38,239 bases of DNA, taken from contig JANYGI010000082.1 of the NCBI GenBank assembly GCA_025362495.1, positions 1 to 38,239 of the forward strand, read 5' to 3'. The notes below the pieces were generated by a model. It did no database searches. It was given only the letters and a program-made list of their open reading frames with translations, and had not been told where the DNA came from. Origin of the DNA: Byssovorax sp. Lineage in GTDB: Bacteria; Myxococcota_A; Polyangia; Polyangiales; Polyangiaceae. The number at the start of each line of letters is the position of its first letter. Within the stretch, counting starts at the first letter, position 1. The translations under genes and the position numbers were made by a program. Below, in pieces: positions 1-38,239 of this stretch.

Positions 1-462
1 CCCGCTCACGTCCGGTCGAGTCCAGAGCTGTCGAAACTGCTCGCGAGTCTGCGCCATCCGCGCCGGATCGACGCTGCGCAGGTTCCACTCGAGGTTCGTC
101 GCCAGGCCTCCTTTGGTGAGGTTGGACGACCCAGCCCAGCACTCGGCGCCGACTCGGCCGTTGAACCACCAGAACTTCGCATGGAAGGCGACAGCGCCCG
201 ACTGCACGCGCGTGTCGACGTTCGGTAAGCCGAGCAGCGTCTCCAGCGCTTCCGGCTGGGTGATGCACTGGTAGGTGCTCGTCAGGACCTGCGCTCGCCC
301 ACCGCGCGCCGCCAGCTCGCGCAGCGGATCGACCAGGAGCCCGAGCCCGCTGCAGCGAGTGAACGAGACGGCTATCCGCACCTCGTCGGCGTCCCGCAAG
401 CCACGACGTACGACGTCGAGCATACGGGTGTCGTCCGGCAGGTTGAGTACGGAGTCGGTCAT
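1..462 (-). CDS. PLD-like (HxK) domain protein, 3' end outside window
   Basis: The reading frame starts at the ATG at 462 and stays open to base 1, so 154 N-terminal residues are visible and the C-terminus lies outside. The visible part looks like one phospholipase D/nuclease half-domain: H94-x-K96, four residues, then N101 where the classical HKD motif has Asp, followed by G111-S-S-N114 and a Leu-Thr-Lys-Gly-Gly stretch. This GSxN arrangement is typical of PLD-type nuclease domains, including those fused to superfamily II helicases or acting as restriction-type nucleases, and also of phosphotransferases. It has no signal peptide and is probably cytoplasmic. Substrate and full architecture cannot be decided here. 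The family call is fairly secure; any link to DNA metabolism or defence is inference. Confidence 0.7.
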   Translation of the reverse strand, partial: MTDSVLNLPDDTRMLDVVRRGLRDADEVRIAVSFTRCSGLGLLVDPLRELAARGGRAQVLTSTYQCITQPEALETLLGLPNVDTRVQSGAVAFHAKFWWFNGRVGAECWAGSSNLTKGGLATNLEWNLRSVDPARMAQTREQFRQLWTRPDVSG

Positions 463-598
463 CGGGCCACGCTACCAGGGCGCCCGCCGGAGCGGGCAGC
501 TCATCTCGCTCCTCCCCGCAAGACACCCTCTGCCCGCTACCCGCAAGCTGAAGCCGCCCGCGCCGGAGACACGATGTGTTCGCCGCGCGGGCGGCGCG

Positions 599-2206
599 TC
601 ACGGACCGACGACGAGCATGGCGGCTCGAGTCCGCGTCCAGAAGAGCTGGTACTCGTCCCGCTCGGCCTGCAGCGTCGGATCGGGCGCATACTGCTGCTC
701 CATGTAGGAGGCGTGCGTCCCCTCGACCTTGTCCGAGTAGAAGTCGTAGCTGTTGTTGTACGCCGTGGGGCCGGGGTTGGCCTGGGTGCCCGGCGCGCGC
801 AGCCAGCCCGAGTAATTGCTGGTGGCCTTGTTGTTCTGGTAGTGACCGCTGATGTGGCCGCCCTGCTCGTCGACGTAGATCCCGACGTTGGTCGCCCAGA
901 TCTTCGTACCGTCCTCCAGCACACCCGCGCTGATGGTGCGATTGTCGTGCACGTCGACGTTGGAGCCGTCGGCGAGGCCGATCCCGGCGTTCGTCGTGCT
1001 GATCACGATGTTACCGTAGATGTCGAGGAACCCGTGCTGGGTGAGATCCCCGGTCTCGGGACCGTCGCTGATGATCCCGCAGCCGGCGTAGGATCCCGAC
1101 CCACCGGGCGTCGTGTCGCCGGGGAGGATCGCGAACCCGCCGTAGATCGCGTTGTCGTGGATGGTCGCGTGGCTCGCGGCGGTGCCCGAGGAGATGTAGT
1201 GATTGACGATGTCCTCGCCGACACCGATGCTCGGCTCCTGGGACATCTCGTTCCAGGCGATCTCGGTGCCGGGACACCCGAACACGTGGTTGAGCTGGAC
1301 GGCGTGCGCAGCGGTGGAGTACCGGAGCGGCTGGTAGGTGCCGTCGGCGTTGGTGGTCCGCCCCTGCAGGTTGCGCATGCGGTTGTAGCGGACCCGCACC
1401 ACCTTCGCCGTCGTGGTGCTGGCGCCGTTGACGTAGACGTCGAAGAGCCAGGTTTCAGCGTAGCTGTGCTCGACGATCACGGACACGGGCTGATACGCGG
1501 CGAGGAAGGTGCCGTGAGCCGAGTCCTTCTTCATCGGATGAAGCCCCCAGCCGCGCGAGCCGCGCACCTCGACCTCGTTGCCGCCCGCGGTGGCGCGGAT
1601 ACCGTCGGTGGCCGAGGCGATCCGCGAGCCCTCGATGATCACGCCGGTGACGCCCTTGGCGATGGTCACCGCCGCGGTCGTCGGATCCAGCGAGCGCCAG
1701 TTGCCCTTGTACGTGCCCGGCGCGGTGATGGTGATGGGCGCGCTCCAGGTGCGGTCGGGCTGCACTCCATCGACGGAGAGGACCAGCTCCTCCACCCCGC
1801 TCACGACGGCGTGAACGCGATAGTAGACGTGCACTCCATCGTAGACGAACGGATCGACCATCGACAGGCCACTCGTCGTGCTGGCCACCATGATCCGGGC
1901 AGGATCGGCGGCGTTTCGCATGGAGTAAAGGCGGTACTCGGAGACCGGCCCGCCGGAGTGAGCGGGGTACGTGACGGTGAACCTGTCACCGTCGTTGACG
2001 AGGGCCGCCGCGGGCGCGCCGCCCGTCCCGCTCGTGGCCGCTTCGCTCGAGCTGCTCACCGTCATGCCGCCTGAACCGCCCGCGCTGCCGCTGCCGCTCC
2101 CCCCGCCGCTGCCGGTGCCGGTGGTCTGCGCGGGACTCGAGGTCTCACAGCCGAAGGCGAGCCCGCTCGCGCCGAGAAACCCGAGAAACGTCAGTGGCCT
2201 GTTCAT
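599..2206 (-). CDS. Secreted lipoprotein with right-handed beta-helix domain
   Basis: 535 residues. A short signal peptide ends in a lipobox (Leu-Ala-Phe-Gly-Cys20), so the mature protein should be lipid-anchored. Residues about 21-62 are a Gly/Ser/Thr low-complexity linker. Residues about 68-150 look like a compact beta-sandwich, possibly fibronectin-III-like. Residues about 155-480 carry the repeating pattern of parallel beta-helix (PbH1) rungs, with runs of the type V-x-V-x-x-N/S-x-I and recurrent 'xVxDN' and 'IYGNIV'-like turns. Such proteins bind or cleave polysaccharides, but I see no recognisable lyase active site, so the substrate is unknown. The ATG at 2206 has a GGAG about nine bases upstream. 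It lies downstream of the oxidoreductase gene on the same strand with a gap of about 200 nt, so it is probably its own unit. Confidence 0.75.
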   Translation of the reverse strand: MNRPLTFLGFLGASGLAFGCETSSPAQTTGTGSGGGSGSGSAGGSGGMTVSSSSEAATSGTGGAPAAALVNDGDRFTVTYPAHSGGPVSEYRLYSMRNAADPARIMVASTTSGLSMVDPFVYDGVHVYYRVHAVVSGVEELVLSVDGVQPDRTWSAPITITAPGTYKGNWRSLDPTTAAVTIAKGVTGVIIEGSRIASATDGIRATAGGNEVEVRGSRGWGLHPMKKDSAHGTFLAAYQPVSVIVEHSYAETWLFDVYVNGASTTTAKVVRVRYNRMRNLQGRTTNADGTYQPLRYSTAAHAVQLNHVFGCPGTEIAWNEMSQEPSIGVGEDIVNHYISSGTAASHATIHDNAIYGGFAILPGDTTPGGSGSYAGCGIISDGPETGDLTQHGFLDIYGNIVISTTNAGIGLADGSNVDVHDNRTISAGVLEDGTKIWATNVGIYVDEQGGHISGHYQNNKATSNYSGWLRAPGTQANPGPTAYNNSYDFYSDKVEGTHASYMEQQYAPDPTLQAERDEYQLFWTRTRAAMLVVGP

Positions 2207-2402
2207 TCGTGTGCTCCGAGCGGGTCGTCGAGGGGATGCGACAGTGCTGCTCGGCGCCGGACCGCGGTGACGGTACGCCGGCCCGGAGCAGGGTCCTGTG
2301 CGGCGTGGACGCTAGCGGAAAGCGCACAGGATGGCGAGGTCCGCGCTCGGGTCTTCCCGCCTCGCGCCGGGCGAGCGCGATCCGCGGTGTCGATGCGGGC
2401 AC

Positions 2403-3407
2403 TCACGCTCTCGACGCGGCGCCGGCGCCATCGACGGTCAGCACCACATTCCCTCGCTTGCGCCCGCTGTCCACGTTCGCATGCGCCTCCGCGGCGCTCT
2501 CGAGCCGATAACATCGATGGATGACCGGCCGGAGCGCGCCTTGCCCGGCCATCTCGCCGAGCAGACGCAGATCATCCACGGTCGGTACGGCCACCCCGGC
2601 GATGACCTTCTTGCCACTGCTCTTCGGTGGCCGCCCGAGGCCCAGGCTCTGCGCGAACGACGCTTGCACGAGGAGCAGTCGACCGCCGGGCGCGAGCGCC
2701 CTCTCGCAGCGAGCGAACGACGTGGTGCCGGTCGTATCGAGGATGAGATCGTGAGTCTCGCCCTCGGTCGCGAAATCGACGCGGGTGTAGTCGATGACGC
2801 GGTCGGCCCCGATCGAGCGAACGACGTCGAGGTTCGGCGTGCTGCCGACGCCGGTGACCGTGGCGCCGAAGTGCCTGGCGATCTGGACTGCCGCCGTCCC
2901 GACTCCGCCGGACGCGCCGACGATCAACACCCGGTCTCCGCGCCGGATACCCCCCTTGTCCCGCAGGAAGCGGAGGGCCGTGCCGCCGCCGAACGACAGC
3001 GCCGCGGCCTCCCCGAACGACAGATTCGCCGGCTTGCGCGCGATCAGGCCATCTTCGGCCATCGTGCGGTACTCCGCGTGGCAACCGTAGCTCGCGCCGG
3101 GGAACGCAAACACCTCCTCGCCGATCTGGAAGCGCGTGACGGCCTTGCCGACGGACTCGATCACGCCCGCGAGCTCGGTGCCGAGGATCGGCTTTCGCGG
3201 GCCGAAGAGGCCAAAGACGAGGCGCCCGAGGAGCCCGAAGCCCGGCGGCATCGTCAGGCTTCGAGCGCGCCAGTCGGCGGTCGTCACCGTCGTTGCGTGG
3301 ATGCGGATCAGGACCTCGTGATCCCCGGGAGCGGGCCTCGGCACCCGGGCGAGCGCGACGACCCCGGGAGCCCCGTAGCGGTGGTAAACCATGGCTTTCA
3401 TGTTCAT
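2403..3407 (-). CDS. Zinc-independent MDR alcohol dehydrogenase / quinone oxidoreductase-like
   Basis: 334 residues from the ATG at 3407 (alternatives: ATG 3401 or 3392). The frame stays open far upstream, but that extension runs through the divergent regulator, is not protein-like and is rejected. The protein is a medium-chain dehydrogenase/reductase of the zeta-crystallin/quinone oxidoreductase type. The N-terminal GroES-like fold has the GTELAG and IGEEVF motifs, the Rossmann half has GASGGVGTAAVQIA near residue 155, and the tail has the R-G-x-V-V-L ending typical of the family. The usual structural-zinc cysteines are absent. It probably uses NADPH to reduce an activated carbonyl or quinone. 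It is divergent from a LysR regulator 61 nt away, a classic target arrangement. Substrate unknown. Confidence 0.88.
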   Translation of the reverse strand: MNMKAMVYHRYGAPGVVALARVPRPAPGDHEVLIRIHATTVTTADWRARSLTMPPGFGLLGRLVFGLFGPRKPILGTELAGVIESVGKAVTRFQIGEEVFAFPGASYGCHAEYRTMAEDGLIARKPANLSFGEAAALSFGGGTALRFLRDKGGIRRGDRVLIVGASGGVGTAAVQIARHFGATVTGVGSTPNLDVVRSIGADRVIDYTRVDFATEGETHDLILDTTGTTSFARCERALAPGGRLLLVQASFAQSLGLGRPPKSSGKKVIAGVAVPTVDDLRLLGEMAGQGALRPVIHRCYRLESAAEAHANVDSGRKRGNVVLTVDGAGAASRA

Positions 3408-3447
3408 CTCGTCCCGAGCATGCTCCACCGGCGCGCCGAGATGAATT

Positions 3448-3460
3448 GACCAAATTGGTC
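3448..3460. promoter_or_regulatory. Palindromic operator candidate between oxidoreductase and LysR gene
   Basis: The 13-bp perfect inverted repeat GACCAA-A-TTGGTC sits in the 61-bp space between the divergent oxidoreductase and LysR starts. LysR-type regulators commonly bind a partly palindromic site in such a region to control both genes. An adjoining TTGACC (3446-3451) resembles a -35 element, but I see no good -10 at the right spacing. Binding is inferred from position and symmetry. Confidence 0.45.
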
Positions 3461-3468
3461 CGTCTGAT

Positions 3469-4371
3469 ATGCGTTCCTGCATGGATTGGCGCTCGGTGAA
3501 ATTCGACTGGAACCGGGCCCGGGCCTTCCTGGTCACCGCGGAGGAGGGCTCGCTCTCCGCGGCGGCGCGCGCGCTGGGCATGGCGCAACCCACCCTGGGC
3601 AGGCAGGTCGACGCCCTCGAAGAAGAGCTCGGCGTCGTCCTGTTCGAGCGCGTCGGACGGGGACTCACGCTCACGCCCGGCGGGCTCGAGCTGCTCGATC
3701 ACGTCCGCGCGATGGGCGACGCGGCCAACCGCGTCTCGCTCACCGCCGCCGGACAGTCCCAGTCAATCGAGGGCACCGTCTGCATCGCGGCGAGCGAGAT
3801 CCACGCCGCGCTCGCGCTGCCACCGATCCTCGCGAAGCTGCGGCGGGCGGAGCCGGGGATCCGGATCGAGCTCGTCGCGTCGACCCGCGCCAGCGATCTC
3901 CGCCGGCGCGAGGCCGACATCGCGATTCGCAATTTTCAACCCACCGAGCCGGATCTCATCGCGAAGAAGGTCCGGGACATCCCGGCGCGGCTCTACGCCT
4001 CTCCCGCGTACCTCGAGAAGATCGGCAATCCCCGGCTCCCCCGCGATCTGCGGCAGGCCGATTTCATCAACATCGACGGCGCGGGAGCGTACATGAAGGG
4101 CCTCGGCGCCCTCGGCCTCGAGCTGACCGAGCGCAACTTCCCCATCCTGACCGAGAATCACCTCGTGATGTGGGAGCTGGTGAAGCACGGACTCGGGATT
4201 GGCATCCTCGATGGAGTCCTCGGCGACGAGGAGCCACGGGTCCGTCGCGTCCTGCCGGATCTCGAGCCGCTGACGTTCCCGATCTGGCTCGTGGCCCACC
4301 GCGAAGTGAACACCAGCCGGCGCATCCGCGTGGTCTTCGATCTGCTGGCCGCCGAGCTCGCCGGGCCGTAG
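3469..4371 (+). CDS. LysR family transcriptional regulator
   Basis: 300 residues from the ATG at 3469. Likely alternatives are ATG 3481 or GTG 3496, the last starting close to the F-D-W-N-R-A-R-A-F-L block where close LysR relatives begin; none has a clear ribosome site. The winged helix-turn-helix spans about residues 14-72 (S-L-S-A-A-A-R-A-L-G-M-A-Q-P-T-L-G-R-Q, then F-E-R). Residues about 98-297 form the periplasmic-binding-protein-like effector domain. It should be a cytoplasmic DNA-binding tetramer that senses a small molecule. Divergence from the oxidoreductase and the palindrome between them suggest it controls that gene and itself. The effector cannot be read from the sequence. Confidence 0.92.
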   Translation: MRSCMDWRSVKFDWNRARAFLVTAEEGSLSAAARALGMAQPTLGRQVDALEEELGVVLFERVGRGLTLTPGGLELLDHVRAMGDAANRVSLTAAGQSQSIEGTVCIAASEIHAALALPPILAKLRRAEPGIRIELVASTRASDLRRREADIAIRNFQPTEPDLIAKKVRDIPARLYASPAYLEKIGNPRLPRDLRQADFINIDGAGAYMKGLGALGLELTERNFPILTENHLVMWELVKHGLGIGILDGVLGDEEPRVRRVLPDLEPLTFPIWLVAHREVNTSRRIRVVFDLLAAELAGP

Positions 4372-4432
4372 AGCGAGCTTGACGCGCCCGGGAAGATGAG
4401 GTGTCCATGCCCTCATCACGACGCTGGCAGAC

Positions 4433-5056
4433 ATGATGGAGAAGAAGGGCATCCGCGATCCGCGGGTGCTCGCGGCCGCGCGCCTGGTCGATCGTCGGCG
4501 CTTCATGCCCGCTGGCTCCGAGCACCTCGCCGGCCGCGACCGCGCCGTCGCCATCGCGCAAGGGCAGCTCACCACGCAGCCCTGGCGCGCCGCGCGCATG
4601 CTCGAAGGCCTCGAGCTCGTCGGCACGGAGAAGGTGCTGGAGATCGGCACGGGTCACGGCTACTCCACCGCGCTCTGCGCTCACCTCGCCCGCCGCGTCG
4701 TCAGCGTCGAGCGCATTGCCGAGCTGGTCGAGGCCTGCGGCCGCAACCTGGCTGGCTTCGACAACATCCGTCTGGTCCTGGGCGATGGCTCGCTGGGGTT
4801 CCCGGAAGAGGCGCCTTACGACGCCATCGTGTGCTTCGCCGCGGCCCGCGACGTGCCGCGGTGCCTCGTCGATCAGCTCGCCACGGGAGGGCGGATGGTG
4901 CTGCCCCTGGCCGTGAAAGGCCGGGGCGAGATTGTCCTCTTCCGCAAGACGGCTACGGCGCTGGAGCGGGTCGAGGTGCTCATCGCCGCGCGCTTCGTGC
5001 CGCTCGTCGGAGAGCACGGCGCGGTCGACGAGGCGTCGTGGAACGAAGAGCAATGA
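4433..5056 (+). CDS. pcm: Protein-L-isoaspartate O-methyltransferase family protein
   Basis: 207 residues, the normal length for Pcm. The family blocks are in order: R-R-x-F-M-P near 22-26; G-Q-L-T-T-Q-P at 44-50 (usual GQTISQP); the SAM-binding motif V-L-E-I-G-T-G-H-G-Y-S at 68-78; S-V-E-R-I-x-E-L at 91-98; G-D-G-S-L-G-F-P at 117-124; and G-G-R-M-V-L-P near 152-158. Pcm methylates L-isoaspartyl residues in damaged proteins in the cytosol so they can be repaired. A stop lies shortly upstream in frame, which fixes the ATG at 4433. It follows the LysR gene by about 60 nt on the same strand, but nothing ties the two functionally. Some Pcm-like proteins in myxobacteria may act on other substrates. 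Confidence 0.85.
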   Translation: MMEKKGIRDPRVLAAARLVDRRRFMPAGSEHLAGRDRAVAIAQGQLTTQPWRAARMLEGLELVGTEKVLEIGTGHGYSTALCAHLARRVVSVERIAELVEACGRNLAGFDNIRLVLGDGSLGFPEEAPYDAIVCFAAARDVPRCLVDQLATGGRMVLPLAVKGRGEIVLFRKTATALERVEVLIAARFVPLVGEHGAVDEASWNEEQ

Positions 5057-5106
5057 TGCTGCCGGAAGTGCGTGCGCTCACGTCGGATTGATGTTCTGCT
5101 GCATCG

Positions 5107-6345
5107 ATGCGATATGAAACTGCGCTAGCGATCGTCACCGCCGTCGCGACCTCGACGACCACCGGCTGCTACTCGACGTGGGATGTGGCGCCGCGGTCGC
5201 TGGTGCGACTCGACAGCTTTCGCGCCGGCCAGACACGCCAGATCGAGCGCGCCGACGGCGACGGAGAGGTCGAGTTCAACGCCGACACCGAGCTTCGCAT
5301 CCTCGACATCGACGGCCGCGGGGTCGCCGCGCGCCTGAGCTCGGTCGACGTGCGCGGGCCGCTGCTGGTCGGGGTGGAACGCAGCAGCAACGCGCCGATC
5401 ACCGTCAACCTCGCGCGGACAGCCTCGGTCCAGGCGCGGAGGTTCTCCGTCGGCAAGACGGTTGGCCTGTCGGTCGGCCTCGGGCTCGGCGTCCCCGCGG
5501 CGACCCTGGGGATCGCGATTGCCATCCTCGCGAGCACGGGCGGCTTCGGCAGCGGCCGCCCGTTGCGGGTGCGAGACCAGGCTGCGGCCGTGCGCGCCCG
5601 GCTGCGGCTCGATCCGCGCGGGCGCACGGCGAGGCGACGCGAGAGCGGATCACCCGCAGACGCGGTGGACGACGCGACGCGCGCGCGGATCTTCGCTCAC
5701 TGGGCCAGCGAAGCCAGCGCGGAGTGCGCGTCGGTCCCGGCGTTCCTGGCGCTGGCGCGCGATCTGCGGCTGGCCTCGGCGCCGACCCGGCTCGTGGAAG
5801 ACGCGCTCTCTGCCGCGCGCGAGGAGGCGAATCACACCGAGCTGTGCGCCGAGCTGGCCAGCGCGCAATCGCCGGTGCCGGTCACCGCCTCGACGCCGCT
5901 GACGCCGCCGAACACCGATGGAGATCGCCGGGCGCTCCTCCTGCGTCTGGCGACGGAGGCCCTCTGGGACGGATGCGTGGCCGAGGGAGTCGCGGCCGCC
6001 GTCGCGCGGCGATCGGCGCCGCTCGCGCGCGATGAAGCGACGAATCGAGCCCTGTCCATCATCGCTCGCGACGAGCAGGGCCACGCCGATCTGGCGAGGC
6101 ACGTGCTCGCTCATTGCCTGTCTGCGGGGGGCCGCTCGATCCGCGACGCCCTCGTCGAGAGCTTCGAGACGCGGCGCGACGAGGAAGAGGCGCTGATGGA
6201 CCCGGGTGAGCGCGGCGACGCGCCCGGCATCGATGAGGACGTCGCGCGGAGGCACGGTATCGCCGGGAATGCCATCCTGCGAGCCGCGCGCGGCGAGGTC
6301 CGGGAGCGGACGCTGGCGCTGGTCGGCCACACCGTTCGCGCTTGA
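5107..6345 (+). CDS. Lipid-anchored membrane protein with C-terminal ferritin-like diiron domain
   Basis: 412 residues. The N-terminus looks like a lipoprotein signal with Thr-Thr-Gly-Cys21, a relaxed lipobox. Residues 25-110 are a beta-rich region, 117-143 a Gly/Ala/Leu membrane segment, and 155-183 an Arg-rich stretch. From about 190 onwards is a helical domain with the metal-ligand pattern of ferritin-like four-helix bundles: E202/E206, E240-A-N-H243, E284/E293 and E323-Q-G-H326, giving two ExxH motifs. Family knowledge supports a carboxylate-bridged diiron site that could handle iron, peroxide or an oxidation. The substrate is unknown, and the side of the membrane for the bundle is uncertain because a lipid anchor plus a helix would place it back inside. 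The same strand continues into another lipoprotein gene. Confidence 0.7.
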   Translation: MRYETALAIVTAVATSTTTGCYSTWDVAPRSLVRLDSFRAGQTRQIERADGDGEVEFNADTELRILDIDGRGVAARLSSVDVRGPLLVGVERSSNAPITVNLARTASVQARRFSVGKTVGLSVGLGLGVPAATLGIAIAILASTGGFGSGRPLRVRDQAAAVRARLRLDPRGRTARRRESGSPADAVDDATRARIFAHWASEASAECASVPAFLALARDLRLASAPTRLVEDALSAAREEANHTELCAELASAQSPVPVTASTPLTPPNTDGDRRALLLRLATEALWDGCVAEGVAAAVARRSAPLARDEATNRALSIIARDEQGHADLARHVLAHCLSAGGRSIRDALVESFETRRDEEEALMDPGERGDAPGIDEDVARRHGIAGNAILRAARGEVRERTLALVGHTVRA

Positions 6346-6421
6346 CGCCTGTCTCTCGACGGCCTCTCTCTCCCTCGTGAGCCGGCGTGACGGATCCAGT
6401 TCAACTCCACGAGGCATATCC

Positions 6422-7762
6422 ATGCGATCTCTGTTCCGGATGATGAGCACGATGGCGATCGTCGGTGTCGGCCTCGGCGGCGCGGGCGGCGCCGCGCTGA
6501 TGGCCTGCGGATCGTCCCCGCAAAATCCGCTGACGACGACCACGAGCGGCGGTGGCGGCGCGGGCGGCGCTGCACCGCAGTCGACGAGCAGCGGCTCCGG
6601 CGCGACCACCGCGTCCACGGGCACCACCGTCACCGCGGGCGCCGGGGGTGCCGGGGGTGCCGATGCCGCGCCTCCGCCGGACGACGCTGCGCCCGTCTAT
6701 CCGGCGTTCCAGCCCAAGGTGCAACAGGTCCTGAGCAACGGTGGTCCGGTGCTCGCTGCGCCGCAGATCGTCCCCATCGTGTTCCCCGCCTCGAGCTTCG
6801 AGACCGAGACTGCCGACTTCGTGAGCAAGGCCGTCACCTCGACGGAATGGATGGCGCAGCTCGCCGAGTACGGAGTCGGCGCGGGGACGTCGGTGGACCC
6901 GATCGCCGCCGCGGCGCTCCCGGGCAAGAACATCACGAAGGCCGACCTCGAGGCGTTCATCGTCCAGCAGATTGGCAGCGGGGCCTGGGGCACGCCGGAC
7001 ACGACCGAGTTTGGCAGCCAGTATTACGTGCTCTTCCTCCCGAAGGTGGTCAGCATCGCTCTCCCGATCGGCAAGAACACCTGCAACGGTGGGCCGGTCG
7101 GATATCACAACGAGGTCGTCGTGGGCGCGACGCACGTGCCGTATGCCGTGGTGGCCAATTGCAACGACGTCATCGACCAGGTGACGCGCACGGCCTGGCA
7201 CGAGATCGTCGAGGGCTGCGCCGATCCCTTTGCGGCGCCGAATCGTGCCTATTTCAAGGTTGGCGCGGCCTGGTCGCACGCCTTCGTGGGGGGCGAGATC
7301 GGCGACATGTGCGAGCACCGCACCGACGCCAAGAGCACGCCCACGGACATCGGCTATGCCATCCAGACCATGTGGTCCAACGCCGCGGCGCTCGCGTACC
7401 ACGATCCCTGCATCCCCGCGGCGAGCATGCCGTACTTCGCCGCTGCTCCCGTGTTGCCCGACATGGTGACTCTGCTCCAGGCGAGCGTGCCTGGCGTGAA
7501 GATCCCGGTCGGCTCGTCACAGACCATCGAGGTTCAGCTCTTCAGCGATGGTCCGACGCCGGGGCCGTGGGACGTGAGCGCGAAGGAGTCCCTCGGCGGG
7601 ACCACGCTGGCGTTTCAGTGGGACAAGACCTCGGGGCAGAACGGCGAGGTTCTCCATCTGACCATCACCGCGATGGCGGAGGCGATGGGCGGGACGACGT
7701 TCGAGATCGCGAGCTCGCTCGGCGCGGCCTCGTCGCAGTGGGTGGGCGCCGTGGAGAACTAG
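6422..7762 (+). CDS. Secreted lipoprotein with HExxE motif, putative metallopeptidase-like
   Basis: 446 residues from the ATG at 6422, chosen because GAGG lies eight bases upstream and the signal peptide starts there. The lipobox is A-L-M-A-C29, then a Gly/Ser/Thr linker to about residue 80. The core (about 95-335) contains H260-E-I-V-E264-G-C-A-D-P followed about 25 residues later by G-G-E-I-G-D-M-C297. This pair of motifs recurs in families of secreted bacterial proteins where it reads HELxEAxTDP...GEIGDLC, reminiscent of EXORDIUM/Phi_1-like folds. His and Glu could bind zinc, but peptidase activity is inference. A C-terminal beta-rich domain (about 345-446) may be a binding module. The gene follows the diiron lipoprotein gene by 76 nt on the same strand and may be co-transcribed. 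Confidence 0.65.
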   Translation: MRSLFRMMSTMAIVGVGLGGAGGAALMACGSSPQNPLTTTTSGGGGAGGAAPQSTSSGSGATTASTGTTVTAGAGGAGGADAAPPPDDAAPVYPAFQPKVQQVLSNGGPVLAAPQIVPIVFPASSFETETADFVSKAVTSTEWMAQLAEYGVGAGTSVDPIAAAALPGKNITKADLEAFIVQQIGSGAWGTPDTTEFGSQYYVLFLPKVVSIALPIGKNTCNGGPVGYHNEVVVGATHVPYAVVANCNDVIDQVTRTAWHEIVEGCADPFAAPNRAYFKVGAAWSHAFVGGEIGDMCEHRTDAKSTPTDIGYAIQTMWSNAAALAYHDPCIPAASMPYFAAAPVLPDMVTLLQASVPGVKIPVGSSQTIEVQLFSDGPTPGPWDVSAKESLGGTTLAFQWDKTSGQNGEVLHLTITAMAEAMGGTTFEIASSLGAASSQWVGAVEN

Positions 7763-7778
7763 CGATCTCGCGCGACGA

Positions 7779-8936
7779 TCAGCGCCAGCCGAAGGCGCGC
7801 TCGTAGCTCCCGAGGACCTCGACGGCGCCCCGAGCGTCCTTCACGGCGAGGCTCAACCGGCCGTCCTGCGAGGCGATGATCGCGGCCGCTTCGCCCGGCT
7901 GGCGCAGGCAGAAGATCACGCCCGCCGGGTGCCGCGTGCCCTTGAACGTCGACAGATCGTCGATGTGCACGTCGTCCGAGTAGGGGCTCACGTGCTCGAA
8001 GCTGTGCTGCGGCGCGTCCGCCTCGACGACCTGCACGCCGAAGCCTCGCACGCGCAGATCGGTGTCGAGCAAGAGGGCGTTGTCGATCGCGGTCAAGCGC
8101 GCCACGAAGTCCACCGCGTCGTCGGCGCGGAGCTGCGCCGCGTCGCGCACGTGCACGTGACCGTCGGCGCTCCGCGCGCGCGTCGTGGCGATCCGCGCGA
8201 GCCGCTCGTCCGCGGTCACGCTCGCGACGAGCTCGGCGTAGCGCTGCGCGAGCACGTCGCAGCCGGCGCCGACGGCGTAGTGCACGCGCACGCCCGCGGG
8301 CTCGCGCGCCTCGGCCGGCACGATCAGGATCATCCCGCCGTGGCCGTGCTCGAGCGCGCGCGCCGCGATGCGCGTGACGATCGCCGCCCGCGGATCGACC
8401 CGCGTGGTCGCGTCGGCCGATTTGCTCCAGCACTTGAACGCCGCCGTGAGCCGCCGCGCCGACGACTTCACCTCGTGCGCGCCGCCGAGCAGGAGGATCT
8501 CGCCGCGCGTGTAGAGCGCGCGCGGGATCCCGCCGAGCTCGACGCGGAGCACGCCGGGCGCGAGCGCGCGGATCGTGAGCGGCTGCTCCTGCGCCTCGTT
8601 CTGCTGCAGGAGCGCCCACACCACGAGATCGTCGCCCTCGCGGCGCACCGCCATCGCCGTCGCGTCGCGCGCCGTCGCGGGCGCGAGCTTGGCCACGTTC
8701 TTCGGCGTGGCGTGCACGGGCCGGGCGATCGCGAACACCGCGCGATCGGCGCTGACGTCGTTCATCCACGCCATCGTGAACGCCAGCCGCTGCCCCTCCT
8801 CCTCGTTCAGGCTCGCGAAGAAGGCGATCTGCACCAGCAACCGGAGCTCGCGCGCGGAGGGCAAGCCCGGTCCGTCGAGGTGAGCGCCGAGCGCGTCCGC
8901 GAACTGATCCGGTGATCCAAGGCGCTCTTCAATCAA
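7779..8936 (-). CDS. Diadenylate-cyclase-like (DisA_N/DAC) domain protein with altered active site
   Basis: 385 residues. An in-frame stop lies two codons upstream, and TTG at 8936 is the only start that keeps the N-terminus, so it is moderately secure. The N-terminal domain (about 25-150) has the L-L-x-x-A-F-F-A-S-L-x-x-E-E-G-Q pattern I associate with the DACNV sensor domain. The C-terminal region (about 270-370) resembles the DAC domain that makes c-di-AMP from two ATP. Its catalytic signatures are changed: D285-N-A instead of D-G-A, and G-T-R-H-P337 instead of G-T-R-H-R. The protein may be inactive and bind a nucleotide, or make another product. No signal peptide or membrane segment is seen. 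It points away from its neighbours, so context adds little. Confidence 0.65.
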   Translation of the reverse strand: MIEERLGSPDQFADALGAHLDGPGLPSARELRLLVQIAFFASLNEEEGQRLAFTMAWMNDVSADRAVFAIARPVHATPKNVAKLAPATARDATAMAVRREGDDLVVWALLQQNEAQEQPLTIRALAPGVLRVELGGIPRALYTRGEILLLGGAHEVKSSARRLTAAFKCWSKSADATTRVDPRAAIVTRIAARALEHGHGGMILIVPAEAREPAGVRVHYAVGAGCDVLAQRYAELVASVTADERLARIATTRARSADGHVHVRDAAQLRADDAVDFVARLTAIDNALLLDTDLRVRGFGVQVVEADAPQHSFEHVSPYSDDVHIDDLSTFKGTRHPAGVIFCLRQPGEAAAIIASQDGRLSLAVKDARGAVEVLGSYERAFGWR

Positions 8937-9085
8937 TGTTCAGGCTGCCTTGCTCGACTCGTGGCCACGCTCGCGGAGCGCGAGCGGCGGGAGGCTAGCA
9001 CCCCCGCCGCCGGTGGGCCGGCTCGACCGCCGCGAGCGAGCCGTCAGCGATCCGCAGAGGCAGCCTCCATGCTATCTCCGCGCGC

Positions 9086-9409
9086 ATGAAGTGGATTCTT
9101 GTCTCGATCGGGATGGCGGCGGCGCTGGCGATGACGGCGTGCGGCGGCAAGGTGGTCGTCGACGGGAACGGCGGCGGCGGCGGCGGCACGGGCGGCGCGG
9201 GCGGCGCGCCGCCGACCCCGGTGGCGTGCCCGAGCGATGCGTCGTTCAGCGATCCCGCGGTCATGGACCTCGTCGGCAAGGCCTGCATCCCGGACCAGGC
9301 CGTGTGCGCGTCGAACGATGGTTGCGGGGGCTGCTCGGTCACCTGCACCGGCGGCATCTGGAAGTCGACGAACGCCGATCTCTGCTTCTCCGTCGGCGGG
9401 ACCTGCTGA
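9086..9409 (+). CDS. Small Cys-rich lipoprotein
   Basis: 107 residues. The signal peptide ends in A-M-T-A-C19, so it should be lipid-anchored. A Gly/Ala linker (about 26-42) leads to a short domain with seven cysteines (from A-C-P-S onward), suggesting a disulphide-rich extracytoplasmic fold. I recognise no family. It starts divergently from the DAC-like gene, and the next gene lies 54 nt downstream on the same strand. Function unknown. Confidence 0.65.
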   Translation: MKWILVSIGMAAALAMTACGGKVVVDGNGGGGGGTGGAGGAPPTPVACPSDASFSDPAVMDLVGKACIPDQAVCASNDGCGGCSVTCTGGIWKSTNADLCFSVGGTC

Positions 9410-9424
9410 TTCGTCGCACGGCTT

Positions 9425-9454
9425 TTGCCGGAACGCGCCCGGTGTCGATAGGCT
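9425..9454 (+). promoter_or_regulatory. Possible promoter giving a near-leaderless transcript
   Basis: TTGCCG (9425-9430), 18-nt spacer and TAGGCT (9449-9454) form a weak housekeeping-type -35/-10 pair. A start of transcription about seven bases on would fall within a few bases of the ATG at 9464. Pattern match only. Confidence 0.25.
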
Positions 9455-9463
9455 GGCGCGGCG

Positions 9464-10720
9464 ATGAGATACCTCTTCGGCGACTCGACGCCCTTCCCCC
9501 TGCCCTTCGACTTCCTGCGCACGCTCGAGGCCTTCATGTCGGCGGCGACGCGCGTCGTGCTGCTCGAGCACCAGGCGCGCAAGCTCTCCGAGGAGACGTT
9601 CTCGAAGCAGCAGGCGCGCGCCAAGGGCCTGGAGACGCTGGGTCGCTTTCACGACACGGTGCTGCGATCGTTCGGCGAAGCGGCGATGCCGCAGCACGCC
9701 TTCGCGGTCGCGTACGCGCAGCGGATGGCCGAGCGCGCCGTCGGCCTCGTGACCGAGCAGCGCCGCGCGGTGCAGGAGGCCGACGATCAGGGCGAGGCTC
9801 GCCTGCGCAGCGAGAGTGAGCGCGCCGGCGAGGAGAGCAAGGCGCTTTTCCGCACGTTCTTCCAGACGGCGCGCCTCGCCGTGGAGAGCACGCGGCTCGC
9901 GACGACGCTCGTCGACGGCCGCCCCGACGCGCGCGCCTCGCTGGTGCATCCCGGCGGCATCGGCGTGTCGTTCACGATCGGCACGGCGAAGGCGCCGGCG
10001 TGGAGCGCGCCGCGCAAGCTGTCCGAGCTCGGCGGCCACCTCGAGCTGATGGTGGGCATCAAGAAGAGCTGGATCGGCGGCAAGATCAGCCTCGAGCCGC
10101 TGCGCCTCGACGACTGGGTGGTGGGCTCGGCCGAGCTCGACGACACCACCGCGACGATCGCCGTGCGCAAGAAGCCGGACCAGAAGGACACGCTGATCTT
10201 CAAGCTGCGGCGCGAGCAGGGCGGGTTCGCGGCCGACGTCGAGCACCCCGGCGATCCCAACGCCGAGAGCGTCCCCGCGGCCGCCGAGGCGGCGGACCTC
10301 GTGCACCTGGAGCGCCTGTGGACCGCGCTCGCCGCGACGTTCGACGGCATCCTCGAGGACCGCGCGGCCATCACCGCCGTCACGCTCGACGGCGAGGACG
10401 TGTTCGAGCGCAGGCTCGGCGAGAAGCTGGTGGACCGCCTCGTGACCGTCCTCGCGCCGACGACGCTCGAGGTCGCGCGCCGCAGCCCCAACCAGCACGA
10501 GCTGTCGTTGAAGCGCGAGAGCAGCGACGGCCGCCGCGAGGAGTTCTACCTCAAGCGCGATAACCTGCTCGAAGGACTCCAGCCCTTGCCCCGCGAGGGA
10601 CGCGCGGTGTTCGCCCCGCTGGGACTCGATGGCTGGGTGCCCGCGACGACGGTGCGCCCGCCCGAGGTGGCGCCGGGGAGGACCGAAGAGCTGATGTCGA
10701 TCGACATCGAAGAGGGGTAG
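9464..10720 (+). CDS. Hypothetical cytoplasmic protein, 418 residues
   Basis: 418 residues with no signal peptide, membrane segment or motif I recognise. The start (M-R-Y-L-F-G-D-S-T-P-F-P) is protein-like and the ATG is the first in a frame that differs from its neighbours. Residues about 28-150 are rich in Ala, Glu, Arg and Gln and look like a long alpha-helical or coiled-coil region. Residues about 165-250 look beta-rich, and the C-terminal part (about 275-418) is mixed. Charged composition and strong third-position G/C argue that it is real. It is convergent with the kinase operon, with about 100 nt between the ends. I cannot assign a function. Confidence 0.7.
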   Translation: MRYLFGDSTPFPLPFDFLRTLEAFMSAATRVVLLEHQARKLSEETFSKQQARAKGLETLGRFHDTVLRSFGEAAMPQHAFAVAYAQRMAERAVGLVTEQRRAVQEADDQGEARLRSESERAGEESKALFRTFFQTARLAVESTRLATTLVDGRPDARASLVHPGGIGVSFTIGTAKAPAWSAPRKLSELGGHLELMVGIKKSWIGGKISLEPLRLDDWVVGSAELDDTTATIAVRKKPDQKDTLIFKLRREQGGFAADVEHPGDPNAESVPAAAEAADLVHLERLWTALAATFDGILEDRAAITAVTLDGEDVFERRLGEKLVDRLVTVLAPTTLEVARRSPNQHELSLKRESSDGRREEFYLKRDNLLEGLQPLPREGRAVFAPLGLDGWVPATTVRPPEVAPGRTEELMSIDIEEG

Positions 10721-10823
10721 TCCGGGCGCTCCCGCGCCACCGGGATGGAGATCGTGGAAGAGCGGCGAGGACAGCGCCGTGTCTGCGCCCGACGATCGAG
10801 ATCCGGTCCGTGATGAGGCCGGC

Positions 10824-11798
10824 TCAGAACACGCCGTGCAGGCCGAGGGCCGCCGGGGAGACATCGAGTCTCACGGTGGCCTTCTCGGCCTTCGCGGCGG
10901 TCTTCGGGGCCAGCAGGTAGAGGACGACGGTGGTGGCGGCGCCGGCGAGGGTGATGCCGCCGAGGACATCGGTGGTGATGGCCAGAGTGCGGGTCTTGCC
11001 CTGAGCGGCGGTGATCGCCGCGGGATCGCCCGGGAAGGTGGCCAGAGCCGACTTGAGGCCTCCGCGGGCCGAGACGGCGAGGCCGCCCGTCACGCCGGCG
11101 GCGACGCCGCTCCCGGCCGTGATCCCGAGCATGACCCAGACGAGGGTGGGAGTGCCGAGCTTCTGGGGCTCTGTCGGGGCCTCGATCACGGTGGTGACGA
11201 CGGGGGCGATCTTCTCGAGATCGAGGGCCACCGGGGTCTCGGTGGTGCCCGCGACGTCGACCGCGCGAATCGCCGGCGTGTAGCCCGTCGACGTCGCCGA
11301 GAGCTTGTGGCGACCGACGTTGACGACGATCGGCGCGGCGAGGGGCGTGACGCCGGCGGAGACGTCGTCGAGGAGCACCTCGGCGCCCTCGACGTTGCTG
11401 GTGATCTTCAGCGTACCGACCTTGCGGCGGAGCTCTTCAATCGCGGCGGCAACGTCCTTGTGGCGGGCCGCAGGCACCTTCGCGCCGCCCTCGTCGAGGT
11501 ACTGCTCGAAGGCCTCGAGCGCCACCGCATAGTCCTTGAGCTCGCGCGCCGTCTGGCCGAGGTTGAAGAGCACGGTGAAGTTCGGGACGAGCTCGTACGC
11601 GCGGCGAAACTCGACCATCGCCGCCGCAAAGTCCCTGTCCTTGTAGAACGAGACGCCGCTGCGGAAGCGCTGACTGGCCTCCTCGCTCGGCGGAGCTGCC
11701 ACCTTCTTGTCGTCGTCGGCCCGCGCCTCGCCCGTCGCGACGGTGGGCACGAGCGCGAGGAGCGGCAGCGAGAGCAGCGCGCGGGCGATGGTTTTCAC
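10824..11798 (-). CDS. TPR/PEGA-domain membrane protein, last gene of kinase operon
   Basis: 324 residues from a GTG at 11798, which overlaps the kinase stop as GTGA and so implies translational coupling. It has a signal peptide to about residue 27; TPR-like helices at about 42-105 (F-R-R-A-Y-E-L-x-P-N-F-T, F-N-L-G-Q-T); a PEGA beta-domain at about 128-192 (G-x-L-K-I-T-S-N-V-E-G-A-E-V-L-L-D); and two hydrophobic segments near 217-240 and 272-296. TPRs mediate protein contacts and PEGA domains usually sit outside the cytoplasm at the envelope. Together with the upstream kinase, which also has an extracytoplasmic beta-tail, it looks like a sensor or scaffold partner or substrate. The partnership is inferred from gene order and overlap. 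Confidence 0.82.
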   Translation of the reverse strand: MKTIARALLSLPLLALVPTVATGEARADDDKKVAAPPSEEASQRFRSGVSFYKDRDFAAAMVEFRRAYELVPNFTVLFNLGQTARELKDYAVALEAFEQYLDEGGAKVPAARHKDVAAAIEELRRKVGTLKITSNVEGAEVLLDDVSAGVTPLAAPIVVNVGRHKLSATSTGYTPAIRAVDVAGTTETPVALDLEKIAPVVTTVIEAPTEPQKLGTPTLVWVMLGITAGSGVAAGVTGGLAVSARGGLKSALATFPGDPAAITAAQGKTRTLAITTDVLGGITLAGAATTVVLYLLAPKTAAKAEKATVRLDVSPAALGLHGVF

Positions 11799-13492
11799 TG
11801 CTTGTACGGGTCCTTCTCGTCGATGCCGCGGCCCTTGATCGGGCCTCTGGGCAGCGGGCCGGAGAGCGCCGGAGGGCGCTTTGCCGAGGCGTCCGCGGTT
11901 GCCAGGAGAGGCGTGGAGTCGACGGGCGGCGGCGCGGGATCCGCGGGCTGGAGCGCGAGCGCGACGACGACGTCCTTGTCGTAGCTCACCATCCGGGTGT
12001 CGGGCTTGAGCCCCGGACCCTCGATGTCGAGGCGATGTATCGAGCCGTCGCGGCGCACCTGCGCGACGAACGGGCTCGCCGCGAGCGGGACGCCGTCGAG
12101 CCTGGCGACGGCGCCCGCGGGGCCGAAGGTGATCGAGAGCTTGATTTGCGCGGCGGCCCCCGGATCGGCCGTGGCGGCGACCTCCGGCGGCGCGGCGGGC
12201 TTGATCAGGAAGATCACGCCGAGCCCGATCGCCAGGGCGATCCCGAGGGCCAGGGCGAAGATCGCGAGGCCGACGGACATCATGCGCCGCGACGTCTCGG
12301 CGGGCGGAGGGCGGCTGAGGTTGGCCGCGCCGAGGGTGCCCTGGCTCTTCGAGTGCGTGCCGGTGATGCTCTCGGGCGCCGGCGGGATGGCCTGGCCGTC
12401 GCGGCGCGCGATGGCGGCGCGCTCGATCTCGGCGCGCCGCTCGACCGTGGTGACCGGCGTCGGATCCATCACGCCCGGGAAGGCCGCGAGCATCGGCATC
12501 GGCATCTCGGTCGCGGTCTCGCGCTGGAGCCGCTTCATCTGCTCCTCGATCACGACGCGGATCTTCTCGCGCTCGTCGACGAAGAGCGACGAGACGAACT
12601 GGCTGACCTCGCGCGGGCCGATGCGCCGGCTGAAGCGCTCGAGGAAGGTCTCGAGGGCGTCGCGGAACTCTTGCGCGGTGGCAAAGCGATCTTCCGGGCG
12701 CTGCGCCATGGCGCGATCGCAGATGTCGGCGAGCTCGGGATCGGCGTCGGGGACCACGTCGCGGATCCGCGGCTCGCGCCCCGAGATCCGCCGCGCGAGG
12801 ATGGCAGTCTGGCTGTCGATCTGGGCGAAGCGCTTCGAGGCGATCGCCTCCCACAGCATGATGCCGACGCTGAAGAGATCGGCGCGCCGATCGACGGGAT
12901 CGCCGCTGGCCTGCTCGGGCGCGACATAGGCGAGCTTGCCCTTGAACACGCCCGCTTGCGTCGAGCTGGCGGCGCCGGCGGCCTTGGCGATGCCGAAGTC
13001 GACGACCTTCACCTGGCCGTCGTACGTGAGGAACACGTTCTGCGGGCTGACGTCGCGGTGGACGACGTTGAGCGGCGTGCCGTCGAAGTCCTTCAGCATG
13101 TGCGCGTGGTGCAGGCCCGCGAGCATCTCGGCGAGGATGCGAATGTGGACGTCGAGCGGGACGCCGGTGCGCGAGGCCTTGCGAAGCACGGCGTGGAGCG
13201 GCTGCCCGTCGAGGTAATCCATCGCGAGGAAGTGGTGGCCGCCCTCGTGGCCGATCTCGTACGTCTGCACGACGTTGGCGTGGTTGAGGCGCGTGGCGAG
13301 GCGCGCCTCGTTGAGGAACATCGCGACGAAGTCCTCGTCCTGCGAGAGCTCGTCGCGCAGCAGCTTGACGACGAGGAGCTTGTTGACGCCGCCGGGGCCG
13401 GCCACGACCGAGAGGTACACCGACGCCATGCCGCCCTGTCCGAGGAGGGCGATGATCCGGTATTTTCCGACGCGATCGGCTTTCATGGTCAC
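11795..13492 (-). CDS. Membrane Ser/Thr protein kinase with extracytoplasmic PEGA-like tail
   Basis: 565 residues. The kinase domain spans about residues 11-285: Gly-loop G-Q-G-G-M-A-S-V near 18-25, ATP lysine K43, helix-C E62, catalytic H145-R-D147, D165-F-G and A191-P-E. The catalytic loop reads HRDVSPQN, with Ser149 where most kinases have Lys; this change is common in myxobacterial kinases. One membrane helix (about 405-430) is followed by an external beta-domain (about 445-515) resembling PEGA and a Pro-rich tail. The likely start is GTG 13492, overlapping the upstream stop by four bases; ATG 13486 is the alternative. It is the middle gene of lipoprotein-kinase-TPR/PEGA and probably relays an envelope signal by phosphorylation. 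The ligand is unknown. Confidence 0.9.
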   Translation of the reverse strand: MTMKADRVGKYRIIALLGQGGMASVYLSVVAGPGGVNKLLVVKLLRDELSQDEDFVAMFLNEARLATRLNHANVVQTYEIGHEGGHHFLAMDYLDGQPLHAVLRKASRTGVPLDVHIRILAEMLAGLHHAHMLKDFDGTPLNVVHRDVSPQNVFLTYDGQVKVVDFGIAKAAGAASSTQAGVFKGKLAYVAPEQASGDPVDRRADLFSVGIMLWEAIASKRFAQIDSQTAILARRISGREPRIRDVVPDADPELADICDRAMAQRPEDRFATAQEFRDALETFLERFSRRIGPREVSQFVSSLFVDEREKIRVVIEEQMKRLQRETATEMPMPMLAAFPGVMDPTPVTTVERRAEIERAAIARRDGQAIPPAPESITGTHSKSQGTLGAANLSRPPPAETSRRMMSVGLAIFALALGIALAIGLGVIFLIKPAAPPEVAATADPGAAAQIKLSITFGPAGAVARLDGVPLAASPFVAQVRRDGSIHRLDIEGPGLKPDTRMVSYDKDVVVALALQPADPAPPPVDSTPLLATADASAKRPPALSGPLPRGPIKGRGIDEKDPYKQ

Positions 13493-14352
13493 TTCGGGGT
13501 CGGGGCGATCTGCACGTACGAGATGGTGTTGGCGAGGACGTGGAAGCTCGACTCGCCGATGTGCGCGTCGTCGGCGGCGCGGATGCTGCGCGCGACCGCC
13601 GAGCCCACGGGCATGTTGAAGAAGCCGCCGAAGCCGTCGACGTCGGTCTGCGTGGCCGCGGGCGGCGTCGTCGGAGCCTGGTTGATCAGGTAGAACTCGC
13701 GGCTCTTGGTGTCGACGCTCGGGCTCTCGAAGCGGGCCCCGCCGGCCGCGAGGCCCTGGCAGTCGACGGCGAGCAAGATCGAGCTGCCGCGCGTGGGATC
13801 CACGGTCTCCTTCGCGAAGCTGACGAGGAGCGAGAAGTCGTTCGGGCTGAGGAGGCGCACCGATTTCACCGCGGGAGGCGTGATGATCGGGCGGCCGACG
13901 AAGATGCGCGAGTCAACGGTCTGGTCGCTCGTGACCCGGATGAAGCCGTCGAAGCCCTGGGCGACCTTGAATGAAATCAGGCCGTCAGCCGCGGATTTTA
14001 GCCCCTTCGGCGTGTCCGGGTTCGTCCCCGTGCAGCCGAGATCGAGCTTCTCGCAGACGTCGACCGTGGCGCCGGCGACCGGGCTCTTGTCGGCCGCGAA
14101 GGTGAGGTTGACGGAGAGCGTGACCTTCTTCGTCGGATCGGGGACGGGCTCGACGACGTTGCCGAGGCAGCCCCACACCGGATCGATCACCTGCGCCTTC
14201 TCGCACACGTTCGCCGTGCAGATCGATCCGGCGAAGCCGCGCGCTTCGCAGTCGGCGGTGGTCTCGCACTGCGCCTCGCCGGGCTGGAGCACGACCGAGC
14301 AGCCCTCGGCGGCGAGGAGCAGCGGCAGCATCGCCAGGACGAGTCGGTTCAC
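13489..14352 (-). CDS. Envelope lipoprotein, first gene of kinase operon
   Basis: 287 residues from the GTG at 14352. The signal peptide ends in A-A-E-G-C18, a usable but weak lipobox. A Cys-rich segment (about 28-62, with C-x-T-T-A-D-C and V-C-E-K) precedes a beta-sandwich at about 75-150 that resembles a carboxypeptidase-regulatory/Ig-like domain (V-A-G-A-T-V-D-V-C). The remainder is beta-rich with no family I can name. No ribosome site is evident, and a promoter-like pair ends next to the start codon. The 4-nt GTGA overlap with the membrane kinase suggests it is the surface component feeding the kinase's external domain; that is inference from the operon structure. Confidence 0.75.
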   Translation of the reverse strand: MNRLVLAMLPLLLAAEGCSVVLQPGEAQCETTADCEARGFAGSICTANVCEKAQVIDPVWGCLGNVVEPVPDPTKKVTLSVNLTFAADKSPVAGATVDVCEKLDLGCTGTNPDTPKGLKSAADGLISFKVAQGFDGFIRVTSDQTVDSRIFVGRPIITPPAVKSVRLLSPNDFSLLVSFAKETVDPTRGSSILLAVDCQGLAAGGARFESPSVDTKSREFYLINQAPTTPPAATQTDVDGFGGFFNMPVGSAVARSIRAADDAHIGESSFHVLANTISYVQIAPTPK

Positions 14353-14358
14353 CGATCC

Positions 14359-14387
14359 ACGTTAGGCGTACTCGGCGAGCGGATCAA
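14359..14387 (-). promoter_or_regulatory. Promoter for lipoprotein-kinase-PEGA operon, possibly leaderless
   Basis: On the minus strand TTGATC (14387-14382), a 17-nt spacer and TAACGT (14364-14359) form a good housekeeping-type promoter. Transcription would begin close to base 14352, the G of the GTG start, so the mRNA could lack a leader. The absence of a ribosome site there fits. Not tested. Confidence 0.45.
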
Positions 14388-14419
14388 ACGACAAGTCCGG
14401 ATGCGATTGACGCGGCCCT

Positions 14420-15187
14420 TCAGCGCTCGGCGATGGCGACGAGGTTCTGCGTGAAGATCACCTCGGGGCCGGTCTCGCCCGTCTCGGCGGCGAGGTAGGC
14501 GCGGAGGCCGAGGCGGATCGCCTTCCACATCGCGAGGCGGACGACGCTCTTCGCGCCGTGGATCACCGGCGCGTCCTCGAAGCAGCGCACGGCCTTGAAG
14601 CCGACGGCGTCGGCGAGGAGCTGGCGGATCGAGCCGCGCGTGAACGCTTGCTCGTGCGTGACGTCGCCGTAGCGCATCCGCCCGAAGAACGGCGACTCGG
14701 CGTTGGGCACGTGGATCACCCAGCGGCCGCCGGGGCGGAGGGCGCGACGGACGTTCTCGGCGAGGTCGAGGATCTCGTCGCGGCGGAGGTGCTCGAGGAC
14801 ATCGAACGAGATGATCACGTCGTGCGAGGCGTCGGGCAGCGCGGCGGCCTCGACCAGGATGTCGCCGAGGCGCACGCCCGGCTCGCCCTGACGCGCGGCC
14901 TCGGCCACCTGCTCGGGCGACCGATCGACGCCGGCGACATCCGAGAACCCGGCCCGCCGCAGCTCGCGCAGGAACGAGCCTTCACCGCAGCCGAGATCGA
15001 GGATCTTGGAGGCTCTTTCGGCGGGGAAATGATCGCGGATCAGCTTGGCCAGGTAGGGGTTCGACGTCGTCGAGCGAGGTCGGGCGGCCGCCGCCGCGCC
15101 GCCGTTGACCGCGAGGTAGCGGGCGTAGAGGCGGTCGCGAAACACGGTGTCTGCAGGCGGCGGCGGGCTCGGTTCCTTGGTCGTCAT
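14420..15187 (-). CDS. Class I SAM-dependent methyltransferase
   Basis: 255 residues from the ATG at 15187, chosen over the TTG two codons upstream because GGAG sits seven bases before it. SAM-binding motif I is I-L-D-L-G-C-G-E-G-S at 62-71, the acidic ribose ligand falls in G-V-D-R-S near 87-90, and motif IV/V is I-S-F-D-V-L-E-H-L near 126-133, with L-R-P-G-G-R-W-V-I-H-V-P after it. This is the UbiE/methyltransferase-11/23 style, which acts on small molecules, lipids or sugars. C-terminal residues may form the substrate cap. The upstream neighbour starts 427 bp away and the downstream gene belongs to the kinase operon, so the substrate cannot be guessed. Cytoplasmic. Confidence 0.88.
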   Translation of the reverse strand: MTTKEPSPPPPADTVFRDRLYARYLAVNGGAAAAARPRSTTSNPYLAKLIRDHFPAERASKILDLGCGEGSFLRELRRAGFSDVAGVDRSPEQVAEAARQGEPGVRLGDILVEAAALPDASHDVIISFDVLEHLRRDEILDLAENVRRALRPGGRWVIHVPNAESPFFGRMRYGDVTHEQAFTRGSIRQLLADAVGFKAVRCFEDAPVIHGAKSVVRLAMWKAIRLGLRAYLAAETGETGPEVIFTQNLVAIAER

Positions 15188-15281
15188 TGGCAATCTCCAC
15201 GGCGCCGCCGATCGGCGCTCCCCGAGCCGGACGTCCAGCTCGGGGCGCGAGGATAGCGCGTGGACGCCGCGACGCCGATCT

Positions 15282-15614
15282 TCAGTCGCCTTGCGCGCGG
15301 ACGTCGGCCTCGCGGAGGACGATCCAGCGGCTGCCGCCGTCGACGATCAGCGGCTCGAGCTTCTTCAGGTAGTCCTTGTGGTGCGGGTTCTGGGCCATGT
15401 CGCTCCACGAGCTCTCGAGATCGGCAAGGTTGTCGACGCGCGTCTCGAACTCGATGTCGGTCTCGCGAGCGCCGATGAGGCCGCTCGCGATCCGCACCGA
15501 GCCGGGCCGCCAGCCGATGCGTTGCCCGACGTCGATCTCCCATTTGCGAAGGACGGCGACGCACTCGTCGGTCTTTCCGAAGCGGGTCGACAGCTGCCAT
15601 CGTGCGATGAACAT
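15282..15614 (-). CDS. Small dimeric alpha-beta-barrel-like protein
   Basis: 110 residues from the ATG at 15614, preceded by GGGGA at proper spacing. Longer in-frame extensions upstream are Arg-rich and not protein-like. The pattern beta (M-F-I-A-R-W-Q), helix, beta (R-I-A-S-G-L-I-G), beta (T-D-I-E-F-E-T-R-V), then helix around W-S-D-M-A-Q-N-P-H-H-K-D-Y, resembles the ferredoxin-like fold of NIPSNAP/antibiotic-biosynthesis-monooxygenase proteins. Members act as small oxygenases or as binding proteins, and some have no known activity. The fold is an inference from the pattern and catalysis is unproven. Cytoplasmic. Confidence 0.65.
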   Translation of the reverse strand: MFIARWQLSTRFGKTDECVAVLRKWEIDVGQRIGWRPGSVRIASGLIGARETDIEFETRVDNLADLESSWSDMAQNPHHKDYLKKLEPLIVDGGSRWIVLREADVRAQGD

Positions 15615-15815
15615 TAAATTCCCCTTTCCACGGCGTTCGCGAGGGAGCCGATGCGCGACGCGTGGGCCGTGGAGCACGGATCGCCGTCGATCCTCGTGCG
15701 TTCGCGCCCCCCGCGTCGATCCGCTGCTGCTGCGCCCCGGCGCGGCTCGTTCGCCTCGACGCTGGGCGAGCATACGCGCGCTCGCGCGAGGCGAGGGAGA
15801 AGCTTCGCCGGCGCG

Positions 15816-16577
15816 CTATTTCGTCGGCGGTTTGAGGGAGATCGTCACGGTGACGCCGACGGGATCCGCGGTCGGCGGGCCGATCGGTTTGTTCTTCAGC
15901 AGCACGCGGACACAGGCGGTCGCGTCGGGGCCAACGCCCTTTGCAGAGAGCACCTCGACGCCCTCGGCGCGCCCCCGGTTGCGCACGAGGAACTGGATCT
16001 TGATCGACCCCGTCGCGGCGGTGAGGCCGCCGTGATCGGCGACGCACTTCGCGATGTCGGCGGCGGCCTTCGTCAGGGCCTTCTCGGTGCGCGGGACCTC
16101 GCCATTTTCGAACTTGGGCGCGCCGATGTCGACGAGCGGCGGCGGGGCCGCGACGGCCGGCGGCGCGACAGGCGGCGGCTCGGGCGCCTTTGCGCTCGGC
16201 GCGGGCGCGTCGGTCGACGGCGGCGTGGGCTGCGGTTGCGGAGGTAGCCAGCCGGCGTCGCGCTCGTCGGGGGCGAGGCAGCGGACGAAGCCGCGATGAG
16301 GATCGGAGAGCTCGCCGTACGGGCAGCGCGGCGCTGCGCCGGGGCCTCCATCGGAGGGCGCGCCGGCGTCGGCGGATCGATCGGGCGCGTCGTGCTTGTC
16401 GCGGCGCGCGGCCTCGACAGCGTCGTCGCTCGCCGCGGTGGAGCCGGTGAGGGGCTCGACGATCGGCGCGGGTCCGCTCGCGGGCGCCGCGCCGGCGCAC
16501 GAAGCGAGGGCGGCGAGCCCGAGGGCGGAAGCCGTGAGGAGCTTGCCTCCCTTGGCTGAGAGGCTCTTCCTGTTCAT
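15816..16577 (-). CDS. Lipoprotein with AgmX/PglI-like C-terminal domain
   Basis: 253 residues from the ATG at 16577. The signal peptide ends in L-A-S-C27, then an acidic/Ala region and a Pro-rich stretch (about 115-155) that could span the periplasm. The C-terminal domain (about 165-250) has I-A-K-C-V-A-D-H-G, I-K-I-Q-F-L-V-R-N-R-G, V-G-P-D-A-T-A-C-V-R and a P-x-x-x-P-V-G-V-T-V-T ending. This matches the TonB-C-like domain in myxobacterial AgmX/PglI and related proteins, several of which are linked to gliding. It lies 46 nt downstream of pilQ on the same strand and may be read with the pilus operon. A role in motility or secretion is inferred. Confidence 0.72.
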   Translation of the reverse strand: MNRKSLSAKGGKLLTASALGLAALASCAGAAPASGPAPIVEPLTGSTAASDDAVEAARRDKHDAPDRSADAGAPSDGGPGAAPRCPYGELSDPHRGFVRCLAPDERDAGWLPPQPQPTPPSTDAPAPSAKAPEPPPVAPPAVAAPPPLVDIGAPKFENGEVPRTEKALTKAAADIAKCVADHGGLTAATGSIKIQFLVRNRGRAEGVEVLSAKGVGPDATACVRVLLKNKPIGPPTADPVGVTVTISLKPPTK

Positions 16578-16623
16578 GCGCGGTTCGTACACCGAGCCGC
16601 GCGCGCGGGCGAAGATCCGGGGA

Positions 16624-18936
16624 CTATTTCCCGAGCGCTTCGGCCCGGTTCACGATGCGGGGCGTGAGAAAGATGACGAGCTCGCTGCGGCTGTCCGAGG
16701 CGCGGCGGCGCTGGAAGAGCACGCCGAGGATCGGGATGTCGCCGAGCAGCGGGAGCTGGTCGAGGTTGCGGCCGGTGTTGCGCGTGAAGATGCCGCCGAT
16801 GACCGCCGTGTGGCCGTCCATGATCAGGAGATCGGTCTCGGCCTCGCGCTTGAGGATCGTCGGATCGCCGCGCGCCGAGGTCTGGTTGAAGTCCGGCTCG
16901 TCGCGGTTGATCCGCACGTGCATCGCGACGCTGCCGTCCGACGTGACGTGGGGCCGCACGATGAGCTGGAGCTTGGCTTCCTGGAACGTGGTCTGGACAC
17001 CCTGCGCGCTGATCTGCGAAAACGGGATCAACGTGCCCTGGCTGATGCGGGCCTCGCGGTTGTCGAGCGTGAGGATGCGCGGGCTCGAGATGATGCGGAG
17101 CATGCCGCTCGACTCGGCCGCGGAGAGGCGGACGGAGAGGTTGACCGCGTTGTTGATCGAGCCGAGGTTGAAGCCGATCGCGCCGCCTTGCCCGGTGCCC
17201 ACGGTGGCCGGGAGGTTGACGGCGAAGTTCGGCGTCGAGACCGAGTTCGAGAACGGCGAGAGGCCGGCCGTCGGCGTCTGCTGATCGCTGGCGCCGCCGA
17301 CGAGGCCGATCGACGAGGGGAACGCGATGCCGGTGGGGTTGCCCGTCGCGGCGCTGAACGTGGCGTCGCCGCCCCACTGGATGCCGACGTCGCGGAGGTA
17401 CTTGCTCGTGGCCTCGACGATGCGCGCCTCGATCAGCACCTGCGGCGTCTGCGTGTCGAGCGAGTGGACGAGCTCTTCGATCTGGTTGAGGTTGCCGGCC
17501 ACGTCGCGGGCGACGATGACGTTGGTGCGCTCGTCGACGGCGACCGAGCCGCGCGGCGACATCAGATCCTTGGCGCGCTCGACCAGCTCCTTGGCCTCGG
17601 CGTACGAGACGGGGATGAGGCGAGTCTCGACCGGCGCGAGCTGGAGCTCGCTCTTGCGCCGCGCGATGGCGAGCTCGCGCTCCTTGTTGAGATCGGCGAG
17701 GGGCGCGACGCGGATCATGTTGCCCTGGCGGATCATGCCGAGGCCCTTGGCCTGGAGCACGGTCTCGAGGGCCTGATCCCAGGCGACGTTGCTCATCTTG
17801 ATCGTCACGGTGCCGGTGACAGCGTCGGAGACGACGATGTTGACCTTGCCGACGTCGGAGAAGAGGCGGAGCACCTCGTGGACGGGAGAGTCCTTGAGAT
17901 CGAGGTTGATCCGGCGGCCGTTGAAGCGGCGCTGCTGGCTCGCCGTGGTCGGGAGGAAGGCGTCGGCCTGGTCGGCCTCGGTCATCGACTCGCGCGCGCC
18001 GGCCGAGGCCTCGAACGTCGTCTCGACGCGCGGGACCTCGCTGTCGAACGACGCTTCGCGAGCCACCGTGCGCGACTTCCGCGCGGCGCCGCCGTCGGAC
18101 GCGACGCCCGAGACCGCCGAGGGAACAGGCCCCGTCGAGAAGGTGTAGACGATGGCGTTGCCCTCGCGCGCGGCCGTGCCGGACGCGTCGGAGGCGCGAT
18201 CGATCTCGAGGACGACGTGGTTGGGATCGCTGTTCTTGCGGTAGGTCGAGACGGCATGAACCGGCCCGCCGAAGGCCCCGGTGTCGAGCTTGCGCTGGAG
18301 CGACTCGGGGAGGCGAACGCCCGTCAAATCAAGCGTGGATCGACCGGTCTTGCCCTCGCCCGCGGAGAAGTCGGCGGGGCCCGAGAGCTCGACGATGATC
18401 CGATCGCGCGAGGGCTGGTGCTCGAAGCGAACGTCGGTGAGCGTGGCCGCCTCGGCCTTCGCCAGCGCCTTGCCAGTCGCGCGCGCGGGGGCGGTACCCA
18501 TCGGCGCCGTTTTGTCCGCCGAGACGAGGCCGACCTGGAGGCCGTCGGGGCCGGCCGAGATGCGGTATTCGGCCTGGTGCGCGAGCTGGATCAGGATCCG
18601 CGTGGTCGTCTCGCCCTGCCCCTGCTGGCGGAAGGCCTGGGTCATCACGCCGGCAACGACGGGGTTACCCTTGGTGATCGCCGCGGGCGCGCCCTGCACG
18701 TCGGCGGTGTCGAGATCGACGATGAGCCGCATCCCGCCGTCGGCGACCCGGGCCGCGAAATGCGGGGAGCCCGTCGTGGCGATCGTGATCTCGGCCGCCC
18801 CTTCGCGCGGGGACGAGAGCGTCACATTCTTCACGTGGAGCGGCGCGGCCGCGGCGGGGATGGCCGCGGACAGCACGCTCACGAGCAAGGCGAGGCCGAC
18901 GGGGCATCGGCGCGCGCGGACCAGTTGAATCTTCAT
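16624..18936 (-). CDS. pilQ: Type IV pilus outer-membrane secretin PilQ
   Basis: 770 residues from the ATG at 18936, which has GGGAG five bases upstream. Signal peptide about 1-31; two AMIN-like beta-domains at about 33-140 and 165-270 (peptidoglycan or pole anchoring); a Ser/Ala/Glu-rich linker about 275-335; the STN domain at about 340-405 (I-N-L-D-L-K-D-S-P-V-H-E-V-L); an N1/NolW domain about 435-495; and the secretin barrel about 498-762 with V-L-I-E-A-R-I-V-E and the C-terminal P-x-L-G-D-I-P-I-L-G block. It forms the outer-membrane pore for the pilus. Shorter than the roughly 900-residue Myxococcus protein. It is preceded by pilMNOP and separated from pilP by 96 nt. Confidence 0.96.
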   Translation of the reverse strand: MKIQLVRARRCPVGLALLVSVLSAAIPAAAAPLHVKNVTLSSPREGAAEITIATTGSPHFAARVADGGMRLIVDLDTADVQGAPAAITKGNPVVAGVMTQAFRQQGQGETTTRILIQLAHQAEYRISAGPDGLQVGLVSADKTAPMGTAPARATGKALAKAEAATLTDVRFEHQPSRDRIIVELSGPADFSAGEGKTGRSTLDLTGVRLPESLQRKLDTGAFGGPVHAVSTYRKNSDPNHVVLEIDRASDASGTAAREGNAIVYTFSTGPVPSAVSGVASDGGAARKSRTVAREASFDSEVPRVETTFEASAGARESMTEADQADAFLPTTASQQRRFNGRRINLDLKDSPVHEVLRLFSDVGKVNIVVSDAVTGTVTIKMSNVAWDQALETVLQAKGLGMIRQGNMIRVAPLADLNKERELAIARRKSELQLAPVETRLIPVSYAEAKELVERAKDLMSPRGSVAVDERTNVIVARDVAGNLNQIEELVHSLDTQTPQVLIEARIVEATSKYLRDVGIQWGGDATFSAATGNPTGIAFPSSIGLVGGASDQQTPTAGLSPFSNSVSTPNFAVNLPATVGTGQGGAIGFNLGSINNAVNLSVRLSAAESSGMLRIISSPRILTLDNREARISQGTLIPFSQISAQGVQTTFQEAKLQLIVRPHVTSDGSVAMHVRINRDEPDFNQTSARGDPTILKREAETDLLIMDGHTAVIGGIFTRNTGRNLDQLPLLGDIPILGVLFQRRRASDSRSELVIFLTPRIVNRAEALGK

Positions 18937-19032
18937 CGCTCTCCCGCTGGATGACGGCTCTGTCGTCACCGGGGGCGAGCCTAGATCGGCGGCCCCGAAC
19001 GGGCCCAATTCGTGGCGGAGTTTTCCGCGGCG

Positions 19033-19698
19033 CTACCGGTTGCCGGCCTTCTGGCCAGCCTCTTCCTCCGGCGTACGGAGGGCGATCACCCGCGTGGTAG
19101 GCGGGATTTCGGGGTGCGACGGGTCCTCGCGGATGAAGACGACGTCCCCGTCGCGGATGCGGTCGACGCGCCAGTTGACGGCGACGTCGGTGCCAGTCGG
19201 TCCGCCCGCGTGGACGAGCTCGGACTTGCCCACGAAGTCGCCGACCTTGGCGACCCAGCCGAGCGCGCCCGGATCGATCAGCAGCGCGCGCGACGGCGAG
19301 CCGAGGACGATGCCCACGAGCTTGAGCTCGTCGAGCGCGTACCGATCGACGAGGACCTTGCGCTGGAGGACGCTGTGCGACGCCGCCTGCTGCACGAAGA
19401 CCTGGACGAAGCTGCGGAACGGATCGCGGCTCTGATCGGTCTCGGCGAAATCGCGCTCCTGGAACTCGCGCAGCGGGAGCGCGGGGAGCTTCGAGGCGAC
19501 GGGCGCGCCGGCGTCGGCGTCAGCCGGCGCGGCCGCGACGGGCGCGGGCGCGGGCGCGACGATGCCGCCCACCGGCGCGGCGGAGCCGGGGCGAGTGATG
19601 CCGCCCGCGGGCGGATCGCTGCCGCACGCCGCGAGCGCCGTCGCCAGCGGCAGCGCGACGAGCGCGGAGAAGAGGCGGTGCCGGACGGTGCGCTTCAA
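19033..19698 (-). CDS. pilP: Type IV pilus inner-membrane lipoprotein PilP
   Basis: 221 residues from a TTG at 19698, whose bases overlap the pilO stop as TTGA. A GGAG/AAGG ribosome site precedes it and no other start would keep the signal peptide. The signal ends in A-L-A-A-C25. An Ala/Pro-rich linker (about 28-75) leads to the PilP beta-domain (about 85-205): F-x-x-x-D-Q-S-R-D-P-F-R, L-D-E-L-K-L-V-G-I-V-L, A-L-L-I-D-P, V-A-K-V-G-D-F-V-G and the closing I-R-D-G-D-V-V-F-I-R-E-D. PilP bridges the PilNO ring to the secretin across the periplasm. Rare-codon start plus overlap suggests its level is set by PilO translation. Confidence 0.93.
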   Translation of the reverse strand: MKRTVRHRLFSALVALPLATALAACGSDPPAGGITRPGSAAPVGGIVAPAPAPVAAAPADADAGAPVASKLPALPLREFQERDFAETDQSRDPFRSFVQVFVQQAASHSVLQRKVLVDRYALDELKLVGIVLGSPSRALLIDPGALGWVAKVGDFVGKSELVHAGGPTGTDVAVNWRVDRIRDGDVVFIREDPSHPEIPPTTRVIALRTPEEEAGQKAGNR

Positions 19699-20333
19699 TG
19701 CCCTTCTCCTGGTGCGGCGCCGGGGCGTCGCTTCGCTGCGGCCTCGCCCGGCCGGCTCGATCGGAACGCGGTGGCGAGGCACTCGACCTCGACCTGGACC
19801 TCGTCGCCGCTGGTCTTCGGGTTCTTGATGTGGATGTCTTCCACGTTGATGATCCGATCGAGCTGGCCGACGCCGTGGAAGAACTTCGCGACCTGGTGGA
19901 ACTTGCCCGCCAGCGTGAGCTTCATCGGCACCTTGGCGTAGAACTCTTGCGGCTGCTCTTCCATCGGCGTCCACGAGGTGAGGTTGACGCCGGAGAGCGT
20001 GGCCACCCCTTGCAGCGCCGCGAGGAACGCGGGCGTCTCGGGATCGTCGGGCAGGATCTTCTTCTGCTCGAGGGCGAGCTGCTCGCGGCGCGTCTTCTCG
20101 TCGAGGTCCTTCTGGTACTCGGCCTTCGACGTCTCGGCCTTGTCGAGCTGCGCCTCCAGGCTGTGCTGGCTGTTCTGCGCCGACTCGATCTCGGTCTCGA
20201 GATCGCCGTGAAAAATCACGAAGTAGACGATGCCGACGAGGAAGAAGAAGAGGAAGCCGACGCCGACCTTGGCGATGGGCGAGAGGCGGTCGAGCGTGGA
20301 GCCGCCCGCCGGGGCCTGGGGCTTGGGGGCCAT
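19695..20333 (-). CDS. pilO: Type IV pilus alignment protein PilO
   Basis: 212 residues, starting one base after the pilN stop (TGAGATG). A short Pro-rich cytoplasmic tail is followed by one membrane helix (about 22-41), a coiled-coil rich in Glu/Lys/Gln (about 45-95) and a ferredoxin-like periplasmic domain (about 100-190) with P-M-K-L-T-L-A-G-K-F-H-Q-V-A-K-F-F and I-I-N-V-E-D-I-H-I typical of PilO. It dimerises with PilN to form the inner-membrane alignment ring that carries PilP and PilQ. The tail (about 192-212) is Arg/Ala/Gly-rich, beyond the core domain. Confidence 0.94.
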   Translation of the reverse strand: MAPKPQAPAGGSTLDRLSPIAKVGVGFLFFFLVGIVYFVIFHGDLETEIESAQNSQHSLEAQLDKAETSKAEYQKDLDEKTRREQLALEQKKILPDDPETPAFLAALQGVATLSGVNLTSWTPMEEQPQEFYAKVPMKLTLAGKFHQVAKFFHGVGQLDRIINVEDIHIKNPKTSGDEVQVEVECLATAFRSSRPGEAAAKRRPGAAPGEGH

Positions 20334-20334
20334 C

Positions 20335-20979
20335 TCAGTACCTGACCTTCAGTTGCAGCGCGAAGTTGACGACCTCGAGCTTGGCGTTCTTCTCGGCCTC
20401 TTTTTTCCCGGGGAGCAGCGTCACGTCGTAGAAATACGACGAGAGCTTGAGGCGCTGCGCGAGCTCGGCGACGTCGTTGCCGTCGCGCGCGAGGCCCTCG
20501 AAGCGCACGGTGCGCTCCGACTCGAGGTAGCTCGTGAGCCAGAGCCGGCGGCTGTCCCACCCGGGGAAATACACCAGGTTCGGGTTCTCGCGCCGCAGCG
20601 TGGCGAGGCGATCGGGATCCGTCGTCGGGCCCTTGCCCGGCGTGAGGAGCTGCGCGAGCTCGAGCAGCACGGCCGTGGGGCCGCTGCGCGCCGACTGCAG
20701 CTTGGCGATCGCGTCCTCGCGCGCGCGGAGGAGCGCGAGCGATTTCTTGATGTCCTCGTGGTTCGAGACCAGCTTGTTGATGTCGGTGATCTGCCCCTGG
20801 ATGCGGGCGTTCTTGGCCTTCTGATCGGCGAGCTCTTCGCGCTTCTTCTCGTAGAACAGGAAGAGCGCGACGACCTCGACGACGAGGACGCCAGCGACGA
20901 TGAGGAGCCAGCGCTGGCTCTGCTGAGGCGCGGCGGAGCGGGCCCCGCGCTTCTGCGGAAGGAGGTTTACCCTGATCAC
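20335..20979 (-). CDS. pilN: Type IV pilus assembly protein PilN
   Basis: 214 residues from a GTG at 20979 that overlaps the pilM stop as GTGA. The conserved cytoplasmic N-terminus I-R-V-N-L-L-P, which docks into a groove of PilM, is followed by a membrane helix (about 23-42), a coiled-coil (about 45-95) and a ferredoxin-like periplasmic domain (about 110-205). It pairs with PilO and connects the cytoplasmic PilM ring to the periplasmic alignment complex. The frame continues upstream through pilM, but the GTG before I-R-V-N is the only sensible start. Confidence 0.94.
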   Translation of the reverse strand: MIRVNLLPQKRGARSAAPQQSQRWLLIVAGVLVVEVVALFLFYEKKREELADQKAKNARIQGQITDINKLVSNHEDIKKSLALLRAREDAIAKLQSARSGPTAVLLELAQLLTPGKGPTTDPDRLATLRRENPNLVYFPGWDSRRLWLTSYLESERTVRFEGLARDGNDVAELAQRLKLSSYFYDVTLLPGKKEAEKNAKLEVVNFALQLKVRY

Positions 20980-22037
20980 ACGCGCCTCTCTCGATCTTTC
21001 CGCATCGCCAGCCCGAGCGCCACGGAGAACTGCGCGACGCGGGCCCGTAAGAGCTCCTGGCTGACCTCTTTGGCTTCGACGCTGATGCGCTCCATCGGCT
21101 GGAGCACCTCGACGGCGACGCGCGATCGACGGCCGATGGCCTGCGCCAGGGCCGGCAAATTCGAAGTGCCGCCGGTGAGGTAGATGCGGTGCATCTCGGG
21201 CTCGCCGCTCGTGGCCATGAAGAAGTCGAGCGAGCGCTGGATCTCGCCGGCGATGGAGTCGCTCACCGTCTCGATCACCTGGTGCACCTGTGCGGGCACG
21301 GCGCCCGCGTCGGCGCTGACGCTGGCGCACTTGAACTCTTCGGCCTGATCGAACGACACGTTGAGCTGCCGCTGGATCTGCTCGGTGATGTAGTTGCCGC
21401 CGTTGGCGATGTCGCGCGTGAAGGCGCTGGCGCCGCGCGAGATGATGTTGATCGACGCCAGGCTCGCGCCGACGTTGATGATCGCGAACGTCTGATCCGG
21501 CGGGATCCCCCGGCTGAGCTCGAAGAGGTTCTGCACGGTGAAGGCGTCGATGTCGACGACCATGGGCTTGAGCTTCGCGGAGCGGGCGATCTGCGTGTAG
21601 TCGTTGATCTCGTCGCGCTTCGCCGCCACGAGCAAGAGGTCCATCTGGCCGGCCTCGGGGCGCCGGCGCAGCACCTCGTAGTCGACGTGAACATCCTTGA
21701 TGTCGAAGGGGATGTGCTGCTCCGCCTCCCACTGGATCTGCTCGTCGAGCTCGGCTGCCGTCATCATCGGGACCGAGATCTTGCGGATGATCACCGCCTG
21801 GCCGCTGATGCTGAGGGCGATCTCTTTCTGGCGGATCTTGGCCTCGCTGAAGGCGCGACCCAGCCCCTCGATCACGGCCTGCGCGTTCATCACGTGGCCG
21901 TCGACGATCGACTGCGGGGGGAGCGGCGTGTAGCCGAGGCGCACGAGCCCATAGCCTTTTCGGCTCTCCTTCAACTGACACACCTTTATCGAGCTCGATC
22001 CGATATCGACCCCGATCAGGTTCTTGCCTTCGGACAT
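20976..22037 (-). CDS. pilM: Type IV pilus actin-like ATPase PilM
   Basis: 353 residues from the ATG at 22037, with GGAG four bases before it. An in-frame start 24 codons upstream would add residues that do not fit the family. The actin/FtsA-type fold shows L-I-G-V-D-I-G-S-S-S-I-K-V near 7-19, a second phosphate-binding segment around I-N-V-G-A-S-L-A-S (about 190-198), and the adenosine motif Y-L-T-G-G-T-S-N-L-P near 294-303. PilM forms a cytoplasmic ring around the PilN tails in the pilus machine. It is first of pilMNOPQ. Its leader holds a strong hairpin and a terminator-like element. The motor and pilin genes are not in this window. Confidence 0.96.
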   Translation of the reverse strand: MSEGKNLIGVDIGSSSIKVCQLKESRKGYGLVRLGYTPLPPQSIVDGHVMNAQAVIEGLGRAFSEAKIRQKEIALSISGQAVIIRKISVPMMTAAELDEQIQWEAEQHIPFDIKDVHVDYEVLRRRPEAGQMDLLLVAAKRDEINDYTQIARSAKLKPMVVDIDAFTVQNLFELSRGIPPDQTFAIINVGASLASINIISRGASAFTRDIANGGNYITEQIQRQLNVSFDQAEEFKCASVSADAGAVPAQVHQVIETVSDSIAGEIQRSLDFFMATSGEPEMHRIYLTGGTSNLPALAQAIGRRSRVAVEVLQPMERISVEAKEVSQELLRARVAQFSVALGLAMRKDRERRV

Positions 22038-22060
22038 GCGGCTCCGGTGCTCGCAGCAGT

Positions 22061-22083
22061 GGGTCCCCTGAATGCAGGGGCCC
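22061..22083 (-). promoter_or_regulatory. Hairpin in the pilM leader
   Basis: CCCCTG (22065-22070) and CAGGGG (22075-22080) pair across a 4-base loop, and GGG (22061-22063) can pair with CCC (22081-22083) across one unpaired T. In the minus-strand mRNA this stable stem ends 23 nt before the pilM ATG, so it could affect ribosome access or mRNA stability. There is no U-tract, so it is not a terminator. Function is inferred. Confidence 0.4.
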
Positions 22084-22112
22084 GGGTTCGGGGTCGCGAA
22101 CGACTCCATCGT

Positions 22113-22148
22113 GAAAAAAGAGGCTGACCGGGCACGTCCGCCAGGCCT
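22113..22148 (-). terminator. Weak terminator- or attenuator-like element upstream of pilM
   Basis: In minus-strand RNA an imperfect stem (AGGC and UGGC pairing with GUCA and GCCU, one bulged base) is followed directly by CUUUUUU (six Us opposite the A-run 22114-22119). That is the layout of an intrinsic terminator. It lies in the probable pilM leader, so it could attenuate pilus expression, or just end antisense reads from upstream. The stem is short. Confidence 0.3.
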
Positions 22149-22161
22149 CCTTTCATGCGCT

Positions 22162-22175
22162 TGACAAGCTTGTCA
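22162..22175. promoter_or_regulatory. Perfect 14-bp palindrome between pilM and LysM hydrolase gene
   Basis: TGACAAG-CTTGTCA is a perfect inverted repeat in the divergent region between pilM (start 22037) and the LysM hydrolase (start 22265). Such symmetric sites usually bind a dimeric regulator and here could control both directions. No sigma-70-type -10 lies at the right distance from the overlapping TTGACA. Regulator unknown. Confidence 0.4.
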
Positions 22176-22264
22176 TCGGCGCCGAGCCCCGGCCAAGATT
22201 CCGCTTTACCTTCGGCCGACGAGCGCTTATCGAAGTGCGCGTTCGTCGCCTCGAACCCGCCTGC

Positions 22265-23296
22265 ATGACGCTCCCTCTCGCCCGCGTTTTTCCGCCGCTC
22301 TGCGCCGCGATCCTCCTCGCGCTGGCTCCGGCCCATGCCGACGCCGCCGAGATCGTGCACGTCGTCGCGAGGGGGCAGACGCTCGGCGCGATCGCGCGAA
22401 AGTACCACGTCCCCGTCGCGGCCCTGCGCGAGGCCAACGGCCTGAAGAGCTGGCAGCAGATCCACCCGGGGCTGTCGCTGACGATCCCGTCGGCTGGCGG
22501 GCCCGCCGACGCGAAGAGCAAGCCCGACCCGAAGGCCAAGGCCGATCCGAAGGGCAAGCGCGAGCCGAAGGGCAAGGCGCCCGCGTCGATCGACGCCCCG
22601 GAGAAGCCCGAGAAGGCCGCGAAGGGCGCCAAATCGCGGAAGGAAGAGGCGAGCGAGAAGGCCGAGGCGCTGGCGCACCCGCCGAAGCGACCGGGCTTCG
22701 TGCGGATGCTGAGAGGCTCGGAGAAGCTCGAGGCGCAGCTCCTCACGCGACGCGGGAAGCTCGTCCCCGCGGCGCTCCCGGGCCTCGGCCGCGTGCTTCG
22801 CTACTACCCGACCAACGAGAAGATCGCGATCGATCCGCGCCTGGCGACGCTGATCGGCCTCGTCAGCGATCACTTCGGCGGGCGCACGATCCACATCACG
22901 AGCGGCTACAGGCCCTACTCGCCGGTGCAGTACGCGCCGAAGTCGAACCACAACCTGGGCCGCGCGATGGACTTCTCGATCGAGGGCGTGCCGAACACCG
23001 CACTCCGGGACTTCTGTCGCACGTTCCACAACGCGGGCGTTGGTTACTATCCGAACGGCACGTTCGTTCACCTGGACGTCCGATCGGCAAAGACCACCTG
23101 GGTCGACTACTCCCGCTCCGGCGAGGCCCCACGTTACGAGTCAGGCGCCCCACCGGCCCCTGGTGACGACACGAGTGGCGATGGTGAGCCGCACGGCGGC
23201 GCCCAGCCGGTGTCCGGCGGCGGAGAGCCTGCCCCCGGGTCCGTGGAGCCCCAGGCAGCTCCCATGCAACCTGTTGATTTTACAGGCGGAAACTAG
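22265..23296 (+). CDS. Secreted LysM + M15/DUF882-like peptidoglycan hydrolase
   Basis: 343 residues from the ATG at 22265 (a GTG ten codons upstream is possible), chosen because the signal peptide starts there (cleavage after A-H-A-D-A near 27). A LysM peptidoglycan-binding domain spans about 30-75 (V-H-V-V-A-R-G-Q-T-L-G-A-I-A-R-K-Y). A Lys/Pro/Ala linker follows at 84-145. The catalytic domain (about 175-285) has S-N-H229-N-L-G-R-A-M-D236-F and T-F-V-H269-L-D271, the zinc ligands of the YcbK/M15 DD- or LD-endopeptidase group. The tail (about 290-343) is Gly/Pro-rich. It should act on wall peptide bonds in the periplasm. It is divergent from pilM, so it may help the pilus complex through the wall; this is inferred. 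Confidence 0.88.
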   Translation: MTLPLARVFPPLCAAILLALAPAHADAAEIVHVVARGQTLGAIARKYHVPVAALREANGLKSWQQIHPGLSLTIPSAGGPADAKSKPDPKAKADPKGKREPKGKAPASIDAPEKPEKAAKGAKSRKEEASEKAEALAHPPKRPGFVRMLRGSEKLEAQLLTRRGKLVPAALPGLGRVLRYYPTNEKIAIDPRLATLIGLVSDHFGGRTIHITSGYRPYSPVQYAPKSNHNLGRAMDFSIEGVPNTALRDFCRTFHNAGVGYYPNGTFVHLDVRSAKTTWVDYSRSGEAPRYESGAPPAPGDDTSGDGEPHGGAQPVSGGGEPAPGSVEPQAAPMQPVDFTGGN

Positions 23297-23622
23297 ACCG
23301 CACGGGCAATTACCTCGTCGCCGGCGGGCACATCGGGGTCAGCAATGACCTGCCCTCCGGCGCTCGCGAGGGCGGTCGTGTCGGCCTCGGGTCGACGCGC
23401 GGCGACGCTATCCTGGAACGCTCGGAACGCCTGGAGCAAATCGCGTGTGCGTGATCGCCGAGACAGCGAATCTCAACACATGAGCAGCGGTTTGCCAAGC
23501 GCATCTGCGACGGCGCTGATCATGGTCGGCGTCACCACCTCGACCCCCGAAGCCTCGCTCGTGCCGACCTCACCCGCCGCGCTTGCCGCCCTTCACGAGC
23601 CGCCCGCGCAGTCGACGCCTGC
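23297..23622. other. 326-nt region without a confident gene
   Basis: This lies between two convergent genes. I see no promoter, terminator or RNA gene. Two short stretches look faintly coding: on plus, a frame ending at a TGA near 23455 with T-G-N-Y-L-V-A-G-G-H-I-G-V-S-N; on minus, a frame ending near 23475 with V-V-T-P-T-M-I-S-A-V-A-D-A-L-G-K. Neither has a start or a recognisable family. They may be gene debris or chance in G+C-rich DNA. Confidence 0.3.
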
Positions 23623-26136
23623 TCAGTTGGCGAAGCGCTTCGCTCGACCGCCCATCGGCGCGTCGACCAGGTCGAGCACCGTGGTCTCGTAGCGCGCGGC
23701 GGGCGCCGGCTCCGTCCCCGCGCGGTGGAGGAAGAACGACGCGTGCGCGCCGCGATCGAGCGCGACGATCCGCGAGCACCCGAGATCGATCAGCGCCGCC
23801 GTCGCCGCCTCGTCGCTGTCGAACGTGGTCGAGGCCATGGCGAACGTCCCGTCGGTGAGCACGCACGCCGCCGCGCGGATCCGCATTGATCCGACCTCGC
23901 GCGCCTCGGGCCGCAGCTTGCCGTCGTCGGCCGTGAGCGGCAGCTCGGTCGCGTCGGCGCCGTCGGGCAGCGCGAACCCAGCCGCCGCGGCGATCTGCGG
24001 GCGCCCCTTGTCGATCACCAGCACGCCGCTCGCCTCGCCACGAAATGGAAAGCCCACGGCGCCCTCGATCGCCAGGCCGCGCGCCCCGCGGCGACGCGCC
24101 GATCCCAGGCTCACCACGGCGAGAGCGCGCGCCTGCTCGCCGTCGGAAAGCGCGCCCGGGAGCGCCGCGCTCGTCTTCGTCGAGGGCTCTTTGCTGCCGG
24201 ATCGCAGGCGAAACAGCGTCCTTCCCGGGGCGACCGTCGTCACGTGAACGTTGGCGCCGAGGCTGCTGACGACGGCCATGTGCATCGACGGGATCCACGC
24301 CGGCGCGGGCTGACTGCCACCATCGGCGGCCCACCCCTTCGCCGCGGCCTCGCCCGCGGGCAGCGGCGCGCGCGGCCGCAGATCACGCGCGACCGCATAA
24401 AAGAAGCCGTTCGGCGATCCCGACGCCAGCCGCGAAGGCTCGAGCGACAGGCCCGCGGCGAGCGGCGTCGCCTCCCAGGCTCGCTCGTTCGCGCCTCCCG
24501 AGGCCGCCGCGAGATGGAGATACGCAAAGCCCACGGGCGCCGGCCCCGCCGCGAGATGCACCGCGTACACACACCCCGCGAGCCGCAGCGCCGAGGCGAT
24601 CGTCGCCGCGTCGGCCGCGGCGCTCTCCGCGTACACGACGTGACCCGTCGTCAACACGCCCAGCGCCGAGCGCGGCCGCGCCGCCGTCGCCGCGTCGAGC
24701 GGGATCACCGCCGCGCCCGTACCGCCGAGCAGCGGGTCCGGCGTCTCCAGGACCGACGCGATGCCCACGGGCGCCTCGACGCCGCCCGGCCACGGGCCCA
24801 GCACCACGCCCTCGTCGTGCCCCAGCACCACGGCCGCGGCCCCCGGCACAAGCGGCGCGATCGCCCGCCGGTTCACCACAAAGCCTGGATTGGAAGCTCC
24901 ATCCGTCGCGATCGACGCCGCCGGTCCGGCCGTGAACGCCGCCACCACGCGCTCGGCGATCGGCCCCTCGGGCAGCCGCGCCGCGCCGTGGATCCCGGTC
25001 GCGGATCGCGGCTCCGCGAAGCCCGCCTCGAGCCGCAGATCGAGCTGCCGCAGATCGAACGCCACGAGCCGCACCAGCGCCTCGGGATGATCGGGGCGCG
25101 GCCGGATCGCCGCCTCGTAGAGCGCCGGCGGCGCCCCGGGCAAGATCGTCGCGCCGCCGCCGCCCGCCGCCCACACGCCTTCGCCGGGCAGCGCCGGCTT
25201 CACCACCGGCGCGATCGCCGACGGCGGCCAGTCGTCGACCGGCTGGACGGCCTCGGGTACCTCGCGCCCGGGGAACGGCGCCGAGGCCCCGCGCGCGCCG
25301 GGAGCCCTGGAAAACAAGCCGATCACGCTCGCCGTGGCCCGCGCCGATCCCGGCCCGCCGAGCTCGCCCGCGGCGGCGATCACCGCGTCGCCGAGCGGCC
25401 GCGCGAGCGTCGGCATCCGCAGCGCGCGCGCCGAGAACGGGTTCTTCGGGCCGGCGTTGAGCGCGAACGTCCGCAGATCGAGCGCCGCCGCGGCGCCCTC
25501 TTTTCCGAGCGCCATCACCAGCGCGTCGTCCGACAGCTCGACCTTTGCGTCGTCGGGCAGCGCCTCGAACGTCACCTCGGTCCGCCCGATCCCGGCAGGG
25601 CTCCCCGTGGCGAGAACGCCTCGAATCGAAGCCCCGAGCCGCTCGCGCCACGTCACCGCTTCGCGGGTCGCGCCCTCGCCGGCGAGGTCGAGCAGCGTCA
25701 CGCCCTGCACCTTCCCGCCCGCGCGCGTCACGTACGCCGCGTAGCGCCCGTGGGCCACCAGATCCCGATCATCACCGAGCGGGCTCGAGGTGAGGTTGTG
25801 CAGCTCGCCCACGCGGAGCGGCCGCCCCGATCGCGTCAGCCGCACCCGGGCGCGGTACAGATCAGCGGGCGCGCTCGCGTCGCGCCGCGCGAGGAACAGC
25901 ACCCGGCGCCCCAGGAACGCGTCGATGAAGAAGCCGCCGCGCACTTCCCACACGAAATCGTCGGGCCGCACCTCCCCGCCCGCGGCCTCGCCGAGCATCG
26001 ACGCCACGCCCTCGGCAGAGCGCTGCGGCGGCGAAGGACGCAGGAAACCCAGCACCAGCGCGACCAGCGCGAAGAAGGCCGCCCAGAGCGCCCGGGCGCG
26101 GAGATCGTGGCGTTGGAGCCGGGGGGAGAGGTCCAT
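23623..26136 (-). CDS. Membrane-anchored protein with two degenerate phosphodiester-glycosidase-like modules
   Basis: 837 residues with one N-terminal membrane helix (about 16-32) and a large outer part. Residues about 35-300 are beta-rich and unrecognised. Two later stretches resemble the NAGPA/phosphodiester glycosidase fold. The first, about 350-545, has a gate R-S-A-L-G-V-L-T-T-G-H-V-V-Y-A near 489-503 and then A-L-R-L-A-G-C-V-Y-A-V-H-L. The second, about 615-805, has R-A-A-A-C-V-L-T-D-G-T-F-A-M-A then I-D-L-G-C-S-R-I-V-A-L-D-R-G-A-H-A-S. In active enzymes the last block reads roughly LDGGGS; here it is altered in both copies, so activity is doubtful. It starts from ATG 26136 with no clear ribosome site. 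The family call is inference from motif order. Confidence 0.6.
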   Translation of the reverse strand: MDLSPRLQRHDLRARALWAAFFALVALVLGFLRPSPPQRSAEGVASMLGEAAGGEVRPDDFVWEVRGGFFIDAFLGRRVLFLARRDASAPADLYRARVRLTRSGRPLRVGELHNLTSSPLGDDRDLVAHGRYAAYVTRAGGKVQGVTLLDLAGEGATREAVTWRERLGASIRGVLATGSPAGIGRTEVTFEALPDDAKVELSDDALVMALGKEGAAAALDLRTFALNAGPKNPFSARALRMPTLARPLGDAVIAAAGELGGPGSARATASVIGLFSRAPGARGASAPFPGREVPEAVQPVDDWPPSAIAPVVKPALPGEGVWAAGGGGATILPGAPPALYEAAIRPRPDHPEALVRLVAFDLRQLDLRLEAGFAEPRSATGIHGAARLPEGPIAERVVAAFTAGPAASIATDGASNPGFVVNRRAIAPLVPGAAAVVLGHDEGVVLGPWPGGVEAPVGIASVLETPDPLLGGTGAAVIPLDAATAARPRSALGVLTTGHVVYAESAAADAATIASALRLAGCVYAVHLAAGPAPVGFAYLHLAAASGGANERAWEATPLAAGLSLEPSRLASGSPNGFFYAVARDLRPRAPLPAGEAAAKGWAADGGSQPAPAWIPSMHMAVVSSLGANVHVTTVAPGRTLFRLRSGSKEPSTKTSAALPGALSDGEQARALAVVSLGSARRRGARGLAIEGAVGFPFRGEASGVLVIDKGRPQIAAAAGFALPDGADATELPLTADDGKLRPEAREVGSMRIRAAACVLTDGTFAMASTTFDSDEAATAALIDLGCSRIVALDRGAHASFFLHRAGTEPAPAARYETTVLDLVDAPMGGRAKRFAN

Positions 26137-26219
26137 CGGGCGGCGGACGGCCTCTTAGCACGGGGAGGCCGATGAGGGCGCGTCCCCCATGACGAGCGCC
26201 GTGCTCGTCACACGACGCC

Positions 26220-26248
26220 TTGGAGCCACGTGTCCGGCGGGGTATGGT
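26220..26248 (+). promoter_or_regulatory. Promoter for Cys-rich lipoprotein gene
   Basis: TTGGAG (26220-26225), 17-nt spacer and TATGGT (26243-26248) form a good housekeeping-type promoter; transcription would start near 26255. A GGAGG at 26263-26267 then leads to the ATG at 26276. Confidence 0.5.
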
Positions 26249-26275
26249 CCACGACCTTTCTCGGAGGACACCTCG

Positions 26276-26983
26276 ATGAATCGCCCCCTGCTCGCCGCAT
26301 CGGCCTCGATCGCGCTCGCTCTCGCTCTCTCCCTCTCCGCCTGCGGGAGCGTCACCAGCATCGACGATCTCTTCAACCAGAACAGCGGCGGCGCCGCCGC
26401 GGCCACGACCACGACCACGGGGGGCCAGGGCGGCGCGCAGAGCGTCACCGGCGTCGGCGGCGGCTCGATCTCGAGCGCGGCCACCAACCCTGCATCGGGA
26501 TCGGCCTCGAGCGGGCTCACCACGGCGAGCGGCCCGACCACCACCACCGGTCCTGGCCCCGCGGGCTCCAGCTCGAGCGGCCCCGGCGTCACCGCCTCTT
26601 CCAGCACCGGCCCCGGCCCCGCGTCGAGCAGCTCGGGCGGGCCGACGAACACCGTGTTCTGCAACAACGCCGAGTGCGCCCCGGGGCAGATCTGCTGCTT
26701 CAACCTCAGCCAGCAAAGCGACCACTGCGGCCAGGAGGGGAGCTGCGGTGACGGCTTCATCGAGCTCCAGTGCAACGGCCCGGAGGATTGCCCCGGCGGC
26801 GTCTGCTGCGCCGACGTCGATTTCCAGATGAACCCGCCTTACAAGAGCATCGCCTGCAAGCAGTCCTGCAACAACCCGCAGAACAACCTCATCGTCTGCA
26901 GCGACGCCGATCCCACCTGCCCCCCCGGCAAGCAGTGCGGCAACAGCATGATCCTCGGCCAGGGCTACAAGATCTGCAAATAG
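26276..26983 (+). CDS. Cys-rich surface lipoprotein with long Ser/Thr/Gly linker
   Basis: 235 residues from the ATG at 26276, with GGAGG at ideal spacing. The signal peptide ends in L-S-L-S-A-C23. A long Thr/Ser/Gly/Pro linker (about 37-124) should extend the rest from the membrane. The C-terminal domain (about 125-235) has many cysteines in repeated C-x(5-8)-C spacings (C-N-N-A-E-C, G-Q-I-C-C, C-P-G-G-V-C-C) and should be disulphide-rich. I know no enzyme of this form; such domains are common on myxobacterial surface lipoproteins. It ends four bases from the convergent 1145-residue membrane protein gene. Confidence 0.75.
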   Translation: MNRPLLAASASIALALALSLSACGSVTSIDDLFNQNSGGAAAATTTTTGGQGGAQSVTGVGGGSISSAATNPASGSASSGLTTASGPTTTTGPGPAGSSSSGPGVTASSSTGPGPASSSSGGPTNTVFCNNAECAPGQICCFNLSQQSDHCGQEGSCGDGFIELQCNGPEDCPGGVCCADVDFQMNPPYKSIACKQSCNNPQNNLIVCSDADPTCPPGKQCGNSMILGQGYKICK

Positions 26984-26987
26984 CCAG

Positions 26988-29900
26988 TCAGCCGCGCAGG
27001 AGGGGCGCCCCGAGCACCAGCCTCGGGATTGGCCCCTCCGCCTGCGAGGCCGCGTTCCAGGCCCGCACCCAGCCGATCCAGGCGATCGGCTGGAGTCGAT
27101 ACCGGATCTTCGCCTCGTCGATCACCGCCGGAGTCCCGAGGGGCGCGTCGCCCCGCACCCGCGGGGTGAGCCTCCGCCCCGTCTTCGGCTCCTCCAGCGG
27201 ATAGACTACCTCCGTCCGGTAGCCCTCGCCCGGCCAGATCACGAGGCCTTCGTCGGCGATATCGTAGGGCGTGTGCGCGCCGAGGACGGCCTCCACCTGC
27301 TCGCGCACGAGATCCACCCCGGCGAGCTGATACAGGCCTCCGAGGGCGTTCTCGAAGAGGCGATGTCCGTCGCTCTCGGCCGGGAGCTTGGCCAGGAACC
27401 CGAGGACAGGCACGCTCGCCACCAGCAGCCCCGACTGCTCTTCGAACGCGATCTCGCACGGGGCTTGATCGAGCGCCGCGCACCGGAGGCGCACCCGGAT
27501 CCGGTTCGTCCCCAGCTCGACCGCGGCGACCTCCACCGGGCCATGCGTCCACCGCGAGGCCCGCCGCAGCAGCGCCCCGATCTCGCGATCGACGAAGTGG
27601 TCAATCGCCTCTTCCACCTCGTGCACGCCCTCGCGGAACCGGGCCTCTTGCCCGCCCTGGGCCGGCCCCGGGGCCGCGCCCGCGAGCTCGACCTCGTCCG
27701 CGCGCTGCGCCGCGCGCCGCCACCGCGCGAAGAGCTTGGGCACTGTCCCGGCGTGGAATCCGGCCACGAGGAGCGCGCTCACCGTCTCGCCGTGATGGCC
27801 AATCGCGATCGGTCGAAGCTCCTTTGGCCGGCTCCCCTGGTAGAGCTTCCAGTTCTCCTTCAGCTCCCAGAACAGGAACCCGGCCAGGCTCGGCAGGAAG
27901 AACACCGTCGTCGCCGAGATGGCCTCGCCGATCACCCTCCCCAGAAACGGCGAGAGCAGCGTGTTCAGCGCGTGATGCGTCTCGCTCACCAGCTCTTTGC
28001 CCGAGGTGAGCATCAGCTTCTGGGCGACGGTGACCACCGGAAAGTGCTTGAGCGGGTTGAGCTCGGGCTCGATCAACAGCGTGATGTAGAGCCGCACCAC
28101 GTAGGCCACGGCGAACCAGGCCAGGCCAAAGAGGGCCTTGAGCGGGATCGTCCACCGCTGGCCGCCCTCGCGAAACCGCAGCCACTCCGCCACGCGGTAA
28201 AGCACCCTCTCCACCAGATCGATGAGGGTGCGAAACGTATCGACGATGAGGCGAAACAGCCCCGGGAGCACCCGCCGGCTCACCGCCTGGAGGGCCGGGC
28301 CGACACGATCGAGCACCGCGTCCTCGATCATCGTCCCGACGGGCGAGAGCATCACCGACATCAGCACCGCGAGGATCACCGCGGCGGCGAGCCCCGCGAC
28401 GATCGTGCCCTGATCGGCGAGCGGGGTCAGATAGACAATCGCCGCCGTGAGCCCGACGGGCAAGGCGCCCTTCCAGAGCAGGGCCCGCGCCAAGGGCCCT
28501 CCGAGCATCCGGCGCACCAGCGGCCGCATCAGGATCCACTGCGGAAAGCGGATGAAGATCAGCGCGAGCGCCGCGCCCAGGGCCTTTGCCACGCGCCACG
28601 CCACGGCGCGGACGCCGTCGTGGTGGAGCAGCCCGAGCATCATCGCCGCCACCACCGCGAAGCTCACCGGACTCAGCAGCTTCACCTCGTGGAAGCCGAG
28701 GAGCACGGCGATGGCGCTGACGAAATGGCCGACGCCGACGACGATCACGTACGCGGAGAGCGCGGGTAACACGACATAGAGAGTCACGAGGCGCCCCGCG
28801 TCCGTGCCGAACCCCACCGAGCTCACCTTCTGCAGGGCGCGCAGGTAGATCTCGCCACCGCGATAGACCCCGTCGAGCGCGTCGGCGAGCCGTCGATCGA
28901 GCCTCAGCAGCGGATCGCCGGCCCAGAGCTCGCTCACGCCGGCGAGGTTCGGCAGCTTGAGCTGATTGCGCGAGAGCGCGTCGCGGAGGTGGCCAATCGA
29001 GATGAAGCCGCGGCTCACCCCCTGATCGAGGATCTCTTCGATCACCTTGGCGCGGGCGGTGCGCTCGGGGGCGTTGGCGGGCAGCAATCCGACGCCGTCG
29101 AGGGCGTCGCGGAGCACCGGCCGCAGCGCCGTGCGGACGTTGTAGTCGGCGCGATCGCTGGCCCAGCGCAGCAGCTTCGCGAGCATCTTGCGATCCGGCG
29201 CCGGCACGCGCACCCGGCGGGCGCGGCGCTCGGCGCGGCGGATCGATCGCGCGATCCTGGTCGCGCGCGTCGCGGGCAAGGGCCGCACGATCGGCGTCTT
29301 CCCGAGCGACAGCGCCCAGGCCACGAGATCCACCGCGCGCTCCGGCTGCTCGTGCGCGACTGCGGCGCGCTGCAGATCGTACAGCAGGCGCGCTTCGACC
29401 GGGAAAACGAGCATCCGCCGCGCCGCGGCCTGCTCTGCCAGCATCGACAGGAGCGCCGTCCACGAGGCCCCGCCGCTCGGCCCGAGCGCGCTCCCCGGGG
29501 GCGCCAGCGCCGCGTTGAGCCGCGCCCCGAGCGCCTCGAGATCGGCCCGCGCCGCCGCGAGCGCCCTGCCGCTCCCGGGCCCGCCGCCCGCGCCGACGAT
29601 CGACAGCGCGATCGCCGCGCCGACGAGGTTGCCGCGACGCCGAGCCGTTTCAGCCTCGATTTCCAGGCTAGAAGCGTGCGCGGCGCTCGGCCGCGCCGGC
29701 GCGAGGCCGACGAGAAAACCGAAGCGCGTCGTCGGCGCGCGCGCGGTCGACGACGTGCCGTTGCGACGGGGCGAGCGCGCCACCGTGGCCGCGCGCTCGG
29801 CCCCCTCGGGGAACGATCGATCGAGGACCTTCTCGGCCGCGACGTCGCCGGCGAGGATGGCGTCGACGCGTCCATCCTCGGGCAAACCAGGGAAAGTCAC

Positions 29901-30425
29901 CGAGCAGAGCCGCGGCGCGAAGTGGCGGAGCTCGAGGAACAGCGCCGCGAACTCCACGTACGCCTCGCGATCATCGGAGCGCGCGAACAGCCGATCATCG
30001 TCGCGCAGCGCCGCGCGGATCTCGTCGAAGGCGATCTGCCCGATGCCGTCGATGCGCGCGCGGATCGCCGCGTCGTCGAGCACGCGCGCGCCGATCTCGC
30101 GGTGCACCTCGGCGTGAAATGCCGCTCGCCACAGGCGCGCGAGCACCTCGTCGGGCGTGCGCCCCACGAGGTCCGCCGCCGAGGGCCGCGCGACGAGGAT
30201 CACCTGCTCGGGCAGGCTCGCGGCTTCGTGCCCGAGCACCGACGTCGGCACCAGGCGCACGAGCGCGTCCCTCGGGATCACGTAACACCCCGCGTGCGGA
30301 ACCGAGAGCCCGATCCCCGCGAGATCCCGGTGCGCCTTGATCACCCGGCGCAGCAAGCGTCCATCGACGACGATCGCCCCCGCGTCAGCGGCGTGCAGGC
30401 GTCGTTCGAGGGCGGGGAGATCCAT
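26988..30425 (-). CDS. Large polytopic membrane protein of unknown function
   Basis: 1145 residues. Residues 1 to about 545 are soluble, Arg/Ala-rich and predicted helical, with no family I recognise. About 549-855 carries roughly seven or eight hydrophobic segments (for example L-Y-V-V-L-P-A-L-S-A-Y-V near 549, G-L-T-A-A-I-V-Y-L near 655, L-F-G-L-A-W-F-A-V-A-Y-V near 760, F-L-P-S-L-A-G-F-L-F near 835). The remaining 270 residues are soluble, with a C-terminal beta-rich part. This is a two-ended inner-membrane protein, probably a scaffold or transport-like component. It starts at ATG 30425. The OmpA-tailed gene ends 62 nt upstream on the same strand and may share its transcript. Function unknown. 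Confidence 0.75.
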   Translation of the reverse strand: MDLPALERRLHAADAGAIVVDGRLLRRVIKAHRDLAGIGLSVPHAGCYVIPRDALVRLVPTSVLGHEAASLPEQVILVARPSAADLVGRTPDEVLARLWRAAFHAEVHREIGARVLDDAAIRARIDGIGQIAFDEIRAALRDDDRLFARSDDREAYVEFAALFLELRHFAPRLCSVTFPGLPEDGRVDAILAGDVAAEKVLDRSFPEGAERAATVARSPRRNGTSSTARAPTTRFGFLVGLAPARPSAAHASSLEIEAETARRRGNLVGAAIALSIVGAGGGPGSGRALAAARADLEALGARLNAALAPPGSALGPSGGASWTALLSMLAEQAAARRMLVFPVEARLLYDLQRAAVAHEQPERAVDLVAWALSLGKTPIVRPLPATRATRIARSIRRAERRARRVRVPAPDRKMLAKLLRWASDRADYNVRTALRPVLRDALDGVGLLPANAPERTARAKVIEEILDQGVSRGFISIGHLRDALSRNQLKLPNLAGVSELWAGDPLLRLDRRLADALDGVYRGGEIYLRALQKVSSVGFGTDAGRLVTLYVVLPALSAYVIVVGVGHFVSAIAVLLGFHEVKLLSPVSFAVVAAMMLGLLHHDGVRAVAWRVAKALGAALALIFIRFPQWILMRPLVRRMLGGPLARALLWKGALPVGLTAAIVYLTPLADQGTIVAGLAAAVILAVLMSVMLSPVGTMIEDAVLDRVGPALQAVSRRVLPGLFRLIVDTFRTLIDLVERVLYRVAEWLRFREGGQRWTIPLKALFGLAWFAVAYVVRLYITLLIEPELNPLKHFPVVTVAQKLMLTSGKELVSETHHALNTLLSPFLGRVIGEAISATTVFFLPSLAGFLFWELKENWKLYQGSRPKELRPIAIGHHGETVSALLVAGFHAGTVPKLFARWRRAAQRADEVELAGAAPGPAQGGQEARFREGVHEVEEAIDHFVDREIGALLRRASRWTHGPVEVAAVELGTNRIRVRLRCAALDQAPCEIAFEEQSGLLVASVPVLGFLAKLPAESDGHRLFENALGGLYQLAGVDLVREQVEAVLGAHTPYDIADEGLVIWPGEGYRTEVVYPLEEPKTGRRLTPRVRGDAPLGTPAVIDEAKIRYRLQPIAWIGWVRAWNAASQAEGPIPRLVLGAPLLRG

Positions 30426-30487
30426 GCGGAGCCCCGTGTTATCAGAGGCGGCCGCCTGCGCGCCACCTCACGTGCAGGCGCGCTCAC

Positions 30488-31510
30488 TCACCGCCCGCGA
30501 ATGACGATCTCCACGCGCCGGTTCTTCTGCCGCCCGATCGGGCTGTCGTTGAGCCCGACAGGCCGGCTCTCGCCGAACCCCCGCGTGGTGATCCGCGCGC
30601 GATCGATCCCCCTCGAGACGAGGTATCCGGCCACCGCCTCGGCCCGCCGCTCCGAGAGGCGTTGATTGTAGTCCTCGGCCCCCTGATCGTCGGTGTGCCC
30701 ATCGACCATCACCGCCGCGTCGAGGCGCCTTTGAATCGAGGCGACCACGCGATCGAGCGCCGGCCCCGCGCCCTCGGCGAGCGTGTCACTCGCGTGGTCG
30801 AAGAGCACCTCGCTCGGGAGCGCCACGCGCTCGGCCCCGCCCAGGATCCCGACAGCGTCGATGTCGGCGCCCGGCCAGGAGTCGCTCTCTGCCCCTTGAA
30901 ACGGGATATCGTGGATCCGCACGTAGCGAAAGGCCTCCCCCGGCTCGACGTACTTGTGAATGTCAATCGCGCAGGGCCCGCCCGGCGCCTCACCGACGCT
31001 GATCCAGGTCTTGCCGTCGGCGCTGATCTCCACCGTCATCGCCTCGACTCCGGGGCCGATCTCGAAGATGAAGAGATCGGGACCGTCGTTGTCGACCAGC
31101 GCCGCGCGCGAGAACCCGAGCGTTATCGATCCCCCGTTGCCGAGCGTGACGGCGCGCGGCGCGTGCCAGCGCTCGACCTGGTAGTCCGGCGGCCCGAGCG
31201 CCGACAGGGGATCTTCGCCCTCGGGCAGCGCCGCGGGTATCCCGGGCTGATAGGCAATCACCTCGTCGGCAAAGGCCGCAAAATCGGTGGGCGGAGCGAC
31301 GAGGTGACCGAGCCCGTCGTGGATGTCGCTGGACGGCGTGAGGCCGGGAGAGGGATATCCGCCGAGCTCCGCCTTGAGCTGCGCGTCGCTGCGCGGGACA
31401 AACCTGCTCGCATCGATCGCCCCGTGGCGCCCCGTGGGACGCGCGCAACCAGGGGCGGGGAGCGCGGCGAGGGCAGCCAGGGCGGCGATGAGGCGGGCGG
31501 CATGGCGCAT
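30488..31510 (-). CDS. Envelope protein with C-terminal OmpA peptidoglycan-binding domain
   Basis: 340 residues from the ATG at 31510; a long open extension upstream is antisense to the divergent kinase and is rejected. The signal ends in P-A-P-G-C22, a poor lipobox, so it may be a lipoprotein or be cleaved elsewhere. The middle (about 80-228) resembles a beta-sandwich found in bacterial surface proteins, with A-L-G-P-P-D-Y, G-S-I-T-L-G-F, L-F-I-F-E, V-E-I-S-A-D-G-K-T-W and V-R-Y/F-x-x-V-R-I blocks. The last 112 residues (229-340) are an OmpA-like domain: V-D270-G-H-T-D-D and R-L-S-E-R288-R-A-E-A-V, the Asp and Arg that grip diaminopimelate in peptidoglycan. It should tether an outer-membrane complex to the wall. 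It is divergent from a Ser/Thr kinase. Confidence 0.85.
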   Translation of the reverse strand: MRHAARLIAALAALAALPAPGCARPTGRHGAIDASRFVPRSDAQLKAELGGYPSPGLTPSSDIHDGLGHLVAPPTDFAAFADEVIAYQPGIPAALPEGEDPLSALGPPDYQVERWHAPRAVTLGNGGSITLGFSRAALVDNDGPDLFIFEIGPGVEAMTVEISADGKTWISVGEAPGGPCAIDIHKYVEPGEAFRYVRIHDIPFQGAESDSWPGADIDAVGILGGAERVALPSEVLFDHASDTLAEGAGPALDRVVASIQRRLDAAVMVDGHTDDQGAEDYNQRLSERRAEAVAGYLVSRGIDRARITTRGFGESRPVGLNDSPIGRQKNRRVEIVIRGR

Positions 31511-31648
31511 CGTGGGGGATGAGACCAGCGGGGCCGACGAGCCTTGGATCCAGCGCCCCGACGCGCGGGGGCGCGATCCTCCGCCGCGACGGCGGTCGTC
31601 CAGGCCTCGTGGCGAGACCGCCCTCGGAGCTCGGGCACAGACGCGGCG

Positions 31649-31678
31649 TTGCCTGCGCGCCCGCGGTGCCGCTACACT
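31649..31678 (+). promoter_or_regulatory. Promoter for Ser/Thr kinase gene
   Basis: TTGCCT (31649-31654), 18-nt spacer and TACACT (31673-31678) form a plausible housekeeping-type promoter, about 40 nt before the ATG at 31724. It lies in the 213-nt space shared with the divergent OmpA-tailed gene. Confidence 0.45.
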
Positions 31679-31723
31679 CCCCGATTGCATCCACCTCGTA
31701 CGCCGCCGGGCGCAGCGCGATCC

Positions 31724-33248
<1,525 letters not shown>

Positions 33249-33250
<2 letters not shown>

Positions 33251-33480
33251 TGCACGTTTCCCGGCGGACCAGCACCCGAGCGACGCCTACACCAAGCTCC
33301 TCAAGCAGCAGTTGACCGACGCCGGCGCGGCCGCGCCAGGCAAGCTCGAGACGGGTCAGCTCGTCGACCTGCAGAGCGAGGATATCCAGATCATGGATAC
33401 GCCGCAGGACACCTCGATCGAGCTCGCCGGGGAGGCAGATTGCCATCCCCGCTCCTGCAGGGGGTCACCTGGTGTGTTGA
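33249..33480 (+). pseudogene. Coding-like remnant, apparently frameshifted
   Basis: Directly after the kinase, in the frame one base ahead, the translation reads like natural protein: S-D-A-Y-T-K-L-L-K-Q-Q-L-T-D-A-G, then G-Q-L-V-D-L-Q-S-E-D-I-Q-I-M-D. At the GGGG run (33429-33432) a one-base shift would continue as R-Q-I-A-I-P-A-P-A-G-G-H-L-V-C and stop at 33478-33480. No start codon, ribosome site or known family is apparent. It could be the tail of a decayed gene. It is antisense to nothing, since the GH19 gene ends at 33526. Low confidence. Confidence 0.35.
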
Positions 33481-33525
33481 CCATGGCGATTCCGCCCGTG
33501 AAGCGGGCGTGTCAGCGTGGCGCGC

Positions 33526-34404
33526 TCAGGCCATGCTCGACGCGCCGCTGCTCTGGAGTCCATCGCTCTGGACCCACGGTGTGGCCGCGCTCGAGGGCTT
33601 GTCCCGGTCGACGCACTCCGGGGTACGGAACACCTTCATCGTCGTCTGGTAGGCCGTCCTGCGCCCGGCGTCGATCGTCGCGTCGGTCCCGCCGCGCACG
33701 CGGTGAGTGACCATGTTGATCGTCGCGGCGGCGTCGCCCAGATCGGCGAGGCGATTCAGGCTCGGCGTCTTCCAGTACCAGTATCCCATCGCGCTGATGA
33801 TACCGCCCTTCGGCGTGGACGCCTCGTCTGGATCGGTCACCACGTCGATCCCGCTCCCCGCGCACTTCGAGGTGATCACGCCCTGCGTGCCCGAGTACGT
33901 GCCCCTGCCGGTGATCTGGATGTAGCCGCGGCCGCGGTACCTGTATCCGTCGCCGCTCGCCGCGTTCCCGTTGCCGTTCGAGCCGGCGTAAAGGGCGTTC
34001 CCGATCCCCTCCTGGTCGCCCGAGTCGGCGGCGGCGAGCGCGCCCGGGTGGCGGCGGTCGACCCCCGCTCCGAAGACCTGCGTCATCCGCTTGCGCGAGT
34101 AGTTGAGGTTCTCCGACACCGGGTTCAGCGCGTCGCCCGACTCGCCCCGCATCTGCGCGAAGATGTGCGCCTTGCGCAGGCAGCGGATGATCTCGACGTT
34201 CTCCATGTACTGGTTGAACATGTCGCGCACGATGGTGACGCGGTCGTCCGGCGCGTTCGGGAAGATCGTCTTGAGCTGGTCCGACGTGATCTTCGCGTGG
34301 CAGCGGGGACAGTTTTCCTTGCAACCGGCCACGAGCGCGTCGACCGTCTTGTTCGAGGCCGGTTGCGCCTTCGGATCCGCGGGTCGCTGCTTGGGTGTGG
34401 TCAC
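33526..34404 (-). CDS. GH19-like muramidase/chitinase with Cys-rich N-terminus
   Basis: 292 residues from a GTG at 34404, with AAGGTGAG just upstream. No signal peptide. The N-terminal part has C28-x3-C32-P-R-C35-H, a small zinc-ribbon-like knuckle, then Q-L-K-T-I-F-P-N. The catalytic domain (about 55-260) matches GH19: Q-M-R-G-E88-S-G-D-A-L (general acid Glu88), S-E98-N-L-N-Y-S, G-N-A-L-Y-A-G, and G-D-G-Y-R-Y-R-G-R-G-Y-I-Q-I-T-G-R, the most diagnostic block. GH19 enzymes cut chitin or peptidoglycan glycans. Without a signal it would need a phage-, type VI- or lysis-type route, and related Cys-bearing proteins occur as secretion-system effectors. Fold secure, route inferred. Confidence 0.85.
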   Translation of the reverse strand: MTTPKQRPADPKAQPASNKTVDALVAGCKENCPRCHAKITSDQLKTIFPNAPDDRVTIVRDMFNQYMENVEIIRCLRKAHIFAQMRGESGDALNPVSENLNYSRKRMTQVFGAGVDRRHPGALAAADSGDQEGIGNALYAGSNGNGNAASGDGYRYRGRGYIQITGRGTYSGTQGVITSKCAGSGIDVVTDPDEASTPKGGIISAMGYWYWKTPSLNRLADLGDAAATINMVTHRVRGGTDATIDAGRRTAYQTTMKVFRTPECVDRDKPSSAATPWVQSDGLQSSGASSMA

Positions 34405-34519
34405 GAGCTCACCTTTCTGCGTGCGCTGACGTCTCGACGAGAGGCGTCCAGGCTACAAGGGCGCTCCCCGGATGCCAAAAACGATCGGCCGGCGCGCGCA
34501 TTTTTCCGTCGCTCCGCCC

Positions 34520-34555
34520 GGCCGCCGGGGCCGCCGGGGCCGCCGGGGCCGCCGG
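34520..34555. repeat. Four perfect tandem 9-bp repeats
   Basis: GGCCGCCGG occurs four times in direct succession in the gap between the esterase and GH19 genes. It encodes nothing that I can support and looks like a G+C-rich microsatellite, prone to slippage. Confidence 0.85.
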
Positions 34556-34584
34556 GCACTCGGGCGGCTCGACGGCGCGAGCCC

Positions 34585-35793
34585 TCACCAGCCGGCGGCG
34601 GCCTTGATCGCCTTCGTCAGCGCGTCGGCCATGATCTGGTGCGTCTTCAAGCTCGGGTGATAATCACACCCGAGCCCGTTGGCGTTCCCATCCTGCTGCC
34701 CGAGATCGACGAACGACACCTTCGCGTCCCCTGCCGTGTTGGCCGCCGCGACGACGCCCTTCACGTACTTGATGTCCTGGGTCAGGTTCCCGCCGCCCAG
34801 CATCGAGCCCACGGCACAGACGATGTACGCGTCGGGATAGTGCCCGCGGATCTGCTTCACCATCCCTCCGTAAGCATCGATGTACGCCTGCCCCGGATCC
34901 CCCTTGGCGAAATCGTTGGTGCCGAGGTTGAGCACCACGACGTCAGCCTTCCAGGCGCTGAAATCCCACGCCACCGCTCCGTTTTCCGCAAAAGTGCGCT
35001 CGTAGAGCACCGGCATCTGGTTGTCGGTGCTGCCGCTGTAATCCCGATAGGCCCCCTTCCCGGAGTAGGCGATCACGTGCTGCTCGGCCTTCAGGCTCCG
35101 CGCGGCGATCGAGCCATAGGCCAGCCACTCGTTCTCGGTGTCGGGGGTGAAGCCGCAGCCCGGGCCCATCCCCTCGTTGCCGTAACCGCAGGTGATCGAG
35201 TCGCCGATCAGCTCGAGGTGCCGCTGGAAGGGCGCGGGGGACGGGATCACCAGGCCTCCGCCCTGGGGGTTGAACGCGTGAAAATGCACGACGCCCTGGA
35301 ACGACTCGGTGCGCCGGAACAGCACGACCTCGTGCTCTCCCGCGGCGAGGCCGGTGGCCAGAGGATACGTGTCCTTGCCCCCGTCGGTCTTGAGCAGCGT
35401 CGGCGCCGCGCCGTCGATCGAGACCTCGAAGAAGTTCTGCCCGTCGTCGTGCAGATCGACGTCGAGGCCAGTCCCGGTGAACCGCGCGGCGACCGCGCTG
35501 CCAGGCCACGACGAGGTCACATCCGCGGCGTTGGTCCGGTCGAAGCGCCCGAGATAGTGAATCAGCTCCATCGGCTCGCTCATGCCGGTGCTGCTGCTCG
35601 CGGCGTCGGTCGATGACGATCCCGTGGTCGCCGGATCACCGCCGCTGCCCGATCCACCCGAGTTGACCGAGCCGCCCGCGCCGCCGCTGCCCGTGGTGGT
35701 CGTGGCTCCGGTCGAGGTCGTGGTGTCGGACGATTTGCACGCGGCGACGGCACAACCGAAGGTCGCGAGGAGGGCGAGGGCGCGGAGGTTCAT
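34585..35793 (-). CDS. SGNH/GDSL esterase lipoprotein, CE2 type
   Basis: 402 residues from the ATG at 35793. The lipobox is A-V-A-A-C19, followed by a Ser/Thr/Gly linker to about residue 72. A jelly-roll-like domain (about 78-188) precedes the SGNH hydrolase (about 190-402): G-D-S199-I-T block I, N-L-G-T-N293-D-F block III and C-D-Y-H379-P-S block V, giving the nucleophile, oxyanion and His residues. This two-domain order is that of carbohydrate esterase family 2, which deacetylates plant or microbial polysaccharides. It should act at the cell surface. Its upstream neighbours (PQQ-type propellers) are also lipoproteins on the same strand. Confidence 0.88.
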   Translation of the reverse strand: MNLRALALLATFGCAVAACKSSDTTTSTGATTTTGSGGAGGSVNSGGSGSGGDPATTGSSSTDAASSSTGMSEPMELIHYLGRFDRTNAADVTSSWPGSAVAARFTGTGLDVDLHDDGQNFFEVSIDGAAPTLLKTDGGKDTYPLATGLAAGEHEVVLFRRTESFQGVVHFHAFNPQGGGLVIPSPAPFQRHLELIGDSITCGYGNEGMGPGCGFTPDTENEWLAYGSIAARSLKAEQHVIAYSGKGAYRDYSGSTDNQMPVLYERTFAENGAVAWDFSAWKADVVVLNLGTNDFAKGDPGQAYIDAYGGMVKQIRGHYPDAYIVCAVGSMLGGGNLTQDIKYVKGVVAAANTAGDAKVSFVDLGQQDGNANGLGCDYHPSLKTHQIMADALTKAIKAAAGW

Positions 35794-35894
35794 GCGGGGA
35801 GATCCTTTCGGCGAGCGAGGCGCGAGGGTGGCGCCGACTCGCCGAGCCTATCACGTCACCCGTTCAGCCCCTCCATCCGACCTGTGCGCGGCGC

Positions 35895-37217
35895 TCACCA
35901 GAACGCGACCACGCGATGATTCACCGGCACGATCAGCGCCCCACCGCCCGCCGCGAGCGCCTGGAGCGGCCCGTTTGACGAGGCGGGCTGCGTCGCGGGG
36001 AGCATTTCGCCGACATCCGTCGACCACACGACAGCACCGCTCTGCTCGTCGAGAGCGTAGATCTTGCCCGAATCATCGCCCACGTAGACATGCCCGTTCA
36101 CCACGATGGGGGCCATGGCCAGCGCCTTCGGCGCGGTGAACGACCAGGCCTCGACGAACGCCGGAACCGCGGTGGCCGTCAGCACGTCGTCGTTCAGGAA
36201 GAACCCGCGCGCACCGTGGAACGCCGGGCTCCGGCTCGCCTTGAAATCCCCCAGCACCGCGCCTGTCGTCGCATCGTACGCCCTGCCGGTGAACGGAGAA
36301 TCGGCGCGCTCGTACAGCACCCCATCGACGAGCGCCGTCAAGCGCGAGCCGATCGTCGTCGGGCCTTCGGGTGTCTTCCACAGCAACGTGCCTGTCGCCG
36401 GATCGAGATCGTGGATCCGATGCACCCCGAACGACATGTAGATCCCGGTCGCCGAGACCGACGGCGAGGTCCACAGCGACGCTTCGTAGGTGTATTTCCA
36501 CAGGAGCTCTCCCGTCGCCTGGCTCAATGCGACGACGCCCGCTCCGCCGCAGGCGTACACCCGACCCGCGAACGCCACCGGCGGCAACCAGCAGCTTGGA
36601 TAGTCGTCGGACTGGTGACACCAGCTCTCCGCGCCTGTGGCAGCATCGTAGGCGCAGACCCGGCCTTCGCGGTTGAGGACGAAGATCCTCCCACCACCGT
36701 AGGTCGGGTTGGCGGCGTAGCTCAAGGACGTGACCTCGACCGGGCCCCAGACGATCGCCCCCGTCGCCTGATCGAGCGCATAGAGCTGCGTCCCGGTGAG
36801 AGGCTTCTTGCCCACGAGGACGAACACTCGACCTCCGGCGATGAGAGGATAGGAGACGGTCCCCCCGAGATCGACCGACCAGCGCTGCGTCAGCGGAGGC
36901 GTCAGCGTATCGTCGGCCTGAGCACCGGAGTGCCCGACGTCGATCTGGTACGCCACGGCCTGATCCGGCACTGGCACCTCGATCGCGCCGCCTGTGCCGC
37001 TCGCGGCCGTGACCGTCGAGCCACCGGCGCCGCCGCCGCCGACACTCACGCTGCTCGTCCCTACACCGATCGTGCCGCCCGCGCCGACGCTGCTCGTCGC
37101 CGACGCCGCCGTCGCAGTCGCGCCCGCGCTGTCGTCAATCACCACGACCGAGGCGCACGACGCGAGCGCCGCGGCGCCGATCACCGCCGCCAGGCCCTGC
37201 GCCGCGCTTCGATTCAT
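35895..37217 (-). CDS. PQQ-type beta-propeller lipoprotein, copy 1
   Basis: 440 residues from the ATG at 37217. The lipobox is A-L-A-S-C21, then a Ser/Thr/Gly/Val linker to about residue 80. The rest (about 95-440) is a chain of PQQ-like beta-propeller blades: A-L-D-Q-A-T-G-A-I-V-W, A-Y-D-A-A-T-G-A-E-S-W, A-L-S-Q-A-T-G-E-L-L-W, D-L-D-P-A-T-G-T-L-L-W, ending in A-L-D-E-Q-S-G-A-V-V-W. The residues that bind PQQ in dehydrogenases are not evident, so it is likely a binding or scaffold protein, not an enzyme. It starts 12 nt after the end of a close paralogue, so the pair is probably one operon. Confidence 0.85.
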   Translation of the reverse strand: MNRSAAQGLAAVIGAAALASCASVVVIDDSAGATATAASATSSVGAGGTIGVGTSSVSVGGGGAGGSTVTAASGTGGAIEVPVPDQAVAYQIDVGHSGAQADDTLTPPLTQRWSVDLGGTVSYPLIAGGRVFVLVGKKPLTGTQLYALDQATGAIVWGPVEVTSLSYAANPTYGGGRIFVLNREGRVCAYDAATGAESWCHQSDDYPSCWLPPVAFAGRVYACGGAGVVALSQATGELLWKYTYEASLWTSPSVSATGIYMSFGVHRIHDLDPATGTLLWKTPEGPTTIGSRLTALVDGVLYERADSPFTGRAYDATTGAVLGDFKASRSPAFHGARGFFLNDDVLTATAVPAFVEAWSFTAPKALAMAPIVVNGHVYVGDDSGKIYALDEQSGAVVWSTDVGEMLPATQPASSNGPLQALAAGGGALIVPVNHRVVAFW

Positions 37218-37228
37218 CCTCGCTCGCC

Positions 37229-38239
37229 TCACCAGTACGCGGCCAGGTGCTGCCATGCCGGTACGATCAACGCACCTCCACCCGCCGCGATCCCGGCGAT
37301 CGTCGGGCTCTCGTGGCTCTCGAACGGCGCGAGGATCGGCGTGCCGACGTCGGTCGACCAGACCGTCTTCCCCGTGACCGCGTCGAGCGCATAGAGCATC
37401 CCTTTGCTTCCACCGACGTAGACGTTGCCATTGACCACGATCGGCGCCGACGCGAGCATCCCGTCGCCCGTGAACGACCAGGCCTCGGTCTGGGCCGGGA
37501 GATCCCTGGCCGAGAGCGTGCCTTGCGAGAGAAAGAAGCCGCGTTTGTCGTGGAACGCCGGGATGACGTCCGCCTCGAAGGTGCCCGTCTGCGTCCCCGT
37601 GGCCGCGTCGAGGACCAGGTTCGTCGCCGACACCGACATCGGGTTGCGCACGTAGAGCGTCCCGTCGAAGAGCGCCGGCGTGCGCCCCTCGGTGGTGGAG
37701 TGGCAGTCGTAGAGCTGCCAGTTCGGGAACCCCTTCACCAGCTCCACGCTCTCGACACACGATCCGGGCACCGCCACGAACGCCGCGTTCGCCGACACGA
37801 TCGGAGAGCTGAACTCGGTCCCCTGGACCTCCCGCGCCCATATCAGCTTGCCAGTGGCCTGCGCGATCACCGACAGGTGCTTCCCGCCGACGACGAAGAT
37901 CTTCCCCATCGTCGCCACTGGAGGCGAGTCGAACACGGGGATCCCCGCGAGATCGAGGCTCCAGACCACCTTGCCGGTCGAGGCCTCGAAGGACTGGACC
38001 ACGCCCTCGGAGTTGACCACGAAAACATGTCCGTCGTCGTACGCGGCGAGCGACATGCCTTTGCCACCGAGATCCACCGGACCCCAGGCCGTCTTTCCCG
38101 TGGCCTGATCGAGCGCGAAGAGCCTGGATCCGGGGAGGGGGACCATCTTCGCGTCAGCGTTGGTGACGGTGACGAAGACGCGGCCTCCGGCGATCAGAGG
38201 GTAGGAGATGGCGCCGTGGAGATCGAGCGTCCAGCGCTG
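37229..38239 (-). CDS. PQQ-type beta-propeller protein, copy 2, N-terminus outside window
   Basis: 336 residues are visible and the frame is open to the last base, so the start lies beyond the window. An internal ATG at 38146 is not the start: the sequence before it reads Q-R-W-T-L-D-L-H-G-A-I-S-Y-P-L-I-A-G-G-R-V-F, which matches the same place in copy 1 almost residue for residue. Blades carry A-L-D-Q-A-T-G-K-T-A-W, V-I-A-Q-A-T-G-K-L-I-W and A-L-D-A-V-T-G-K-T-V-W. Very likely a tandem duplicate of the downstream lipoprotein gene, 11 nt away. Ligand unknown. Incomplete, so lipid anchoring is assumed by analogy. Confidence 0.85.
   Translation of the reverse strand, partial: QRWTLDLHGAISYPLIAGGRVFVTVTNADAKMVPLPGSRLFALDQATGKTAWGPVDLGGKGMSLAAYDDGHVFVVNSEGVVQSFEASTGKVVWSLDLAGIPVFDSPPVATMGKIFVVGGKHLSVIAQATGKLIWAREVQGTEFSSPIVSANAAFVAVPGSCVESVELVKGFPNWQLYDCHSTTEGRTPALFDGTLYVRNPMSVSATNLVLDAATGTQTGTFEADVIPAFHDKRGFFLSQGTLSARDLPAQTEAWSFTGDGMLASAPIVVNGNVYVGGSKGMLYALDAVTGKTVWSTDVGTPILAPFESHESPTIAGIAAGGGALIVPAWQHLAAYW

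Follow-up and report, generated by a model that had tools for sequence, protein, structure and literature searches.

A conserved DACNV-DAC variant with altered DGA and RHR signatures in a Byssovorax genome

The DGA and RHR motifs are taken to mark an active diadenylate cyclase (DAC), but a natural pair of proteins, one of them encoded by Byssovorax sp., has both motifs broken and a conserved pocket. Is such a protein a dead enzyme, an enzyme with another product, or a cyclase that still works? The preliminary description of the Byssovorax gene, made from sequence, had proposed either a dead cyclase that senses nucleotides or a cyclase with a new product. The pair makes two questions testable, namely how much each signature residue counts and what DACNV-DAC proteins do. 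We analysed a contig of 38,239 nucleotides (GCA_025362495.1, JANYGI010000082.1), here called the window. The gene lies where the preliminary description had placed it, and its frame, the strand of which had been left unstated, runs from 8936 to 7779 on the minus strand. The gene and its domains are as follows.

7779 to 8936, minus strand: DACNV-DAC protein gene, TTG start, 385 aa, stop codon included
8487 to 8936, minus strand: N-terminal domain, residues 1-150, with a DAC-like fold in structure prediction that sequence profiles do not support
8610 to 8864, minus strand: DACNV domain (PF21751), residues 25-109, E 9.1e-14, 51.9 bits
7803 to 8396, minus strand: DAC-fold domain, residues 181-378, from the predicted model and a family-profile alignment

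The GC content by codon position (0.75/0.49/0.95 over the 385-codon frame) and a start position that matches the GTG start of a relative from genome G231 with 60% identity (MIEER / MNEER) indicate that the 385-aa frame is a real gene. The open frame, the codon-position GC and the dN/dS ratio around D285 argue against a pseudogene, a reading we rejected. A protein without kin was rejected too, as the family is matched at E ≤ 1e-6 in 64 genomes out of 317 from the class; in a sample of the phylum, 19 of 377 genomes gave a match, 18 of them from the same class and one, with a partial match, from outside it. By position the gene stands alone, divergent from an ORF at 9086 (plus strand) and convergent with one ending at 7762 (plus strand). 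In the two neighbourhoods compared we saw no conserved operon partner: the four neighbouring window ORFs (5107-6345, 6206-7762, 9086-9409 and 9464-10720) have no Pfam match, and the G231 relative is flanked by a gene that looks like an epimerase and by two ORFs that Pfam does not match. A plasmid-borne protein, a phage protein and a defence gene were considered and rejected, with no plasmid match, no PHROGs match (two proteins scanned) and no PADLOC match (five proteins scanned). The protein under study is the single DACNV protein of its genome. Both this genome and that of G231 carry another DAC with intact DGA, RHR and SEE motifs, which in the window genome is closest to the CdaA model (188.6 bits against a cut-off of 188.8). 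The DACNV-DAC gene is therefore not needed as a supply of c-di-AMP.

The N-terminal half of the protein belongs to the DACNV family, its 51.9 bits over residues 25-109 standing well above the curated cut-off of 27. Sequence searches placed the C-terminal half less directly. The query itself gave no PF02457 match at E ≤ 1 and stays below the curated cut-off of that family, no NCBIfam family (DisA and the DacZ model NF041371 included) was matched at E ≤ 1, and a sequence search of the PDB returned two matches only, at E 0.54 and 0.87, both unrelated. A Pfam match to Ald_Xan_dh_C (residues 231-312, E 0.018, below the cut-off) was taken as chance. Among the aligned family members, 53 of 60 reach PF02457 at E ≤ 0.01, the best at only 2.2e-7. 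Aligned with hhalign to 18 PF02457 domains of the class, the family profile matched with a probability of 93% and an E-value of 2.9e-7, in a register that equates DNA with DGA, GTRHP with GTRHR and SQD with SEE, as the preliminary description had assumed; a profile of only two rows (the query and its nearest relative) gave E 0.15 in a wrong register and is no alignment by itself. The AlphaFold2 model of the whole protein has a pLDDT of 81 and a pTM of 0.77. With this model, the best 50 of 268 Foldseek matches are all DAC proteins, two of them at E ≤ 0.001 (best 5e-4). In a VIA-align comparison, the C-terminal domain superposed on M. tuberculosis DisA with Z 12.4 and an rmsd of 2.2 Å over 122 residues, and the top 40 entries listed are all DACs, the next row having Z 5.9. 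On the predicted structure, the C-terminal domain is a DAC fold. The profile-profile comparison and the superposition on DisA, checks of the kind that the preliminary description had proposed, bear out its reading of a DAC-like C-terminal region, and the Pfam match that of a DACNV-like N-terminal domain.

The counterparts of the DAC motifs can be read in this register, with counts taken over 78 aligned family members.

8322 to 8339, minus strand: G200-G-M-I-L-I, counterpart of GALI; G200 in 78/78, position 202 variable
8076 to 8084, minus strand: D285-N286-A287, counterpart of DGA; Asp kept in 78/78, Gly replaced by Asn, N286 in 3/78
7926 to 7940, minus strand: G333-T334-R335-H336-P337, counterpart of GTRHR; R335 and H336 in 78/78, last Arg replaced by Pro
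7863 to 7871, minus strand: S356-Q357-D358, counterpart of SEE (metal site); Ser and Asp in 78/78

The residue numbers given earlier for the DNA and GTRHP motifs proved correct, and the printed sequence, checked by eye, holds no canonical DGA or RHR elsewhere. The DGA motif keeps its Asp and Ala and has lost its Gly; the GxRHRxA motif reads G-T-R-H-P-A-G, with both the last Arg and the last Ala replaced. On the adenine side, the Leu of GALI is Met202, in a column that varies across the family. Of the side chains (D; T, R, H; S; E) with which CdaA contacts ribose, phosphate and metal, all are retained, save that the Glu is an Asp in the query, as in all 78 members. It had been said that both catalytic signatures are altered: two signature residues have indeed changed, but the wording overstates the case, as D285, T-R-H, the Ser and the metal-position acid are kept. 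A helix predicted by AlphaFold2 at residues 335-345 begins at the GTRHP motif, and a Pro in its first turn may be tolerable.

How much these two positions matter can be judged in part from published work. The CdaA contacts to ribose, phosphate and metal come from the Asp of DGA, from T, R and H in GTRHR, from a Ser and from an acidic residue; neither the DGA Gly nor the last RHR Arg figures among the listed ATP contacts. The ribose, phosphate and metal contacts are kept, and of the two unlisted positions one tolerates Ala in M. tuberculosis DacA and the other is not Arg in DacZ-type proteins, so that a dead enzyme is not to be predicted from the changes by themselves, and the earlier choice between a dead cyclase and a new product is supported only in part. 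According to the mutant passages on M. tuberculosis DacA, replacing the DGA Gly with Ala retained the ATP shift and activity, whereas changing RHR to AAA abolished both ATP binding and activity (PMC3328451). The corresponding passages report CdaS as dead with DGA or RHR changed to AAA (PMC4568413) and CdaM as dead in double or triple Ala mutants of DGA/RHR (PMC13022847). A single mutant of the last RHR Arg does not figure in these passages on DacA, CdaS and CdaM. The passage on H. volcanii DacZ describes c-di-AMP synthesis in vitro, and the same source gives E. coli as lacking a DAC (PMC6741144). A search of a library of open-access papers found none on DACNV, on four sister names or on tandem or degenerate DACs. 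We know of no assay on any DACNV-DAC protein.

Natural variation within the family bears on the same question. Relatives were gathered by whole-genome searches, which yielded 91 rows; 13 were left out (ten short ones, including the distant L150, two partial and one frameshifted), and 78 were counted. The query is one of these, as are L005, which has no DACNV, comes from an IS-interrupted gene and is non-Arg at 337, and L129, which ends at a contig end. D285, R335, H336, S356, D358, G200 and G300 are invariant in all 78, and G333 is found in 77/78, T334 in 67/78 and Gly at position 286 in 75/78. Residue 337 varies, with Arg in 60 members and another residue in 18 (Q in six, H in three, N, P, A and G in two each, K in one). 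Three of the omitted rows also read differently here: L134, a 174-aa fragment, has GTHHR, L137 has GTRHS, and L150, from outside the class, has GARYN, so that L134 and L150 break the invariance of R335 and H336 seen in the counted rows. On a tree built without columns 286 and 337, which is a quick one with long branches and leaves the place of the query beyond its sister unsure, Arg and non-Arg switched at position 337 at least eight times and Gly and non-Gly at position 286 twice. Glu302 was considered as a salt-bridge partner of residue 337 and rejected; it pairs with Arg337 in raw counts, but independent pairs are not significant. L070 (G099:C2), a distant DACNV-DAC protein, combines DNA with an intact GSRHR and is a second origin of N286 on the tree.

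As a control we took 75 PF02457 loci of the class, a best-scoring plus hand-picked set and not a random one, in which 57 loci have the last Arg and 18 have M, T, V or A in its place. Fifty-two of the 75 fit the strict pattern, and every one of these has the Gly, the SEE motif and the last Arg; the remaining 23 were read by eye, and five of them have the Arg. In the ten of the 18 non-Arg loci that were scanned, DacZ was the best match throughout, always below the cut-off, and in nine of the 57 Arg loci the best NCBIfam matches were CdaA, CdaS or DisA models, likewise below the cut-off. Two haloarchaeal DacZ proteins, above the NF041371 cut-off, read GTRHH and keep the Gly of DGA. By this control, the last Arg of RHR looks fixed outside DacZ and DACNV-DAC proteins. 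The 18 loci without it (L192 and L214 to L230) are themselves an observation in their own right, being DacZ-like DACs of this class, as judged from the ten scanned.

Within the family, N286 and P337 occur together only in the query and in one relative, encoded in genome G231 (contig C93, JAFAOG010000284.1, a Deltaproteobacteria MAG). This protein has DNA, GTRHP and SQD; its contig is 3.9 kb long, and the contamination given for the MAG is 5%. It is the only other double-altered protein found, from one of 30 genomes of its family, and a pattern scan gave none further. The two proteins are 96% identical over residues 279-304 and 92% over residues 331-366, as compared with 49% in DACNV. Simple Nei-Gojobori estimates of dN/dS, made at very high GC, were 0.04 (279-304), 0.32 (331-366), 0.78 (DACNV) and 1.15 (110-180), with 0.63 overall. 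Taken together, the pocket windows have an identity of 95.7%, and the rest of the protein one of 50.9%. In 95 comparison pairs of similar background, pocket identity is 79.7% at most, although these pairs lack independence and the choice of the first windows followed inspection of the pair; with motif-centred windows or residues 279-366, again none of the pairs reached the query and its relative (0/57, 0/72, 0/128 and 0/105). Synonymous differences per site range from 0.26 (331-366) to 0.51 (305-330), with 0.36 around D285 and 0.37 in DACNV, which argues against a recent transfer of the pocket alone. In the only two sequences that have both changes, the altered pocket appears to be conserved for its protein sequence. 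The low dN/dS and the high identity of the pocket in this pair point to purifying selection, and the fact that a second genome has kept both changes suggests that it is the altered pocket that is under selection.

The query can be described as a two-domain DACNV-DAC family member of its class, and we would give about an even chance that it is an active c-di-AMP-type cyclase. The analysis shows the gene, its domains, the identity and conservation of the residues and the predicted fold; ATP binding, activity, product and regulation are what we infer in the following model. The C-terminal DAC domain would bind ATP and a divalent metal through D285, T334-R335-H336, S356 and D358, and two such pockets would face each other and join two ATP molecules into c-di-AMP. 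N286 and P337 would tune the pocket and not destroy it, while DACNV would regulate the cyclase, either as a ligand sensor or, as the predicted structure hints, as a degenerate DAC-like partner. All side chains in the CdaA contact set are kept or replaced as in every member (Glu to Asp), the DGA Gly tolerates Ala in the M. tuberculosis DacA passage and DacZ-type proteins do without the last Arg; moreover, that Arg has changed at least eight times while D285, R335, H336, S356 and D358 stayed constant in 78 members. The signs of purifying selection on the pocket of the altered pair and the place of the Pro in the first turn of a predicted helix point the same way. We count all of this for an active cyclase, and judge that the query most likely still binds ATP and probably still cyclises it. 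Against activity speak the dead multi-residue DGA/RHR mutants, the presence of the last Arg in most DACs of the class, the two omitted rows that break the invariance, the intact DAC in both genomes and the failure of the query to match PF02457. In addition, a conserved binding pocket fits a receptor equally well. The main rival, which we hold less likely, is an inactive DAC kept as a nucleotide sensor, whose pocket would bind ATP, ADP or the c-di-AMP made by the other DAC and signal to DACNV or to a partner. Such a sensor would agree with two signature positions that changed together and stayed together in G231, with a pocket more constrained than in the comparison pairs and with the presence of an intact DAC in both genomes. 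However, the Asp and the metal-position acid, dispensable for a pure receptor, are never lost in the 78 members, the two changes avoid the listed CdaA contacts, and the loss of Arg337 need not mark inactivity, since 18 members lack it.

An active cyclase with another product, such as a mixed or linear dinucleotide, would have Asn and Pro reshaping the nucleotide sites. N286 adjoins the ribose-binding Asp and the altered pocket is strongly conserved, as this reading would have it, but we saw no change in an adenine-site residue that would point to a different base, and two sequences with both changes are too few for finding further pocket-specific ones; we consider it unlikely. A decaying gene whose motifs have drifted is very improbable. 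Two relatives are interrupted by mobile-element genes and one is apparently frameshifted ahead of RHR, and over residues 110-180 the query pair has a dN/dS close to 1; against this, the frame is open over 385 codons with a strong third-position GC, and the altered residues and their surroundings have been kept in two proteins that share 60% identity, the dN/dS around D285 being low. With its ATP contacts retained and its pocket conserved, the protein seems to be a variant that has been maintained and not a degenerate remnant.

The N-terminal domain, named as a probable sensor domain, raises a question of its own. Modelled alone, residues 1-150 reach a pLDDT of 92, and DAC proteins fill the first 23 Foldseek rows, the best with E 0.0098 and a probability of 0.99 and not one at E ≤ 0.001; the row that follows has a probability of 0.06. 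In VIA-align, 40 DAC entries have Z 8.7 to 5.8 and the entry after them 4.0; TM-scores lie below 0.5, and all but one Z below 8. None of the 6589 aligned residues behind the model came from the C-terminal part, so that contamination of the alignment is discarded. By hhalign, DACNV matched the family's own DAC domain with a probability of 0.3 and A4 with 2.0, the maxima of 40 column shuffles being 0.7 and 1.1. As sequence profiles lend no support, the likeness between DACNV and DAC is one of predicted structures, which we regard as suggestive of a DAC-like fold. Glu47 is identical in all 76 members that have the DACNV region. Mammalian adenylyl cyclases pair two unlike halves. A bolder and rather unlikely proposal would be that DACNV is a degenerate DAC, that the protein is a tandem of pseudo-DAC and DAC forming an asymmetric, covalently linked cyclase pair, and that the altered pocket of this clade makes or reads a nucleotide beyond plain c-di-AMP. 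If DACNV truly were a pseudo-DAC, DACNV-DAC proteins would carry a built-in inactive partner.

Among known systems, the query is nearest to the other DACNV-DAC proteins of its class (PF21751 plus PF02457), with which it shares the domain order and the seven invariant residues and from which it differs by N286 and P337 (the latter in 2/78). The altered pair is a conserved variant inside this known kind. CdaA/DacA (L. monocytogenes, and B. subtilis CdaA) resembles the query in the DAC fold (Z about 10 to 11.6) and in the contact positions, but has a membrane part where the query has DACNV, and DGA/RHR/SEE where the query has DNA/RHP/SQD. DisA (M. tuberculosis, T. maritima) provides the best structural match of the C-terminal domain; its DAC, however, is at the N-terminus and that of the query at the C-terminus, and the query has no NCBIfam DisA match. 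DacZ (NF041371), like the query, has a residue other than Arg at the end of the RHR motif (GTRHH in haloarchaea; M, T, V or A in the 18 class loci), but differs in its N-terminal domain, the query does not match its model, and the haloarchaeal pair keeps the Gly of DGA.

Several loci met in the course of this work deserve mention. In L080 (4242-8058, G073:C41), IS21-type genes, with matches to IstB and to a Mu-type transposase, interrupt a DACNV-DAC gene whose DAC part reads DGM and GARHQ. In L133 (1672-4626, G291:C8), another DACNV-DAC gene is split by a transposase-like ORF of 407 aa, which may be IS110-like. L083 (6889-8119, G102:C1), closely related to the G099 protein that has GTRHN, appears to be frameshifted ahead of the RHR region. 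Finally, elsewhere in the window (16624-22109, minus strand), a run of ORFs resembles, by eye, the type IV pilus assembly genes pilM to pilQ.
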